Source of the DNA: an uncultured Clostridia bacterium
Lineage (GTDB): Bacteria > Bacillota > Clostridia > Christensenellales > Borkfalkiaceae
Length of the DNA: 61,546 bases
Direction of reading: 5' to 3'
NCBI GenBank assembly: GCA_947629665.1
Contig: CANREJ010000005.1
Coordinates: forward strand, 1 to 61,546
Below the pieces are notes generated by a model. The model saw only the letters and a list, made by a program, of their open reading frames with translations, did no database searches and was not told the DNA's origin. Position numbers and translations under genes: made by a program. Shown piece after piece: positions 1 through 61,546 of this stretch. Each line of letters begins with the position of its first letter. The first letter of the stretch is position 1.

Positions 1-68
1 ACCCCCGTACGTATTCCTACGTAACACGATTTCGAGTCGTGCGCGTTCGACCACTCCGCCATCTCTGC
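1..68 (-). tRNA. tRNA-Ser (anticodon CGA), 3' end cut by window
   Basis: Read on the minus strand this begins GCAGAGATGGCGGAGTGGTC, which is an acceptor 5' strand followed by U8 and a serine-type D arm. The anticodon stem CACGA/TCGTG encloses the loop CTCGAAA, giving anticodon CGA, which reads UCG. A long variable arm (TACGT...ACGTA) follows, as expected for a class II serine tRNA. The T arm and the 3' acceptor strand lie beyond position 1, so the gene is partial. Confidence 0.93.
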
Positions 69-117
69 AAGGTCGAAATTAAAATTTATTGGGTAGAATT
101 TTATAATCTACTCAATG

Positions 118-146
118 ATTTTATAACAATATAGCATAAAATTCAA
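118..146 (-). promoter_or_regulatory. Promoter for tRNA-Ser
   Basis: On the minus strand TTGAAT (141-146) and TAAAAT (118-123) are separated by exactly 17 bases and point at the tRNA. An imperfect inverted repeat (88-97 with 107-116) lies between this promoter and the tRNA 5' end. Confidence 0.6.
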
Positions 147-232
147 GCGTTTTTGCGCCCGATTTCAAAAAAATTTGGCAAAGCGTGGTAAGCATTTTCT
201 TTTTTTATTTAAAGCGTTGCGCCTAAACTTAA

Positions 233-261
233 TTGACAAATCGTTCCCGTTAATATATCAT
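233..261 (+). promoter_or_regulatory. Promoter of lspA, near-leaderless
   Basis: TTGACA (233-238) and TATCAT (256-261) are separated by 17 bases. Transcription would start about position 268, only a few bases before the ATG at 271, so the message would have almost no leader. Confidence 0.6.
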
Positions 262-270
262 ATTAAAGGT

Positions 271-972
271 ATGTCTAAAACTAAACTAAAACCCAACATA
301 GGGGTAAAAAGTATTATTTTAATAGTTGTCTGCGGTTTGCTTATTGCCGCAGACCTTTTAACAAAGTACTTTGAAGAGTTTTACTGCTGGGATATTACAA
401 TTATTCCGGGGTTTATAGAAATTGCAAATAATATCCGCAATCCGGGTTGCGCGTTTAGCTTTTTAAATGATAACCCCGCAGTGGGTCAGCCTATTTTAAT
501 ATCGCTCACAATGGTAATGCTCGTTTTTCTCGTGTTTGTGTTTATTGTCGCACCCGAACGCTCCGGCCTTATAAAAATTGCCGTTTCCATTGTTATAGCC
601 GGCGCAATAGGTAACCTTGTAGATAGGTTTATGTTGCGTGAAGTGCGCGATTTTATAGGGCTGAACATGCTTTTTAACCGTTTTAACCTCGTCTATTGCA
701 ACCTCGCCGATTTTTATATAGTTATAGGCGTGTTCATGGTTATAATAGATATGCTGTTCATAAACGAGTCGGCAATGTTCCCTTTGTCAAAAAGAGCAAA
801 GGAAGCGCAGGCAAAGCGCAGGGCGGAGGAACAGCGCGAGCAGGAGGAAAACGATAAAGCAAACGCCTTAAATAACCCGCCTGAGGAAAATTTCCAAAAT
901 CCCGAACTTTCAGGGGGTGAAAACGGGGAGATTGCGGACGGCACGCAAAACGAAGGCAGCAATGAAAACTGA
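271..972 (+). CDS. lspA: Lipoprotein signal peptidase (signal peptidase II)
   Basis: Membrane aspartic protease that removes signal peptides from prolipoproteins after lipidation. Four hydrophobic segments are present, with the family motifs NPGCAFSF, GNLVDR (first catalytic Asp) and CNLADFYI (second catalytic Asp). I start at the ATG at 271, which gives 233 aa; a longer reading from 175 runs through the promoter and adds a non-family N-terminus. After the last membrane segment there is an unusual tail of about 65 residues, first Lys/Arg/Glu-rich and coiled-coil-like, then acidic and Asn-rich, which ordinary LspA proteins lack. The 3' end overlaps the next gene by 11 bases, so the two are probably co-translated. 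Confidence 0.93.
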   Translation: MSKTKLKPNIGVKSIILIVVCGLLIAADLLTKYFEEFYCWDITIIPGFIEIANNIRNPGCAFSFLNDNPAVGQPILISLTMVMLVFLVFVFIVAPERSGLIKIAVSIVIAGAIGNLVDRFMLREVRDFIGLNMLFNRFNLVYCNLADFYIVIGVFMVIIDMLFINESAMFPLSKRAKEAQAKRRAEEQREQEENDKANALNNPPEENFQNPELSGGENGEIADGTQNEGSNEN

Positions 973-1876
973 ACTTATAAAGGCAACCGAACCGTGGCCG
1001 CGTGCCGACGTGTTTATAAGCGCAAATCTCGGCGGTTGCACACGTTCCTCGGTAAAGCGGTTGTTTGATGAGGGCTACGTTACCGTCAACGGCAAACATT
1101 GCAAGCCGTCTGCGGAAATTAAGGCAGGCGACTGTGCGGAAGTGATAGTGCCCGACGCCAAAACGTACAGCGCAAAGCCCGAAAATATCCCTGTGGAAAT
1201 AGTGTACCAGGACGCCGATATTGCGGTGATAAATAAACCGCAGGGCATGACCGTCCACGCAGGCAACGGCAACACGGAGGGCACGCTCGTAAATGCACTT
1301 TTATATCAACTCGATAATTTAAGCGGGATAAACGGGGTGCTTCGCCCAGGTATAGTGCATAGAATCGATAAGGATACTTCCGGTCTCTTGGTTGTGGCAA
1401 AAAACGACAGGGCGCACATAAGTCTTGCCTCCCAAATAGAACAAAAGACCTGCCGCCGCACATATATCGCACTTTTGGAGGGGCTGGTTAAAGACGATAG
1501 CGGCACAATAACCACGTATATAGGCAGGCACCCGCAAAACAGGGTAAAAATGGCGGTTGTTCCGCCCGAAAAGGGCAAGTTGGCAATAACCGATTATTGC
1601 GTTTTAAAGAGATACGCGCAGGGGTTTACGCTTTGCCGCTTCGACTTACATACGGGCAGAACACACCAAATCCGCGTACACGCGCAGTATATGGGGCACC
1701 CCGTGGTTGGGGATCCCGTCTACGGCGTAAAAAAACAAAAATTCAATTTAAACGGCCAGCTTCTTCATGCATGGCAACTGCAACTCGTTCACCCCACAAC
1801 GGGCGAGCCGATGAGCTTTGAAGCGCCGTTGCCCGATTACTTTGACAACGTATTATCAAAGCTGAATGAAATTTAA
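962..1876 (+). CDS. RluA/RluD-family rRNA pseudouridine synthase
   Basis: Converts specific uridines of RNA, most likely 23S rRNA, to pseudouridine. The N-terminal 80 residues form an S4 RNA-binding domain. The catalytic domain follows, with HRIDKDTSGLLVVAKN holding the catalytic Asp and LHTGRTHQIRVH plus GHPVVGDPVYG near the end. The start at 962 is preceded by GAAGGCAGC and overlaps lspA, giving 304 aa; an earlier in-frame start at 917 lies well inside lspA and was not used. It is RluD-like in domain order, but paralogues with different target sites cannot be told apart by eye, so no symbol is given. Confidence 0.93.
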   Translation: MKTELIKATEPWPRADVFISANLGGCTRSSVKRLFDEGYVTVNGKHCKPSAEIKAGDCAEVIVPDAKTYSAKPENIPVEIVYQDADIAVINKPQGMTVHAGNGNTEGTLVNALLYQLDNLSGINGVLRPGIVHRIDKDTSGLLVVAKNDRAHISLASQIEQKTCRRTYIALLEGLVKDDSGTITTYIGRHPQNRVKMAVVPPEKGKLAITDYCVLKRYAQGFTLCRFDLHTGRTHQIRVHAQYMGHPVVGDPVYGVKKQKFNLNGQLLHAWQLQLVHPTTGEPMSFEAPLPDYFDNVLSKLNEI

Positions 1877-1899
1877 TCTCTCGGTCAAGGAGTATTATT

Positions 1900-2259
1900 A
1901 TGGCAAGAAAAAAGAAATCCGAAGATAACGAAAATTCCACAAAACATTCCAAACGCGGTTCGGAAAAGATGTCCCGCAACTCGTTTTCAAAATTTTGCGC
2001 GTTCTGGGGCATAACTCTTGCGGCGTTGCTGTTTGCTGTAAACGGCTTGCTTCAATTATTGCGCGACGTTTTCGGTATAAACCCGTCGGGGTTGGGCACC
2101 GCAATGACGGCGATAGATTTTGTGTCCAAGTTCGCCCTTTTGTTTGCGGTTGGCATACCCGCATACGGTTATGTAAGCAACAAAAAATTAGTTTGGAAAA
2201 TAGTTTATATAGTTGCGGTAGTATTTTATGCGTGCTTCTGCATATACCGCCTGTTTTAA
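1900..2259 (+). CDS. Small membrane protein, function unknown
   Basis: 119 aa. The first 28 residues are Lys/Ser/Glu-rich and presumably cytoplasmic. Three hydrophobic stretches follow (about residues 32-53, 72-90 and 96-117), so it should be an integral membrane protein. A good ribosome site (AAGGAG, 1886-1891) precedes the ATG. It sits between a pseudouridine synthase gene and der, which gives no functional hint. I do not recognise the family. Confidence 0.75.
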   Translation: MARKKKSEDNENSTKHSKRGSEKMSRNSFSKFCAFWGITLAALLFAVNGLLQLLRDVFGINPSGLGTAMTAIDFVSKFALLFAVGIPAYGYVSNKKLVWKIVYIVAVVFYACFCIYRLF

Positions 2260-2271
2260 AAAGAGATTATT

Positions 2272-3582
2272 ATGGCAAACCCGTTAGTAGCTATTGTCGG
2301 CAGACCGAACGTGGGCAAAAGCACGTTTTTCAATAAGGTCGCGGGCAAAAAAATTTCAATAACGGAGGACAAACCGGGCGTTACGCGGGACAGATTGTAT
2401 GTCGATGCGGAGTGGCGCGGCAAGCCCTTCACAATGGTTGATACCGGCGGCATAGAAATGCGGTCGGAGGATACCATGTGGCGTGAAATCAAAAATCAAG
2501 CCGAAGTGGCCATAGAAACGGCCGACATTATACTCTTTTTTGTGGACGGAAAGGAAGGGCTGACTTCCTCCGACTATGACGTTGCGGACAGGCTCCGCCG
2601 TTGCAAAAAGCCCGTTATTCTGGTCGTGAACAAGGTGGACGAGTATTCCGCGGATAAAGTGTTTGAGTTTTACTCTCTCGGCTTGGGCGAACCTTACCCC
2701 GTATCCGCCGAACACGGCACAGGTGTGGGCGACGCTTTGGACGAGGTTGTAAGCTGGTTCCCAAAGGGCGAAATCGCGGAGGATGACAGCATAAAAATTG
2801 CCGTTGTCGGCAAACCCAACGCAGGCAAAAGCAGTCTTGTAAACAAACTTTTGGGCTTTGAACGCTCAATCGTTACCGATATAGCGGGCACCACACGCGA
2901 CGCCATAGACACAAAATTTTGTTTCAACAATAAAAATTATACCATTATAGACACTGCGGGAATAAGAAAAAAGAGCAAGGTTGAGGACGATATCGAATAC
3001 TATTCGGTAATGCGCGCGTTTGACGCCGTGCGCCGCGCCGACGTGTGTTTGCTTGTTGTGGACTGTACCGAAGGGTTAACCGAGCAGGATACAAAAATTA
3101 TCGGCTACGTACACGAACAGGGCAAGCCATCGATCATCGTTATGAATAAGTGGGATTTGGTTGAAAAGGACACAAACACCATAAACAAGTTCCGGAAACA
3201 GCTTGAAGAGGACCTCAAATTTATGGACTACTTCAAGAGCATACACATTTCCGCAAAAACGGGTCAGCGCACCGAAAAATTGCTGGCAATGGTGGGCGAA
3301 GTGTACGAACACGCGCGATTCAGGGTTGCAACGGGCACGCTGAACGACGTTATAGCCGAGGCGGTAAGAACGGGCGAACCGCCCTCGTATAACGGTAGGC
3401 GCCTTAAAATTTATTACGCCTCGCAAGTATCGGTTGCCCCGCCCACCTTTGTATTATTTGTAAATTCCACCGATCTTCTTCATTTTTCATATGAGAGATA
3501 TTTGGAAAACACCCTGAGAAAAAATTTTGATTTTTCGGGCACGCCTATAAAAATAATTATAAGGGAGAGGGGTGAACAATGA
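2272..3582 (+). CDS. der: Ribosome-associated GTPase Der (EngA)
   Basis: Essential GTPase for assembly of the 50S subunit. It has two tandem G domains: GRPNVGKST, DTGG and NKVD in the first, and GKPNAGKSS, DTAG and NKWD in the second. A KH-like C-terminal domain follows. At 436 aa it has the normal length. Its stop overlaps the plsY start as ATGA, and a GGGAGAGGGG ribosome site for plsY lies inside its last codons. Confidence 0.97.
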   Translation: MANPLVAIVGRPNVGKSTFFNKVAGKKISITEDKPGVTRDRLYVDAEWRGKPFTMVDTGGIEMRSEDTMWREIKNQAEVAIETADIILFFVDGKEGLTSSDYDVADRLRRCKKPVILVVNKVDEYSADKVFEFYSLGLGEPYPVSAEHGTGVGDALDEVVSWFPKGEIAEDDSIKIAVVGKPNAGKSSLVNKLLGFERSIVTDIAGTTRDAIDTKFCFNNKNYTIIDTAGIRKKSKVEDDIEYYSVMRAFDAVRRADVCLLVVDCTEGLTEQDTKIIGYVHEQGKPSIIVMNKWDLVEKDTNTINKFRKQLEEDLKFMDYFKSIHISAKTGQRTEKLLAMVGEVYEHARFRVATGTLNDVIAEAVRTGEPPSYNGRRLKIYYASQVSVAPPTFVLFVNSTDLLHFSYERYLENTLRKNFDFSGTPIKIIIRERGEQ

Positions 3583-4295
3583 GCGCGCTCTCGTTTGCAA
3601 CAAGCTGGTATTGGTTTTTGCTCGGCGGCATAGCGAGTTATTTAATAGGCTGTTTTAATTTTGCCGTCCTTATTTCCCACTTTAAAAATAAGGATATACG
3701 GGATATGGGCAGCGGAAACCCCGGCACAATGAACATGACCCGCAGTTTCGGCTTAAAATTCGGCGCAATAAACTTTTTTTGCGACGTTTTTAAGGGCGGT
3801 ATTCCCGCGCTGGTAGGCTGGTTAATATTCAAAGATTATTATTTTGAGGGCACAAACTTTTTTGTGGCAGACTTTGCCCGCTATCTTTTTGGGATAATGG
3901 TAATAATAGGGCACATTTTCCCCGTTACAATGAAGTTTAAAGGCGGCAAAGGCATAGCTTCGACCATGGGTCTGTTTTTGTTCGCAATTTCCTGCGAATG
4001 TTGGTGGTATATGTTTATAGTGATACTTTTCCTCACGGGAGTGCTTCTATACATAATATTTACCGAAATGGGCAGTATGGGCTCGTTGCTCGGCGTTACG
4101 GGGCTATCCGTTTTTCAGGCGGTAGTAACATTAATTAAATATAACGGGGCAAATAACGTTTGGGTAATAGTTACGCTGGCGCTTATTTTTGGAATCAACG
4201 TGCTTACCTGGGCGGCGCACCGCCAAAACATTTGGAGGTTGCTTGCAGGCGAGGAACACCGCACCTCGGTGCGCAAGCATAAAAGCAAGGCATAA
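3579..4295 (+). CDS. plsY: Glycerol-3-phosphate acyltransferase PlsY
   Basis: Membrane enzyme that acylates glycerol-3-phosphate from acyl-phosphate, the first step of phospholipid synthesis in most Gram-positives. It has about five membrane helices and the conserved loops GSGNPGTMNMTR (family SGNxGATN) and FKGGKGIAST (family GGKGxAT). At 238 aa it is slightly longer than usual, with a short basic tail. It is coupled to der by a 4-base overlap; the same der-plsY pairing is common in Firmicutes. Confidence 0.95.
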   Translation: MSALSFATSWYWFLLGGIASYLIGCFNFAVLISHFKNKDIRDMGSGNPGTMNMTRSFGLKFGAINFFCDVFKGGIPALVGWLIFKDYYFEGTNFFVADFARYLFGIMVIIGHIFPVTMKFKGGKGIASTMGLFLFAISCECWWYMFIVILFLTGVLLYIIFTEMGSMGSLLGVTGLSVFQAVVTLIKYNGANNVWVIVTLALIFGINVLTWAAHRQNIWRLLAGEEHRTSVRKHKSKA

Positions 4296-4326
4296 AAAAG
4301 TCGCCGCCGTGTTTTGCACGGCGGCG
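4294..4326 (-). terminator. Intrinsic terminator of the PH-like gene
   Basis: A perfect 10-bp stem (4302-4311 with 4317-4326, loop TTTTG) is followed on the minus strand by six T (complement of 4294-4299). The + strand side lacks a T tract, so the plsY message is not well served by it. Confidence 0.8.
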
Positions 4327-4340
4327 CATATGTTTAGGTG

Positions 4341-4820
4341 TTATTTTTTGGTGTTGTCCGGGGAGTTTTTAACAGAATTTATCACATATTCTATCTGCGG
4401 GTTGCACTTCAAAAGTTCGTTCACAAATTCTTCATACCATTCGGGCTTTACAACAATCATAACAAACGTCTCGTTTTTAAAATAAACCGCAAGTTTTTCG
4501 GTTGCCCTGTCAAGAATAACTTTATCTATTTCGCTGATTTTGAATTTGCTCTTTATTATGCCGAAACTCGTTTTAAGTTCGTCTCCGCCAACCGCATAAT
4601 AGGAGGAGGCGAGCAAACTTATCAAAATAATCAACAGCGCAACCGAAACTATAAACATTGCAACGAAGCCGATAATGGAATAGATTGCCTTATTCGAGTA
4701 TAAATAATCGGCTTTAATCACGTTGTATAAAGTGAGCGAAAATGCGGCGACGGCAAGAAGAATTCCCGCAAAAATGAACGCCGTAGTCAGTTTTGAAAAT
4801 TTGAACTTAAAAACTTTCAT
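4341..4820 (-). CDS. Two-TM membrane protein with PH-domain-like C-terminus
   Basis: 159 aa. Two hydrophobic segments (about residues 12-35 and 46-72) are followed by a soluble region, about 75-140, with the beta-strand rhythm of bacterial PH-like domains. Examples are the stretches DELKTSFGIIKSKFKISEIDKV and KLAVYFKNETFVMIVVKPE, given here in pieces for orientation only. I start at the ATG at 4820; the TTG six codons earlier lies on the promoter's -10 box and is rejected. The gene is alone on the minus strand, with its own promoter and terminator. Function is unknown. Confidence 0.75.
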   Translation of the reverse strand: MKVFKFKFSKLTTAFIFAGILLAVAAFSLTLYNVIKADYLYSNKAIYSIIGFVAMFIVSVALLIILISLLASSYYAVGGDELKTSFGIIKSKFKISEIDKVILDRATEKLAVYFKNETFVMIVVKPEWYEEFVNELLKCNPQIEYVINSVKNSPDNTKK

Positions 4821-4826
4821 AACGCT

Positions 4827-4855
4827 ATTATAGTGCAACCGTGATTAAAAATCAA
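4827..4855 (-). promoter_or_regulatory. Promoter of PH-like gene, leaderless geometry
   Basis: On the minus strand TTGATT (4850-4855) and TATAAT (4827-4832) have a 17-base spacer. Only six bases separate TATAAT from the ATG, so transcription should begin at or next to the start codon. Confidence 0.7.
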
Positions 4856-4892
4856 CAAAAATGCCTCATTTTAAATATTGACCGGCAAAAAT

Positions 4893-4922
4893 TTGAAAAA
4901 AACCGCAAAACGGTTGTAAAAT
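4893..4922 (+). promoter_or_regulatory. Promoter of aconitase-like gene
   Basis: TTGAAA (4893-4898) and TAAAAT (4917-4922) have an 18-base spacer. The ribosome site AAGGA lies at 4940-4944. Confidence 0.5.
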
Positions 4923-4950
4923 ATAAAAAACTCACTTTAAGGAAATATTT

Positions 4951-7170
4951 ATGATTAAACTTATCAAAAACGGCGTCTACTATATGGAGGGCGGCATAGT
5001 AAAAGAGAATGTTGCGTTTATGGTTGAAAACAAAAAGCGCGCGGCAATAAAAAATACTATGTCGTATGCGGTGCTTCAATCGCACAATATGGGCGGCGAG
5101 GAAAATCTCAAACTCAAATTCGACGCCCTCGCGTCCCACGATATTACATACGTAGGAATAATCCAAACGGCCAAGGCGTCGGGACTCAAAGAATTTCCAC
5201 TGCCGTACACTCTCACAAACTGCCACAACTCGCTCTGCGCCGTAGGCGGCACGATCAATGGGGACGACCATGTTTTCGGGCTCACAGCGGCAAAACGCTA
5301 CGGCGGGAATTTTGTGCCGCCCCATCTTGCGGTTATCCACCAATATATGCGCGAAACAGAGGCAAAGTGCGGCGGAATGATTCTGGGTTCGGACAGCCAC
5401 ACACGCTACGGAGCTTTGGGCACTATTGGGGTGGGCGAGGGCGGCCCCGAACTCGTAAAACAGCTTTTAAAACAGACCTACGACATAAAGCGTCCCGAAG
5501 TAATCGCCGTTTATTTAAAGGGCAAGCCCCAAAAGGGAGTAGGCCCGCACGACGTGGCGATAGCTTTGATTGCGGCAACTTTTAAAAAGGGCTTTGTTAA
5601 GAACAAAGTGCTTGAATTTATAGGTCCTGGAATAAAAAATCTTTCCATGGATTTCCGTTGCGGCATAGACGTTATGACCACCGAAACCTCCTGCCTTTCA
5701 AGCATTTGGGAAACGGACGGCGCAACCGAGGAATATTTTAAAATCCACGGCAGGGCGGAAGATTTCAAACCCATGCACCCCGTTCAGCCGGCATACTACA
5801 ACGGCGCGGTGGTTATAGATTTATCCCGCATCGAGCTGATAGCCTTGCCTTTCCATCCGTCAAACGCCTACACAATAAGGGAATTTTTACAAAACTCCGA
5901 AGATATTTTGGCGGCTACGGAAGAGGAGGGCGCAAAACTTCTCAAAACCGGTTCGTTTAAACTGCGCAACAAAATAAAAGACGGAAAAGTTTATGTGGAC
6001 CAGGCGATAATTGCAGGTTGTGCGGGCGGCAGTTACGAAAATATTGCCGAGGCCGCCGAAATTCTCCGCGGCGGAAGTTGCGGCTACAGCGGATTTTCGT
6101 TGAGCGTTTACCCGCAAAGCCAGCCCGTGTTTAAATGTCTTGCGGATAACGGCTATGTATCAAGTCTTATAACGTCGGGCGCGGTTGTAAAAACGGCGTT
6201 CTGCGGCCCTTGCTTCGGCGCGGGCGACACGCCTTCAAACAACGCGCTTTCCATTCGCCATACAACCCGAAATTTCCAAAACAGGGAGGGCAGTAAGCCT
6301 GCGGAAGGTCAACTTGCCGCCGTGGCGCTTATGGACGCGCGCTCCGTTGCGGCAACTGCGTTAAACGGCGGCGTGCTCACGCCCGCAACGGAAGTGGAAT
6401 ACGTCAAAAAAATCAAAAAATATTATTTTGATAAAACAATATACGACAACAGCGTGTATGTCGGCGCAGGCAAGCCCGATTACGGCACGGAAATTGTGTA
6501 CGGCGCAAACATAACCGACTGGCCCGAACAGATACCGCTTGCGGATAATATTTTAATCAAGGTTGCCTCCGTTCTCACCGACTCGGTAACAACTACGGAC
6601 GAACTTATACCTTCTGGCGAAACTTCATCCTACCGTTCCAACCCTTTGCGGCTTGCGGAATTTACCCTTGCGCGCAAAGACCCCCAATACGTTGCAAGGG
6701 CAAAGGAAATAAAGTCGGCGGAGTATTACCGCAAGAATAACGGCGTTTTACCCGAACAGGTACTTAAAGAGGTGGGGATAGAGATTGCGCCGAACGTATT
6801 ATACGGCAGTGCGGTCGTTGCCAAAAAACCGGGCGACGGTTCCGCCCGCGAACAGGCGGCTTCCTGCCAGCGCGTTTTGGGCGGGGTTGCAAATATCGCA
6901 TTGGAGTATGCAACAAAGCGCTACCGTTCCAATTTAATAAACTGGGGCATGTTGCCGCTTTTATGTAAAACATACGCCTTTGCCGTGGGCGATTATATTT
7001 ATATAGAGAACATTTCAAAATCAATTGCGGAAGGCGCGCCCGTAATTTATGCAAAACATATCTCAAACGGCAAAGTAAAGCAGGCGGAATTTGAAATAGG
7101 CTTTTTAACCGAGGAAGAAAAAAATATAATTCTTTCCGGTTGCCTCATAAATTACAATAAAAACAAATAA
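4951..7170 (+). CDS. Aconitase-superfamily hydratase (YbhJ-like)
   Basis: 739-aa enzyme of the aconitase fold. GSDSHTRYGALGT (146-158) matches the aconitase signature. Cys248 (in TTETSCLSS) and Cys418/Cys421 (in FCGPCFGAGD) are placed like the three [4Fe-4S] cluster ligands of aconitase. The C-terminal swivel domain seems to start near residue 590. The sequence differs from citrate-cycle AcnA/AcnB and from the LeuC/HacA types, and best fits the uncharacterised single-chain hydratases annotated YbhJ-like, whose substrate is not known to me. It is monocistronic, with its own promoter and terminator, so neighbours do not suggest a pathway. Confidence 0.82.
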   Translation: MIKLIKNGVYYMEGGIVKENVAFMVENKKRAAIKNTMSYAVLQSHNMGGEENLKLKFDALASHDITYVGIIQTAKASGLKEFPLPYTLTNCHNSLCAVGGTINGDDHVFGLTAAKRYGGNFVPPHLAVIHQYMRETEAKCGGMILGSDSHTRYGALGTIGVGEGGPELVKQLLKQTYDIKRPEVIAVYLKGKPQKGVGPHDVAIALIAATFKKGFVKNKVLEFIGPGIKNLSMDFRCGIDVMTTETSCLSSIWETDGATEEYFKIHGRAEDFKPMHPVQPAYYNGAVVIDLSRIELIALPFHPSNAYTIREFLQNSEDILAATEEEGAKLLKTGSFKLRNKIKDGKVYVDQAIIAGCAGGSYENIAEAAEILRGGSCGYSGFSLSVYPQSQPVFKCLADNGYVSSLITSGAVVKTAFCGPCFGAGDTPSNNALSIRHTTRNFQNREGSKPAEGQLAAVALMDARSVAATALNGGVLTPATEVEYVKKIKKYYFDKTIYDNSVYVGAGKPDYGTEIVYGANITDWPEQIPLADNILIKVASVLTDSVTTTDELIPSGETSSYRSNPLRLAEFTLARKDPQYVARAKEIKSAEYYRKNNGVLPEQVLKEVGIEIAPNVLYGSAVVAKKPGDGSAREQAASCQRVLGGVANIALEYATKRYRSNLINWGMLPLLCKTYAFAVGDYIYIENISKSIAEGAPVIYAKHISNGKVKQAEFEIGFLTEEEKNIILSGCLINYNKNK

Positions 7171-7185
7171 TTCAAGCATAAATAA

Positions 7186-7226
7186 AACGCACCCTTAAAT
7201 TTGCTTTTCGGGTGCGTTATTTTTTG
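7186..7226 (+). terminator. Bidirectional intrinsic terminator
   Basis: A 9-bp stem (7186-7194 with 7210-7218) is followed by ATTTTTTG on the + strand and by TTTTATTTATG on the minus strand. It can end both the hydratase message and the convergent small gene. Confidence 0.8.
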
Positions 7227-7234
7227 CGCTGTTT

Positions 7235-7501
7235 TTACGCCGTTTCTTTGGGTAAAAATGATTTGCCGTTTTTGTACGGACGGGGTGATTTAAATTCAAA
7301 TCCGCGCATATGTTCCCTGTTTTTCGGGCATTCGCGGCGGTCTTTTACAGGCTCGTCGGGGTCCGGGTTTTCCTCATCTTCAACTTGGCGCGTATTTACT
7401 GCGGCAGGTTCGGCAACTCTTCCCGCGGCGGAAGCCCAGCCCGCGGCAAAAATTATGGATAAACTCAAAACGCTTACAACAAAATACAATAATTTTTTCA
7501 T
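7235..7501 (-). CDS. Small exported protein, function unknown
   Basis: 88 aa. A typical signal sequence (MKK, a hydrophobic core at about residues 4-20, then AAGWASA as a probable signal peptidase I site) precedes a short Pro/Glu/Asp-rich hydrophilic region. There is no lipobox. No convincing ribosome site lies before the ATG at 7501. I believe it is real because of the signal-peptide composition and the convergent terminator at its 3' end. Its role is unknown. Confidence 0.6.
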   Translation of the reverse strand: MKKLLYFVVSVLSLSIIFAAGWASAAGRVAEPAAVNTRQVEDEENPDPDEPVKDRRECPKNREHMRGFEFKSPRPYKNGKSFLPKETA

Positions 7502-7542
7502 ACCAACAGTATGGATATTTTAAAATTTCGTTATGCAAAGAG

Positions 7543-7571
7543 TTGCAAATTCCGTTAAAATTATGTAAAAT
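7543..7571 (+). promoter_or_regulatory. Promoter of the TM1266-like/ABC operon
   Basis: TTGCAA (7543-7548) and TAAAAT (7566-7571) have a 17-base spacer. Start would be near 7578, giving a leader of about 95 bases before the first large gene. That leader holds a small ORF and an intrinsic terminator. Confidence 0.7.
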
Positions 7572-7599
7572 TATCTTACCTGAACGCAAAGAGCAATCT

Positions 7600-7672
7600 G
7601 AGGGCAAAGGAAGAGAAATGTTTTACCGCACGCGACGCGCGCTTTCTTTCCCTCTGTAAGGAGGGATTTTTT
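7600..7672 (+). promoter_or_regulatory. Transcription attenuator with competing hairpins
   Basis: Terminator: a perfect stem 7649-7654 with 7661-7666 (TCCCTC/GAGGGA, loop TGTAAG) is followed at once by six T (7667-7672) and then by the ATG at 7673. Competing stem: 7600-7604 pairs with 7650-7654 and 7606-7609 pairs with 7646-7649, extended by 7611-7613 with 7643-7645. This would lock up the 5' arm of the terminator. The terminator's 3' arm also contains the ribosome site of the next gene, so the hairpin can block both transcription and translation. The pairings are seen in the sequence; their use as a switch is inferred. Confidence 0.65.
7618..7659 (+). CDS. Putative 13-residue leader peptide
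   Basis: ATG at 7618 opens a 13-codon frame, MFYRTRRALSFPL, ending with TAA at 7657-7659. The ribosome site AAAGGA (7606-7611) is six bases upstream. Three of the first seven codons are Arg. The ribosome site lies inside the 5' strand of the competing stem, and the stop codon lies in the terminator loop directly next to the ribosome site of the following gene. This arrangement fits translation-dependent attenuation or translational coupling. Too short for a family assignment; a chance frame is possible. Confidence 0.5.
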   Translation: MFYRTRRALSFPL

Positions 7673-7921
7673 ATGTCCGAAAACAGAATAGCGGTTATAA
7701 GCATAATCACCGAAGCGAGGGAGCAGAGCCCCAAAATAAACGCGATTTTATCGGAGTTCGGCGATTTTATAATAGGCAGAATGGGAATACCTTATAAGCA
7801 AAAATCGGTATTCATTATAAGCATAGCGGTTGACGCCCCCGCCGAAGTAATAAACACCATCACGGGTAAAATCGGCCAGCTCTCAGGCGTAACTGCAAAA
7901 ACTCTGATGTCTAAACTTTGA
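7673..7921 (+). CDS. TM1266-family putative hydrogenase-system regulator
   Basis: 82 aa of the small ACT/NikR-C-like alpha-beta fold. The start resembles the TM1266 family (MSENRIAVISIITEARE), with central RMGIPYK and a C-terminal half AEVINTITGKIGQLSGVTAKT. Such proteins are named putative regulators of the iron-only hydrogenase system because of their usual neighbours. No hydrogenase or maturase gene is in this window; instead the next genes encode an ABC importer. The ribosome site TAAGGAGGG sits inside the terminator stem just upstream. What it binds is unknown. Confidence 0.75.
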   Translation: MSENRIAVISIITEAREQSPKINAILSEFGDFIIGRMGIPYKQKSVFIISIAVDAPAEVINTITGKIGQLSGVTAKTLMSKL

Positions 7922-7969
7922 TTAAATTTTTGAGGTAAAAGGGCAACCTGATACCGAAAAGGAGCAAAT

Positions 7970-9013
7970 ATGAAAAAATTACTGTCAATTTTCACCTGCG
8001 CGGTTGTCGCCGCGCTCACTGCGGTATGCTTTACCGCCTGCAATCCCCAAACCGAACCCGACAAAGTAAATCTTGTGGGTCTTGAATCCGCGGCGGCGGT
8101 CATTGCAAACGATGATATAGACTACTTTGTTGTTCCCGAACCGGCGGCAAGTCTGCGCGTCAAGGTTACGGCCGCCGATCCCGCGCAAAAACTCAATCTT
8201 GTAGGGAATTTACAGGAATTGTACGGAGGTACAAAGGGCTATCCCCAGGCGGTTGTAGTGGCAAAGAACAGCCTGTACGAAAGTAACGCACTGAACGGGT
8301 TTATAGCCGCGCTCAACTCAAACACCCAATGGCTCTCCGCCGAAACTACACAAATTTCGACAATACTTACCGCCGTTTCGGGGCACATTACTCCGGGCAT
8401 GGAGATGAGTTTGAACGCAAAAAATCTCACCAAACAGGTTATTGCCAATTGCGGTATCAGGTTCGAGGGCGCGAACAGTTGCAAAGAAGAGGTAAAATCT
8501 TTTCTCACGGCTTTAAAACAGGTAACCCCCACCGAGAACTACAACCCCGCAGACACATTTTTCTGGGGCGGTACTTTGCCCCAAACTGCGGGCGCTCTTG
8601 ACGGTGTTTCCGTATACGCCCCCGACGGCGCGCCCGCGCTCGCCCTGGCCGGACTTATGGCTGGTGAAATAGACACATCGACAGTTGCCGCCTCGATAGA
8701 TTATCACATTGTAAATGCAAATACAATCCAAACCTATGTAACGGGCGAATCACCCGCCGCAGACATCTGTATTCTTCCCGTAAATGCGGCGGCTAAATTA
8801 CTCGGTACGGGTGCAAAATATACCATGCTGGGCACGGTAACTCACGGCAACTTATATGTTTTATCAGCCAAAACAAGCGAAAAACTCACCGTTGAAAACA
8901 TTTCATCTCTCCGCGGCAAAACAGTGGGGGTAGTAAATCTTGCGCAGGTACCCGGCCTCACGTTGAAACTCATTTTAAATAAATACGGTATAGAGTTCGC
9001 GGAAAATTCTTAA
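7970..9013 (+). CDS. ABC substrate-binding lipoprotein, apparently circularly permuted
   Basis: 347-aa solute-binding protein of the NitT/TauT (NMT1-like) class. A signal peptide ends in the lipobox FTAC with lipid-bearing Cys24. In ordinary members the mature chain begins with a strand like VSVYAPDGAPALALA, continues to GKTVGVVNLAQVPGLTLK, then passes to KVNLVG...IDYFVVPEPAAS and the C-terminal lobe. Here the order is reversed: residues 32-190 look like the C-terminal part, and residues 212-347 like the N-terminal part. The end (LNKYGIEF) would join naturally to the beginning (DKVNLVG). The linker at 190-211 is new. Permease and ATPase genes follow directly, so it is probably functional. Substrate unknown. 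Confidence 0.8.
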   Translation: MKKLLSIFTCAVVAALTAVCFTACNPQTEPDKVNLVGLESAAAVIANDDIDYFVVPEPAASLRVKVTAADPAQKLNLVGNLQELYGGTKGYPQAVVVAKNSLYESNALNGFIAALNSNTQWLSAETTQISTILTAVSGHITPGMEMSLNAKNLTKQVIANCGIRFEGANSCKEEVKSFLTALKQVTPTENYNPADTFFWGGTLPQTAGALDGVSVYAPDGAPALALAGLMAGEIDTSTVAASIDYHIVNANTIQTYVTGESPAADICILPVNAAAKLLGTGAKYTMLGTVTHGNLYVLSAKTSEKLTVENISSLRGKTVGVVNLAQVPGLTLKLILNKYGIEFAENS

Positions 9014-9017
9014 TTTA

Positions 9018-9800
9018 ATGAAAAGATTTTTCACACAAAGAAAACTCAATATTTTAATATCTGTTTTTGCCGTCGCGGCCATGATAGCTGTTTGGATAAT
9101 AGCCTACTACTGCGTTAAAAACGACTACGTGATTCCGTCGTTTGGAGATACGATGGCGAGCATATGGAAAGATTGTCTTGCAAACGGCGACTTTTGGGTA
9201 GCGTTCGGAAACACTTTCGGGCGAACGCTTCTGGCATTTTCCGTTTCCTTTGTTTTGGGCGCCGCGCTCGCCTGTCTGTGCGCGCTATCCAAAAAAGTAA
9301 ACGCCTTCATTGTGCCGTTCATGGCGTTTTTCCGCACGCTTCCCACGCTTGCCGTCGTGCTTATTTTGCTCATATGGACAAATCCGCGCGTTGCTCCCGT
9401 TATAGTTACCGTACTTGTGCTGTTCCCGATGATTCATTCGCGCATTTTTTCGGCCTTGGACGGAATAGACGGCGGCATACGCCAAATGGTAAAGGTCTAC
9501 AAAATACCAAAAACAGAGGCGGTATTTAAAATATATCTGCCCCTTATAACGCCTGAGGTTTTGCCGCAGGCGGGAGCGGATATTTCTCTCGGCTTAAAAA
9601 TAATGATTTCTGCCGAAGTTTTGGCAAGTACTTTTAAAAGTTTGGGCGGAATGATGCAAAACGCAAGGTTGTTTTTGGAAATTCCGCGTCTTGCCGCGCT
9701 CACGGTTTCGGCGGTTTTGGTGGGACTTGTAGTCGATATTGCCTTTTCGCAACTCGCCCGCATAACGTATAAGTGGAGCAAAAAGGAGGGCGTAAGATGA
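9018..9800 (+). CDS. ABC transporter permease, NitT/TauT type
   Basis: 260-aa inner-membrane permease with about six hydrophobic segments. The EAA-type cytoplasmic loop around MVKVYKIPKTEAVFKIYLP is where the ATPase docks. Related to SsuC/TauC/ThiX-like permeases. It starts four bases after the binding-protein stop with no strong ribosome site, so it probably depends on translation of the gene before it. Its end overlaps the ATPase gene by four bases. Confidence 0.9.
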   Translation: MKRFFTQRKLNILISVFAVAAMIAVWIIAYYCVKNDYVIPSFGDTMASIWKDCLANGDFWVAFGNTFGRTLLAFSVSFVLGAALACLCALSKKVNAFIVPFMAFFRTLPTLAVVLILLIWTNPRVAPVIVTVLVLFPMIHSRIFSALDGIDGGIRQMVKVYKIPKTEAVFKIYLPLITPEVLPQAGADISLGLKIMISAEVLASTFKSLGGMMQNARLFLEIPRLAALTVSAVLVGLVVDIAFSQLARITYKWSKKEGVR

Positions 9801-10456
9801 TTGAAATAAAAAACCTTACCAAGTGTTACGGCAAAAAAGTTGTATACAGTAATTTCAATCTCACGCTCGACGAAAGCGGAATAACCTGCCTTTTGGGCGG
9901 CAGCGGAAGCGGTAAAACCACTCTGTTAAACGTAATTGCGGGCATAACCCCGTATGAAGGCGAAATTACCCCATGCAATTGCTCGTATATTTTTCAATCG
10001 CCTACGCTCGTGCCCAATCTTACTGTTTTCGGGAATTTAAAACTCGTTTGCAAAAACGAAGAAGCAATCAAAGACATGGTTGCCCGCGTGGGGCTTGAAG
10101 GCAAGGAAGGGAGCTATCCCGTAAATCTTTCTGGCGGAGAAGCGCAGAGGGTTGCAATAGCCCGCGCGTTTCTTTGTAAAAGCGACATTCTTCTCATGGA
10201 CGAGCCGTTTTCATCGCTCGACTTAAAACTGAAAAAGCAGATAATCGGGCTGTTTTTGCGGATATGGGGTGAGGACGGCCGGACCACGCTCGCCGTAACC
10301 CACGACCCGGATGAGGCGGCGGCCATTGCCCAGCGAATACTGATACTGAAAGACGGCGCAATTGCCGAAGATTTTATTCCGCAGACGCCCGTTCCGCGCC
10401 CGTTTTACGGCGGCGGGGAACTGCGTGAAAAACTCGTCAATTTGTTGATAAAATAA
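9797..10456 (+). CDS. ABC transporter ATP-binding protein, NitT/TauT type
   Basis: 219-aa ATPase: Walker A GGSGSGKTT, signature LSGGEAQR, Walker B ILLMDEPFSSLD and the switch His in AVTHDPDEA. I start at the ATG at 9797, eight codons inside the longest reading, because AAGGAGG (9782-9788) precedes it and it overlaps the permease stop as ATGA. It completes a binding protein, permease and ATPase importer unit. Confidence 0.95.
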   Translation: MIEIKNLTKCYGKKVVYSNFNLTLDESGITCLLGGSGSGKTTLLNVIAGITPYEGEITPCNCSYIFQSPTLVPNLTVFGNLKLVCKNEEAIKDMVARVGLEGKEGSYPVNLSGGEAQRVAIARAFLCKSDILLMDEPFSSLDLKLKKQIIGLFLRIWGEDGRTTLAVTHDPDEAAAIAQRILILKDGAIAEDFIPQTPVPRPFYGGGELREKLVNLLIK

Positions 10457-10476
10457 ATTACGACGCCGATATTTGC

Positions 10477-10505
10477 TTGACTTTGTTTATTTTGAAAATT
10501 ATAAT
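10477..10505 (+). promoter_or_regulatory. Promoter of mscL
   Basis: TTGACT (10477-10482) and consensus TATAAT (10500-10505) have a 17-base spacer. It starts 20 bases after the ABC operon ends, so mscL is a separate transcription unit. Confidence 0.8.
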
Positions 10506-10535
10506 ATCCATTGTAAAAACATTAAGGAGAAAGGA

Positions 10536-11132
10536 ATGAAGAAGTTTTTTAGCGAATTTAAAAAATTTATAACGCGCGGCAATGTTATAGATATGGCAGT
10601 CGGCGTTATAATCGGCGGCGCGTTTAGCGCAATCGTTACTGCGTTGACTAACAACATTTTAATGCCCATAATAAATTGGATACTGTTGGCTATAACCCAC
10701 GGCGAAGGCCTTGACCAAATTTATACATACCTCAAAAAGGTAACAATGTTGGCAGAGGATGGCTCAACGGTGATAGATACCGCAAATTCCATCTTTATCG
10801 ATTGGGGCGCGTTTATCACGGCAATAATCAATTTCCTTCTTATTGCGCTTGTGTTGTTCCTTATCATCAAACTTATAAACGGTTTACATGAGGGCGCCGC
10901 GAAGCAGAAAGGCAAGTATGCGCCTCTCACAAAGGAAGAGGTTAAGGCTTTAAGAAAGCAAGGCAAGAGCAGTGAAGAAATTCTTGCCGTTGCGGCCGCC
11001 AGGAAGGCAGAAAACGAGGAAGCAGCCAAAAAGGCCGCCGAAGAAGCTGCCGCAAACGCTCCCGAAAGCGAGCAAAAATTGCTTGCCGATATCCGCGATT
11101 TGCTCAAAGCCCAACAAAACAAAGCAGAATAA
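10536..11132 (+). CDS. mscL: Large-conductance mechanosensitive channel
   Basis: Osmotic emergency valve, normally a homopentamer. The N-terminal helix and first transmembrane pore helix are typical (FKKFITRGNVIDMAVGVIIGG... in part). The second membrane helix is at about residues 85-108. At 198 aa it is longer than the usual 130-150: the loop between the helices has about 20 extra residues, and the cytoplasmic tail is extended with an Ala/Glu/Lys-rich helix. I start at 10536 after AAGGAGAAAGGA; the longer reading from 10473 would run through the promoter. Confidence 0.93.
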   Translation: MKKFFSEFKKFITRGNVIDMAVGVIIGGAFSAIVTALTNNILMPIINWILLAITHGEGLDQIYTYLKKVTMLAEDGSTVIDTANSIFIDWGAFITAIINFLLIALVLFLIIKLINGLHEGAAKQKGKYAPLTKEEVKALRKQGKSSEEILAVAAARKAENEEAAKKAAEEAAANAPESEQKLLADIRDLLKAQQNKAE

Positions 11133-11148
11133 GTTAAGTAAAAATGTT

Positions 11149-11185
11149 CCGCCCGCAAGTATTTGCGGGCGGTTTGACTTTTTAT
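11149..11185 (+). terminator. Intrinsic terminator of mscL
   Basis: A perfect 10-bp GC-rich stem (11149-11158 with 11163-11172, loop GTAT) is followed by TTTGACTTTTTA. Confidence 0.85.
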
Positions 11186-11280
11186 AGCAGCAGGTTTTAT
11201 ATTTGTCAACTGTTTAAGGGGGCATTTAATAAATTTTTGTCAAATATATTTTATAAATTTTGCGCTAAACATTTTTATTT

Positions 11281-11328
11281 TTACAATATCTTGTGTTATA
11301 ATCTATATGTACCACAAAAATGTAGTGT
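11281..11328 (+). promoter_or_regulatory. NrdR-box-like pair around a TATAAT
   Basis: Box 1 (11281-11296) contains CAATATCTTGTGT and matches 13 of 16 positions of the remembered NrdR-box consensus acaCwAtATaTwGtGt. Box 2 (11313-11328, ending TGTAGTGT) matches about 10. The 16-base linker starts with TATAAT (11297-11302). The -35 region (11274-11279, TTTATT) is weak. The same arrangement and 17 identical bases occur upstream of nrdR at 24167-24214. The only gene downstream on this strand is purE, 345 bases beyond box 2. Confidence 0.5.
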
Positions 11329-11627
11329 TACAGCACAAAAAACGTAAAGCCGGAGCGGAATGCAAGATAAAAAAAGTAAACGTTAAAAACTCCTATCACC
11401 GGCAACAGTACCATCAACAGCATATTTTTTAAGCGGTATTTCATTATAAACATACTCACGTAAATAGCTATCGCTCCTCCCAAAATTGCGGTTAAAATCA
11501 GTTTTCCGTCGCCCGTCGGGCGCGTTTGTCCGTCGCCGTATTCGTCGCGCTGGGAGCGTATGAGCATAACGGCGTAAAAATTGATTGCTATAATATATAC
11601 GGAAAAAATTATATACAGCAAAATCAT
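11328..11627 (-). CDS. DUF1294 family small membrane protein
   Basis: 99 aa with four hydrophobic segments. The central [30 protein letters not shown] (quoted here only by its ends GDGKLIL and KYRLKN) matches the DUF1294 pattern: a basic linker, a Gly-Gly helix, and a histidine/lysine-rich region before the third helix. No function is established for the family. It is transcribed away from purE, 45 bases apart, and its last base coincides with the end of NrdR-like box 2. Confidence 0.75.
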
Positions 11628-11639
11628 ACTTAAAGTATG
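11625..11639. repeat. Perfect 7-1-7 inverted repeat between divergent genes
   Basis: CATACTT A AAGTATG covers the start codon of the DUF1294 gene and lies 34 bases before purE. It could be an operator for either gene, or chance. Confidence 0.4.
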
Positions 11640-11672
11640 TTCAAATGCAGTTTAAAAATACGGAGAACACAT

Positions 11673-12170
11673 ATGGCGCAGATTGCAATTGTAATGGGCA
11701 GCAAGTCGGATTTGGGTGTTGTAAAACCTACGATAAGCATAATAAAGAGTTTTGGCGTGGAGTGCGAAGTCCGCGTAATTTCGGCGCACCGCACGCCCGA
11801 AGAAGCTCATGAATTTTCGCGTATGGCAAAAGAACGCGGGGTGGAGGTCATAATTTGCGCGGCAGGCAAAGCCGCCCATCTCGGCGGCGTTATTGCGGCA
11901 AGCACAACTTTGCCCGTTATAGGTCTGCCCGTAAAGACGGACATGATGGGCGGGCTTGACAGCCTTCTTTCGATAGTACAAATGCCCTCCGGCATACCCG
12001 TAGGCACGGTGGGGGTAAACGGCGGCGAAAACGCGGGGCTTCTTGCCTTGCAGATTTTGGGTATAAAATACCCCGACATCGCCGAAAAACTCGCCGACTA
12101 CAAGGCAAAAATGCGAAATAAAATAAACAGCGACGACGCCGCGCTTCAAGCGGAACTCGAACAGCTTTAA
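11673..12170 (+). CDS. purE: N5-carboxyaminoimidazole ribonucleotide mutase
   Basis: Rearranges N5-CAIR to CAIR in purine synthesis. GSKSD near the N-terminus, SAHRTP and GKAAHLGGVIAA are the class I PurE signatures. At 165 aa it is the usual length. The start at 11673 follows GGAGAACACAT; the frame is open for twelve codons upstream but those are not family-like. First gene of the nine-gene purine block. A PurK partner, which class I PurE normally needs, is not in this window. Confidence 0.96.
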   Translation: MAQIAIVMGSKSDLGVVKPTISIIKSFGVECEVRVISAHRTPEEAHEFSRMAKERGVEVIICAAGKAAHLGGVIAASTTLPVIGLPVKTDMMGGLDSLLSIVQMPSGIPVGTVGVNGGENAGLLALQILGIKYPDIAEKLADYKAKMRNKINSDDAALQAELEQL

Positions 12171-12176
12171 TTTAAT

Positions 12177-12210
12177 ACCCGCAGTGTACTCTGCGGGTTA
12201 TAACTTTTTA
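12177..12210 (+). terminator. Weak terminator-like hairpin between purE and purC
   Basis: An 8-bp stem (12177-12184 with 12191-12198) is followed by TATAACTTTTTA. The T tract is broken, so it may only reduce readthrough or stabilise the purE 3' end. Confidence 0.45.
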
Positions 12211-12256
12211 TAATACCGAAATTTCGGCAACATTTTTATTTTTAAGGAGAAATTTT

Positions 12257-12979
12257 ATGGAGAAAAAGGAACAGCTTTACGAAGGCAAAGCAAAAAAGGT
12301 TTACGCAACCGAAAACCCCGACTACGTTATAGTGTCCTACAAAGACGACGCCACGGCGTTTAACGGGCTTAAAAAGGGCACAATTGCGGGCAAGGGCGTT
12401 ATCAACAACAAAATGAGCAATTTGATGATGTCCATGCTTGAAAAGAAGGGTATTCCCACTCATTTTGTCGAGCAGATAGACGACAGAAATACCCTTGTTA
12501 AAAAAGTGCAGATTGTTCCTCTTGAAGTGATAATAAGGAACGTTGCCGCAGGTAGTTTTTCAAAGCGTTACGGCGTTCCCGAAGGCACCCTTTTTAAGGC
12601 TCCCACAATAGAATTTTCCTATAAAAACGACGAACTCGGCGACCCGCTCATAAACGATTATCACGCCATTGCCTTAAATTTGGCGACCGCAGAGGAAATC
12701 GACGCAATAAAAAAGATGGCCTTTGCCGTAAACGACGCAATGAAAGCCTTTTTTAAAGAACTCCATATAGATCTCATAGACTTTAAACTTGAATTTGGAA
12801 GGTTCCACGGGCAAATTGTGCTTGCTGACGAAATATCTCCCGACACCTGCCGTTTTTGGGAGGCGGACACATGGGATACAACCAAGCATACAAGTCTTGA
12901 TAAGGACAGATTCCGTCGCGACCTCGGCGGCGTTGAAGATGCATACATGGAAATCTTCAAACGCTTGACGGGGGAATAA
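12257..12979 (+). CDS. purC: SAICAR synthetase
   Basis: Joins aspartate to CAIR with ATP. Family motifs: [10 protein letters not shown] at the N-terminus, [29 protein letters not shown] and [10 protein letters not shown]. At 240 aa it is typical of bacterial PurC. AAGGAG precedes the ATG. It is followed after three bases by the purF paralogue. Confidence 0.97.
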
Positions 12980-12982
12980 TTT

Positions 12983-14404
12983 ATGGGCGGATTTTTTGGA
13001 GCGGTCAAAAAAACGGACGCCGTATTTGACGCGTTTATAGGCGCGGATTATCATTCCCATCTCGGCACAAAGAGGGGCGGCATTGCGGCATATTCGCCCG
13101 AAACAGGTTTACAGCGTGAAATCCACAACATAGAAAACGCGCCTTTTAGAACAAAATTCGAAAAGGTCCTTGACGAAATGCGCGGCAATGCGGCAATAAG
13201 CTGTATAAGCGACACCGATCCCCAGCCGCTCATAATGGTATCAAAAGTTGGAACTTACGCCATTTGCACAATAGGCGTAATAAATAACTCCCAAGAAATA
13301 TTAAACGAAATACTCGGCCATGGCGGCTACTTTGACGGTATGACGGGGAGCAAGGTAAACGCCAACGAATTGGTTGCCGCTCTTATAAACGCAAAAAACA
13401 GTTATGTGGAGGGCATACGCTACGCCCAGGAGAGAATAGTGGGCACGGCTTCCGTGTTGCTTCTCACCGACAGGGGCACGATTATAGCCGCCCGCGATAA
13501 GATGGGCAGGTTGCCCGTCCAGATAGGCAAGAGCGACGAGGGCTACTGCGTTTCCTTTGAAAGTTTTGCATATAAAAAGCTGGGCTATGCCGACGTGCGT
13601 GAACTCGGCCCTGCGGAAATAGTTGAAATTTCCGCGGACGGTATAACGCAACTTTCACCTCCGCAAAAAGAAATGCGCATATGCGCCTTCCTTTGGTCGT
13701 ACTACGGATATCCAACGTCGAGCTACGAGGGCGTAAACGTAGAAGTAATGCGTTGCCGAAACGGTGAAATTTTTGCCGAAAACGACGCAAAATCGCACGA
13801 TCTACGGCAAATAGATTATGTCGGCGGAGTGCCCGATTCGGGAACCCCACATGCGATAGGATATGCCAACGCTTCGAAAATACCTTTTGCCCGTCCCTAT
13901 ATCAAATATACTCCAACGTGGTCGCGCAGTTTTATGCCGGTAAACCAATCGGAGCGCAACAAAGTGGCAAAAATGAAGCTGATACCTGTTCACGAGTTTA
14001 TAGAGGGGAAGAGATTGCTTCTTGTGGACGATTCCATAGTGCGCGGCACACAGCTCAAAGAAACGGTTGAGTTCCTGTATTCCCACGGTGCAAAGGCGGT
14101 GCATATGCGTTCTGCCTGCCCTCCCATAATGTACGGTTGCAAATATTTGAATTTTTCCCGCTCGTCGAGCGATATGGATTTAATCACCCGCCGCACAATG
14201 GCTGAACTTGAAGGTGAAGAGGCGGTCAACCACATTGAAGAGTATGCCGATTCCGGCACGGAGCGCGGCAAAAAAATGAGAAAGGCCATATGCGATAAAT
14301 TTCAATTTGAATCTTTGGAATTTCAATCCATAGACGGACTTATAGAGGCAATCGGGTTGGAGCCCTGCAAACTCTGCACGTATTGCTGGACGGGCAAAGA
14401 ATAG
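12983..14404 (+). CDS. PurF paralogue with inactivated glutaminase domain
   Basis: 473 aa, homologous throughout to amidophosphoribosyltransferase. The catalytic N-terminal Cys is replaced: the chain starts MGGFFGA where PurF has CGVFGV. The other glutaminase residues are also lost: HVRYSTTG is replaced by AISCISDT, AHNGNL by TIGVINN and TIDSE by VNANE. The phosphoribosyltransferase part is intact, with the PRPP loop LLLVDDSIVRGT (346-357). Cys234, Cys386, Cys462 and Cys465 align with the four [4Fe-4S] cysteines of Bacillus-type PurF. It may be an ammonia-using transferase, a regulatory partner of the true PurF encoded next door, or an enzyme with another amine donor. The first alternative is the simplest. 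Confidence 0.85.
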   Translation: MGGFFGAVKKTDAVFDAFIGADYHSHLGTKRGGIAAYSPETGLQREIHNIENAPFRTKFEKVLDEMRGNAAISCISDTDPQPLIMVSKVGTYAICTIGVINNSQEILNEILGHGGYFDGMTGSKVNANELVAALINAKNSYVEGIRYAQERIVGTASVLLLTDRGTIIAARDKMGRLPVQIGKSDEGYCVSFESFAYKKLGYADVRELGPAEIVEISADGITQLSPPQKEMRICAFLWSYYGYPTSSYEGVNVEVMRCRNGEIFAENDAKSHDLRQIDYVGGVPDSGTPHAIGYANASKIPFARPYIKYTPTWSRSFMPVNQSERNKVAKMKLIPVHEFIEGKRLLLVDDSIVRGTQLKETVEFLYSHGAKAVHMRSACPPIMYGCKYLNFSRSSSDMDLITRRTMAELEGEEAVNHIEEYADSGTERGKKMRKAICDKFQFESLEFQSIDGLIEAIGLEPCKLCTYCWTGKE

Positions 14405-14420
14405 AATACGGAGAAAGAAT

Positions 14421-15833
14421 ATGGATGAAATACAAAGCGAAATCCATGAAGAGTGCGGCGTGTTCGGGGTGTTTTCCGATGAGAACCGCAACGTTGCCTA
14501 CACGGTTTACTACGGGCTGTTCGCTTTACAGCACAGGGGGCAGGAGAGCGCTGGCATAGCCGTGGCTTTTGCCGATAAAATGACCTATTTTAAGGGGATG
14601 GGGCTTGCCGCCGACGTGTTTGGACACGGCGCGCTGGACGAACTCCCCGACGGCGACGTTGCAATAGGTCATGTGCGTTATTCCACTACCGGTTCGAGCT
14701 TGCTTTTAAACGCCCAGCCCGTTGTTTTTACGGGCAAGTGCGGAAAGATGGCGGTTGCGCACAACGGAAATCTCATCAACACCAAGCAGTTGCGCGATGA
14801 AATGATAGCGCAAAACGCCGTATTTCAAACTACAATCGACTCCGAAGTTATCGCCATAATGATAAACAGCCTTTCGGACGGGGATATAGTAAAGGGAATA
14901 AAGCGCACATGCGAAAAATTAAAGGGCTCTTACGCGCTTGTAATAATGACGTGCGATAAGCTCATTGCCGTGCGCGACCCGTATGGGATCCGCCCGCTGT
15001 GCATAGGCAAAACGGACGGCGACGTTGTGGTTGCCAGCGAAACATGCGCGCTCGACGCGGTCGGCGCAAACTTTTTGCGCGACGTAAAGCCCGGAGAAAT
15101 AGTAATTATAGACGATAGCGGTATCCGTTCGGAATTTATGAACCATATTCCACCCAAACCGCGCATGTGTATATTTGAATACGTATATTTTGCCCGCCAC
15201 GATTCTGTTTTGGAAGGTTACAGCGTTTACGAGGCGCGCAAGGAGGCGGGTAAACTGCTTGCAAAATATTATCCCGTGGAAGCAGATCTTGTTTCGGGTG
15301 TGCCCGATTCCGCAAATGTAGCGGCGCGCGGCTATGCCGAAGAGAGCGGCATACCGTTTGTTGAAGCGCTTGCAAAAAACAGATATGTGGGCAGAACTTT
15401 TATCCAGCCCGACCAAAGACAGCGCGAAAACAGTTTAAACGTAAAGATGAATGCCCTGCGCGCCAACATACGCGGGAAGCGGGTAATAATTATAGACGAT
15501 TCCATAGTCCGCGGCACAACCATGCGCAAAATAATTAAAATGTTGCGCAACGGCGGGGCAAAGGAAGTGCATATAAGGATATGCTCGCCAATAATAAAGC
15601 ATCCCTGCCACCTCGGCATAGATATACAAACTTATTCGCAACTCATAGGCGCATATAAAAACGAGGAACAGATTTGCGAGAGTCTTGGCGCGGACAGTGT
15701 GCGCTACCTTACCGTCGAACAACTTGTAAGCACGTGTAAAGGCGCAAATACGGATTTTTGTTTGGGTTGCTTCAACGGGCAATATCCCTATCCGCCCGAA
15801 GAGTATGAAACGGATAAACTTAAACTCGAATAA
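14421..15833 (+). CDS. purF: Amidophosphoribosyltransferase
   Basis: First committed step of purine synthesis: PRPP plus glutamine gives phosphoribosylamine. An 11-residue propeptide precedes Cys12 (ECGVFGVF), the N-terminal nucleophile after processing. Glutaminase motifs GHVRYSTTGS, AHNGNL and TTIDSE are present. The PRPP loop is IIIDDSIVRGTT (357-368). Cys250, Cys396, Cys447 and Cys450 fit the [4Fe-4S] ligands of the Bacillus type. At 470 aa it is normal. It lies 16 bases after its paralogue, which lacks the active glutaminase. Confidence 0.97.
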   Translation: MDEIQSEIHEECGVFGVFSDENRNVAYTVYYGLFALQHRGQESAGIAVAFADKMTYFKGMGLAADVFGHGALDELPDGDVAIGHVRYSTTGSSLLLNAQPVVFTGKCGKMAVAHNGNLINTKQLRDEMIAQNAVFQTTIDSEVIAIMINSLSDGDIVKGIKRTCEKLKGSYALVIMTCDKLIAVRDPYGIRPLCIGKTDGDVVVASETCALDAVGANFLRDVKPGEIVIIDDSGIRSEFMNHIPPKPRMCIFEYVYFARHDSVLEGYSVYEARKEAGKLLAKYYPVEADLVSGVPDSANVAARGYAEESGIPFVEALAKNRYVGRTFIQPDQRQRENSLNVKMNALRANIRGKRVIIIDDSIVRGTTMRKIIKMLRNGGAKEVHIRICSPIIKHPCHLGIDIQTYSQLIGAYKNEEQICESLGADSVRYLTVEQLVSTCKGANTDFCLGCFNGQYPYPPEEYETDKLKLE

Positions 15834-15847
15834 TTACGGAGGTCAAA

Positions 15848-16867
15848 ATGTCAATTTCCTATAAAGACAGCGGCGTAGACGTTGAAAGAGGTTACGAGGC
15901 GGTGCGCCTCATGAAAGATCATGTAAAATCTACTTACACGGAGGGGGTACTCGGCGACATAGGCTCCTTCGGCGGATTTTTTTCATTGCCGAAGGGAATG
16001 AAGGAACCCGTCCTTGTTGCGGGAACCGACGGCGTAGGCACAAAATTGAAGTATGCAATAATTTCGGGCAGATATAACACTATCGGCATAGACGCGGTTG
16101 CAATGTGTGTAAACGATATAGTTTGCCAGGGCGCAAAGCCGTTGTTTTTCCTCGACTATTTTGCTTCGGGGCAGCTTGATCCTGCAAAGGTTGCGGAGGT
16201 GGTTTCGGGCGTTGCCGAAGGCTGCCGACAGTCAGGCGCGGCGCTCATAGGCGGCGAAACTGCCGAAATGCCCGGTTTTTATCCCGGTGGAGATTTTGAC
16301 ATCGCAGGTTTTGCCGTGGGTGCGGTAGACAAAAAAAAGATAATAAACGGCAGTAAAATAAAACCCGGCGACGTGCTTATAGGAATCAAATCCAGCGGAA
16401 TACACTCCAACGGCTACTCGCTTGTGAGAAAACTGTGGGGGGAGGACGTGGAAAATTTAACAAAATACAACAGCGAACTCGGCGCGGCGCCCTTGGACGT
16501 ACTTTTAACTCCCACAAAAATTTACGTCAAGAGTATTCTTTCACTGATAGAAAAAGTAAAGGTCAAGGGCATAGCTCACATTACGGGCGGCGGGTTCATA
16601 GAAAATATTCCCCGTATTTTTCCCGATGGCATAGGTTGCCGCATAGACACAAAGTCCTATGAAGTGCCGCAGATTTTCCGCATGATGGTTAAAAAAGCAA
16701 AAATCACAAAAGAGCAGGCGTACAACACTTTCAATATGGGCATAGGTATGGTGGTATGCGTTGCCAAAAAGGACGCCGACGCCGCAATCGCCCAGCTTGA
16801 AAGCACGGGCGAAAGTTGCGTTATTATTGGCAAGACGGTAAAGGGAAGCGGAGTTATCTTAAAATGA
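15848..16867 (+). CDS. purM: Phosphoribosylformylglycinamidine cyclo-ligase
   Basis: ATP-dependent ring closure of FGAM to AIR. Motifs: SIGGFGG-like segment near 35 (GDIGSFGGFFSLP), VAGTDGVGTKLK, GGETAEMPGFY and GIKSSGIHSNGYSLVR. At 339 aa it has the normal length. GGAGG precedes the start. Its stop overlaps purN as ATGA. Confidence 0.97.
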   Translation: MSISYKDSGVDVERGYEAVRLMKDHVKSTYTEGVLGDIGSFGGFFSLPKGMKEPVLVAGTDGVGTKLKYAIISGRYNTIGIDAVAMCVNDIVCQGAKPLFFLDYFASGQLDPAKVAEVVSGVAEGCRQSGAALIGGETAEMPGFYPGGDFDIAGFAVGAVDKKKIINGSKIKPGDVLIGIKSSGIHSNGYSLVRKLWGEDVENLTKYNSELGAAPLDVLLTPTKIYVKSILSLIEKVKVKGIAHITGGGFIENIPRIFPDGIGCRIDTKSYEVPQIFRMMVKKAKITKEQAYNTFNMGIGMVVCVAKKDADAAIAQLESTGESCVIIGKTVKGSGVILK

Positions 16868-17478
16868 AACGGATAGCTGTGTTTGCTTCGGGAGGCGGAA
16901 CGGATTTTCAGTCGGTTATCGACGCCAACCAAGGGGAGCATTTTTGCGAAATTTCGGCGCTTGTGGCTTCAAAAGAAGGTATAGGCGCCATAGAACGTGC
17001 AAAAAAACACGGAATAAAGGCCTATGTGTTCGCAAAAAAAGACTATTTGGATTTGGAAACGCTCTACGCCGAATTGACAGCACTTTTAAATAAATTACAA
17101 ATAGACTATATTGTGCTTGCAGGCTGGCTTAAAATAATTCCGCAAAGTTTTATAAAGACCTTTGCCGACAGAATAATAAACATTCACCCGTCGCTCATTC
17201 CCGCCTTTTGCGGGGCGGGCTACTACGGCCTTAAAGTACACCGAGCCGTGCTGGAATACGGTGCAAAAATTTCCGGCTGTACGGTGCATTTTGTGAACGA
17301 AGTTCCCGACGGTGGCGCAATCATCGCGCAGACCGCGGTAAAAGTTGAGGACGGCGACACGCCCGAAACCTTGCAGGCGCGCATATTGGCGGAGGAACAC
17401 AAACTCTTGCCCTATTGCGTAAAAAAACTTTGCGAAGGCAAAATAGAAAAAAACGGCAGAAAAGTAACTATAAAATAA
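16864..17478 (+). CDS. purN: Phosphoribosylglycinamide formyltransferase
   Basis: Transfers a formyl group from 10-formyl-THF to GAR. N-terminal ASGGGTDFQ corresponds to the usual GSGSNLQ phosphate loop. The catalytic Asn and His are in NIHPSLIPAF, and the catalytic Asp in VNEVPDGGAII. I use the ATG at 16864, which overlaps purM by four bases and gives 204 aa; the longer frame from 16816 lies inside purM. Confidence 0.96.
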   Translation: MKRIAVFASGGGTDFQSVIDANQGEHFCEISALVASKEGIGAIERAKKHGIKAYVFAKKDYLDLETLYAELTALLNKLQIDYIVLAGWLKIIPQSFIKTFADRIINIHPSLIPAFCGAGYYGLKVHRAVLEYGAKISGCTVHFVNEVPDGGAIIAQTAVKVEDGDTPETLQARILAEEHKLLPYCVKKLCEGKIEKNGRKVTIK

Positions 17479-17498
17479 CGTTTTAGGAGGATATAAGA

Positions 17499-19118
17499 AT
17501 GATAATGAAAAAACGCGCTCTTGTGAGCGTTTCCGACAAGGCAGGCGTTGTTGAATTTTGCAAGGGACTTGCAGACGAAGAGTTTGAAATAATTTCAACC
17601 GGCGGCACGGCAAAAGTTTTACAGGAAGCGGGGTTGAAAGTAATAGGTATTTCCGAAATTACGGGATTCCCCGAATGTTTGGACGGCAGGGTAAAAACAT
17701 TGCATCCCAATGTGCATGCGGGCTTGCTTGCAATGCGTTCCAATCCCGAACATATGGCTCAGCTTGAAAAGCTGAATATCAACACCATAGACATTGTTTG
17801 CGTAAACTTATATCCTTTTAAAGCCACGCTTGCAAAAGGCGCGGATTTTGCGACCTGTATAGAAAATATAGATATCGGTGGTCCTACAATGATAAGGGCG
17901 GCGGCAAAGAATTATCAGGATGTAGCCGTAATTGTAGACCCCAAGGATTATAATAAAGTTTTGGAAGAGCTTAAAAACGGCGGCGTAACCCTTGAAACAA
18001 AGAGGTATCTTCAATATAAAGTGTTTGCCCACACTGCAGTATACGACAGCCTTATATCCAATTATCTCGCTTCGCAACTCGGCATAACTTTCCCCGAACA
18101 GGTAACGTTTGCCTATGAAAAGGCGCAGGACATGCGCTACGGCGAAAATCCCCAACAGCAAGCCGTATTTTACAACGAGCAGTTTATCCGCAAGGGCTCG
18201 CTGTCCTCGGCAAAACAGCTCTGGGGCAAGGAGCTTTCATATAACAATATAAACGACGCCAACGGAGCGCTTGAACTTTTAAAGGAATACGGTTCCACGC
18301 CCGCGGTTGTTGCCTGCAAACACGCAAACCCTTGCGGAGTGGGCACGGGCGACACTATTTATGAAGCGTATATGCGCGCCTATAATTCCGACCCCGTTTC
18401 GGTATTCGGCGGGATTCTTGCCATAAACGGCGTTGTGGACGGGGCAACCGCAACCGAAATAAACAAAATATTTATCGAGATAGTAATGGCTCCCGACTAT
18501 ACTCCCGAAGCCTTGAACATTTTGGAGGGCAAAAAGAATATCAGGCTTTTAAAAATAGAGGATATCTCCGCAAGGCGCGAGGCTTCCGCATTGGATATGA
18601 AGAAGGTTTACGGTGGACTTTTGGTTCAGCAGTACGACGAAAGTTTGATCCGCGGTGAAGACATGAACCTCTTTAAAAACAAAGCGTCTGTTGAAGAAAT
18701 AACAACGCCTTCGGGAAAAAAGAGAAAGAGCTACGGCTTGGGAGTTGTAACCGACCGTATGCCCACCGCAGAGGAAGTTGAAGCGCTGTTATTCAATTGG
18801 AAAGTTGTAAAGCACACAAAATCCAACGCGATTGTTATAGGAAAAGCAGGAAGGACCACGGGCATAGGAATGGGGCAGACAAACCGCATATGGGCGGCGC
18901 AACAGGCCATTGCCCATGCGGGGGCAGAGGCAAAGGGCTCGGTTATGGCTTCCGACGCGTTTTTCCCGTTCCCCGATTGCGTAGGGGAGTGCGTTAAGGC
19001 GGGCATTACGGCAATAATACAACCGGGCGGCTCCATTCAGGACGAGGCTTCGGTTGAAGCCTGCAACGCCGCGGGTATTTCCATGATTTTTGTGGGCGAC
19101 AGGCATTTCAAACACTGA
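17499..19118 (+). CDS. purH: Bifunctional AICAR transformylase / IMP cyclohydrolase
   Basis: Last two steps to IMP. The N-terminal MGS-like cyclohydrolase domain (about 1-190) includes [10 protein letters not shown] and [13 protein letters not shown]. The C-terminal formyltransferase has KHANPCGVG with the catalytic Lys-His, and [12 protein letters not shown]. The length is 539 aa, slightly longer than usual. AGGAGG (17485-17490) marks the start. Confidence 0.97.
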
Positions 19119-19139
19119 TAAAATTTAGGAAAGTTAGAT

Positions 19140-20420
19140 ATGAACGTTCTTGTTATTGGCAATGGCGGCAGGGAACACGCTATTTTGCAGGCGCTTAAAA
19201 AGAGCCCAAAAGTAGATAAATTGTATTGCATGAAAGGCAACGCGGGCACCGCCGAAATTGCCGAAAACATAAATGTGGATTACATGAATACAGCGGCGGT
19301 AACAGCATATGCAAAGGAACACCCCGAAATAGATTATTATGTGGTTGCTCCCGACGATCCGCTTGCGCTTGGACTTGTGGACGAGCTTGAAGCCATAGGG
19401 AAGCGTTGCTTCGGGCCGCATAAAAACGCCGCTATCATAGAATCGAGCAAAGCGTACGCCAAAAATTTGATGAAAAAATACAATATTCCAACGGCCGAGG
19501 CGGAAATTTTCGATAACTATGAGAAGGCTCTGGAATATGTGCGCAAAAAAGGCGCGCCGATAGTTTTAAAGGCGGACGGACTTGCGCTCGGCAAGGGCGT
19601 GCTTGTGTGCGAAACTTTAAAGGAGGCGGAAGAGGGCTTAAAGGAAATTATGCTCGATAAAACCTTCGGCTCCGCAGGCAACGTCATAGTTATCGAAGAA
19701 TGTCTGCGCGGGCTTAAATATACTCCCGGCGAAGAAGTGTCCGTTTTATCTTTTACGGACGGCAAAACGATTGTGCCGATGATAACGTCCTGCGACCATA
19801 AGCGCGCCGCCGATGGCGATAGAGGATTGAACACGGGCGGTATGGGCACATTTTCGCCCTGCCCGTTTTGGACGGAAGAACTCGAAAACGAAGTTCTCCA
19901 AAAAATAATGATACCCACAATGAACGCTCTTAACGCCGAGGGCAGAACTTTTAAGGGGTGCCTGTATTTCGGGCTTATGCGCACAGACAAGGGCATGAAG
20001 GTAGTGGAGTATAATTCCCGCTTCGGCGACCCCGAAACCCAGGTCGTTTTGCCTATGCTTAAAACCGATCTGATGGAAATTTTCGAGGCGGTAACCGACG
20101 GCAGGCTTGCGGACGTTAAAATAGAGTGGGATAGCGGCGCATGCGTATGCGTTGTGCTTGCAAGCGGCGGTTATCCGTTAAGTTATGCGAAGGGTAAGGA
20201 AATCACAATAGGCGACGTGGGGGACTGTTCAATCGTCCATGCGGGCACAGCCGTGAAGGACGGCAAACTTATTACAAACGGCGGCAGGGTTTTAGGTGTG
20301 GTTGCCAAGGGCGCGAATATTGAAGCCGCCCGCGTGAAGGCCTACGCCGCCGTAAAAAATATCAGTTGGGAAAATATGTTTTATCGCAAAGATATAGGCA
20401 TAAAGTATCGTGAAGGTTAA
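19140..20420 (+). CDS. purD: Phosphoribosylamine-glycine ligase
   Basis: ATP-grasp enzyme joining glycine to phosphoribosylamine. The N-terminal signature GNGGREHAI is present, with VLKADGLALGKGV in the ATP-grasp core and NSRFGDPETQV near the metal site. At 426 aa it has the normal length. It sits between purH and purL with short gaps and an AGGAAAG ribosome site. Confidence 0.97.
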   Translation: MNVLVIGNGGREHAILQALKKSPKVDKLYCMKGNAGTAEIAENINVDYMNTAAVTAYAKEHPEIDYYVVAPDDPLALGLVDELEAIGKRCFGPHKNAAIIESSKAYAKNLMKKYNIPTAEAEIFDNYEKALEYVRKKGAPIVLKADGLALGKGVLVCETLKEAEEGLKEIMLDKTFGSAGNVIVIEECLRGLKYTPGEEVSVLSFTDGKTIVPMITSCDHKRAADGDRGLNTGGMGTFSPCPFWTEELENEVLQKIMIPTMNALNAEGRTFKGCLYFGLMRTDKGMKVVEYNSRFGDPETQVVLPMLKTDLMEIFEAVTDGRLADVKIEWDSGACVCVVLASGGYPLSYAKGKEITIGDVGDCSIVHAGTAVKDGKLITNGGRVLGVVAKGANIEAARVKAYAAVKNISWENMFYRKDIGIKYREG

Positions 20421-20422
20421 AG

Positions 20423-23400
20423 ATGATTTACAGAATTTACGTTGAAAAAAAGGACGATTTAAAAGCTAAACAAATAAAAAGCGATATCCGTAATCTTTTA
20501 AAAATTTCGGTTGATGATGTCCGCAGACTCTTGCGTTACGACGTCGACGGTATCTCACGGGAAGAATTTAAAGCCGCCGTTCCGTGCGTTTTTTCCGAAC
20601 CGCCCGTGGACGACGTCTATTATGAAGATATATCTTTCCCCGCAGAGTACAGCGTATTTGCAACGGCTTATTTAACGGGTCAGTACGACCAGCGTGCCGA
20701 CAGCGCCGCACAATGCGTCCAACTTTTAACGCAAAAGGAACGCCCTACAATCAAATGTGCCAATATATATGCGATTAAAGGCGCCGACAGTGAGCAACTT
20801 GAAAGAATAAAAAAGCACCTAATAAACCCCGTTGAAAGCGAGGAGGTGCCGCTTGAAAAGCCCCTGTCTCTCGCGCATGTTGCGGTTGAAGCAGAGGACG
20901 TAAAGGACGTTGAGGGATTTATAACTTTTGACGATGAAGCCATACGCGGTTATCATGCAAAAATGGGATTCGCTATGTCCGTTGAGGATCTCGCCTTTGT
21001 GCGCGATTATTTTAAAAAAGAGGGCAGAAATCCAACCGAAACGGAAATTAAGGTAATTGACACCTATTGGTCGGATCATTGCCGCCACACGACTTTTGCC
21101 ACCGAGCTTAAAAATATTACCGTGAACAGTAATAACGGCAAAGTGGATGATGCGCTTAAACTTTACAGGGAACTTTTTGCCGAACTCTATAAAAACAGAC
21201 CCGAAAAATATCCCTGCTTAATGGATATTGCCACCATAGCTGCAAAAAAACTCAAAAAAGACGGCAAACTCAATAATTTGGACGAGTCTGATGAGATAAA
21301 CGCCTGCTCGATTAAGGTTGACGCAACCCTGGACGGAAAGCCGCAAAAATATACGGTTATGTTCAAAAACGAAACGCACAATCACCCCACGGAAATAGAG
21401 CCTTTCGGCGGCGCGGCAACGTGTTTGGGCGGAGCCATTCGCGACCCTCTTTCCGGCAGAACTTACGTTTTGCAGGCTATGCGCGTTACGGGTTGCGCCG
21501 ATCCCACCGAGCCTATTGAAAACACTCTTGCGGGTAAACTTCCGCAGAGAATTATAACAAAGACAGCTGCGGCGGGCTTTTCCTCCTACGGCAACCAAAT
21601 AGGGCTTGCCACGGGGCAGGTTGAGGAAGTTTATCACCCCGGATATAAGGCAAAGAGGCTTGAAACGGGGTTTGTCGTAGGCGGCGCAAAATCGGATATG
21701 ATTTACCGCGCCAAGCCCCAAAAAGGGGACGTGATAATACTTTTGGGAGGCGAAACGGGGCGCGACGGCTGCGGCGGAGCCACCGGTTCTTCCAAGGCGC
21801 ACAACAAAAAATCCGTGCAGTCATGCGGGGCGGAAGTACAAAAGGGTAACGCCTTGACGGAGCGCAAACTCCAACGTCTTTTTTTGAACGGAGAGGCGAC
21901 GAGGCTTATAAAAAAGTGCAACGATTTTGGGGCAGGCGGCGTATCCGTAGCAATAGGCGAGCTTGCCGACGGGCTTGAAATAGATTTGGACAAGGTGCCC
22001 AAAAAGTACGAGGGTCTTTCGGGAACAGAACTTGCAATCAGCGAATCGCAAGAGCGAATGGCGGTGGTAGTGGCAAAGGAGAACGTTGAAAAGTTCACCG
22101 TGCTGGCCGCTGCGGAAAATCTTGCCGCAACTCCCGTTGCCGTTGTTACGGATGACAGGAGAATGAAAATGTATCACCGCGGCAGAGCCATAGTGGACAT
22201 ATCCCGCGATTTTCTCGATACAAACGGCGTAAAACAAGTAACCGACGCCGAAATCAACGAAGAGGTAACCACCTTTTTCAACGCTCCCGAAGTTAAACCT
22301 TTTAATATGGCGGCAACCGAAACGCTTTCGCAATTAAACGTATGCTCCAAAAAGGGTCTTGCGGAAATGTTTGACTCCACCATAGGCGCAAAATCCGTTT
22401 ATATGCCTTTCGGCGGCAAATATCAGCTCACTCCGTCCATTGCAATGGCGGCAAAGTTTACGGGCGGTGAAACGGACGACTGCACCGTGTCCGCATACGG
22501 GTATAATCCCGAACTCATGTCAACTTCGCCTTTCACGGGGGCGATTTACTCAATAGTCGCCTCGGTATCCAAAGTTGTTGCCGCAGGCGCAAATTACACG
22601 GATATACGCCTTTCATTGCAGGAATTTTTTATGCGGCTCCGCAACGACAAAAAGAGGTGGGGAGTGCCGCTTGCCGCATTACTCGGCGCGCTCTATGCGC
22701 AGATGGGCTTGGGGCTTGCGGCGATAGGCGGCAAAGACAGCATGAGCGGTACTTTTGAAGATATAGACGTTCCGCCAACGTTAATTTCCTTTGCGCTTGC
22801 GCCTTCAAAGGCTTCAACGCTCATAACCAATGTGTTAAAGAATGAGGGCGAAAAACTCTATTTATTGCCCGTAAAAAAAGATAAAAATCAAATTCCCGAC
22901 TTTGAATATCTTAAAAAACTGTATTCGTCTGTATACGAAAATATCCTCGGCGGCAACGTAAAGTTTGCAACCGTCATCGAAAAGGGCGGAGCGTTCGCCG
23001 CGGTTGCAAAATCATGCTTCGGTAACCGTTTGGGCTTTGACTTTATTGCGGACTATAACACGCTTTTCGGGGAACGCTATGGCGAAATTATTATTTCCGC
23101 AAAGAACATATCCGCGTTTAAAGGGCTTGAAGTAACGGAACTCGGCGCAACGTCGGCAGGAGATTTTACGTTCGGCAATGAACGCGTAAATTATTCCCAA
23201 GCTATAGCGTCGTACACCCAAAAACTCGACGTCGTGTTCCCCGCAACCGCACCCGCGGAGGGGGAAGTTCCGGATTGCGATTACGTAGGCGGTAAGAAAT
23301 ATTCCAATATATCCACAAAAATTGCAAAACCCAAAGTATTTATTCCCGCCTTCCCCGGAACGAACTGCGAGCTTGATACTGCGCGGGCATTCAGGCTGGC

Positions 23401-24124
23401 GGGTGCGGAAACAAATATACTTGTAATAAAAAACCGCACGCCGGCCGATATAGAGGAGAGCGTAAAAGCCATAATCAAAGCAATCGACGGTTGCAACATA
23501 ATTGCTTTTCCCGGCGGCTTTTCGGGCGGCGACGAGCCCGACGGTTCGGGTAAGTTTATAGCCACAACCTTTAAAAATCCCGCCATTTCCGAAAGGATAA
23601 TGGAACTTTTAAATGGTCGCGACGGGCTTGTTTTGGGTATCTGCAACGGATTTCAGGCGCTCATTAAGCTGGGGCTTGTGCCTTACGGCAAGGTATGTTC
23701 GCTCACTGCACAGTCGCCCACGCTCACATTCAACAATATATCCCGCCACGTTTCAACAATGGCAAATATCCGCGTAGCTTCCGTAATGAGTCCCTGGCTG
23801 TCCGCTTGTAAGGTCGGCGAGGTGTATTCGGTGCCCGTATCTCACGGCGAGGGCAAAATCATAGCCCCGGTTGAGGAGCTCCAAAAGATGAAGAGTTGCG
23901 GCCAGATTGCCACGCAATACGTTGATATGTGCGGCGTTCCCACTATGGAAAGCCCCTATAATCCAAACGGCAGTATGTGGGCGATCGAGGGCATAACTTC
24001 GCCCGACGGCAGGATTTTTGGAAAAATGGGGCACAGCGAAAGAAAGGGCGAAAATTTATATAAAAACTTTGACGGCAATTTTGACATGAAGATATTTGAA
24101 AGCGGTGTAAAGTATTTTAAGTAA
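20423..24124 (+). CDS. purL: Phosphoribosylformylglycinamidine synthase, single-chain
   Basis: Converts FGAR and glutamine to FGAM. At 1233 aa it is the long fused form found in Clostridia and Proteobacteria, rather than the three-protein PurS/L/Q system. Order: a PurS-like N-terminal region (1-150), the synthetase core starting near TYWSDHCRHTTF with KNETHNHPTEIEPFGGAAT, a second core repeat, and a PurQ-like glutaminase (about 970-1233). The nucleophile Cys is in VLGICNGFQAL and the His in SHGEGK. It ends the purine block; I see no clear terminator after it, only the nrdR promoter region. Confidence 0.97.
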   Translation: MIYRIYVEKKDDLKAKQIKSDIRNLLKISVDDVRRLLRYDVDGISREEFKAAVPCVFSEPPVDDVYYEDISFPAEYSVFATAYLTGQYDQRADSAAQCVQLLTQKERPTIKCANIYAIKGADSEQLERIKKHLINPVESEEVPLEKPLSLAHVAVEAEDVKDVEGFITFDDEAIRGYHAKMGFAMSVEDLAFVRDYFKKEGRNPTETEIKVIDTYWSDHCRHTTFATELKNITVNSNNGKVDDALKLYRELFAELYKNRPEKYPCLMDIATIAAKKLKKDGKLNNLDESDEINACSIKVDATLDGKPQKYTVMFKNETHNHPTEIEPFGGAATCLGGAIRDPLSGRTYVLQAMRVTGCADPTEPIENTLAGKLPQRIITKTAAAGFSSYGNQIGLATGQVEEVYHPGYKAKRLETGFVVGGAKSDMIYRAKPQKGDVIILLGGETGRDGCGGATGSSKAHNKKSVQSCGAEVQKGNALTERKLQRLFLNGEATRLIKKCNDFGAGGVSVAIGELADGLEIDLDKVPKKYEGLSGTELAISESQERMAVVVAKENVEKFTVLAAAENLAATPVAVVTDDRRMKMYHRGRAIVDISRDFLDTNGVKQVTDAEINEEVTTFFNAPEVKPFNMAATETLSQLNVCSKKGLAEMFDSTIGAKSVYMPFGGKYQLTPSIAMAAKFTGGETDDCTVSAYGYNPELMSTSPFTGAIYSIVASVSKVVAAGANYTDIRLSLQEFFMRLRNDKKRWGVPLAALLGALYAQMGLGLAAIGGKDSMSGTFEDIDVPPTLISFALAPSKASTLITNVLKNEGEKLYLLPVKKDKNQIPDFEYLKKLYSSVYENILGGNVKFATVIEKGGAFAAVAKSCFGNRLGFDFIADYNTLFGERYGEIIISAKNISAFKGLEVTELGATSAGDFTFGNERVNYSQAIASYTQKLDVVFPATAPAEGEVPDCDYVGGKKYSNISTKIAKPKVFIPAFPGTNCELDTARAFRLAGAETNILVIKNRTPADIEESVKAIIKAIDGCNIIAFPGGFSGGDEPDGSGKFIATTFKNPAISERIMELLNGRDGLVLGICNGFQALIKLGLVPYGKVCSLTAQSPTLTFNNISRHVSTMANIRVASVMSPWLSACKVGEVYSVPVSHGEGKIIAPVEELQKMKSCGQIATQYVDMCGVPTMESPYNPNGSMWAIEGITSPDGRIFGKMGHSERKGENLYKNFDGNFDMKIFESGVKYFK

Positions 24125-24159
24125 CGTCGCCAAACAAATTTTACGTTTTGCTCAAACGC

Positions 24160-24214
24160 TTTACAAAAACGATATCTTGTGTTATAATATTTAAAATTAT
24201 ACAATATGTTAAAG
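24160..24214 (+). promoter_or_regulatory. nrdR promoter with NrdR-box-like pair
   Basis: TTTACA (24160-24165) and TATAAT (24183-24188) have a 17-base spacer. Box 1 (24167-24182, ending ATATCTTGTGT) overlaps the spacer and matches 13 of 16 NrdR consensus positions. Box 2 (24199-24214, with ACAATATGTT) matches about 10. The linker is 16 bases, as known for paired NrdR boxes, so autoregulation is likely. Bases 24172-24188 are identical to 11286-11302. Confidence 0.65.
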
Positions 24215-24224
24215 GGGGCAATGT

Positions 24225-24683
24225 ATGAAGTGTTTATATTGCGGTTGTGAGGACAGTAAAGTTATAGACAGCCGTTCGGCGGACGAGGGCAGAACAATTC
24301 GCAGGCGTCGCGAATGTGTGCAGTGCGGCAAACGTTTTACCACTTACGAAACAATTGAAGATACGCCTGTGCTTGTGGTAAAAGCCAGCGGTTTAAGGCA
24401 GGCCTACGACCCGCAAAAAATCAAAAACGGAATCATAAAGTCGTGTGAAAAGCGTCCCGTTTCGCTCAATGCGATAGACGATATAGTTGCCACAATCACA
24501 AAACAGATTTATAACTCCATGGAGCAGGAAATATCCTCCAAAAAAATAGGCGAAATGGTAATGGAGGAACTCAAAAAAATCGATGAGGTCGCCTATGTGA
24601 GGTATGCAAGCGTATATCGCTCGTTTAAAGACATACCCAGCTTTATGGAAGAGTTGCAAAAGCTGATGGAAAACAAAAATTAA
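24225..24683 (+). CDS. nrdR: Transcriptional repressor NrdR
   Basis: Represses ribonucleotide reductase genes in response to dATP/ATP. The zinc ribbon CLYCGC...CVQCGKRF covers residues 3-35, and the ATP-cone domain follows (VVKASGLRQAYDPQKIKNGI onward). At 152 aa it is the standard length. AAAGGGGG precedes the ATG. Its own promoter carries two NrdR-like boxes. No reductase gene is in the window; the neighbour is the purine block. Confidence 0.97.
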   Translation: MKCLYCGCEDSKVIDSRSADEGRTIRRRRECVQCGKRFTTYETIEDTPVLVVKASGLRQAYDPQKIKNGIIKSCEKRPVSLNAIDDIVATITKQIYNSMEQEISSKKIGEMVMEELKKIDEVAYVRYASVYRSFKDIPSFMEELQKLMENKN

Positions 24684-24690
24684 ATTTTTG

Positions 24691-24713
24691 CAGACAGTGA
24701 ATTTCACTGTCTG
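24691..24713 (+). terminator. Hairpin after nrdR
   Basis: A perfect 10-bp stem (24691-24700 with 24704-24713, loop ATT) is followed by TATTCTTTG. The T tract is poor. It ends 13 bases before the ispG ATG and may also shape that gene's leader. Confidence 0.5.
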
Positions 24714-24726
24714 TATTCTTTGAAAT

Positions 24727-25782
24727 ATGAAATCTTTATCAAAAAAAGTAAAAATCGGCAACACATATATAGGCGGTGGTCAAAGCGTAAAAATCCAGTC
24801 TATGTGTACGACCAAAACTGCGGACGTGGAAGCAACCTGCTCGCAAATTTTGCGGCTTGAACAGGCCGGCTGCGAAATTATAAGGGTTTCAGTGCTTGAC
24901 CAAAGCGACGCCCTTGCCATTGCCAAGATTAAACAAAATATACATATTCCGCTTGTTGCCGATATTCATTTTTCCAAAGAGCTGGCGGTAAAGGCAATAG
25001 AGAGCGGTTGCGACAAGGTGCGCTTAAACCCCGGCAATATAGGCGGCGAGAGCGAGATAAAATATGTTGCCGAATGTATAAAAGCCCATAACATACCTGT
25101 GCGCGTCGGCGCAAATACGGGTAGCGTCGAAAAGGAGTTTTTGCAAAAATACGGCAAAAACGAGTTTTCGCTTGTGGAAAGCGCCTTAAAAAGCGTGTCC
25201 GTTCTGGAAAAATACGGCGTTGAAAATATTGTGATTTCCGTTAAAGCGTCAAGCGTGCCGCTAACGGTAAAGGCGTATAGATTGCTCGCTTCGCGCACGG
25301 GTTATCCGTTACATATAGGCGTTACGGAAGCAGGCACCGAGCAAATGGCGGTAGTTAAGTCGTCTGCGGCTCTCGGCGCGCTTTTGGTCGACGGAATAGG
25401 AGACACGTTGCGCGTTTCAATCACGGACGACCCCGTCAAGGAAGTTTTAGCGGCGCGCAGGTTGTTGCGTGCCGTGGAACTCGATAAAAATTACGTAAAT
25501 GTAATATCTTGTCCCACTTGCGGGAGGTGCATGTGGAATTCCATGGAGCTTGCCAAAAAAGTTACGGAATATGTTGAAAATAGCACAAAGCCTTTGAATA
25601 TCGCGGTTATGGGGTGCGTTGTAAACGGACCGGGCGAGGCAAAAGACTGCGATTTGGGCATTGCGGGCGCACAGGATTATTGTGTGATTTTTAAGGGCGG
25701 CGAGATAATAAAAAAAGTTGCTTCTTGCAACGCCGAAAAAGAATTTTTTATGGAGATAGATAAACTTTTAAATGAGCGGTGA
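24727..25782 (+). CDS. ispG: 4-hydroxy-3-methylbut-2-en-1-yl diphosphate synthase
   Basis: Iron-sulfur enzyme of the MEP isoprenoid pathway. VKIQSMCTTKTAD and ADIHFSKELA belong to the TIM-barrel part. [4Fe-4S] ligands lie in SCPTCGRC and VMGCVVNGPGEA. At 351 aa it is the short bacterial form. No Shine-Dalgarno sequence is visible before the ATG. It overlaps the next gene by 11 bases, keeping the usual ispG-polC adjacency. Confidence 0.96.
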   Translation: MKSLSKKVKIGNTYIGGGQSVKIQSMCTTKTADVEATCSQILRLEQAGCEIIRVSVLDQSDALAIAKIKQNIHIPLVADIHFSKELAVKAIESGCDKVRLNPGNIGGESEIKYVAECIKAHNIPVRVGANTGSVEKEFLQKYGKNEFSLVESALKSVSVLEKYGVENIVISVKASSVPLTVKAYRLLASRTGYPLHIGVTEAGTEQMAVVKSSAALGALLVDGIGDTLRVSITDDPVKEVLAARRLLRAVELDKNYVNVISCPTCGRCMWNSMELAKKVTEYVENSTKPLNIAVMGCVVNGPGEAKDCDLGIAGAQDYCVIFKGGEIIKKVASCNAEKEFFMEIDKLLNER

Positions 25783-27310
25783 AATTTTGGGTGCGATACG
25801 CGCATCTTCGCAAAACTTGTCAAATGCAATATTGCACTCCGTTACCGTGGAGCGCGCCTCGCGCACAGTAACGGTCGATTTGGTTACCGACCGCACTTTT
25901 GGCGAAAACGATAAGTCTGCCGCGCTTTCGGCGGTTAAGCCGTTTGTGCCCGAATATTTTAATTGCAATCTCAATATAATCAAACTTTCCCCCGACTGTG
26001 AAATGGTCAAAAGAAAAATAGAGGAAGCCCTGTCGGTAAATTTCAAGGCGGTGTACGTTACTCTCAAAGAGGGCGATATAACCGTAGAAAAAACTGACTA
26101 CGGCTTTTATTACACGGTTGCGATAATGCAGTTTATGCAAACGGGGCAGGAAGTTACAAAAAGAATCAACGAGTATCTTTCAACTAATTTTTGCGGGGAA
26201 TTCCGCGGTGCGTGCGTAACGTCGCAAAGGAGCGTGGAAGATATAACCGTAGAAGAAAAGCCGGACGAGATTGATTTTGAAATTCCCGTGCGCACCTTTG
26301 AAATAGACGGGTTTAAATTTTTAGAAGGCACAAAAAAACACGCCAAGGCGGTTTATCTTGCCGATTTGAATTTTGCCTCAAACGAAGTTGTTGTCTGCGG
26401 GGTTATAGAACAGATAAACGAAAGGGAGTACACCAATAAAAAGGGCGTGCAAAAACCCTACTTATCGTTGGTCATTTCCGACACAACGGCGGCGGTACAT
26501 ATAACTTATTTCATACGCCAAAAAAGTTACGATAAAATCAAGCAGTTAAAAGTGGGGGACAGCATAGTTTGTTGCGGCTCCAACGAAATGTTTAACGGCA
26601 GTTTACGCTATACTGCCGACGTAATTGATTACGGAAAGTATCCAAACGGCTTTGTTCCGCAAAAGAGAGCCTCAAAACCTGTTCCAAAATATTATCATTA
26701 TGTAAAACCTCAGCCCTACTTCAATATAGAGCAAACGGATTTGTTTAAAACCGACGTTATTCCGGAGTGTTTAAAAAACAATACATTCGTTGTTTTAGAC
26801 CTCGAAACGACGGGTTTGAATTCTTCGCCCATATCGGGCAGTATGGACAGGATCATCGAGATTGGCGCGTATAAAATCGCCGACGGAAAAATAAGCGAGT
26901 CGTTTTCAACCTTTATCAATCCGCAAAAAAAGCTGTCCGACGAAATTACCAGGCTCACAGGCATAAACGAGGATATGGTTGCGGACGCCCCTACATACGA
27001 GCAGGCGTTGCCCGATTTTTATAAATTTTGCAGCGGAAGTATACTCGTAGGGCATAATATCGTTGGCTTTGATTTTAAATTTGTGGATTATTATTGCTCG
27101 CTTCTGGGATATATTCTCGACAGAAAAATGATAGACACAATTCCGCTTTCACAGGAATTGCTGTTTTTGTCCAACTATAAACTTAACACCGTGGCGGATA
27201 AGTTTAACATAACATTTAACCACCACAGGGCCATAGACGACGCGCTTGCCACGGCAAAAATATTTATAGAACTTATAAAAATAAAAAAATCTTTGCCCAG
27301 GCTGGGATAA
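25772..27310 (+). CDS. PolC-like protein: N-terminal domain, OB fold and 3'-5' exonuclease, no polymerase
   Basis: 512 aa in the usual polC position between ispG and rimP; ordinary PolC has about 1440. Residues 1-165 resemble the PolC N-terminal domain, and 195-290 the OB fold (VVVCGVIEQINEREYTNKKG and following). Residues 338-505 are a DnaQ-type DEDDh exonuclease with Asp343/Glu345 (VLDLETTG), Asp434 (GFDFKF), His485 and Asp490 (HRAIDDA). The PHP halves that flank the exonuclease in PolC and the whole polymerase core are missing, and the chain stops cleanly after the exonuclease. It looks remodelled rather than decayed, and may be a separate proofreading subunit. The role is inferred. Confidence 0.85.
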   Translation: MSGEILGAIRASSQNLSNAILHSVTVERASRTVTVDLVTDRTFGENDKSAALSAVKPFVPEYFNCNLNIIKLSPDCEMVKRKIEEALSVNFKAVYVTLKEGDITVEKTDYGFYYTVAIMQFMQTGQEVTKRINEYLSTNFCGEFRGACVTSQRSVEDITVEEKPDEIDFEIPVRTFEIDGFKFLEGTKKHAKAVYLADLNFASNEVVVCGVIEQINEREYTNKKGVQKPYLSLVISDTTAAVHITYFIRQKSYDKIKQLKVGDSIVCCGSNEMFNGSLRYTADVIDYGKYPNGFVPQKRASKPVPKYYHYVKPQPYFNIEQTDLFKTDVIPECLKNNTFVVLDLETTGLNSSPISGSMDRIIEIGAYKIADGKISESFSTFINPQKKLSDEITRLTGINEDMVADAPTYEQALPDFYKFCSGSILVGHNIVGFDFKFVDYYCSLLGYILDRKMIDTIPLSQELLFLSNYKLNTVADKFNITFNHHRAIDDALATAKIFIELIKIKKSLPRLG

Positions 27311-27381
27311 ACTTCCAAAAATGAGTTGCTTTTTTCATATATTTATGTTAATATAATTATGACCTTAATAGAAATGTTAAG

Positions 27382-27407
27382 ATTGAGTGCCCCGCGGGGC
27401 ACTCAAT
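27382..27407. repeat. 26-base perfect palindrome upstream of rimP
   Basis: Two 13-base arms with no spacer; each half contains TTGAGTGCCCC or its complement. No T tract follows on either strand, so it is not an ordinary terminator. A TATAAT about 30 bases upstream (27351-27356) might be a promoter, but I see no good -35. It could be an operator or a fold protecting the 5' end of the rimP message. Confidence 0.6.
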
Positions 27408-27426
27408 ACTTGTATATGAGAGTTGT

Positions 27427-27885
27427 ATGGACATTAAACCTTTAAGTGATATCCGCTCTTTTATGGAGAATGCGGCCGCGCCTATGGGGATTGAAATTGT
27501 AGACGTGGAGTGGAACGACAAGAACGCCGAACTCACGGTTTTTATAGATACTCCCGGCGGGGTTGACCTAAACACGTGCGAAAAATTCCACAATTCCATA
27601 ATGGAGCCTATTGACGAGCTTGACCCCACGTTGGGTAAGCCGTACACATTAAACGTTTCCAGTCCGGGTCTCGACAGACCCTTTAAAACCGCCCGCGATT
27701 TTGAGAGGAACTTAAACGGCGAGGTCGAAGTCAAGCTCTATGCGCCCCTCAAAGGCAAAAAGTATTTGGAGGGCGTACTGTGCGGGTATGACGGCAATTC
27801 CATACTTTTGAAGACCGAGAAAGAAGAAATTAAAATTTCTCTCAACAAAATAGCAAAGATAAACAAAGCAATTAAATTTGAATAA
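27427..27885 (+). CDS. rimP: Ribosome maturation factor RimP
   Basis: Needed for 30S assembly. 152 aa, with MGIEIVDVEW near residue 20, DLNTCEKFHNSIMEPIDE, YTLNVSSPGLDRPFK (the RimP signature) and a C-terminal SH3-like domain ending KIAKINKAIKF. It starts the rimP-nusA-ylxR-ylxQ-infB-rbfA operon. The ribosome site before ATG is weak (GAGAG). Confidence 0.95.
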   Translation: MDIKPLSDIRSFMENAAAPMGIEIVDVEWNDKNAELTVFIDTPGGVDLNTCEKFHNSIMEPIDELDPTLGKPYTLNVSSPGLDRPFKTARDFERNLNGEVEVKLYAPLKGKKYLEGVLCGYDGNSILLKTEKEEIKISLNKIAKINKAIKFE

Positions 27886-27913
27886 AACCTTACAAATCGT
27901 CAGGAGAACTAAA

Positions 27914-28990
27914 ATGACCAACAAAGATTTTTTTGTAGCTTTGGAAGACCTTGAAAAGGAAAAGGGAATCCCCAGGGAAGTATTTATGGAAGCGCTTTCC
28001 AACGCGCTGGTTTCTGCGTGCAAAAAGCAGTTTGCGGGCGCCGTGGGGCAAGTTGACATAAAGCTCAATCCCGAAAAGGGCACCATGGATTTCTTTACCG
28101 TAAAAACGGTTGTCGATGAAGTTGTAGACCGCGAAACGGAAATATCTTTGGAGGACGCCCAAAAAATCAAGAAAAGCTATAAAGTGGGCGACCGTGTTGC
28201 CGAAAAATTTGTGCCCAAGGATTTCAGCCGCATAGCCGCGCAAACGGCAAAGCAGGTTATCCTGCAAAAAATTCATGAAACCGAGCGCGACGCCGCTATG
28301 AACGAGTTTTCAAACAAAGAGGGCGAACTCCTTGTGGGAATAATAAGAAAAATCGACGCCCGCAATGTTTATGTCGAACTCGGCAAGGGACAGGTTGAAG
28401 GGCTTATGCTCCCTTCCGACCAGGTTCCGGGTGAAAAATACAATGTCAACGATAAAATAAAAGTCTTTGTTAAAAGGGTTAAAAGTGGTTACCGCGGCGC
28501 GCAAGTGCTTGTAAGCCGTTCCGCCCCCGGCCTTGTTAGAAAACTTTTTGAAGAGGAAGTCCCCGAAATAAAGCAGGGTACCGTTATAATCAAAGAGATA
28601 AGCAGGGAAGCCGGCGCAAGAACCAAAATGGCAATTTATTCGGAGGACGAAAGAATAGATGCAATAGGCGCGTGCGTAGGCAACAAGGGCGCGCGCGTGA
28701 ATGCGGTAGTTGAGGAGTTGAGAGGCGAAAAAATAGATATAATTCCTTGGAGCGAAAATCCTTTGGAGTTTATAGCAAAGGCTCTTTCGCCCGCAAAAGT
28801 AATTTCCGTAACGCAGATGGACGGCGACAAAACCGCCATGGCGGTAGTCCCCGACGATAAACTTTCGCTTGCAATAGGCAAGGATGGCCAAAACGCCCGT
28901 CTTGCCGTAAGGCTTACGGGCTGGAAAATAGATGTAAAGAGCGAATCTGCGGCCGCAAAGCTGGGGTTTACGGCAACCGAACAGGAATAA
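27914..28990 (+). CDS. nusA: Transcription elongation/termination factor NusA
   Basis: 358 aa. The N-terminal RNA polymerase-binding domain (1-125) is followed by an S1 domain (about 135-200) and KH1/KH2 domains, including ACVGNKGARVNAVVEELRGEKIDII and the second KH-type LAIGKDGQNARLAVRLTGW (first quoted by position 254-278). There is no acidic repeat extension, as in Firmicutes. I start at 27914 after CAGGAGAAC; the earlier frame start at 27878 would overlap rimP. Confidence 0.96.
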   Translation: MTNKDFFVALEDLEKEKGIPREVFMEALSNALVSACKKQFAGAVGQVDIKLNPEKGTMDFFTVKTVVDEVVDRETEISLEDAQKIKKSYKVGDRVAEKFVPKDFSRIAAQTAKQVILQKIHETERDAAMNEFSNKEGELLVGIIRKIDARNVYVELGKGQVEGLMLPSDQVPGEKYNVNDKIKVFVKRVKSGYRGAQVLVSRSAPGLVRKLFEEEVPEIKQGTVIIKEISREAGARTKMAIYSEDERIDAIGACVGNKGARVNAVVEELRGEKIDIIPWSENPLEFIAKALSPAKVISVTQMDGDKTAMAVVPDDKLSLAIGKDGQNARLAVRLTGWKIDVKSESAAAKLGFTATEQE

Positions 28991-29002
28991 TAAGGTAGAG
29001 TT

Positions 29003-29278
29003 ATGCCCAACAAAAAAATTCCGCTTCGCCAATGTATCGCGTGCAGGGAACTCAAAGAAAAAAAGGCCATGTTAAGGATTGTAAAAAATTCCGAGGGCAA
29101 AATATTTCTTGATTTTACTTCAAAGGCGGCGGGCAGGGGAGCATATATTTGCAACAACCCCGAATGTATAAAAAAACTCAAAAAAGGACGGCTTTTAAAC
29201 AGGGTATTTTCCTGCGCGGTGGACGACGAAATTTACGCCGCCGTAGAGGAGGAGTATTTTGGGAAGAAGCAAGGTTGA
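29003..29278 (+). CDS. ylxR: YlxR (DUF448) RNase P modulator
   Basis: 91 aa. The hallmark IPLRQCIACRELKEKKAMLRI is at the N-terminus (residues 6-26), with GRGAYICNNPECI in the middle. YlxR homologues bind RNA, and one has been described as an RNase P modulator (RnpM). It is in its standard place after nusA and overlaps the next gene by 20 bases. Confidence 0.92.
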   Translation: MPNKKIPLRQCIACRELKEKKAMLRIVKNSEGKIFLDFTSKAAGRGAYICNNPECIKKLKKGRLLNRVFSCAVDDEIYAAVEEEYFGKKQG

Positions 29279-29582
29279 AACTTTTATTGGGTTTTGCATA
29301 AAAGCGGGCAAACTTACGCTTGGCGCTGGCGCAATAAATACGCTTAAAAATGGCGTATTTTTACTAATTGTAAGTGGCGACGCTTCCGAAAACACAAAAA
29401 AGCTCGCCGTAAAATTCAAAAACAGACTACTATGCCCGCTTTTAATATGTAAATCAGGGTTTGATACTGTCGTAAACAAACCGGATTGCAAAATGGCGGC
29501 GGTGCGCGATAAACAGCTTGCAAAAGCTATTTTGGATAATTTAGACAACAATTACGAATTATATGCCGGAGGCAGTTATTAA
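29259..29582 (+). CDS. ylxQ: L7Ae-family RNA-binding protein YlxQ
   Basis: 107 aa of the ribosomal L7Ae/L30e fold: FIGFCIKAGKLTLGAGA, then DASENTKKLAVKF and the last helix VRDKQLAKAIL. It starts with TTG at 29259, chosen because GAGGAGGAG lies just upstream and no ATG fits. Normal member of the nusA-infB operon; its RNA target is not well defined. Confidence 0.9.
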   Translation: MGRSKVETFIGFCIKAGKLTLGAGAINTLKNGVFLLIVSGDASENTKKLAVKFKNRLLCPLLICKSGFDTVVNKPDCKMAAVRDKQLAKAILDNLDNNYELYAGGSY

Positions 29583-29584
29583 AT

Positions 29585-32074
29585 ATGGCAAAAAAGTACG
29601 AGAATATTGAGAATATCGGCAAGCTCATTTCGGGCGGAGCCATTCCCGAACTCTCCAAAAAAATAGCGGCGGCTGAACGCGCGGCTTCGGATATTTTAAA
29701 AAAGTTGAATGAACTTGAAGCGGCAAAGATTCAGGCAAAGCTCGAAAAAGAGAGGTTGGCGGCTGAACAGGCGGCGGCCGAAGAAGCCGCAAAGCGCGCG
29801 GCCGAACAGGCGGCCATGGAGTCGGAACAAAAACAAAATGAGCAGAGCATAGAGCCGGCGCCCGAAGAAACCGCGGCGGCGTCATTTCCCGTACGCCAAA
29901 CAGAGGAAAAACCCGCGGAACAAAGGCCGCAACAACCCGTCCGCGATAATAAAACGTTTATAAACCGCGACGCCCGTCCTCCCAAAGGGGATAAAAAAGG
30001 TGTTGTGCCGCATACTGCCACGGCACGTCCCCAGCAGGGTCAGGTTCGTCCCCAAACGGGTTCAAAATTCACTGCGCCCACAGCGGCGGCACAACCGCCT
30101 GCGGCCCAGGCGCCCAAAAAGAATTTCGGACCGGATAAAAAGAAGCAGAGCTATGAAAAGACTTATGTTGAAAAGGAGCGTCATGCTCCTTCCAAGCGCG
30201 CTCTCCAAAAACAGCAGGGCGCAAGCATAGACGATTTTGATGAGAACAAGAGCGGTTACAGAAAATTGCGCGTTAAAAAGGACAAAACCAAACAGAACGC
30301 GCAGGTTATAAAAATTGAAAAAGCGGTAGTAACGACCAGCGAAATACCTCTTAAAATCCTATCTGAAAAATTGGGAATTTCCGCGGTGGAAATAACCAAG
30401 AGGCTGTTTAAAGAGGGCATAATGAAAACGGTAAACGAATCGGTGGATTACGATACCGCCGCGTTGATTGCCGCCGATCTTGGAATAGAACTCGAATACA
30501 AGCCCGAAAAAACGGCGGAAGAAGTGTTGTTTGAACAGCAGGCGGATACCGTTGAGGAAATAGAGAGCCTTGTGCCCCGCGCGCCCGTAGTTACGGTTAT
30601 GGGGCATGTAGACCACGGCAAAACTTCGCTTTTGGACTATATAAAGAACACAAAGGTAGCGGCCGGCGAAGCGGGCGGAATAACCCAGCATATCGGTGCC
30701 TATACCGTTACCGTGAACGGCAAGGGCATAACATTTATAGATACTCCCGGACATGAAGCGTTTACGGCAATGCGCGCCCGCGGCGCACAAATTACGGACA
30801 TAGTAATACTCGTGGTGGCGGCGGACGACGGCGTTATGCCGCAGACCGTTGAGGCGATAAACCACGCAAAGGCCGCAGGCGTTACAATAATTGTGGCGGT
30901 AAATAAAATAGATAAGGCGGGGGCAAATGTTGAAAAGGTAAAACAAGACCTCACCGCACAGGGACTTGTTCCCGAAGAATGGGGCGGCGATACAATGGTG
31001 TGCCCCATATCCTGCAAAACAGGCGAGGGTATAGACCAATTGCTTGAAAGCCTTTTGCTTGTTGCCGAAATGAAAGAGTTGCTTGCAAATCCCGCAAGGG
31101 AGGCAAGGGGCGTAGTAATCGAAGCCCGCCTCGACAAGGGCAAGGGTCCCGTTGCAACCGTACTCGTGCAAAACGGTACCCTGCACACGGGCGACAACCT
31201 TATATCGGGCACAGTAACGGGCAGAGTGCGCGCCATGATAGACGACAAGGGCAGAACGGTAAAGGAAGCCGGCCCTTCAATGGCAGTAAACGTGCTTGGG
31301 CTTGAAGAAGTGCCCAATTCAGGCGATTCCATATACGCCGTATCCCAATCGCTTATGAAACAAGTAATGGACGAGCGCAAGAGAAAAGAGAGCGAATCCA
31401 TGATAAAATCCGCGTCGAAAATTTCCCTTGACGACATATTCAACAATATTGCGGAGGGCAATTTAAAAACCCTCAATCTCATAATCAAGGGCGACGTGCA
31501 GGGCTCGGTTGAGGCAATCAAGCAGTCCGTTGTCAAACTGTCCAACGACGAAGTGAAGGTCAAAGTTATCCACAGCGGCGCAGGCGCCGTTACCGAAACG
31601 GACGTGATGCTTGCAGACTCCTCAAACGCAATTATTTTGGGCTTTAATGTTCGTCCCGACGCAAAGGCAAAAGCGCTTGCCGAAAGAAGCAAGGTTGATG
31701 TAAGAAGCTACCGCATAATTTACGACTTGCTGGACGACGTTGAAGCGGCGTTAAAGGGCATGCTTGCGCCTAAATATCAAGAGATTTTACTCGGCAAGTG
31801 CGAAGTTCGCCAAACCTTTAAAATTACGGGCGTGGGCAATATAGCCGGTTGCTATGTTCTGGACGGAAAGATTGTCCGCGGCGGGAAACTCCGCATATAC
31901 CGCAACGACGTGCTTGTTGTTGAAGGCAACGTAAAGCAACTCAAACGCTTTAAGGACGACGTTAAGGAAGTAAGCGCGGGCTTTGAGTGCGGTTGCGCCA
32001 TTGAAGGCTTTAACGATATACAGATAGGCGATATTATAGAGTGCTACCTTATAGAGCAGGTTGCGGCGGTATAG
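29585..32074 (+). CDS. infB: Translation initiation factor IF-2
   Basis: 829-aa GTPase that places initiator tRNA. The N-terminal 230 residues are Ala/Glu/Lys/Gln/Pro-rich and low-complexity. The IF2N-like region (EIPLKILSEKLGISAVEITKRL, residues about 250-270) follows, then the G domain with GHVDHGKT, DTPGHEAFTAMRARG and NKIDK, and domains II-IV. GGAGG for it lies inside the end of ylxQ. Typical length and position. Confidence 0.97.
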   Translation: MAKKYENIENIGKLISGGAIPELSKKIAAAERAASDILKKLNELEAAKIQAKLEKERLAAEQAAAEEAAKRAAEQAAMESEQKQNEQSIEPAPEETAAASFPVRQTEEKPAEQRPQQPVRDNKTFINRDARPPKGDKKGVVPHTATARPQQGQVRPQTGSKFTAPTAAAQPPAAQAPKKNFGPDKKKQSYEKTYVEKERHAPSKRALQKQQGASIDDFDENKSGYRKLRVKKDKTKQNAQVIKIEKAVVTTSEIPLKILSEKLGISAVEITKRLFKEGIMKTVNESVDYDTAALIAADLGIELEYKPEKTAEEVLFEQQADTVEEIESLVPRAPVVTVMGHVDHGKTSLLDYIKNTKVAAGEAGGITQHIGAYTVTVNGKGITFIDTPGHEAFTAMRARGAQITDIVILVVAADDGVMPQTVEAINHAKAAGVTIIVAVNKIDKAGANVEKVKQDLTAQGLVPEEWGGDTMVCPISCKTGEGIDQLLESLLLVAEMKELLANPAREARGVVIEARLDKGKGPVATVLVQNGTLHTGDNLISGTVTGRVRAMIDDKGRTVKEAGPSMAVNVLGLEEVPNSGDSIYAVSQSLMKQVMDERKRKESESMIKSASKISLDDIFNNIAEGNLKTLNLIIKGDVQGSVEAIKQSVVKLSNDEVKVKVIHSGAGAVTETDVMLADSSNAIILGFNVRPDAKAKALAERSKVDVRSYRIIYDLLDDVEAALKGMLAPKYQEILLGKCEVRQTFKITGVGNIAGCYVLDGKIVRGGKLRIYRNDVLVVEGNVKQLKRFKDDVKEVSAGFECGCAIEGFNDIQIGDIIECYLIEQVAAV

Positions 32075-32076
32075 AT

Positions 32077-32439
32077 ATGAAAGGCATAAGAGGCGAACGT
32101 TTAGCGGGCGAATTTCAAAAGGAAATTTCAAGCGTAATCTCCGGGAAATTGAGATCTAAATTCCCGGAACTTTCCGCTATTATAAGCGTAACGGCGGCAG
32201 ATATTGCACCCGATCTAAAAACCGCAAAAATCTATGTAAGCGTTTACGATCCCGATAAAGAAAAGGCGAAAAACAGCTTTGCCACTATTAAGGACAACGC
32301 GGGCTTTATACGGCACGAGCTGGCGGCGGTCATGCGCATTCGAACAGTGCCGGAGTTAAGATTTATTCTTGACGGAAGCATGGAATACGGCGAAAAAATA
32401 GATAAAATTCTTTCCGATATCGGTACGGATAATGAATAA
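32077..32439 (+). CDS. rbfA: Ribosome-binding factor A
   Basis: 120 aa KH-like protein for 16S rRNA 5' end maturation. RGERLAGEFQKEISSVI near the start, SVTAADIAPDLKTAKIYVSVY in the centre and RTVPELRFILDGSMEYGEKI at the end are the family pattern. The ATG at 32077 lies two bases after the infB stop. It overlaps the next gene by eight bases. Confidence 0.95.
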   Translation: MKGIRGERLAGEFQKEISSVISGKLRSKFPELSAIISVTAADIAPDLKTAKIYVSVYDPDKEKAKNSFATIKDNAGFIRHELAAVMRIRTVPELRFILDGSMEYGEKIDKILSDIGTDNE

Positions 32440-33391
32440 TACAGCAGAAGAAATAACGGCAAAATTACAAAATTCAAAACGCGTAGCGGTGTTTTGCCAT
32501 GCGCGACCCGACGGCGACGCACTCGGTAGTGGGCTTGCGCTCTGTGTTGCTCTTGAAAACGCAGGCAAAAAAGCGTTTATGTGTTGCGAGGATACTCCCC
32601 CCGAAAAGTTTGCGTTTTTGCCGGCAATGGGTAAGGTTTTGCGGGCGGTGCCCCAGCTTGAATATGATTTGTTTGTCAGCGTCGATTGCGCCGACGTAAC
32701 GAGAATGGGCGTTTTTTCAAAGCGGTATGCTAAATTTAAAAGGGATACCGTAAACATAGACCACCATATTTCCAACACCTGTTACGCAAAATTCAATTAT
32801 GTAGTGGAATGTCCCGCAAGTTGCCAGATAGTTACCGAACTTTTGCTTGCCTGCGGCTATGAAATAACAACCGAAATTGCAAACCTTTTGATGCTCGGCA
32901 TGATAACCGACAGCGGCAATTTTACCCACCTCGACGTAACGGAAAATACGTTTAAAGTAGCGGGATTTTTGCGCGCGAAGGGCGCCGACGTAAACAAAAT
33001 CAATTATAACGTAAACGTCCGTCAGCCCAAAGCGCGTGCGTTGTTGTACGGCAGTGTGATGAGTAAGATGCGGTTTGACCTTGACGACCGGCTTGCATTT
33101 GCGGTAATAACTCAAAAGGATATGGAGGAGCTTGGGGTTGACAAGAGTTTGACCGAGGGCTTTGTGGATTTTCCTCTCACCATAGACGGCGTAGAAGTTG
33201 CAGTTTCCCTGTTGGAGTTTAAAAAGGGGCAGTACAAAACTTCTTTAAGGAGCAAGGGGAGGGCGAACGTCAGCGCAGTTGCGGCAACTTTCGGCGGCGG
33301 CGGACACATACTCGCCAGCGGCTGTATGCTTTTCGGCGAGCTTGAAGAGGTAATCGAACGGCTCACGCGCGCAATATCCTTGAATTTATGA
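32432..33391 (+). CDS. nrnA: DHH-family oligoribonuclease / pAp phosphatase NrnA
   Basis: 319 aa. Metal ligands: HARPDGDALGS (DHH motif I region), VDCAD, the namesake NIDHHISN, and DSGNF. The DHHA1 domain ends with GGGGHILASGC, which binds the nucleotide. The family degrades very short RNA oligomers and 3'-phosphoadenosine 5'-phosphate. It is translationally coupled to both rbfA and truB by overlaps, the standard order in Clostridia. Confidence 0.92.
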   Translation: MNNTAEEITAKLQNSKRVAVFCHARPDGDALGSGLALCVALENAGKKAFMCCEDTPPEKFAFLPAMGKVLRAVPQLEYDLFVSVDCADVTRMGVFSKRYAKFKRDTVNIDHHISNTCYAKFNYVVECPASCQIVTELLLACGYEITTEIANLLMLGMITDSGNFTHLDVTENTFKVAGFLRAKGADVNKINYNVNVRQPKARALLYGSVMSKMRFDLDDRLAFAVITQKDMEELGVDKSLTEGFVDFPLTIDGVEVAVSLLEFKKGQYKTSLRSKGRANVSAVAATFGGGGHILASGCMLFGELEEVIERLTRAISLNL

Positions 33392-34236
33392 CGGGTTTTA
33401 TAAACGTAAATAAAGAACAGGGCTTTTCCTCCGCAAAGGAAGTGGCCAAAATCAAATTTTTAACAAAGACCCCTTGCGGGCACATGGGAACCCTGGACCC
33501 TATGGCATCGGGCGTTCTGCCCGTTGCGATAGGCAACGCTACAAGGCTTTTTGACTATTTTTTATCAAAAAACAAAACATATATTGCGGTTTTTAAGTTT
33601 GGCGTAAGCTACGATACGCTCGACACAACTGGCAACCTGCTGTTTGAAGGCGGCAGTGTTCCGTCGGTAAAACAAATTTTAAGCGTTTTAGGCAATTTTA
33701 GAGGTGAAATAGAACAATTGCCGCCAAAATACAGCGCAAAAAATGTCAACGGCAAAAGAGGATACCAACTTGCCCGCAAGGGAATAGATTTTACTTTGTC
33801 GCCCAAAACAGTAAAAATAAATTCCGTTGAGTTGTTGGAGCAGGTTAGCGACGATGAATTTTCGTTTAAAATTGATTGCGGCGGCGGCACATATATTCGC
33901 TCGATTGCTAGGGACATGGGCGAAATGCTGGGCACGTGTGCGGCAATGAGCGGTTTATCCCGAACTCGTAGCGGCGTATTTACGATTGAAAACTCGGTAC
34001 AAACAAAATTTCTTACGGCTGAAAACATCGGGCAATATATTATAAAAACGCAGGACGTGTTGAGTTTTGACAGTATTTATCCCACGGAACGGGAGGCAAA
34101 AAGGCTTTTAAACGGGCTAACGGTGGAATACGCTTCACCTGACGGCACGTATAAATTTTTTGACGGCTACGGCGAGTTTTATGGGCTCGCAGAAATAAAA
34201 TCAAATATTTTAAAGGTCAAAACAAAGCTATGTTAG
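33388..34236 (+). CDS. truB: tRNA pseudouridine-55 synthase
   Basis: 282 aa. The catalytic Asp is in HMGTLDPMASGVLPVAIGNATRL (motif II, about residues 31-53). PPKYSAKNVNGKRGYQLARKG and GGGTYIRSIARDMG are the other family motifs. ATGA overlap with nrnA and a 7-base overlap with ribF show tight coupling. Confidence 0.96.
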   Translation: MTGFINVNKEQGFSSAKEVAKIKFLTKTPCGHMGTLDPMASGVLPVAIGNATRLFDYFLSKNKTYIAVFKFGVSYDTLDTTGNLLFEGGSVPSVKQILSVLGNFRGEIEQLPPKYSAKNVNGKRGYQLARKGIDFTLSPKTVKINSVELLEQVSDDEFSFKIDCGGGTYIRSIARDMGEMLGTCAAMSGLSRTRSGVFTIENSVQTKFLTAENIGQYIIKTQDVLSFDSIYPTEREAKRLLNGLTVEYASPDGTYKFFDGYGEFYGLAEIKSNILKVKTKLC

Positions 34237-35132
34237 AAGTAATAAACTACAATGACGAAGAATACGGTTTCCCCAGCCTGCTCGTGTTGGGCTGTTTTGA
34301 CGCGCTTCACAAAGGGCACGCCGAACTGCTTAAAAAAGCCAAACTCCAAGCGAAAATCAACGGATTGGATTTGGGTGTTATGCTTTTTGCAGGCGGCAAG
34401 GGCGGCAAACAAATCTATACCTTGGAGGAGCGGTTGGAGCTTTTAAAAGAATACAACGTTAAATTCGTTTTAAAAATCGATTTTAACGATGAGTTTAAAA
34501 GCACTTCCGCAAACGACTTTCTAAAAGTTTTGGACAGCAAAATCAATTTAAAAGGATTGATGAGCGGCAAAGATTTCCATTTCGGGGCGGGTGCAAAGGG
34601 CAAATCCTCAACCCTCAAAAGTTATGCAGACGACGATGAAAACGGCGTTTGGTATATGGCGGTAAAAGACGTAATGTACGGCAACGAAAAAATAAGTACC
34701 ACATTGATTAAATCTTTGCTTGAAAACGGAAAAATAGAGACGGCAAACGAGTTGCTCGGCAGGAATTATTCAATTTGCGGTCATGTTGTCGGCGGCGCAG
34801 AACGTGGTTCCAAATTGCTTGATTATCCAACAATCAACGTTGAATATCCACAAAACAAGGTCGAGGTAAAAACGGGCGTATATACAGTTTTATGTACCGT
34901 TGACGGCAATACATATAAAGGCATAGCAAATTACGGCGCAAGACCCACGTTCGGCGAGGACAGTGTTGTGCTCGAAGCCCATTTGGCGGACTTTGCGGGC
35001 GATTTGTACGGTGAGGAAGTAAAAATAGAATTTTGCAGTTACATACGCGATACCCAAAAGTTTAAAAACGCCGTCGAACTCAAAAAACAATTGGACGAAG
35101 ATATTTTAAAAATAAGAGAACAAAATGATTAA
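34230..35132 (+). CDS. ribF: Bifunctional riboflavin kinase / FAD synthetase
   Basis: 300 aa. The N-terminal FAD synthetase (nucleotidyltransferase) has LGCFDALHKGH; ISTTLIKSLLENGKIETANELLGR connects the halves (residues about 152-174). The C-terminal kinase has SKLLDYPTINVE and KGIANYGARPTFG. In the usual consensus the second position of the Rossmann motif is GxFDGxHxGH, so Ala for Gly is a mild variation. Last gene of the nusA-type operon, followed by nfo with an 8-base overlap. Confidence 0.95.
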   Translation: MLEVINYNDEEYGFPSLLVLGCFDALHKGHAELLKKAKLQAKINGLDLGVMLFAGGKGGKQIYTLEERLELLKEYNVKFVLKIDFNDEFKSTSANDFLKVLDSKINLKGLMSGKDFHFGAGAKGKSSTLKSYADDDENGVWYMAVKDVMYGNEKISTTLIKSLLENGKIETANELLGRNYSICGHVVGGAERGSKLLDYPTINVEYPQNKVEVKTGVYTVLCTVDGNTYKGIANYGARPTFGEDSVVLEAHLADFAGDLYGEEVKIEFCSYIRDTQKFKNAVELKKQLDEDILKIREQND

Positions 35133-35976
35133 GTTCGGGCCGAGCGGCAACGGCGAAGCCTTTTATGCCGCTGGATACAAACACACAACCCAAGCCGCGG
35201 GCTATTGCAAGGCGATGGGGCTTGACTGTTATGAATATTCTTTCGGCAGGGGAGTAAACCTTTCCGAGGGCAAGGCGGTTGAAATAGGCGAGGCGTTTAA
35301 AAACGTGCAGGTTGAAATAAGCGTCCATGCTCCGTACTTTATAAATTTTGCCAACCCCGATGACGAAGCGGCGGCAAAGTCCTATAATTATGTTTTGGCA
35401 AGCGCGCAGTGCTTAAAGTTAATGGGTGGGGAGAGAGTAGTTTTTCATCCGGCGGCTCAGGGCAAGGTTTCAAGGGAAGAAGCTGTGGCAAAAACCGCAG
35501 ACAGGTTAAAAGTTTTACGCGATTTCATATATTTGAACGGCTATGAAAACTTTATGTTTTGCCCCGAAACGATGGGCAAACTTGCCCAGATTGGGACGCT
35601 TGAAGAGATAGTGGAGTTTTGCAAAATAGATAAATGCTATACGCCCGCCGTTGATTTCGGGCACATAAACGCCAGGGAACAGGGCAGTCTTAAAACAGTG
35701 GACGATTATAAGGAGAGGCTGGAATATATGATTGCCGAGTTGGGCTATGAAAGGGTAAAAAATTTTCACGTTCATTTTTCCAAAATCATGTATGGCGGCA
35801 AGGGCGAAATAAAACATTTAACGTTTTCGGATACGGTGTACGGGCCCGAATTTGAACCGCTCGCAATCGCTCTAAAAGAGCTGAAATTGGAACCCTACAT
35901 TGTGAGCGAGTCGGCGGGAACGCAAGCCGAAGACGCGGCGGAAATGAAACGTATATATTATAGTATTGACACTTAA
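35125..35976 (+). CDS. nfo: Endonuclease IV family (AP endonuclease)
   Basis: 283-aa TIM barrel of the Nfo family. Zinc ligands can be placed: His in SVHAPYF, His in VVFHPAAQG, Glu in FCPETMG, Asp-His in VDFGHINAR, His pair in NFHVHFS and Glu in SESAG. Family role: cleavage of DNA at abasic sites. It is coupled to ribF. The sequence is somewhat divergent from E. coli Nfo but all metal ligands appear conserved. Confidence 0.88.
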   Translation: MIKFGPSGNGEAFYAAGYKHTTQAAGYCKAMGLDCYEYSFGRGVNLSEGKAVEIGEAFKNVQVEISVHAPYFINFANPDDEAAAKSYNYVLASAQCLKLMGGERVVFHPAAQGKVSREEAVAKTADRLKVLRDFIYLNGYENFMFCPETMGKLAQIGTLEEIVEFCKIDKCYTPAVDFGHINAREQGSLKTVDDYKERLEYMIAELGYERVKNFHVHFSKIMYGGKGEIKHLTFSDTVYGPEFEPLAIALKELKLEPYIVSESAGTQAEDAAEMKRIYYSIDT

Positions 35977-35994
35977 AAATTTTTTTGGTAAAAT
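35966..35994 (+). promoter_or_regulatory. Promoter of the pepP-efp-dtd unit
   Basis: Consensus TTGACA (35966-35971) and TAAAAT (35989-35994) have a 17-base spacer and overlap the end of nfo. The leader is about a dozen bases and carries GGAAGGCG. Confidence 0.75.
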
Positions 35995-36011
35995 AATACG
36001 GAAGGCGTCAT

Positions 36012-37061
36012 ATGTCAATAAACAACACCGATAAAATTTTTAAAGCAGTTTCCGCACAGGCTGTTTTAACCGAACAGCAAGATTTGCGGCAGTATCTTAC
36101 GGGACTTTCAACATCGTTCGGTATAGTGTTGAGCGATAAAAAAGGCACAACTTTTTACACCGATCCGAGATATCTGGAAATGGCGGAAAACGTCCTTAAC
36201 GGAACGGGCATAAAAGTAAAGTTGTTTGAAGGTTCACTTGAAAAGCTATTAAAACCTTATAGCGAAGTGGCAGTTCCTTTGCCCCGCATGCTTTACGGCG
36301 AGTGGCGCAAACTCGCGGATATGAAACTAAAAATAGTAGACAGCGCCCCTGCGTTTGAGGCGGCAATGGCCGTTAAAGAGGATGAGGAGATAAGCCGCAT
36401 CAAAAAAGCGTGCGAAATAACCGACAGGGCGTTTTGCGAACTTTTGGGCAGAATTAAAGAGGGAATGACCGAAAACGAAGTCGCCGCCGAACTCGAATAT
36501 TTGATGCGCACTTACGGCGCAAGCGGCACGAGTTTTGATACAATCGTCGCCTTTGGCGAAAATTCAAGCGTCCCTCACCATGAAACGGGTTTCAGGAAAC
36601 TTAAATTCGGCGATATAATTTTAATAGACTTCGGCTGTAAATACGGAGGATACTGTTCGGACTGCACGCGCACATTCCTTTTTGGCGACGACGGCTGGCA
36701 CGACGATTTCAAAAAGGCATACGCCCACGTTTTGGCCGCCCATTTTGCCGCAAAAGAACAAATTGTGGAGGGCGTTAAAGGCAGACAGGCGGACGCATTT
36801 GCAAGGGATTATTTGCGCAATTACAGTCTTGATAAATACTTTACGCATACTTTGGGGCACGGAATAGGCATAAATATTCACGAAGCTCCCTATCTTTCCC
36901 CCAAGAGCTGTGAGGAATTAAAAAACAATATGGTATTTTCGGATGAACCCGGCGTATATTTTGCAGGTAAGTTCGGCATAAGAATAGAGGATACGGTTAT
37001 GCTCAGCCACGGGCATATATTGAGCTTAACCGATTCGGATAAAAAACTAACCGTTTTATAA
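36012..37061 (+). CDS. M24 family aminopeptidase (Xaa-Pro type)
   Basis: 349 aa. A short creatinase-like N-terminal domain (1-115) precedes a pita-bread M24 domain. Metal ligands fit: two Asp in [17 protein letters not shown], His in [17 protein letters not shown], Glu in FSDEPGVYF and Glu in [10 protein letters not shown]. The gene next to efp is often an Xaa-Pro peptidase (pepQ/pepP-like) in Firmicutes. The substrate is inferred from that and the fold. Confidence 0.9.
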
Positions 37062-37084
37062 GGTTTATTATAAGGAGAAATTTT

Positions 37085-37660
37085 ATGGCATCGATTTTAG
37101 CAGGCGATATTAGAAAGGGCACAACTTTCGAGTACAACGGTAAGGGCGTTTACACCGTAACGGAGTTCCAGCATGTTAAACCCGGCAAGGGCGCGGCGTT
37201 TGTAAGGACTACGCTCAAAAACGTGGTTACAGGCCAGGTTCTTTCGGATATAACGTTTAACCCCACCGCCAAGCTCGAAACAGCTCAGGTTGAAACAAGA
37301 AAAATGACATATTCTTATTTCGACGGCGAGTTCTATAATTTTATGGACCCCGATACTTTTGATATTATCACCTTAAACCATGACCAGGTTGAGGACGCGC
37401 TTAAATATATCAAAGAGAACGACGTGGTAACCGTAAAATCTCTCAACGGCGTTGCCTTTTCTGTTGAGCCCGAAAACTTTGTTGAGCTCAAAATTATCGA
37501 ATGTGAACCGGGCGTTCGCGGCAACACCGCTACAAACGTAATGAAAAATGCCGTTGTGGAAACGGGCGCAACAATTCAGGTTCCCATGTTTGTTGAAGAG
37601 GGCGAAACAATCCGTATTGATACCCGCACGGGCGAGTATATGTCTAGGGTAGGCAAGTAA
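37085..37660 (+). CDS. efp: Translation elongation factor P
   Basis: 191 aa with the three EF-P beta domains. [12 protein letters not shown] holds the Lys at the tip of domain I that is modified in some bacteria. [31 protein letters not shown] (around residues 137-167) is the domain III signature. Relieves ribosome stalling at proline runs. AAGGAG precedes the start; its presence after an M24 peptidase is the usual context. Confidence 0.97.
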
Positions 37661-37664
37661 GCGG

Positions 37665-38102
37665 ATGAAGGCGGTAGTGCAGCGCGTTAAGCGCACTGCG
37701 CTCTATGTGGACGGCAAACTTATATCCCAAATAGATTTCGGGCTTGCCGTCTTTTTGGGCGTAAAGGCCGGGGATGAAGAGGCGCAGGCGGAGGCTATGG
37801 CTAAAAAAATAGCCAATTTGCGCATATTTGAGGACGGCAACGGCAAAATGAACCTGTCCGTGCAGGATGTGGGCGGGCAAATTTTGTTAATCTCCCAATT
37901 CACCCTTTTGGGCGATTGCTCGCACGGAAACCGGCCGAGTTTTTCCTATGCCGAACGCCCCGAACGCGCAAAGCAACTCTATGAGTTTATCGCAGACAGA
38001 TTGCGCCAATATGGCCTGACGGTTAAGCTGGGCGTTTTTGGTGCGGATATGAAGATAGAGCAGTTCAACGACGGGCCTGTTTCTATAATTTTGGAAATGT
38101 AA
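37665..38102 (+). CDS. dtd: D-aminoacyl-tRNA deacylase
   Basis: 145 aa. MKAVVQRVKRTALYVDG, LLISQFTLLGD and NDGPVSIIL are the DTD family signatures. The usual end motif is NSGPVT or NDGPVT; here Ser replaces Thr. It hydrolyses D-amino acids wrongly attached to tRNA. It starts four bases after efp and is followed by a terminator. Confidence 0.95.
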   Translation: MKAVVQRVKRTALYVDGKLISQIDFGLAVFLGVKAGDEEAQAEAMAKKIANLRIFEDGNGKMNLSVQDVGGQILLISQFTLLGDCSHGNRPSFSYAERPERAKQLYEFIADRLRQYGLTVKLGVFGADMKIEQFNDGPVSIILEM

Positions 38103-38105
38103 ATA

Positions 38106-38130
38106 ACAGGGCGACTCATCGCCCTGTTTT
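38106..38130 (+). terminator. Intrinsic terminator after dtd
   Basis: A 9-bp stem ACAGGGCGA/TCGCCCTGT (38106-38114 with 38119-38127) is followed by a short T run. The next gene starts eight bases later, so some readthrough may be used. Confidence 0.65.
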
Positions 38131-38137
38131 GGTGTAT

Positions 38138-38974
38138 ATGAAGATACGTTATCTCGGCACGGGCGCGGCGGAAGGCGTGCCTGCCATGTTTTGCAACTGC
38201 GAATATTGCCAAAGCGTGCGTAAACTCGGTGAAAGCGAGTTTCATACGCGGTCGCAAGTTATCCTTGACGGCACAATCTGCATTGATTTTCCGCCGGAGG
38301 CATATAGCCATTCCTTAAAATACGGTGTAAATTTATCTGCTTTAAAATATCTTTTGGTAACACATTCGCACATGGACCATTTTTATGCCCACGATTTTAT
38401 TTTACGCGGCTATAAATACGCAAAAATTACCGAGCCCGTTCTTAACATTTACGGGAACTCCGCAGTCGAAAGCGTATTTTACGAATGTACAAAACGTGAA
38501 ATGAAACCCGAAGTATCTCAAAATTTTAACTTCACCGCCATTAAACCGTACACCGAATTATATTTGGGCGGTTACCGAGTCTTGGCTATACCCGCAAACC
38601 ATGGCAAAACGGAGGACGCCTTGCTGTTTTACATAGAAAGGGACGGGGTTGGATATTTACATTGCTACGACACGGGCATTGTTTGCGACGGCGCCCTTGG
38701 ATACCTCAAACAAAAGGGCGCGCATATAGGGCTGGTAAGTTTTGATTGTACCTTTGTAAAAAACAGCGGTGGCGAAAGCGCCCGCCATATGGGAATACCG
38801 GATAATTTGATTATGAAGCAAAAACTTTTGGATTTGCGGCTGATTGACGGTAAAACCAAAATCGTAATCACTCATTTTTCGCATAACGGCAGCCCTTATA
38901 AAGACGTTTTAAAGGGGCTTGAAGAACAGTATGGCGTACTTGCCGCCTACGACGGTTTAGAGGTTGAATTTTAA
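38138..38974 (+). CDS. PhnP-like metallo-beta-lactamase-fold hydrolase
   Basis: 278 aa. The metal motif is THSHMDHFYAHD (HxHxDH). Later His/Asp ligands occur in PANHGKTED, CYDTG, SFDCTF and THFSHNG. An N-terminal Cys cluster, FCNCEYCQS, resembles the extra zinc site of PhnP, a phosphoribosyl cyclic phosphodiesterase. No phosphonate genes are near, so the substrate is open. I start at the ATG at 38138 rather than TTG or GTG just upstream. Ends on the start codon of the next gene. Confidence 0.8.
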   Translation: MKIRYLGTGAAEGVPAMFCNCEYCQSVRKLGESEFHTRSQVILDGTICIDFPPEAYSHSLKYGVNLSALKYLLVTHSHMDHFYAHDFILRGYKYAKITEPVLNIYGNSAVESVFYECTKREMKPEVSQNFNFTAIKPYTELYLGGYRVLAIPANHGKTEDALLFYIERDGVGYLHCYDTGIVCDGALGYLKQKGAHIGLVSFDCTFVKNSGGESARHMGIPDNLIMKQKLLDLRLIDGKTKIVITHFSHNGSPYKDVLKGLEEQYGVLAAYDGLEVEF

Positions 38975-39507
38975 TGAATTTTTTTAAACATCTTTCAACC
39001 GTCCGCCGCCATAGGAAAGAGGTAAAAAAACTTTGCTTCAAGGCAGGTTTGATACGCCAGGGTCTCACGCACGATCTCTCCAAATACTCGCGCGCGGAAT
39101 TCCGTCCGGGGGTTAAATATTATCAGGGCTACCGCAGTCCGCAGGCAAGGGAACGTGAAGTTTTGGGATATTCTGCGGCATGGTTGCACCATAAGGGCAG
39201 GAATAAGCATCATTTTGAGTATTGGACGGACTTTGCGGACGGCAAGAAAGTATATGTGGACATGCCTCCGCGGTATTTTGCCGAAATGGTGTGCGATAGG
39301 GTTGCGGCAAGCAAAATATATTTAAAGGACAAATATACAAACGGCAGTCCATTGGAGTATTTTGAAACGCGCACGGACGTGGAGGGCATGAATCCAAAAA
39401 CTGCCAAACGGTTGAGATATTATCTTACAATGCTCAAAAACGAAGGGGAGGAAAAAACTTTTCAAGCGTTAAAGGATTACGTAAAAGAAAGCAAACGTAA
39501 AAAATAA
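38974..39507 (+). CDS. DUF5662 family protein
   Basis: 177 aa. The N-terminal half has THDLSKYSRAEF and AWLHHKGRNKHHFEYW, His/Asp clusters like those of HD-type metal sites, and the C-terminal half is helical and basic. This pattern matches DUF5662, common in Clostridia and some phages and of unknown function. It overlaps the preceding hydrolase by one base, so the two are co-expressed. Confidence 0.75.
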   Translation: MNFFKHLSTVRRHRKEVKKLCFKAGLIRQGLTHDLSKYSRAEFRPGVKYYQGYRSPQAREREVLGYSAAWLHHKGRNKHHFEYWTDFADGKKVYVDMPPRYFAEMVCDRVAASKIYLKDKYTNGSPLEYFETRTDVEGMNPKTAKRLRYYLTMLKNEGEEKTFQALKDYVKESKRKK

Positions 39508-39510
39508 ATT

Positions 39511-39539
39511 AAAAGGCGGGTGTTGCTCACCTGCCTTTT
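39511..39539. terminator. Bidirectional terminator between convergent genes
   Basis: A 12-bp stem with one G-U pair (39511-39522 with 39528-39539) is flanked by A and T runs, so it works in both directions. Confidence 0.8.
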
Positions 39540-39546
39540 AAAATAC

Positions 39547-40800
39547 TTATTTTGTTCTTGCAATTTTTACGTTGTCGTTATTGCGGTTGCGCAATTCTTT
39601 TACGGGGTGCTCGCTGTCCTGGTAACGGAAGTCTTTGCCGAGTTTTTCTATGGCTTTTTCAATTACGAGGTGGGAAGGATTTTTATTTGGATCGCCCGAC
39701 ATATATTTTTGATAATCAAAATATCTGTGGTCGTCGGCAATCTTTTTAATATCTTTGTAATCGAATTTATCGTGAGTGTTGTCTGCCGTCAATAGAACGG
39801 TTCCCCCAAGCACCTTTCTAATATAATCCTTATTTCCGCCAAGTTTTAAAAGTTTGGGAAATTCGCCCGTGCCGAACACGCTTTCATAGCTCTTGTTTTC
39901 GTATTTTTTCAAGAGTTTGGCGGCAGTTTTTAAATGCGATACTTCCATTTTGAAGTGTTCAGTCCAAATCTTTTTTATTGCCTCGTCGCTCTCGTCCTGC
40001 ATAGCCGAATAGTACAGCCAGCACTCCGTGTATTCGTGCATAACCCATTGTTCCAGCCAAGACATGTTGGGGTCTTTAAGACTTTCGTATTGGGTTACGT
40101 GGGCTTCCTCAATCATTGCTATTTCGGCGTACAGCTTGCGCCCCAAATCATTTTTATACCACTGCGCAATATTCATATAGTAGTTCATTGTCTGCTGTTC
40201 GGCGGCAGTAATGGTACATGCCACGAGCTTGCTGTACAAATCCGCCTTTTCGGCGTTCAAATGGGGTTTGATATCGTCGGCGGGATACCTGTGTTCCGCC
40301 ACGGTAGGCCGTCCCGGCATAATTTCGGTATATTTTCCCACAAGCATATCGGCGTCGATATTTTTGTCCATCTTTAAAAGGTTGGCATAGCGGTATAGGT
40401 GGTCAAAGTCCTCCAAAAGCGCAAAATTAAGCGCTTTGATATTGTTTTCATCCTTTTCGTTTATGGCGAGAACGGCGGTTAAATCCACGGCGAGCTGTTC
40501 GTAAGCAATGGTAGTTTCAAGTATACTCTCGTTTATGGGCTTCAAACAGCTTATGCGTTTTTGCTGCTGTTGTTCCTGGCGGCGGACTATTGCCAGCGCC
40601 TGCAAAATTTCCGGCTCGTCGCAGTGCCTTGCAAAATTGTGCATAAACCACTGCGATTCAAATTCCGTGCCGTTCATTAAAATAACGCGCGTTTTTGTGT
40701 AGGGGGAAGTTTTTTCTTTGTTGTAACTTTTGGGATACATCTTTTTCAGCGGTAAAAAATTGTTTTCCAGCGATTTGCTTTTTTCTTTAATCGGATTCAT
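39547..40800 (-). CDS. Large ferritin-like (probable di-iron) protein
   Basis: 417 aa, soluble and mostly helical. Carboxylate/His pairs typical of four-helix di-iron proteins are visible: Glu101, Glu130xxxHis134, Glu231xxHis234 (IEEAH), Glu256/Glu259 and Glu286xxHis289 (MEVSH). The core seems to span residues 90-300. The N-terminal 90 residues and the C-terminal 110, which are Asp/Lys/Asn-rich, are extra. GGAGG lies six bases before the ATG. Alone on its strand. It might be an oxidative-stress or oxygenase-like protein; the flavodiiron gene is nearby. The function is inferred only from the fold. Confidence 0.65.
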   Translation of the reverse strand: MNPIKEKSKSLENNFLPLKKMYPKSYNKEKTSPYTKTRVILMNGTEFESQWFMHNFARHCDEPEILQALAIVRRQEQQQQKRISCLKPINESILETTIAYEQLAVDLTAVLAINEKDENNIKALNFALLEDFDHLYRYANLLKMDKNIDADMLVGKYTEIMPGRPTVAEHRYPADDIKPHLNAEKADLYSKLVACTITAAEQQTMNYYMNIAQWYKNDLGRKLYAEIAMIEEAHVTQYESLKDPNMSWLEQWVMHEYTECWLYYSAMQDESDEAIKKIWTEHFKMEVSHLKTAAKLLKKYENKSYESVFGTGEFPKLLKLGGNKDYIRKVLGGTVLLTADNTHDKFDYKDIKKIADDHRYFDYQKYMSGDPNKNPSHLVIEKAIEKLGKDFRYQDSEHPVKELRNRNNDNVKIARTK

Positions 40801-40862
40801 AAATACCTCCGTTTAAGTTTTCGGCAACAGGCCGCCATTTTAATCATTAATCGGCTAAATTC

Positions 40863-40891
40863 TTGACATTGGCGGGCATATAAACTATAAT
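40863..40891 (+). promoter_or_regulatory. Promoter of the glycosyltransferase unit
   Basis: Consensus TTGACA (40863-40868) and TATAAT (40886-40891) have a 17-base spacer. AAGGAG precedes the ATG at 40923. Confidence 0.85.
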
Positions 40892-40922
40892 TAAAAAAAT
40901 CAAAAGTATAAGGAGTAGGTAT

Positions 40923-42239
40923 ATGTGGCATGAAATACTGTACCGTGTACTCAGCATTATAAATTACGCAGTACTGATTTTAATAGCTATACCCTTGATT
41001 CCGCAAATTTGTTATGTTCTTTTTTCTTTTGTAAAAAAGAAGACCTGGCCAAAGAGCGACGTGAAGGGCAGGATAGCCTTTCTAATTCCCGCGCATAATG
41101 AAGCAGACGTAATTTACGATACGGTAAAATCGGTAATAGAAAAACAAAATTACCCGCGCGATAAGTTCGATGTGTACGTAGTGGCGGATAACTGTACCGA
41201 CAACACCGCCGAACTCGCCGAAAAAGCGGGCGCCATAGTTTTGATACATAACGATCCCGATCCGTCGCACCATATGGCGCTGTATCCTTTAAAATACGGC
41301 GTGGACCATATAATCCATATCACCGAAAACCCGTATGATTTGGTAGTGCATCTGGACGCAGATAATCATTTAAACGATGATTTTGCCTCGCTTATGAACG
41401 ACGCGTACCAAGCGGGGGTTGACCTTGCACGCCCTTACGAGGGCGCAATCAACGCCAGCCAAAACTTTTTCACCAAAGCATGTACCGTATTCTATGTGTT
41501 TGAATCGCGCTACGGCAGCCGCGTCAGGGAGAGATTGAATCTTGCCGCGCATGTAAACGGCAGCGGCGCAACGATGAGCGTTAGAATGTTAAAAGCGACG
41601 GGCGGCTACGACAGCCGGACCATATCGGACGACGCCGAGTACTATTTCAACCGCCTTTTTGATGGATACAAGGGACATTTTGTTGAGGACGCCGTGGTTT
41701 ATGAGGATATGCCCTCGTCTTTGAAGGATACATATAACCGCAACAAACGTATAGGTAGCGGCGGTGTGAAATTGCTTAAAACAAAGCTGTTAAAGATGCT
41801 TGGAAAGTTTTTCACAACGGGTAAACTTTCGTTTTTGGAAGTATTTTTATCTTATAGCTTCTTGTTTTTAACGGTCATTCTTTCAACGTGGATTCCGCTG
41901 TTTTATATTTATAATTTCTTGTATCTCGGTTTTGCCGCGTACGGCTGGTTGGAACTTTCGCTGTACACCGCCGAATATTATCACATGATTTTTTGGAACA
42001 CTATAATTATAGGCGGAAGTATTTTGCTGGGGCTGTTTGTGTTGTTCGGGTATCTGCAAGCGCTCTTCCTGGTTATAACCGATTATAAAAAAATCGGCGC
42101 AAACAAGAGGAGAGAGTTAATATCCGTTGTTTTGCTGTTCCCGTTCTTCCTCATTTTATATTCCATTACTATAAGCATAGGCGCAATGTCAAAGCCCAGC
42201 TGGGGCAAAGTCAACAGAAACACAGGCAAAAAAGGTTAA
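40923..42239 (+). CDS. Membrane-bound family 2 glycosyltransferase
   Basis: 438 aa. One N-terminal membrane helix (14-36) is followed by a GT-A domain with IPAHNEADVIYDT, the metal motif HLDADNH and the base-containing SDDAEYYF. Three to four C-terminal membrane helices follow. The order resembles processive or cellulose-synthase-like GT2 enzymes, but the QxxRW motif is replaced by NRNKRIGSGG, so processivity is doubtful. It may make a cell-surface glycan or glycolipid. An ABC-2 exporter follows after ten bases. Confidence 0.85.
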   Translation: MWHEILYRVLSIINYAVLILIAIPLIPQICYVLFSFVKKKTWPKSDVKGRIAFLIPAHNEADVIYDTVKSVIEKQNYPRDKFDVYVVADNCTDNTAELAEKAGAIVLIHNDPDPSHHMALYPLKYGVDHIIHITENPYDLVVHLDADNHLNDDFASLMNDAYQAGVDLARPYEGAINASQNFFTKACTVFYVFESRYGSRVRERLNLAAHVNGSGATMSVRMLKATGGYDSRTISDDAEYYFNRLFDGYKGHFVEDAVVYEDMPSSLKDTYNRNKRIGSGGVKLLKTKLLKMLGKFFTTGKLSFLEVFLSYSFLFLTVILSTWIPLFYIYNFLYLGFAAYGWLELSLYTAEYYHMIFWNTIIIGGSILLGLFVLFGYLQALFLVITDYKKIGANKRRELISVVLLFPFFLILYSITISIGAMSKPSWGKVNRNTGKKG

Positions 42240-42249
42240 GGGTGATTTT

Positions 42250-43206
42250 TTGGAACAACAGGATTTAGCGTTAAAAATAGAGCATCTCTGTAAGTCTTAC
42301 GGCGATATCAAAGCGGTGGACGACATTTCGTTTGAGGTTGCAAAGGGCTCTCTGTTCGCTTTTCTCGGCGTAAACGGCGCTGGGAAATCAACTACCATAA
42401 ACATAACCTGTTCCATCCTCGGCAAAGATTCGGGGAAGATTTATGTGGACGGATATGACCTTGACGAAAACCCCGCCCAGATAAAATCGGAAATAGGCAT
42501 TGTTTTCCAAACGAGCGTTTTGGACAAGGATCTTACCGTAAAACAGAATCTTGAAATCCGCACATCTTTTTATTCGCTCACAAAAGCCGAAAAAAAGAAA
42601 AACATTGCGGATATAATAAATCTTTTGGAACTTGAACCCATACTAAATAAACCCGTGCGTAATTTGAGCGGCGGGCAAATGCGTAGGGTGGATATTGCCC
42701 GCGCAATGGTACACCGCCCCAAACTTCTCATTCTCGACGAACCCACCACGGGGCTTGACCCCAAAACGAGGATAACCGTGTGGTCGCTCATAGATAAAAT
42801 AAGGGCGGAAACGGGCATGACTGTTTTTTTGACTACGCATTATCTCGAAGAGGCGGAACTTGCAACCGACGTTGTGATAATGGACAAGGGCAAAATAATA
42901 GCCCACGGAACACCCAACGAGCTTAAAAACGCATATTCAAAGGACTATATCATAAGTTTTTGCAAAGAGCGCAACCAAGAGTTTGAAAATTCTTTGGCGT
43001 TAAAAAAAGTACCCTTTATTTTTGACGAGGAGCATAAGGCGTATAAAATTTATATAAGGGATACCGCCGACGCAAAGAAACTTATTTCGGAGTTTGACGA
43101 ATATCTTACCGATATAGAAATTTTAAAGGGCACCATGGACGACGTATTTTTAAACGTTACGGGTAAAAACATACGGATGGCGGAGGGGGAAGATGCAAAC
43201 AGTTAA
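42250..43206 (+). CDS. ABC-2 type exporter ATPase
   Basis: 318 aa. Walker A LGVNGAGKST, signature NLSGGQMRR, Walker B LLILDEPTTGLD and His in LTTHYLEEA. A 90-residue C-terminal extension is typical of drug or polysaccharide exporters of the DrrA/NodI class. It starts with TTG at 42250 after AAGGGTG. It overlaps the permease by 14 bases. Confidence 0.93.
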   Translation: MEQQDLALKIEHLCKSYGDIKAVDDISFEVAKGSLFAFLGVNGAGKSTTINITCSILGKDSGKIYVDGYDLDENPAQIKSEIGIVFQTSVLDKDLTVKQNLEIRTSFYSLTKAEKKKNIADIINLLELEPILNKPVRNLSGGQMRRVDIARAMVHRPKLLILDEPTTGLDPKTRITVWSLIDKIRAETGMTVFLTTHYLEEAELATDVVIMDKGKIIAHGTPNELKNAYSKDYIISFCKERNQEFENSLALKKVPFIFDEEHKAYKIYIRDTADAKKLISEFDEYLTDIEILKGTMDDVFLNVTGKNIRMAEGEDANS

Positions 43207-44188
43207 GCGCAAAGTCAACTACCTTGATATTTTCCTCCAACTCACAAGGCGGCATATGCTGGTTTTGTTCCGCAACAAAATCCGCATGTTCTTCACCGTT
43301 ATGGCGCCGCTCATAATTTTTGCCGTTTATATTTTGTTTTTAAGGAACCTCGAACTTGAAAGCGTGCGCTCGGCAATAAACCAAATAAATACCGATATGG
43401 GTGCGCATATTGACTACAATGAGTATAAAAAAGCCATAGAAACGGTAGTCGATTCCTGGATGCTCAGCGGCATAATAGCAATATCCACAATCACCGTATC
43501 GTTGCAAACAAACAACATTATAGTCAACGACAAAGAAAACGGCGTAAACCGCGATTTTGCTTCTTCCCCCGTAAACAAGGGGCTTTTAATTGCAAGTTAT
43601 TTTTTATACAATATTATAGTAACCGTTATTATCTGCTTTATATTTTTGATGGTTTGCTTCATATATTTGGCTTGCCTGGGCGAGTTTACAATAAATTTTG
43701 CGAGCTTTTTGCAGATATTTGCAATAATGGTCTATTCCTCGGTAAGCTCGGTTTTGTTTACCGTGTTTATTTGTTCCTTTATAAAAAGGGACGCAACTAT
43801 GGGCAGTGTGGTAATGATATTTTCCACTGCCGTGGGCTTTATTATGGGAGCATATATGCCGCTTGGCATGATGCCTCCCTGGGTGGGAAATATCTGCGGA
43901 TTTTTCCCCGGAACATACACGTGTTCGCTTTTACGGTATGCCTTTTTGTCCACTCCCATAAACAATATGGTCGGGCAATTGGGTGCAATAGAGGGCAGTG
44001 AAGCCCTTATTGAAAGCGTAAACACAAGTTTTGGATTCAACCTGCAATTTTTCGGCGTTTCTGTCAGCCCGGGCTACCAGGCGCTTGTTTTGGCTGTATT
44101 CAGCGTTTTGCTGGTTGTGGTAAATATTTTTTCATCCAATCATTTAATACGCGTAAGCGGAGTACTTAAACTCAAAAAAAGGAAATAA
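43193..44188 (+). CDS. ABC-2 type exporter permease
   Basis: 331 aa with about six membrane segments and a large first loop after helix 1 (about 50-100). The ABC-2 signature region MGAYMPLGMMPPWVGNICGFFPGTY is at about 223-247. GGAGGGGGA precedes the ATG. It pairs with the ATPase just upstream. Export of a lipid or small compound is likely; linkage to the GT2 product is inferred from context. Confidence 0.92.
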   Translation: MQTVKRKVNYLDIFLQLTRRHMLVLFRNKIRMFFTVMAPLIIFAVYILFLRNLELESVRSAINQINTDMGAHIDYNEYKKAIETVVDSWMLSGIIAISTITVSLQTNNIIVNDKENGVNRDFASSPVNKGLLIASYFLYNIIVTVIICFIFLMVCFIYLACLGEFTINFASFLQIFAIMVYSSVSSVLFTVFICSFIKRDATMGSVVMIFSTAVGFIMGAYMPLGMMPPWVGNICGFFPGTYTCSLLRYAFLSTPINNMVGQLGAIEGSEALIESVNTSFGFNLQFFGVSVSPGYQALVLAVFSVLLVVVNIFSSNHLIRVSGVLKLKKRK

Positions 44189-44207
44189 AACTTGTAAGGA
44201 GCGATTT

Positions 44208-45359
44208 ATGAAAGTTGCCGAAGAAATATATAACGTAGGCGTTGAGGATTTACAAATTGATTTATTTGAAGGCTACTTACCTGTGCCCGACGGCATTAAT
44301 TACAATTCTTACGTAATCAAAAGCGATAAAATAGCGGTGATGGACAGCGTTGATATTCATTTTTGCGATGAATGGCTGAAAAATCTTGAAAGCGTTTTAA
44401 ACGGGACACCCCCCGACTATCTGGTTGTTTTGCATATGGAGCCCGACCATTCGGCGAGCATTTTTGAATTTGCAAAAAAATATCCGCAAACAGTTATCGT
44501 GGGCAACAGCAAAACGTTTGTTATGCTCGGCGAGTTTTTCGGGACGGACTTTGCGGATAGAAGATTGGTTGTAAAGGACGGCGATAAACTGAACTTGGGC
44601 AAGCATGAGTTTACTTTTATTTTTGCGCCCATGGTTCATTGGCCCGAAGTTATGACCGCCTATGAAAGCCACACTAAAACCTATTTTTCCGCGGACGCCT
44701 TCGGCAAGTTCGGGGTTGCGTCAAAAGGGGGAGAATGGGACGACGAGGCACGCCGCTATTATTTTGCAATAGTGGGCAAATACGGTGTGCAGGTGCAGTC
44801 GCTTTTAAAAAAGGTTGCGGCGTATGACATACAAACGATCTGTTCGTTGCACGGTCCCGTTTTAAAGGAAAATCTCGGCCATTATGTGGATCTCTATTCA
44901 AAATGGTCGCAGTACCAACCCGAAACGGACGGCGTGTTTATAGCGTATACTTCGGTGTACGGGCATACGAAAGAGGCGGTAGAGAAGTTCGCCGAAAAAT
45001 TAAATGAATTCGGTGTTAAAACAGAAGTTTGCGACGTGGTGAGGGAGGAAAGCTCATATTGCATTGCAGAAGCGTTTAAATATTCCAAAATCGTGTTTGC
45101 AACCACAACCTACAACGGCGGTATCTTTCCTGCTATGAAGGAATTTATCCAAAATCTCACCGAGCGCAATTTCCGCAACCGCAAAGTTGGGTTGATTGAA
45201 AACGGCAGTTGGGCGCCGTTTGCAGTAAAGACAATTATGGGCATGTTGGAAAACAGCAAGGACATAATTTATGCGGAACAGTCCGTAAAAATCCGTTCTG
45301 CGTTGAATGAACAGAGCCTTGCCGAACTTTATGCCCTCGCAGAAGAAATGAGCAAGTAA
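44208..45359 (+). CDS. A-type flavoprotein (flavodiiron protein)
   Basis: 383 aa. The beta-lactamase-like domain has di-iron ligands in HMEPDHS, VHWPEVM, SADAFG and SLHGPV. The C-terminal flavodoxin domain binds FMN through YTSVYGHT. The family reduces O2 or NO in anaerobes. It has no rubredoxin or flavin reductase extension. AAGGAG precedes it, and luxS starts one base after the stop. It supports an anaerobic lifestyle. Confidence 0.93.
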   Translation: MKVAEEIYNVGVEDLQIDLFEGYLPVPDGINYNSYVIKSDKIAVMDSVDIHFCDEWLKNLESVLNGTPPDYLVVLHMEPDHSASIFEFAKKYPQTVIVGNSKTFVMLGEFFGTDFADRRLVVKDGDKLNLGKHEFTFIFAPMVHWPEVMTAYESHTKTYFSADAFGKFGVASKGGEWDDEARRYYFAIVGKYGVQVQSLLKKVAAYDIQTICSLHGPVLKENLGHYVDLYSKWSQYQPETDGVFIAYTSVYGHTKEAVEKFAEKLNEFGVKTEVCDVVREESSYCIAEAFKYSKIVFATTTYNGGIFPAMKEFIQNLTERNFRNRKVGLIENGSWAPFAVKTIMGMLENSKDIIYAEQSVKIRSALNEQSLAELYALAEEMSK

Positions 45360-45360
45360 T

Positions 45361-45828
45361 ATGGAAAAAATAGAGAGTTTCAAAGTAAACCATCTAACGC
45401 TTAAAGCGGGGCTTTATGTTTCGCGCCGCGACCGTTTTGGGGATTGCACGGTAACAACCTTTGATATGCGGTTCACGGCTCCAAACCGTGAGCCTGTAAT
45501 GGACATGCCTGCCATTCATACAATAGAGCATCTCGGCGCAACTTATTTGCGAAATTCCCGGCGCAAGGGCGAAGTTGTTTATTTTGGACCTATGGGTTGC
45601 AGAACGGGCTTTTATCTCTTGATGTTCGGCAACCTCAATCCTGAGGATATTTACGAACTGATAAAGTCAATGTGCGAATTTATTTTACAATTCAAGGGCG
45701 AAATTCCGGGAGCCAAGCCCGAAGAGTGCGGCAACTATGCCGAGCAGAATTTGAACATGGCGCAATACTATGTGGATAAATATTTAAAGGAATTAACAAC
45801 TTATAGAAGATTTGTTTATCAGCTTTAA
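45361..45828 (+). CDS. luxS: S-ribosylhomocysteine lyase
   Basis: 155 aa. Splits S-ribosylhomocysteine to homocysteine and the AI-2 precursor DPD. Metal ligands are in HTIEHL and ECGNY (Cys), and the catalytic Cys is in FGPMGCRTGFYL. SFKVNHLTLKAGLYVS is a normal N-terminus. It is unusual to be directly joined to a flavodiiron gene. Pfs (mtnN), its usual metabolic partner, is not in the window. Confidence 0.96.
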   Translation: MEKIESFKVNHLTLKAGLYVSRRDRFGDCTVTTFDMRFTAPNREPVMDMPAIHTIEHLGATYLRNSRRKGEVVYFGPMGCRTGFYLLMFGNLNPEDIYELIKSMCEFILQFKGEIPGAKPEECGNYAEQNLNMAQYYVDKYLKELTTYRRFVYQL

Positions 45829-45841
45829 TATTAAAAGTTAT

Positions 45842-45885
45842 AAGCCGCATAAAATCGTTTGATTTTTTTGCGGCTTTGTTGTATT
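45842..45885 (+). terminator. Terminator after luxS
   Basis: An 8-bp stem AAGCCGCA/TGCGGCTT (45842-45849 with 45869-45876) with a 19-base loop is followed by TGTTGTATTATTATTTT. Confidence 0.55.
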
Positions 45886-45921
45886 ATTATTTTACAATCT
45901 TCCCAACAGCAAGAAGGCGCC

Positions 45922-46183
45922 AAACGCGAGTATTACCGTCGAGCGACGGGAAGAGTAAAAAAGAATGCTTCCGTAGTTAAATGGATATAACAAGCCCCTC
46001 CTAAGGGCTAGTTATGGTTCGAAGACGCGAAGCGGCGCACGAGCGTTCCGTAATGTTTGAAAAAGCAAGAAAGCAAAAACGCGAGTATTACCGTCGGGCG
46101 ACGGGAAGAGAAGAGTAAAAAAGAATGCTTCCGTAGTTAAATGGATATAACAAGCCCCTCCTAAGGGCTAGTTATGGGTTCGA
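45922..46183 (+). repeat. Tandem partial duplication of the tRNA-Arg locus
   Basis: Copy 1 is 45922-46022 and copy 2 is 46077-46183. They differ by one substitution (A45942 versus G46097), a five-base AAGAG insertion in copy 2 and one missing G in copy 1. Each copy has about 45 bases of upstream sequence, with a small stem CCGTC/GACGG, then the tRNA 5' part. The 54 bases between copies are unlike either. This could be slippage, a mobile-element scar or an assembly error. Confidence 0.85.
45967..46022 (+). pseudogene. Truncated tRNA-Arg(CCT) copy
   Basis: Bases 45967-46017 are identical to the first 51 bases of the intact tRNA-Arg at 46127. The T arm is broken after TTCGA, and the acceptor 3' strand and CCA are missing. 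It cannot form a normal tRNA. Confidence 0.85.
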
Positions 46184-46201
46184 TTCCCGTCGGGAGTACC
46201 A
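46127..46201 (+). tRNA. tRNA-Arg (anticodon CCT)
   Basis: Acceptor strands GCTTCCG and CGGGAGT pair with two G-U wobbles. Anticodon stem AGCCC/GGGCT encloses CTCCTAA, giving CCT for AGG codons. The T arm is ATGGG TTCGATT CCCGT. The CCA end is encoded (46199-46201). A 12-bp hairpin follows immediately. Confidence 0.93.
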
Positions 46202-46202
46202 A

Positions 46203-46230
46203 AAATCCGCGTGTTAATACACGCGGATTT
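46203..46230 (+). terminator. Hairpin terminator of tRNA-Arg
   Basis: A perfect 12-bp stem (46203-46214 with 46219-46230, loop TAAT) ends in TTT then AATATT. The T run is short, but the position right after the tRNA fits termination. Confidence 0.65.
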
Positions 46231-46285
46231 AATATTGCCGAAAATCCGCTTGCAAAAGGTGAGGCAAACCATATAAATTTTAGTC

Positions 46286-46314
46286 TTGCTTTATTCGGTT
46301 GCGTATGCTATAAT
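46286..46314 (+). promoter_or_regulatory. Promoter of upp
   Basis: TTGCTT (46286-46291) and TATAAT (46309-46314) have a 17-base spacer. AAGGAGGAG follows, then ATG at 46337. Confidence 0.8.
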
Positions 46315-46336
46315 GGTTAAAATAAAGGAGGAGCAA

Positions 46337-46975
46337 ATGAATAATTATCCCAACGTTTTTGTGTTCGACCACCCGTTAATCAAGCATAAAGTATCCATTC
46401 TGCGCGATAAAAACACGGGAATGAAGCAGTTTAGGGAATTGATTGAAGAAATTACTACCGTCATGACTTATGAGAGCATGCGCGACGTTGAACTTGAACC
46501 CGTGGAGGTTGAAACCCCGCTTGAAAAAACAGTTCAATGGCGCGTTCCTGAGGAAAGCATTGCAATAGTGCCGATATTGCGCGCGGGGCTCGGTATGGTA
46601 AACGGCGTACACAAGGTGTTTCCCACGGCACGCGTAGGCCATATAGGTATGTACCGCGATGAGGAAACACTTGAACCTCACGAATACTACTGCAAACTTC
46701 CCGACGGGATTCAAGATAAAACCGTTTTTCTTGTAGATCCCATGCTTGCGACGGGCGGCTCAGCGTGCGACGCTTTGGCCGCATTGAAAAAGAGGGGAGT
46801 AAAACACATAAAATTTATGGCCATAATCGCCGCGCCAAGCGGTATTGAAGCCGTTGCCAATGCGCACTCGGACGTACCTGTATACATTTCCACCGTAGAC
46901 CGCTGTTTAAACGAAAACGGATATATACTTCCGGGACTGGGCGATGCGGGCGACAGACTTTTTGGAACCAAATAA
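46337..46975 (+). CDS. upp: Uracil phosphoribosyltransferase
   Basis: Salvage enzyme making UMP from uracil and PRPP. 212 aa. Family motifs: [15 protein letters not shown] at the N-terminus, [11 protein letters not shown], the PRPP loop [11 protein letters not shown], and [14 protein letters not shown] at the C-terminus. Start at 46337 after AAGGAGGAG; the longer frame begins at the promoter's -35 box and is rejected. It is a single-gene unit with its own terminator. Confidence 0.97.
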
Positions 46976-46982
46976 AATTAGT

Positions 46983-47011
46983 GGAAGGACAATTGTCCTT
47001 CCTTCATTTTT
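46983..47011 (+). terminator. Terminator of upp
   Basis: A perfect 20-base palindrome GGAAGGACAA/TTGTCCTTCC (46983-47002) is followed by TTCATTTTT. Confidence 0.75.
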
Positions 47012-47016
47012 GGCAC

Positions 47017-47043
47017 AAAAAAGGCGGACGAAAAACGTCCACC
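47017..47043 (-). terminator. Terminator of rpsT
   Basis: On the minus strand an 8-bp stem with one G-U pair (47036-47043 with 47023-47030, loop TTTTT) is followed by six T. Confidence 0.8.
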
Positions 47044-47059
47044 TGATTTTATAGTGATT

Positions 47060-47323
47060 TTATGCCATGGCGTTGAGCTTTTTTGCCAATCCTGATTTTT
47101 TGTTGGCTGCCGTATTCTTTTTTATAACGCCCTTTGTAACAGCGCCGTCAATAACGGAGCAGGTGTGAGGGAAGAGCGCCGTAGCGGCTTGCTTATCGCC
47201 GCTCTCTATCGCCGCAAGAAGTTTTTTAACCTCCGTCCTCATTTCGGACTTCAAAGCCTTATTTCTCTCCGTTTTTTTATCGATTACAAGCACGCGCTTT
47301 TTAGCAGACTTTATATTAGGCAT
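47060..47323 (-). CDS. rpsT: Ribosomal protein S20
   Basis: 87 aa. MPNIKSAKKRVLVIDKKTERNKALKS and VIKKNTAANKKSGLAKKLNAM (given by their ends) match S20. Basic, all-helical and of the usual length. AAAGGAGA precedes the ATG. It has its own promoter and terminator, and is transcribed against upp and away from murI. Confidence 0.96.
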   Translation of the reverse strand: MPNIKSAKKRVLVIDKKTERNKALKSEMRTEVKKLLAAIESGDKQAATALFPHTCSVIDGAVTKGVIKKNTAANKKSGLAKKLNAMA

Positions 47324-47367
47324 TTGATATCTCCTTTAAATACCGTTTTCACTTAAATTACTGTGTA

Positions 47368-47396
47368 ATTTTATCATAAAAAACGATTATTGTAAA
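47368..47396 (-). promoter_or_regulatory. Promoter of rpsT
   Basis: On the minus strand TTTACA (47391-47396) and TAAAAT (47368-47373) have a 17-base spacer. Confidence 0.75.
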
Positions 47397-47464
47397 CTGT
47401 TTTTAATCGGCTTTTAATAATTTTTTTAATATATTTTGCCCTTTAACAATATTAATAATAATGT

Positions 47465-48226
47465 ATGTTTTCTAAAAGTTCGGCAAATAGGCTTGTTTGC
47501 TTTTTTGATAGCGGTATAGGCGGACTCAATCTTATGTACAGCTGCTACAAGCGCCGCAAAGATTGCAATTTTGCTTATTTTGCAGATAATTACAACATGC
47601 CGTACGGCAGTTTACCTAAAAGCGAAGTACTGTTAAAGGTGGACGGCATATTCCAAAAAATCTCCCTGCTAAATCCGGCCGTTGCGGTGGTGGCTTGCAA
47701 CACGGTTACGGCGGAGTGCATAGACTATTTAAGAAAAAAATATAATTTTCCCATTGTGGGAATACAGCCTGCGATTAAGCCTGCTGCAAAACTTTCAAAA
47801 AAGTGTCTGGTGCTGGCAACGGAGGCAACTGTAAACAGTTCCGCAGTTAAAGACCTTGCGGCAAAATACGGCAACAAAAATGTGGTTCTTGCCCCATGTC
47901 CCAATCTCGCCGCTTATATAGAGAATAATATATTCAATATTAAGGAAAACGAAATACGGCAATTACTACCGCCCGCGGATTGCGACGGCGTAGTGCTTGG
48001 TTGTACGCATTATACATATGTAGCAGACGCAGTTTCAAGGTTTTACGGATGTGGCGTTTTTGACGGTGTGGAGGGAACGGTTAATCAAATCTGTAAAATT
48101 TTAGGGATTTTTGACCACCATGAAAATTGCCGGCAAGAAGTGGCGTTTTATGGCGGAAATTGTTTAAAAAATGCACAAATCTTTGAATATTTGAAAAATA
48201 ATTTAAAATTTTGTGAACCTAAATAA
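47465..48226 (+). CDS. murI: Glutamate racemase
   Basis: 253 aa. Makes D-glutamate for peptidoglycan. FFDSGIGGLN at the N-terminus, PYG at 49-51, the first catalytic Cys in VACNTVTAE and the second in LGCTHYTY. No Shine-Dalgarno sequence is visible before the ATG, and the upstream bases are AT-rich, so a short or leaderless message is possible. It lies just upstream of the mraZ cluster but is separated by that cluster's promoter. Confidence 0.93.
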   Translation: MFSKSSANRLVCFFDSGIGGLNLMYSCYKRRKDCNFAYFADNYNMPYGSLPKSEVLLKVDGIFQKISLLNPAVAVVACNTVTAECIDYLRKKYNFPIVGIQPAIKPAAKLSKKCLVLATEATVNSSAVKDLAAKYGNKNVVLAPCPNLAAYIENNIFNIKENEIRQLLPPADCDGVVLGCTHYTYVADAVSRFYGCGVFDGVEGTVNQICKILGIFDHHENCRQEVAFYGGNCLKNAQIFEYLKNNLKFCEPK

Positions 48227-48265
48227 CGTACCTGGTGGTTGCAAATCATTATTTTTTTAAACTTT

Positions 48266-48308
48266 TTGGTTAAAAGTGGTTGACAGTGGTCAAATGTGGT
48301 GTTATAAT
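48266..48308 (+). promoter_or_regulatory. mraZ promoter with MraZ operator repeats
   Basis: TTGACA (48280-48285) and TATAAT (48303-48308) have a 17-base spacer. Direct repeats GTGGT start at 48276, 48286 and 48296, and TTGGT at 48266, all exactly 10 bases apart and covering the promoter. Known MraZ operators are GTGGG-like direct repeats with this spacing, so this should be the autoregulatory site of the division cluster. Confidence 0.85.
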
Positions 48309-48338
48309 CGTATCAAAGATTGTAATTCGGTGGATTAG

Positions 48339-48806
48339 ATGCGCATTCTGACAGGTTCGTACAATCACGCGATTGACGATAAAAACAGAATAAGAATTCC
48401 CGCAAAGCTCAAAAACGATTTGTTTGCGGACGTCGCCGGCGGGGATGAAAAAAAGTTCAGTCTTGTTTTCCATACGGGAACGGACGGCTGTATTGCGGTA
48501 TATACGCAAGCGGCGGTGGACAGAATTTTTGCATCTTTTGCCGAGGTAAAACAATCCGATTTTGAAAAATATAAGGCTGTAAGAAGGTTTTTAAACACTT
48601 TTGAAACGGTTGAAAGCGACCCTCAAGGCAGGCTTGTGGTTCCGCCCAGGTTCAGGAAGCACGCCAACATAAAAAAAGATTTGGTTATATGCGGAACGGT
48701 AGACCACGTTGAAATTTGGGCCAAAGAAGTTTACGACGATTACTACGGAGAGGAAGAGCTGGGTATTGCCGACATAAACGCCCTCACAAAAACGCTCGGC
48801 TTATAA
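48339..48806 (+). CDS. mraZ: Transcriptional regulator MraZ
   Basis: 155 aa with two AbrB-like SpoVT/MraZ repeats. TGSYNHAIDDKNRIRIPAKLK is the first (quoted by its ends, residues 5-25), and ESDPQGRLVVPPRFRKHANI the second. It caps the division/cell-wall cluster and represses it through the repeats just upstream. The ribosome site is weak (GGTGG). Confidence 0.95.
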   Translation: MRILTGSYNHAIDDKNRIRIPAKLKNDLFADVAGGDEKKFSLVFHTGTDGCIAVYTQAAVDRIFASFAEVKQSDFEKYKAVRRFLNTFETVESDPQGRLVVPPRFRKHANIKKDLVICGTVDHVEIWAKEVYDDYYGEEELGIADINALTKTLGL

Positions 48807-48808
48807 AA

Positions 48809-49750
48809 ATGAAACAGTTTTCCCATATACCGGTTATGCTTGAAGAGTGTATGCAAGCACTTGATTTAAAGAGCGATGGTATATATTTTGACGGCACAAT
48901 CGGCGCGGCAGGGCACTCATACGAAATTTTAAAACGCACTTCCCCGCATGGCAAATTGATTGCAACCGACCTCGACGACGAGGCGATAGCGGCGGCGACG
49001 GAAAAACTTAAAGAGTTTAAAAACAGATTTCTTATATTTAAATCCAACTATAAAAATTATGAGCAGGTTTTAAACGAAGCACAGGTGCAAAGTTTGGACG
49101 GCGTATTGCTCGACTTCGGCGTTTCGAGTCATCAGCTTGACGACGGCGGCAGAGGGTTCAGTTATATGCAACCGTCCGCTCCCCTGGATATGAGGATGGA
49201 CAGGTCGCAGTCCCTTACGGCCGAGTACATTGTAAACAACTACGCGCAAGCCGAGCTGGCTAAAATATTGAGGGATTATGGCGAGGAAAGATTTGCTCCG
49301 CAGATAGCCGCAAATATAGTAAAAGCGCGTAAGAGCGGGGCAATCACAAAAAGCGGCGAGCTTACGGACATAATAGAGAGCAGTATTCCCGCTAAATTCC
49401 GCCAAAACGGACCCCCGGCGAGAAAGAGCTTCCAGGCAATAAGAATTGCCGTAAACGGGGAACTTACAGGGCTGTACGAATGCGTTTTGGGGCTGACCCG
49501 AAAGCTGAAAAAAGGCGGACGTATAGCAATAATCACTTTTCATTCTCTTGAAGACAGAATTGTAAAGCAGGCGTTCAAAATGTTGGAATGCGACTGTATT
49601 TGCGACAAAAGTTTGCCCGTGTGCGTATGCGGCAAGCGGCAGGAGATAGATATATTAACAAAAAAGCCCATAGTTGCAAGCGAACAGGAAATGGCTACAA
49701 ACCCGCGTTCGAGAAGCGCAAAACTGCGGGTGGCAAGAAAAATCATTTAG
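48809..49750 (+). CDS. rsmH: 16S rRNA (cytosine-1402-N4) methyltransferase
   Basis: 313 aa. SAM-dependent methylase modifying the decoding site. HIPVMLEECMQAL, DGTIGAAGHS, TDLDDEA, LLDFGVSSHQLDD and GGRIAIITFHSLEDRIVK are the family motifs. I start at 48809, two bases after the mraZ stop; a longer reading begins inside mraZ. A Cys-rich stretch (CDCICDKSLPVCVCGK) near residue 270 is a usual feature of the family's C-terminal region. Confidence 0.96.
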   Translation: MKQFSHIPVMLEECMQALDLKSDGIYFDGTIGAAGHSYEILKRTSPHGKLIATDLDDEAIAAATEKLKEFKNRFLIFKSNYKNYEQVLNEAQVQSLDGVLLDFGVSSHQLDDGGRGFSYMQPSAPLDMRMDRSQSLTAEYIVNNYAQAELAKILRDYGEERFAPQIAANIVKARKSGAITKSGELTDIIESSIPAKFRQNGPPARKSFQAIRIAVNGELTGLYECVLGLTRKLKKGGRIAIITFHSLEDRIVKQAFKMLECDCICDKSLPVCVCGKRQEIDILTKKPIVASEQEMATNPRSRSAKLRVARKII

Positions 49751-49767
49751 TGCGATAAGGAGAAAAA

Positions 49768-50490
49768 ATGGCAGTCGCAACCCCGATATTAGAGAGAAAA
49801 ACCGAAGAACGGGAAGAAAAGAACATTGCATATGACTATTCTGCCGCAATGACGGAAGACGAGTTGCATAATTCCAAGATTTCAAATATTTATGCGCGGC
49901 TTATAAATCCCGAATCCAAAATGAGCGATTTCAAGGCGGCGGAGGTTCAGGAGCAAGCTCCCGTACAAAATGTTGTCCGCGTGCAGGAGCCCGTATATTC
50001 GCAGGCTCCCGAACAGGTATATCTTGTTCAAAATGCGCGTGCCGACGCGGATATTTTCCGTGCGGACAGCGCAATAAATAAGAGGGAAGAGGCGGTGTAC
50101 GCCCAACCCGTTATGCAGACTGCGCCGGTTGAAGAGGAAAATGAGGATTTGGTTCCTTCCCGCACAACCATGCAGTATTCCACCGAAGCAAAGAAAGACA
50201 TTGAAGAGGGTACAATTTCAAACAGGAGCGCGGAAAAGCGCATGAGTTTGTCAAAGCGCGATAAAATAATTATCGCCGTAGTTGTTTCCGTCATCGTAGC
50301 CCTTTTTGTTCTTATTATTGTGAACTCGGCTATAATTTCGAGCGTAAACAGCGATATGGACTCTCTTCAAGCTTCTTTGAATACTGCCCGCAGTTCTTAT
50401 GAAAACGTTGTAAACGAAGTTACCGAATACGAGGCAAATTTTGAGGAAACATTGCAAACTCTTGCCGACGGTTACGGCCTGGTGAGATAA
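49768..50490 (+). CDS. FtsL-like divisome protein with long cytoplasmic region
   Basis: 240 aa, in the place of ftsL. Residues 1-165 are Glu/Gln/Ala/Pro-rich and probably disordered. One membrane helix is at about 170-190, followed by a short extracytoplasmic coiled coil (about 195-230). FtsL is normally about 100-120 aa with a short N-terminus, so the 165-residue region is unusual. The assignment rests on topology and position, not on sequence similarity. AAGGAG precedes the start. Confidence 0.65.
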   Translation: MAVATPILERKTEEREEKNIAYDYSAAMTEDELHNSKISNIYARLINPESKMSDFKAAEVQEQAPVQNVVRVQEPVYSQAPEQVYLVQNARADADIFRADSAINKREEAVYAQPVMQTAPVEEENEDLVPSRTTMQYSTEAKKDIEEGTISNRSAEKRMSLSKRDKIIIAVVVSVIVALFVLIIVNSAIISSVNSDMDSLQASLNTARSSYENVVNEVTEYEANFEETLQTLADGYGLVR

Positions 50491-50552
50491 GGAGCTATAT
50501 TATAAAACTAAACAGATCAGGTTTTTCGGCTACGGTCATACAAAAGAGGTTA

Positions 50553-52247
50553 TTGTCATTAAGTTTGGCAATAACCTTTATTTTTTTCATAATTATCGCC
50601 AGATTGCTGTATGTACAGCTCTGTTGGAGCGACGAACTTAAATTCAAAGCGACCGACCAGTGGAACAGGGAAATTCCCGTGATTGCGCCACGTGGTTTAA
50701 TAACCGACAGAAACGGTGTGGTTTTGGCGGGCAATATTGCAACTTACAGCGTTTTTCTGCGCCCGAATGCGGTGGTTGATAAGGAATATACCGCAACCGT
50801 GCTGGGTGGAATTTTCGGTTCCGATCCGCAGGAAATGCTGAAAAAAATAAGCGGCGGCAAAGTATCCGAAGTTACCGTCGCGCGGCAGGTTGATAAGCAA
50901 TATATAGAAAAACTTGTTGCGTACAACCTTCCGGGAGTGTACTATTCCCGCGACAACACACGCAGTTATACTTACGGCGACGCGCTATGCCAGGTCCTCG
51001 GTTTTACCGCTTCCGACGGTAGCGGCGTTACGGGGATTGAAAAATACTATAACAACGTTCTCGGCGGCAAAAACGGTGAGATTACCTATTCAACCGATAT
51101 TGTAGGCATAGAAACGGAGGATTCCAAGGTAATTTACAGGGAAGCCTTGCAGGGCAATAACATAAAATTAACGGTAGATATTGATATCCAGCTTTCTGCC
51201 GAGGAGGCAATGCGAGCCGTTTATTTGGAAAAACAGGCAAAAGCCGTGTCGTGCGTTGTGTTGGACCCTCAAAATTTTGACATTCTTGCACTTGTAAATT
51301 ATCCTTCCTACGATTTAAATGACGTTCCGCGTGATGATACCCAAAAGTTGAACGAACTGACGAGAAACGGTTTTGTAAGCGACATTTACGAACCGGGTTC
51401 GACGTTTAAAGTAATAACCGCGGCGGCAAACATAGAGGAATATTTACGCGGCAACCAAAGAGCGTTTTCCAACTCATACATATTCAACAGCAGCCGCACA
51501 AGAACGGTTGACGGCACAAAGATAAAGTGCTGGTCGAGCCATGAGAACGGAAAGCACACCAACCAAACGCTTGCTTTGGCGCTTAACAACAGTTGTAACC
51601 CGTGTTTTACGGATATTGCGCTTTCTCTCGGCAGTGAAACGTTTTACAAATATCTTCAAAATTTCGGCTTTGGAAATGTTACGGGTATAGATTTTTCAGG
51701 CGAAGCTCTCGGCATGCTTGTGCCGCAGACGGCGGTAAGGGATTGCGACCTTGCAAGAATAGGCTTCGGGCAAACAGTGGCGGTAACGGGAGTTCAGCTT
51801 GCCTGCGCGGTTGCCGCCGCGGTAAACGGGGGCAACTATTATGTTCCGCACTTGCTTAAAAGTATAGTTTCGGCAGACGGCAAAACGGTTAGCGACAACC
51901 AACCTCTGTTAAAAACCAACGTAATCAGCAACGAGGCCTCACGCATGCTCGCGCAAATGCTTGAAGGTGTAGTAAAGGAAGGCAGTGGAACGCGGGCATA
52001 TATAGAGGGCTACAAAGTCGGCGGCAAAACAGGAACCGCGCAAAAATACGAGGACGGTCATGTGGCACAGGGGAAATATGTTTCCTCCTTTGTGGGCTTT
52101 TTCCCGGCAGACAATCCGCGCTATCTCGCGCTTGTAATAATAGACGAACCGCAGGGGACTTACTACGGCAGCGCCGTAGCGGCGCCCGTGGCAAAGCAAA
52201 TTTTTGAAGATATAATCAAATTAAAAAATATCCAACCGTATATTTGA
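50553..52247 (+). CDS. Class B penicillin-binding protein (FtsI/PBP2-like)
   Basis: Septal peptidoglycan transpeptidase. An N-terminal membrane helix, a dimerisation domain with APRGLITDRNG, then the transpeptidase with SxxK in PGSTFK, SxN in NNSCN and KTG in GGKTGTAQ. There is no PASTA domain. 50553 is the first usual start codon (TTG, after AAGAGGT). However, the frame is open further upstream and encodes KLNRSGFSATVIQKR, a natural basic cytoplasmic end. The strong AAGGAG at 50489-50494 points to a non-standard ATT (50499) or ATA (50502) start. The 3' end is certain; the 5' end is not. Confidence 0.9.
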   Translation: MSLSLAITFIFFIIIARLLYVQLCWSDELKFKATDQWNREIPVIAPRGLITDRNGVVLAGNIATYSVFLRPNAVVDKEYTATVLGGIFGSDPQEMLKKISGGKVSEVTVARQVDKQYIEKLVAYNLPGVYYSRDNTRSYTYGDALCQVLGFTASDGSGVTGIEKYYNNVLGGKNGEITYSTDIVGIETEDSKVIYREALQGNNIKLTVDIDIQLSAEEAMRAVYLEKQAKAVSCVVLDPQNFDILALVNYPSYDLNDVPRDDTQKLNELTRNGFVSDIYEPGSTFKVITAAANIEEYLRGNQRAFSNSYIFNSSRTRTVDGTKIKCWSSHENGKHTNQTLALALNNSCNPCFTDIALSLGSETFYKYLQNFGFGNVTGIDFSGEALGMLVPQTAVRDCDLARIGFGQTVAVTGVQLACAVAAAVNGGNYYVPHLLKSIVSADGKTVSDNQPLLKTNVISNEASRMLAQMLEGVVKEGSGTRAYIEGYKVGGKTGTAQKYEDGHVAQGKYVSSFVGFFPADNPRYLALVIIDEPQGTYYGSAVAAPVAKQIFEDIIKLKNIQPYI

Positions 52248-52257
52248 CAGGTAAATT

Positions 52258-53697
52258 ATGAAATTATGCGATATTATAGAGCAGGTCGAGTATAAAAACA
52301 TAACAGGCGATATGAAAACGGAAATAAGAGGCATTTCAACCGACAGCCGCAAAGTAAAGAGAGGGGAGCTGTTTGTGTGTTATGCAGGCACCAATTTCGA
52401 TTCCCATTCTCGTGTAGACGAGGCGGAAAAGAACGGTGCGGCCGCTCTTGTTTGCGAAAAAGCAGTTGAAAGCAAGTTGCCGCAGATTATCGTTGAAAAC
52501 GGCAGAAAGCAAATTGCAAAACTTGCAAGGGCGTTTTATGGGTATGCGGATAAAAAATTAAAGATCATCGGCGTTACGGGTACGAACGGCAAGACCACAA
52601 CAACCCATATGCTTGCGGAAATATTCAAGGCGGAAGGATACAGCGTTGGGGTTATAGGAACGCTCGGCATAAGCTACGGCGAAAAGTTTATCGCTCCCGA
52701 ACTAACTACGCCCGATCCCATATATCTGCACTCGGTGTTCGCCGATATGGCGGAAAGGGGCGTGCAATATGTGTTTATGGAGGTTTCCGCCCACGCGCTT
52801 TATTTCGATAAGATTGAAGGGCTGCACTTTGAAGTTGGTATATTTACAAACTGCACGCAGGACCACCTCGATTTTTTTGGCAGTATGAAGGAATATGCCG
52901 ACTGCAAAAAATTGCTTTTTAAAGAAGGACGGTGCGGCTATGCGGTAATTAATTCCGACGATGAAGTTGGGCTTGATATCATAAGAAACACTGCCGACGC
53001 AGTGAGCTACGGAATAGGCAATCCCGCCGACGTTTTTGCGGTGGATATAACGGAAAAACTCAACGGCACAACCTTCGTTTTGAATTTAATGGATGAGCTG
53101 TACGAAATCAAACTTAACCTGCCGGCGTTGTACAACGTTTACAACGCCATGGCGGCCGCCGCCTGCGCAAAACTGCTCGGCGTAAAAACGGCAAATATAG
53201 AAAAGGGTTTAAAAAACCTAAAAAAGGTTCCGGGTAGGTTGGAGCATATAGCAAATTACAACGGCGCGGATATTTTTGTCGATTTTGCCCATACGCCAGA
53301 CGGACTTGAAAAATCCTTGCAGTCGCTTAAAAAATTGTGCAAAGGCAAACTGTATTGTCTTTTCGGTTGCGGCGGCAACCGCGACAGAACCAAACGCCCG
53401 CTTATGGGTGCGGTTGCGGCAAAGTACGCCGATTTTTGCATAATAACTTCGGATAACCCGCGGTTTGAAGAACCGTTTGATATAATTTCGGAAGTCGAAG
53501 CGGGCGTAAAACCTTTCGGCAAAAAATACGTAACGGTAACCGAGCGCGAGGTGGCTACGGAGTATGCCGTAAGACTTCTGGAAAAGGGAGACATTCTGCT
53601 TGTTGCGGGTAAAGGCGGGGAACACTACCAGGAAATAATGGGTATAAAACACAATTATGACGACAATACAGTTATAAAAAAGATAATCGGCGATTAA
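52258..53697 (+). CDS. murE: UDP-MurNAc-tripeptide synthetase
   Basis: 479 aa. Mur ligase with the ATP loop GVTGTNGKTTT. TSDNPRFEEP carries DNPR, the motif that marks meso-diaminopimelate as substrate rather than lysine. Further motifs: the UDP-binding STDSRKVKRGELFV at the N-terminus and FVDFAHTPDGL. Ends one base before mraY begins. Confidence 0.95.
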   Translation: MKLCDIIEQVEYKNITGDMKTEIRGISTDSRKVKRGELFVCYAGTNFDSHSRVDEAEKNGAAALVCEKAVESKLPQIIVENGRKQIAKLARAFYGYADKKLKIIGVTGTNGKTTTTHMLAEIFKAEGYSVGVIGTLGISYGEKFIAPELTTPDPIYLHSVFADMAERGVQYVFMEVSAHALYFDKIEGLHFEVGIFTNCTQDHLDFFGSMKEYADCKKLLFKEGRCGYAVINSDDEVGLDIIRNTADAVSYGIGNPADVFAVDITEKLNGTTFVLNLMDELYEIKLNLPALYNVYNAMAAAACAKLLGVKTANIEKGLKNLKKVPGRLEHIANYNGADIFVDFAHTPDGLEKSLQSLKKLCKGKLYCLFGCGGNRDRTKRPLMGAVAAKYADFCIITSDNPRFEEPFDIISEVEAGVKPFGKKYVTVTEREVATEYAVRLLEKGDILLVAGKGGEHYQEIMGIKHNYDDNTVIKKIIGD

Positions 53698-54642
53698 ATG
53701 AAAATAATGTTAATAAGCGCGCTTGCCGCCTTTTTGGCGTCATTTGCTTTTTTATTGCTAATTTTGCCGCTTTTAAAAAAGTTAAAGGCTGGGCAGTACA
53801 TTTTGGGATACGTAAAAGAGCATATGTCAAAGAGCGGTACTCCCACAATGGGCGGTCTTGCGTTTGTTGCGGCGATAATAGTGGTGGGGCTATGCGTTTG
53901 CGGATTAAATAACGGACAAGCCAACTTAACGATTGCAATAACGGCAGGGTTTACAATAGTAGGTTTTTTGGATGATTTTTTAAAGATCTACCGCAAGGAA
54001 AACGAGGGGCTTAAACCTTACCAAAAAATCATTTTCCAATTTGCCATTGCAACCGTGGCCGCAGTGTATTGCTATATAAACAATTTGACCCGCGTAATAA
54101 TTCCTTTTTCGGGCGGGTTGTCCGTGGATTTAAAGTGGGGAATAATCCCCGTTGTGGTTTTTATTTTTATAGCTACGGTAAACTGCGTAAATTTAACCGA
54201 CGGCTTGGACGGCCTTGCAGGGGGAACAGCCGCCGCGTATTTATTGATTTTCGGGATTATGCTTTTTGTATGCGGCTCCGGGTTGGCTCCTCTGTGTTTT
54301 GCCGCGGTCGGCGCAATTGCCGCTTTTTTGATTTTTAACACAAACAAGGCGTCCATTTTTATGGGAGATACGGGTTCTTTGGCGCTCGGCGGGTTTATAT
54401 CATGCGTTTCGGTGTTTACTGAAAATTCGCTGTATATCCCCGTTCTTGGAATAATGTTTGTTGTTTCGGGAATATCCGTAATACTCCAAGTAATATATTA
54501 TAAACGGACAAGGAAGAGATTGTTTTTGATGGCGCCCTATCATCATCACTTGCAAAAAAAGGGCTATTCGGAAAGTAAAATATCATATGCGTATTTTATT
54601 ATCACTTCATTTGTCGGAATAATATGTTTATTGCTGGTGTGA
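53698..54642 (+). CDS. mraY: Phospho-MurNAc-pentapeptide translocase
   Basis: 314 aa with about ten membrane helices. MSKSGTPTMGGLAF, GFLDDFLK, NLTDGLDGLAGG, FMGDTGSLALGG and APYHHHLQKKGYSE are the MraY motifs, including the catalytic Asp residues. Makes lipid I. The start codon directly follows the murE stop. Confidence 0.97.
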   Translation: MKIMLISALAAFLASFAFLLLILPLLKKLKAGQYILGYVKEHMSKSGTPTMGGLAFVAAIIVVGLCVCGLNNGQANLTIAITAGFTIVGFLDDFLKIYRKENEGLKPYQKIIFQFAIATVAAVYCYINNLTRVIIPFSGGLSVDLKWGIIPVVVFIFIATVNCVNLTDGLDGLAGGTAAAYLLIFGIMLFVCGSGLAPLCFAAVGAIAAFLIFNTNKASIFMGDTGSLALGGFISCVSVFTENSLYIPVLGIMFVVSGISVILQVIYYKRTRKRLFLMAPYHHHLQKKGYSESKISYAYFIITSFVGIICLLLV

Positions 54643-54648
54643 GGGAAA

Positions 54649-56001
54649 ATGTATTTTAAGAATCAAAAGTTTTTGGTTGCGGGCTTGTCCAAATCGGGGG
54701 AAAGCAGCGCGCGGTTTTTGTTGGACAGGGGTGCGGAAGTTTATCTCTACGACGATGTGATCAGTGAAACCGTTTCGGCAGTTTGTCTTAAACTCGAAGA
54801 GCTGGGCGCACACGTAATTACGGCGGGCGAATGTGAAGAAGCCGCGCTGCGTTGCGACGTTTTGGTGTTGAGTCCCGGTATTCCCATAGATACGGCGTTG
54901 CCGATAGCTTTTAGAAAGCAGGGGAAAGCCATAATAGGGGAAGAGGAACTCGGTGCGCTGTATTTGCGCGCTACGGCAGTGGCTGTAACGGGCACAAACG
55001 GCAAAACGACCACAGTGTCAATGCTAAACGACGTGTTAAACGCCGCAGGCAAGCGCTCGGTAGCCTGCGGAAATATAGGCAACCCGCTCGTTAAAGAAGT
55101 TGAAAATCTCTCTTTTGACGATTTTGCCGTGATAGAAGTGTCCTCGTTCCAGCTTGAAACTCTGTCCAGCCTTCGTCCGCATATAGCAATCGTAACCAAC
55201 GTTACCGAAGATCACCTCAACAGACATTATAATATGGAAAACTACATATTTTTAAAGTCAAAAATTTTGAGAAACCTGCGCGAAAGCGAATATGCGGTGT
55301 TAAATTTCGACGATCCCGTTGTCCGCGGTTTTGCAAAGAACTGTAAGTCGAAAATAGTGTATTTTTCCGTCCAAAACAAGGTGGACGGCGCATATTTTGC
55401 CGACGGCGGGCTGTTTTTCAGGGGCGAAAAATATCTTGACGTAAACGATATGGCGCTGGGCGGAGTACACAACGTTTACAATGCGCTTGCCTGCATAGCG
55501 GCGGCGGGCATACTCGGTTTGGATAAAAATGCCGTTGCCGCGGCAATTTGCGCCTTTAAAGGCGTCAAACACAGAATCGAAACGGTGCGCGAAGTGGGCG
55601 GAGTTACATATATAGACGACAGCAAAGGTACTAACGCCGACGCCACAATAAAGGCGGCACAGGCAATGAAATCGCCCACAATAATACTTTTGGGAGGAAA
55701 AGATAAGGGTTACGACTACGCACCGCTTTTTGAAACGTTAAATTCAACGCCCGTCATTCATGCGGTTATCTACGGCGAAAACAGGTTTAAAATGCTCAGT
55801 TCGGCAATAAAGGCAGGCTTTGTAAGCGTTTCGCTCTGTTCGGAATTTGCAACGGCCGTTAAACTTGCCGCCTATATAGCAAAGCCCGGACAAAACGTAC
55901 TTTTAAGTCCCGCAAGTTCATCTTTCGACACTTTTGCAAACTACGAAGAGCGCGGCGATGTGTTCAGGAAGCTGGTGGAAAATTTAGATGAAGCCGTTTA
56001 A
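54649..56001 (+). CDS. murD: UDP-MurNAc-L-alanine:D-glutamate ligase
   Basis: 450 aa. ATP loop VTGTNGKTTT, N-terminal FLVAGLSKSGESSARFL, central NVTEDHLNRH and YIDDSKGTNADAT near the C-terminal domain. LLSPASSSFDTFANYEERGDVF is the murD end pattern (about 420-441). It overlaps ftsW by 14 bases. Confidence 0.97.
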   Translation: MYFKNQKFLVAGLSKSGESSARFLLDRGAEVYLYDDVISETVSAVCLKLEELGAHVITAGECEEAALRCDVLVLSPGIPIDTALPIAFRKQGKAIIGEEELGALYLRATAVAVTGTNGKTTTVSMLNDVLNAAGKRSVACGNIGNPLVKEVENLSFDDFAVIEVSSFQLETLSSLRPHIAIVTNVTEDHLNRHYNMENYIFLKSKILRNLRESEYAVLNFDDPVVRGFAKNCKSKIVYFSVQNKVDGAYFADGGLFFRGEKYLDVNDMALGGVHNVYNALACIAAAGILGLDKNAVAAAICAFKGVKHRIETVREVGGVTYIDDSKGTNADATIKAAQAMKSPTIILLGGKDKGYDYAPLFETLNSTPVIHAVIYGENRFKMLSSAIKAGFVSVSLCSEFATAVKLAAYIAKPGQNVLLSPASSSFDTFANYEERGDVFRKLVENLDEAV

Positions 56002-57085
56002 TGGTACAAAAAAAGCGGGAGATATCCCGCTTTTAATATGCGTTTTTCTCATGGCGTGTTTTGGTTGCGTCATGATATACTCCGCCAGCTACTATACTGC
56101 CCAGGTACAGTTCGGCGATAAATTTTACTTTGTAAAAAAGCAGGTGGCGGGTCTTATTTTGGGCACGGTTGCAATGGTTGCCGCGGCGTTTTTACCCTAT
56201 AATAAACTGATAAAATTAAAATATCCCGCCGTTATTTTATCCGCTTTGCTTCTCGTGCTTGTGTTTGTACCGGGGATAGGCGTAACCAATTACGGCGCAA
56301 CAAGGTGGATAGGGTTCGGCGGGCTCACGTTACAGCCTTCCGAAATTGCAAAATACTCTTTTGCGCTGTTTACCGCCGCATATTTTGCCAAAAATTACGA
56401 AAAGGTAAAAACCGTCCGCGGCGTTTTACCCGTGCTGATCGTCGGGCTTGTCTTTTGCCTTTTGATAATAATCGAGCCGAACATGTCCATAACCATGTGC
56501 GTCGGGCTGTTGATGTTGGGTCTCATTTTTTTGAGCGGCACAAACCTCAAAACTTTTTTGATAATCATAATACCGTGCGCCCTTGCCGTGCCGCTTTTGA
56601 TAATTCTCGAACCTTACCGCCTGCAAAGGCTTTCCGCCTTTATCGATCCGTGGGCGTCCCCCAAAGGGGAGGGTTACCAATTGATCCAATCGCTTTACGC
56701 CCTGGGCAACGGCGGGCTGTTTGGTACGGGGCTTTTTAATTCAACTCAAAAATACCGTTTTTTGCCGTTTGCCGAAAGCGATTTTATTCTTGCAATAATG
56801 GGTGAAGAACTCGGTTTTTTCGGGTTGGTTATATTTTTTCTTTTCTGCGGATTTATAGTGTTCCGCGGAATAAGAATAGCAAAAAACTGCAAGGACTGGT
56901 TCGGTTTTTTGCTTGCCGCAGGCTTTACGCTCGTTTACGGCATACAGGTAATTATAAATGCGCTCGTTGTAAGCGGGGCGATACCGCCTACGGGCTTGCC
57001 GTTGCCTTTGATTTCAAGCGGAAACACCTCGCTGATTATAACTATGGCTTCGATGGGGGTACTCTATAATATTTCACGCAATTAA
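55988..57085 (+). CDS. ftsW: Septal peptidoglycan polymerase FtsW (SEDS)
   Basis: 365 aa with about ten membrane segments. Family signatures: MIYSASYYTAQ, GATRWIGFGGLTLQPSEIAK, FAESDFILAIMGEELGFFG and GLPLPLISSGNTSL. The catalytic Asp region of SEDS proteins fits the extracellular loop near FIDPWASPKGEGYQL. It is followed by murA; the usual murG is absent here. Confidence 0.95.
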   Translation: MKPFNGTKKAGDIPLLICVFLMACFGCVMIYSASYYTAQVQFGDKFYFVKKQVAGLILGTVAMVAAAFLPYNKLIKLKYPAVILSALLLVLVFVPGIGVTNYGATRWIGFGGLTLQPSEIAKYSFALFTAAYFAKNYEKVKTVRGVLPVLIVGLVFCLLIIIEPNMSITMCVGLLMLGLIFLSGTNLKTFLIIIIPCALAVPLLIILEPYRLQRLSAFIDPWASPKGEGYQLIQSLYALGNGGLFGTGLFNSTQKYRFLPFAESDFILAIMGEELGFFGLVIFFLFCGFIVFRGIRIAKNCKDWFGFLLAAGFTLVYGIQVIINALVVSGAIPPTGLPLPLISSGNTSLIITMASMGVLYNISRN

Positions 57086-57141
57086 CAAGCGGAAAGTTGT
57101 CCGCCATATAATAGAGTATATTTTACTACTCGGAGTCAATA

Positions 57142-58398
57142 ATGGAAAAATACGTTATAAATGGAGGAAACAAGCTATTTGGAAGCGTTAAAATACAATC
57201 GGCAAAAAATTCCGTGCTTCCAATACTTGCGGCTGCGGTACTGACGGACGGACAAGTGAAAATTTTAAATGTTCCTCACATATCCGACGTTGCAAACATG
57301 ATAAAAATTTTAACGCGCCTCGGCTGTAAAGCCGAATATCAGGGCGAGGATATATTGATTGACAGTTCCTCGGCAAACTGCTTTGAAATTCCAAGCGGAC
57401 TTGCCCACGAACTGAGATCTTCGATTTTTTTGCTCGGATCGCTCGTTTCGCGGTTCAAAATGGCAAAAATAGCCTTTCCTGGAGGTTGCGATATAGGTTT
57501 AAGGCCTGTTGATTTGCACCTTACGGGGTTAAAGCGGCTGGGGGTTGAAATAACCGAAAAAAACGGATACATACTTTGCAAATGCCAAAAACTTATAGGC
57601 AATGAAATAATGCTCGATTGCCCTAGCGTCGGCGCCACCGAAAACATCATGCTCGCCGCCGTAAAGGCGGAGGGAACAACCGTAATAAAAAATGCCGCGC
57701 GTGAACCCGAAATAGAGGATTTACAGCGATTTTTAAACGCAATAGGCGCAAAAGTGAGCGGAGCTGGCAGCGGCACAATTATTGTTGAAGGCGTAAAAAC
57801 GCTCGGCTCGGCAGAATTTTTGCCCATGCGCGACAGAATCGAGGCCGGCACATTTCTCGTTGCGGCGGCAATGTGCGGCGGGGAAGTGGAGCTTGAATGC
57901 ACTTCGGCAGAAAATATCAGCTCTCTTTTACATAAACTTCGGGAAAACGGTTGCAATATTCATATAAAAAATGATAAAATATTATTGCAAAGTTCCAAAA
58001 AACTTACTGCTGTAAAGAGTATAGAAACTCAGCCCTATCCGGGTTTTCCCACCGATCTGCAAGCGCAGTTCACGGCTCTGCTGTGTATATGCAAAGGACA
58101 GTCGATAGTTACGGAAAACTTGTTTGAAACAAGATTTAAATACGTACCCGAACTCCGTAAAATGGGGGCGGACGTAACCGTAATAAACCGCACGGCTTTT
58201 GTGCGCGGGGTTGATAAATTCAAGGGGGCCACGGTTGTTGCGCATGATTTGCGTGGCGGCGCGGCGCTCGTGCTTGCGGGGCTGGCGGCGGAAGGCAGAA
58301 GTGAAGTGTTGGACATAAGCCATATCGACAGGGGGTACGGCTCATTTGAATACAAACTCCGCGCAATAGGCGGGGACATAGTAAGAGTCGCTGTTTAA
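57142..58398 (+). CDS. murA: UDP-GlcNAc 1-carboxyvinyltransferase
   Basis: 418 aa. First committed peptidoglycan step. SAKNSVLPIL has the Lys-Asn pair, PGGCDIGLRPVDLH contains the catalytic Cys (fosfomycin target) and PYPGFPTDLQAQ the Asp. Two tandem EPSP-synthase-like domains of normal length. CGGAGT precedes the start. Confidence 0.96.
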   Translation: MEKYVINGGNKLFGSVKIQSAKNSVLPILAAAVLTDGQVKILNVPHISDVANMIKILTRLGCKAEYQGEDILIDSSSANCFEIPSGLAHELRSSIFLLGSLVSRFKMAKIAFPGGCDIGLRPVDLHLTGLKRLGVEITEKNGYILCKCQKLIGNEIMLDCPSVGATENIMLAAVKAEGTTVIKNAAREPEIEDLQRFLNAIGAKVSGAGSGTIIVEGVKTLGSAEFLPMRDRIEAGTFLVAAAMCGGEVELECTSAENISSLLHKLRENGCNIHIKNDKILLQSSKKLTAVKSIETQPYPGFPTDLQAQFTALLCICKGQSIVTENLFETRFKYVPELRKMGADVTVINRTAFVRGVDKFKGATVVAHDLRGGAALVLAGLAAEGRSEVLDISHIDRGYGSFEYKLRAIGGDIVRVAV

Positions 58399-58401
58399 GG
58401 A

Positions 58402-59181
58402 ATGAAGTACATAAGAAAAATCATCGGGCTTGTAATTTCAGTAACGTTTATTGCCTCGGTAATTATAGGATTGGGTATAATTTTCTCGGTTAAAAACGTA
58501 AATATTTCCATGCAAAGTTATACCTATCCCGAACCCGAAGCCATGACCGATGAGGAAAAAAGTTCGGCTTATGCGGAAATAGAAACGTTCAGGCAGGATT
58601 TAATGGCAAAGTACCGCGGTACTCTGCTGGGTTTTGTCAGCGGCGAAGAACTTGCCGAAAACTTTAAAAACACAAAATATATTCTGGAAAGTTACAGCAA
58701 AACGTATCCGTGTACTTTGGATTTGGTTATAAAGGAAAGGCGCGAGTCGTTTTGTGTGCGTGTTGGCGAAAACAGCTATAATACCTATGACAGTTACGGC
58801 ACGTTGATGAGAGAGGGCGTAAAAAAGGAAGAATCTCTCAATAATATCGACGGTGCTCCCAATGTTGCGGTATCCGTGGAAAACGTGCGCGATATAAAAC
58901 TCATAGCCGATATGGCGTCTGCCTTCGGGGAAGAGTTTTCGGCTCTCCGCTCCATTGTGGAGTCTATTGAAATAAGCTCGCAAACCAATCATATTATTTT
59001 TAAGTTCCATTGCGGCATATCCTTACGCATAGCCGATTTCGGCACTTTAACCAAGTCAAAACTGCGTGCCGGGCATGAAAAATTCGAGTCGCTTTCTGGC
59101 GAGGAAAAATTATCGGGAACAATAGCCGTTACCGTCAAAGAATCGGGCGAGGTGGTTGCCGAACTTTTTAATAATGTTTAA
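58402..59181 (+). CDS. FtsQ/DivIB-like divisome protein
   Basis: 259 aa. One N-terminal membrane helix (about 8-28) precedes an extracytoplasmic region. The stretch KNVNISMQSY is where a POTRA domain would begin, but similarity to FtsQ is weak. The call rests mainly on topology, size and position between murA and the ftsA-like gene. GGA precedes the ATG. A strong terminator follows, so it ends the first transcription unit of the cluster. Confidence 0.6.
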   Translation: MKYIRKIIGLVISVTFIASVIIGLGIIFSVKNVNISMQSYTYPEPEAMTDEEKSSAYAEIETFRQDLMAKYRGTLLGFVSGEELAENFKNTKYILESYSKTYPCTLDLVIKERRESFCVRVGENSYNTYDSYGTLMREGVKKEESLNNIDGAPNVAVSVENVRDIKLIADMASAFGEEFSALRSIVESIEISSQTNHIIFKFHCGISLRIADFGTLTKSKLRAGHEKFESLSGEEKLSGTIAVTVKESGEVVAELFNNV

Positions 59182-59205
59182 CCGTTTGTAAAATTTTATA
59201 TTGCA

Positions 59206-59233
59206 AAAAAGCGGCTGTGTACGGCCGCTTTTT
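59206..59233 (+). terminator. Strong terminator between ftsQ-like and ftsA-like
   Basis: A perfect 10-bp stem AAAAAGCGGC/GCCGCTTTTT (59206-59215 with 59224-59233). It separates the wall-synthesis genes from ftsA/ftsZ. Confidence 0.85.
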
Positions 59234-59245
59234 AGTTTTATTCGG

Positions 59246-59274
59246 TTGACTTTTATATGTGCGTATTATATAAT
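59246..59274 (+). promoter_or_regulatory. Promoter of ftsA-like/ftsZ unit
   Basis: TTGACT (59246-59251) and TATAAT (59269-59274) have a 17-base spacer. The leader is about 32 bases. With the terminator before it, ftsA-like and ftsZ form a separate unit. Confidence 0.85.
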
Positions 59275-59312
59275 AGATTATATAATAAAGTGCAAAAGGT
59301 ATCGTTAAGGTT

Positions 59313-60434
59313 ATGCGTAAAAATTATGTAGCCGTACTGGATATCCGCTCATCCGAAATCACGTCGGCGGTAGGAGAGAGAGGGGTAAACAATACTTTCA
59401 TAATAAAAAGCAAATATACCTGCTCATACGACGGCTTTGCCGACGGCGAACTTTTGGATGCGCCCGCTTTTATTTCGGCAGTATCCGATATGGTGCGCAA
59501 TACGCTCGGCTCAGCAAGCGGTATAAAAACCTTTTATGTCGGTGTTCCCGGAGAGTTTTTAAAACTTGTGAACAGCGACAGTGTGCTTACCTTCCATTCG
59601 GCAAAAAAGATACATAAATCCGATTTGCAGACGCTCGGCAAAATGTGCGCTCCGCCCGAAGAGAGCGGGTGGAAAACAATCCGCCACAGTTGCCTTTACT
59701 ACGTGTTATCGGACAAGCGTAAGGTTATTGACCCGATAGGTGCGGTGAGTGATAGTTTACAGGGCAAATTCTGCTTTATCAAGTGCGCCAACGTATTCAT
59801 CGACTGTTTGCGGCAGGCCTTTAAAAAATTTGCCGAAGTGCAAAATATCAACCTGATACCAATGAATTTTGCCGAGGCCATGTATTTGGTAGAACCCGAA
59901 CAGCGCGACGAATGTGCGGTTTTGTTCGACCTCGGTTATATCTCTTCCACGTACAGCGTCATTTGCGGCAACGGACTTTTGTTCAGCGAATCGTTTTCGG
60001 TAGGCATAGGCCATGTTGCCTTCTACTTGATGAGCGAGCTTGACATTCCCTATGAAGTTGCAACATCGTTTTTGTCAACCGTAAATCTTAACGCAAAGGA
60101 AACGTTGAGCAGTACCGAGGATTGTATATTCGAGGGAAAAACATACAGCTTTTCCACGGTTACGCTCAGGGATAAAATCCGCGAAGGTCTGGACGGCATA
60201 TGCGAAACGATTGAGGAATGCCGTGCAAGTTTTACCGGTAAGAATATCGACGGCAAGCCGCTTTTAATCACGGGCGAAGGCGTAAAAACGATAAGGGGAG
60301 ATATTGATCATATTTCGGGCAGGCTCGTAAAGGGTGTAGAGGTAATTTCACCCAAGGTTCCCTATTATGATAAACCAAGGTTTGCCTCTTTGTTCAGCCT
60401 TTTGGATATGGCTCTTCAAGACGCAAAAAATTAA
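59313..60434 (+). CDS. FtsA-like protein with degenerate ATP-binding motifs
   Basis: 373 aa in the ftsA position, directly before ftsZ. The actin-like layout is visible but key motifs are altered. Phosphate 1 is LDIRSSEITSAVGE where FtsA has LDIGT. Phosphate 2 is FDLGYISSTYSVICG where GGGTT is usual. The adenosine motif is LLITGEGVKTI instead of LTGGGA. The C-terminal amphipathic membrane helix of FtsA is not evident; it ends FSLLDMALQDAKN. It may tether or adapt FtsZ without binding ATP. Homology to FtsA is inferred from position and fold pattern. Confidence 0.7.
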   Translation: MRKNYVAVLDIRSSEITSAVGERGVNNTFIIKSKYTCSYDGFADGELLDAPAFISAVSDMVRNTLGSASGIKTFYVGVPGEFLKLVNSDSVLTFHSAKKIHKSDLQTLGKMCAPPEESGWKTIRHSCLYYVLSDKRKVIDPIGAVSDSLQGKFCFIKCANVFIDCLRQAFKKFAEVQNINLIPMNFAEAMYLVEPEQRDECAVLFDLGYISSTYSVICGNGLLFSESFSVGIGHVAFYLMSELDIPYEVATSFLSTVNLNAKETLSSTEDCIFEGKTYSFSTVTLRDKIREGLDGICETIEECRASFTGKNIDGKPLLITGEGVKTIRGDIDHISGRLVKGVEVISPKVPYYDKPRFASLFSLLDMALQDAKN

Positions 60435-60482
60435 CAAAAACACAATTTAGATATTTATTCATAGTTTTAACGGAGGTTAAAG

Positions 60483-61546
60483 ATGTTTAACGATTTCGGC
60501 GGATATAATCCCAATCCCACGCCGCCCGCACCCAACGAAAACGGGCCGGCACTCGGCAGGGCAAGGATAAAAGTTATAGGTGTAGGCGGGGCGGGCAACA
60601 ATGCCGTAAACAGAATGCTTGAAGCAGGCATAACGAGCGCCGAATATTATGTGGTAAATACCGATAGCCAGATTTTAAATTTATCTCTTTGCAAAAATAA
60701 GATACAGATTGGCAGTAATTTAACCAAGGGACTCGGCGCAGGCGCCGATCCGGATGTGGGCAGGGCTGCCGCGGAAGAGAGCAAGGAAGCTTTAACCGAG
60801 GCGATCCAGGATACCGACCTTTTGTTTATAACGGCAGGCATGGGCGGAGGCACGGGTACGGGAGCCGCGCCCGTAATTGCAAAAATCGCAAGGGATATGA
60901 AGATACTCACCGTTGCGGTTGTAACCGAGCCTTTCAGTTTTGAGGGCAGACAGCGTCTGGAAAATACTGCAAAGGGATTGGATAATCTTAAAAAATACGT
61001 TGATACGCTCATTGTAATTCCTAACGACAAAATAAGAACGGTCGTGGCAAAAAATACGCCCATGACCGAGGCGTTGCGCGTTGCCGACGAAATATTAAAG
61101 CAGGGCATAAGGGGCATAGCCGAACTTATTGTAAACCCCGCGCTTATCAACCTTGACTTTGCCGACGTGAGAACGATTTTAAAGGACAAGGGTATTGCCC
61201 ATCTCGGCGTAGGCGTTGCCAAGGGTGACAACAGGATTATAGAGGCGGTGCGCGTTGCCGTAAGTTGCCCCTTGCTTGAAACAACAATCGAGGGCGCGCG
61301 CGGAGTTATTTTAAATATTTGCGGCGGGCAGGATCTCACGTTTGACGAGGTGAACGACGCGGCAGAGCTTGTGCGTAGCGTGGTGGACGCTTCCGCCAAT
61401 ATAATTTTTGGTGCAAGAATAGACCCCAACGTGCATGACGAAGTTGAAATTACCGTTATTGCAACCGGATTCCCCGGATTTGACAACAAGCAAAACGAGG
61501 AACAGCAGAGGGCATACAAGAGCGGAATACTCTATGAGCCGTCAAG
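60483..61546 (+). CDS. ftsZ: Cell division protein FtsZ, 3' end beyond window
   Basis: Tubulin-like GTPase forming the division ring. The first 354 codons are present. A 25-residue Asn/Pro-rich N-terminal extension precedes KVIGVGGAGNNAVNRM. The tubulin signature GGGTGTGAAP and the T7 loop NLDFADVRTIL are intact. GGAGG precedes ATG. The C-terminal linker and the conserved tail for FtsA binding lie outside the window. Confidence 0.97.
   Translation, partial: MFNDFGGYNPNPTPPAPNENGPALGRARIKVIGVGGAGNNAVNRMLEAGITSAEYYVVNTDSQILNLSLCKNKIQIGSNLTKGLGAGADPDVGRAAAEESKEALTEAIQDTDLLFITAGMGGGTGTGAAPVIAKIARDMKILTVAVVTEPFSFEGRQRLENTAKGLDNLKKYVDTLIVIPNDKIRTVVAKNTPMTEALRVADEILKQGIRGIAELIVNPALINLDFADVRTILKDKGIAHLGVGVAKGDNRIIEAVRVAVSCPLLETTIEGARGVILNICGGQDLTFDEVNDAAELVRSVVDASANIIFGARIDPNVHDEVEITVIATGFPGFDNKQNEEQQRAYKSGILYEPS

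Follow-up and report, generated by a model that had tools for sequence, protein, structure and literature searches.

An ABC importer gene cluster was identified in the window, which here means the whole 61,546-nt stretch of contig CANREJ010000005.1 that was analysed, from an uncultured Clostridia bacterium. The features of the cluster are listed in Table 1. The binding-protein gene occurs in a single copy in the genome of the window organism and is separated from the permease gene by 4 nt. The sequence-only reading had described an intact frame with permease and ATPase genes directly following, and both points were borne out. The start codon of the ATPase gene was picked by eye within an ORF that opens at 9773. 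The regulator gene just upstream forms the left flank of the exchanged part described below; its family (TM1266, putatively of hydrogenase systems) gives no more than a hint on the ligand of the importer. An ordinary aconitase-family hydratase gene is located upstream at 4951-7170 (NCBIfam PRK11413, 1172 bits). No RNA family scored above its gathering score in the region 3500-12500.

Table 1. Features of the binding-protein gene and its neighbours in the window.
Feature	Position	Strand	Evidence or remark
Putative TM1266-family regulator, 82 aa, just upstream	7673..7921	+	NCBIfam TIGR03959, 101.7 bits (cut-off 60.8)
Substrate-binding lipoprotein gene, permuted, 347 aa, segment order B-C-A (CP1)	7970..9013	+	ORF intact
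Signal peptide to lipobox Cys 24 (...CFTAC)	7970..8041	+	By eye from translation
Segment B (KVNLVG...EPAAS..), N-terminal part of the mature chain here, canonically middle	8063..8167	+	Segment HMM order
Segment C (..GNLQELYGG..GYPQAV...ADTFFW), canonically C-terminal	8186..8566	+	Segment HMM order
Linker GGTLPQTAGALDG connecting old C-terminus to old N-terminus	8567..8605	+	Junctions compared between permuted and canonical rows
Segment A (VSVYAPDGAPA...ILNKYGIEF), C-terminal here, canonically N-terminal	8606..8998	+	Segment HMM order; 3hn0 chain 7-91
ABC permease (BPD_transp_1)	9018..9800	+	Pfam above cut-off; NCBIfam below cut-off
ABC ATPase	9797..10456	+	Pfam ABC_tran, 94.3 bits (cut-off 25)

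Circular permutation of the binding protein

Three segments were defined in the window protein, P0001: A (residues 213-343), B (residues 32-66) and C (residues 73-199). Segment HMMs matched P0001 at residues 32-65 for B, 75-199 for C and 213-343 for A. The order is thus B-C-A, as against A-B-C in canonical NitT/TauT-like binding proteins. In the encoded order P0001 matched none of the Pfam families at E<=10, and so gave no NMT1 match. When the parts were rejoined in canonical order, as the sequence-only reading had suggested, NMT1 (PF09084) was matched at 27.4 bits (cut-off 20.5) in a single stretch that spanned the join, from residues 52-230 to positions 42-210 of the 216 in the profile. The construct consisted of two parts only, with signal peptide and linkers omitted; its match to SsuA_fam was weak and below the cut-off.

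Comparison with solved structures was made with profiles of 22 of the 37 permuted and 22 of the 51 canonical proteins of the genus. The permuted profile matched PDB 3hn0_A, which we take to be a type II binding protein (E 4.4e-9), in swapped order: query positions 206-291 fell on chain positions 7-91, and query positions 49-185 on chain positions 144-270. The profile of canonical relatives matched the same chain collinearly. P0001 alone matched no type II binding protein among the solved structures. NMT1 was matched at E<=1 by 15 of the 22 canonical and by 5 of the 22 permuted proteins. An AlphaFold2 model of P0001, built with just two sequences (P0001 and L031), had a pLDDT of 30.9, too low to be usable.

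The homologous segments are rotated, the old termini are joined and the new termini lie at one loop. A natural circular permutation of an importer binding protein, as first claimed in the sequence-only reading, is strongly supported: rejoining the parts in canonical order, matching them to a solved structure and surveying the orthologues (below) all gave results in its favour. We regard it as confirmed that the NitT/TauT-type binding lipoprotein encoded at positions 7970-9013 is circularly permuted. Judged by homology, its new ends would fall inside lobe 2, so that lobe 1 would be continuous and lobe 2 split. The permutation would accordingly differ from a plain exchange of two lobes. The earlier description as a reversed lobe order was right in that the parts are rotated, but the term is loose, as the cut is likely to lie inside lobe 2. 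The sequence of the window protein would place it with NMT1/SsuA-like proteins and not with MglB-like sugar binders.

Distribution and selection in the genus

The genus was surveyed in 93 genomes, of which 37 gave one collinear match, 53 gave two matches and 3 gave none. Fifty-one of the genomes with two matches carry A-B-C within one ORF; the two remaining loci, L078 (which ends at a contig end) and L081, are fragments and were left unclassed. The search for orthologues that had been proposed thus returned 36 other genomes of the genus with the order of the window protein, at 43-69% identity to it. Core motifs are retained in both chain orders. The ratio dN/dS was 0.10-0.12 in four permuted pairs (dS 0.5, 1.12, 1.18 and 1.70), the estimates of three of them being rough because dS is above 1.1, and it was 0.09 and 0.24 in two canonical pairs. 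The permuted genes are under purifying selection. Internal stops are absent from 36 of the 37 permuted genes, and the gene of G086 has one TAG. This gene (L029, 1501-2493) has the in-frame TAG after codon 225 and is a pseudogene or contains a sequence error.

Most of the searched genomes are drafts split into many contigs, which could raise the suspicion of an assembly or binning artefact within the gene. Such an error is dismissed as having a negligible chance, because 37 of 93 genomes have the same order, 36 of them with proteins well diverged from P0001 at the identities given above. The order was also found in the public contig CANRIK010000018.1 (311,986 bp), whose protein is identical to that of the congener G079, and the lack of stops in 36 of 37 genes with a dN/dS of about 0.1 likewise speaks against an artefact.

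The rows examined for a permease gene numbered 92, made up of 91 loci and the window, which is listed twice; in 89 of them the permease gene follows the binding-protein gene on the same strand. Among these rows, no permease was found in L022, L048 and L081, and that of L039 is incomplete. In L058 (G012), binding-protein and permease genes are separated by a 694-nt gap with a repeat-like, stop-rich insert; the gap gave no match to the binding-protein segments.

Apparent exchange of the two orders between sister species

In a quick ribosomal-protein tree of 76 of the 93 genus genomes (those with an rplB match), the two orders were scattered and required 21 changes, at least 18 of them forced by well supported branches. 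This is hardly below the number for shuffled labels (means 25.3 and 24.2), equally low values being obtained in 28 and 62 of 500 shuffles. The permuted G067 and the canonical G074 have near-identical ribosomal proteins. Their DNA is 96% identical until 71 nt into the binding-protein gene, where the signal peptide ends. Beyond this point it is strongly diverged, with weak patches of 68-71%, until identity returns to 85% about 470 nt into the permease gene. Between the window and the canonical G075 and G070, similarity was lost at 7980, 11 nt into the gene and inside the signal peptide, and blastn recovered it only at 9391, about 370 nt into the permease gene. Against the permuted G080, the importer DNA of the window aligned without a gap.

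Permease residues 1-125 were 32-54% identical in five permuted/canonical sister pairs, two of which include the window; the remaining permease was 46-66% and the ATPase 66-88% identical. The corresponding values of a sixth such pair were 50%, 53% and 79%, and those of five same-order pairs 77-95%, 84-96% and 76-91%. These identities by part indicate that the two orders differ in the mature binding protein and at the start of the permease, whereas the ATPase is roughly as similar between orders as it is in same-order pairs. The ATPase also varies on its own, because it is less alike than the permease in three same-order pairs. In L013/L015 and L074/L079, which have the same order, the ATPases are 77-78% and the permeases 90-96% identical, as if the ATPase had been exchanged separately. 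Signal peptides are 92% identical in G067/G074, 75% in L015/L061 and only 46% in the two pairs of the window with canonical sisters; the exchanged part thus does not have the same border in all pairs. A tree of permease plus ATPase required 9 to 10 order changes. Within the genus, species appear to exchange the two orders, and the permuted form of the window gene was therefore most likely either inherited or received.

It may be asked whether permuted proteins no longer transport and have taken a sensor- or decoy-like role, so that chain order drifts freely. The occurrence of permuted and canonical alleles in close sister species would agree with this. We consider it very improbable in view of the purifying selection, of the core motifs kept in both orders and of the same-strand permease in 89 of 92 rows, which diverges together with the binding protein.

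Cut sites and phylogeny of the permuted proteins

The survey was extended to the 253 genomes of the family, and 234 of these gave a match. Segment order in 144 chosen loci was A-B-C in 81, B-C-A (CP1) in 43, C-A-B (CP2) in 15 and partial in 5; three of the partial loci (L188, L189 and L191) were read as B-C-A by eye. The 15 CP2 proteins of the family were found in genera g4 (14 proteins) and g12 (one). A survey of the taxonomic order sampled 393 genomes, 169 with a match. Beyond the family, CP1 was found in families f3, f18 and f19 and CP2 in f21 (G367 and G293); segment B was located by eye in the CP1 proteins of G401 and G522 and in the CP2 protein of G367. Another form, CP3, was present in 4 of the 7 genomes of genus g60 (G376, G622, G621 and G619), the other three (G618, G620 and G331) being canonical. 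By homology, the CP3 cut would lie inside A, at the crossing from lobe 1 into lobe 2. The importer gene shows several independent permutations; three of the cut sites are new, and one genome adds a fourth.

The number of changes differed between trees. The first binding-protein tree within the genus needed just 2 changes of order; 11 of its 90 rows (3 permuted, 6 canonical and 2 fragments) had been dropped when sequences were cut at motifs. A quick tree of 140 binding proteins from several genera, which omitted four incomplete loci, needed 10 changes, at least 5 of them forced, and trees from segment A only and from segment C only needed 10 each (few columns, weak support). In a careful tree of 52 rows, the CP1 rows of g2 and g12 nested among canonical rows of their own genera. 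A single CP1 clade was rejected on this set (dlnL 191.6, p-AU 1.75e-64), which contains 18 permuted rows as against 46 rows in the full CP1 set, and none of 200 bootstrap trees had one change only. For CP2, one clade of the six rows of f1 and f21 was rejected in a set of 48 rows (p-AU 1.3e-4), and one clade inside f1 was not (p-AU 0.145). Both the 52-row and the 48-row sets were hand-picked after earlier trees had been seen. A single origin of CP3 is compatible with the well supported branches. The CP1 protein of G401 groups with canonical rows of f3. The CP1 protein of G522 (f19) is given no separate origin because it groups with the CP1 proteins of g15 (f1).

These data bear on the alternative of one ancient permutation that spread horizontally, the changes in the trees being due to recombination between permuted and canonical alleles and not to repeated permutation. 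Allele exchange appears real at this locus and could bend the trees, although the trees from A only and from C only both arrive at 10 changes. The in-genus tree with 2 changes, the position of the CP1 break, which fell in one and the same loop in those genera that were viewed by eye, the possible single clade of CP2 in f1 and the grouping of the G522 protein with the CP1 of another family are also in keeping with one permutation. The strong rejection of CP1 monophyly and the nesting of the g2 and g12 rows within their own genera, however, argue against it. In its strict form it is refuted by the several cut sites, because CP2, CP3 and the form found in G416 (see below) differ in cut site and cannot come from one CP1 event alone. 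On balance we find a single permutation unlikely. As read from these sequences, the chain of this protein seems to have been cut open more than once, and at more than one loop, across the taxonomic order.

A probable reversal in genus g55

In genus g55, represented by 10 genomes, CP1 was found in four (G350, G584, G391 and G321), and G583 and G434 are distant canonical rows. The protein of G416 runs A-B-C, yet an N-terminal SVFYDASAASEKGGGSGTL precedes A. This stretch is the counterpart of SVYYDETQATAQGEGSGTL, the strand plus linker that lead from the end of C to A in the CP1 protein of G350, and by eye the C-terminus of the G416 protein is without that strand. The DNAs of G416 and G350 are 71-80% identical, with signal peptide and permease in common and the blocks A and B-C swapped. 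Directly behind the lipobox codon, G368 (L314) lacks 60 nt that its relative G416 (L313) has; the missing stretch lies between two copies of GAAAAGGGCG, and GGGSGTL is retained. Such a difference, bounded by a direct repeat, is what a deletion between repeats would leave behind. The N-termini of G384 and G397 are short and do not contain the strand.

The simplest reading is that the G416 form probably arose from CP1 by a return to a near-canonical order, followed by trimming. The direction of this change is read from the scar, because the g55 tree does not settle it; the whole scar is present in G416 only.

Origin and spread of the permuted forms

In the permuted gene, the signal peptide is followed by the part that usually comes second in the mature protein, and a short linker bridges the old C- and N-termini. 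The product is most likely still a two-lobed clamp that feeds the adjacent permease. Its lipid anchor would now leave from the other lobe, because the new termini are predicted to lie in lobe 2. The part of the permease that differs along with the binding protein may be the part that must match it.

Duplication, fusion and trimming is the standard route to circular permutation. For each permutation, the gene was probably first duplicated, the copies then fused, and the product trimmed by deletions at short repeats; the 60-nt difference in g55 is the one case seen of a difference bounded by a direct repeat. The sequence-only reading had derived the window gene itself from a tandem duplication or a rearrangement within the operon. 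This part of that reading found no support, and its interpretation was upheld for the permutation alone: when the 144 loci were scanned in all six frames for additional or broken segments, neither a tandem duplicate nor a half-way form turned up. The scan returned weak stray matches of about 10 to 12 bits in five loci, along with fragments of L029 (interrupted by its stop) and L078 (truncated at the contig end).

The coding segment might instead have been excised as a DNA circle and reinserted, opened elsewhere, behind the signal peptide, without any tandem duplication. The swaps with common signal peptide and flanks and no leftover copies, and the several opening points within one gene, would be accounted for in this way. 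The standard route, however, needs nothing special, no recombinase site or circle was noticed in passing, and we judge a circle to be quite unlikely. One apparently permuted ancestor would also have gone back to a near-canonical order and left a scar behind. Within the genus, recombination would have spread the alleles by replacing the mature binding protein together with the beginning of the permease; in G067/G074, the sister pair that shows this most clearly, the resident signal peptide and flanks would have remained in place.

Taken as a whole, our explanation is a CP1 importer protein at a locus prone to re-opening, with one reversal and with spread of the alleles by recombination, and we hold it with considerable confidence. 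It is possible, with a chance somewhat short of even, that the locus is a permutation hot spot, at which a recurrent DNA process together with selection re-opens and closes the binding protein at different loops. The selection, equally tentative as a part of this idea, would be for tether geometry, surface variation or substrate swapping. If the locus were such a hot spot, congeners would carry different orders and permutation would be reversible on species time scales.

Comparison with known systems and significance

Natural circular permutations are mostly known as single, ancient events, and the passage through the change is largely inferred. Several permutations within one family are known from the amino-methyltransferases, where they are ancient and mark separate classes, whereas the orders of the gene described here differ between congeneric species. 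With its parts put back in canonical order, the window protein would fall by sequence into one family with NMT1/THI5-like proteins, SsuA-like proteins and PDB 3hn0; the NMT1/THI5-like and SsuA-like proteins run A-B-C, whereas the window protein and 36 congeners run B-C-A.

The closest precedent is TpMglB-2 (Tp0684) of Treponema pallidum, which is described as a circularly permuted tethered lipoprotein of an ABC importer (PMC4990184). According to the same paper, TpMglB-2 binds D-glucose, changes shape upon binding and was proposed as Type Ic / Cluster Bc, with homologues in treponemes and Gram-positives, many of them from the gut (PMC4990184). Like TpMglB-2, the window protein appears to be a naturally permuted and tethered importer binding protein. 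TpMglB-2, as portrayed there, is a type I/cluster B sugar binder with one topology in two clades, whereas the family of the window protein would be type II, is NitT/TauT-like and has several cut sites, both orders in sister species and a probable reversion. By its NMT1/SsuA-like sequence, the window protein would be set apart from TpMglB-2. In another system, circular permutation is reported for the imelysin-like proteins, a bacterial uptake-related family (PMC3143127).

No report of recurrent binding-protein permutation was found in the literature searched, as judged by listings; most subscription journals lay outside the scope of the search, which leaves its absence unproven. A permuted importer protein is thus already known; what appears new is repeated, multi-site and apparently reversible permutation among close relatives of one gene.

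Annotation based on profiles can miss permuted proteins such as the window protein, which has no Pfam match. The proteins found here offer natural designs for biosensors built on permuted binding proteins. With alleles of sister species that have matching flanks, and with the scar of a probable reversal, the route, the intermediates and the cost of permutation become directly testable. This importer gene of a gut bacterium is an unusually good natural case for the study of how chain order changes.
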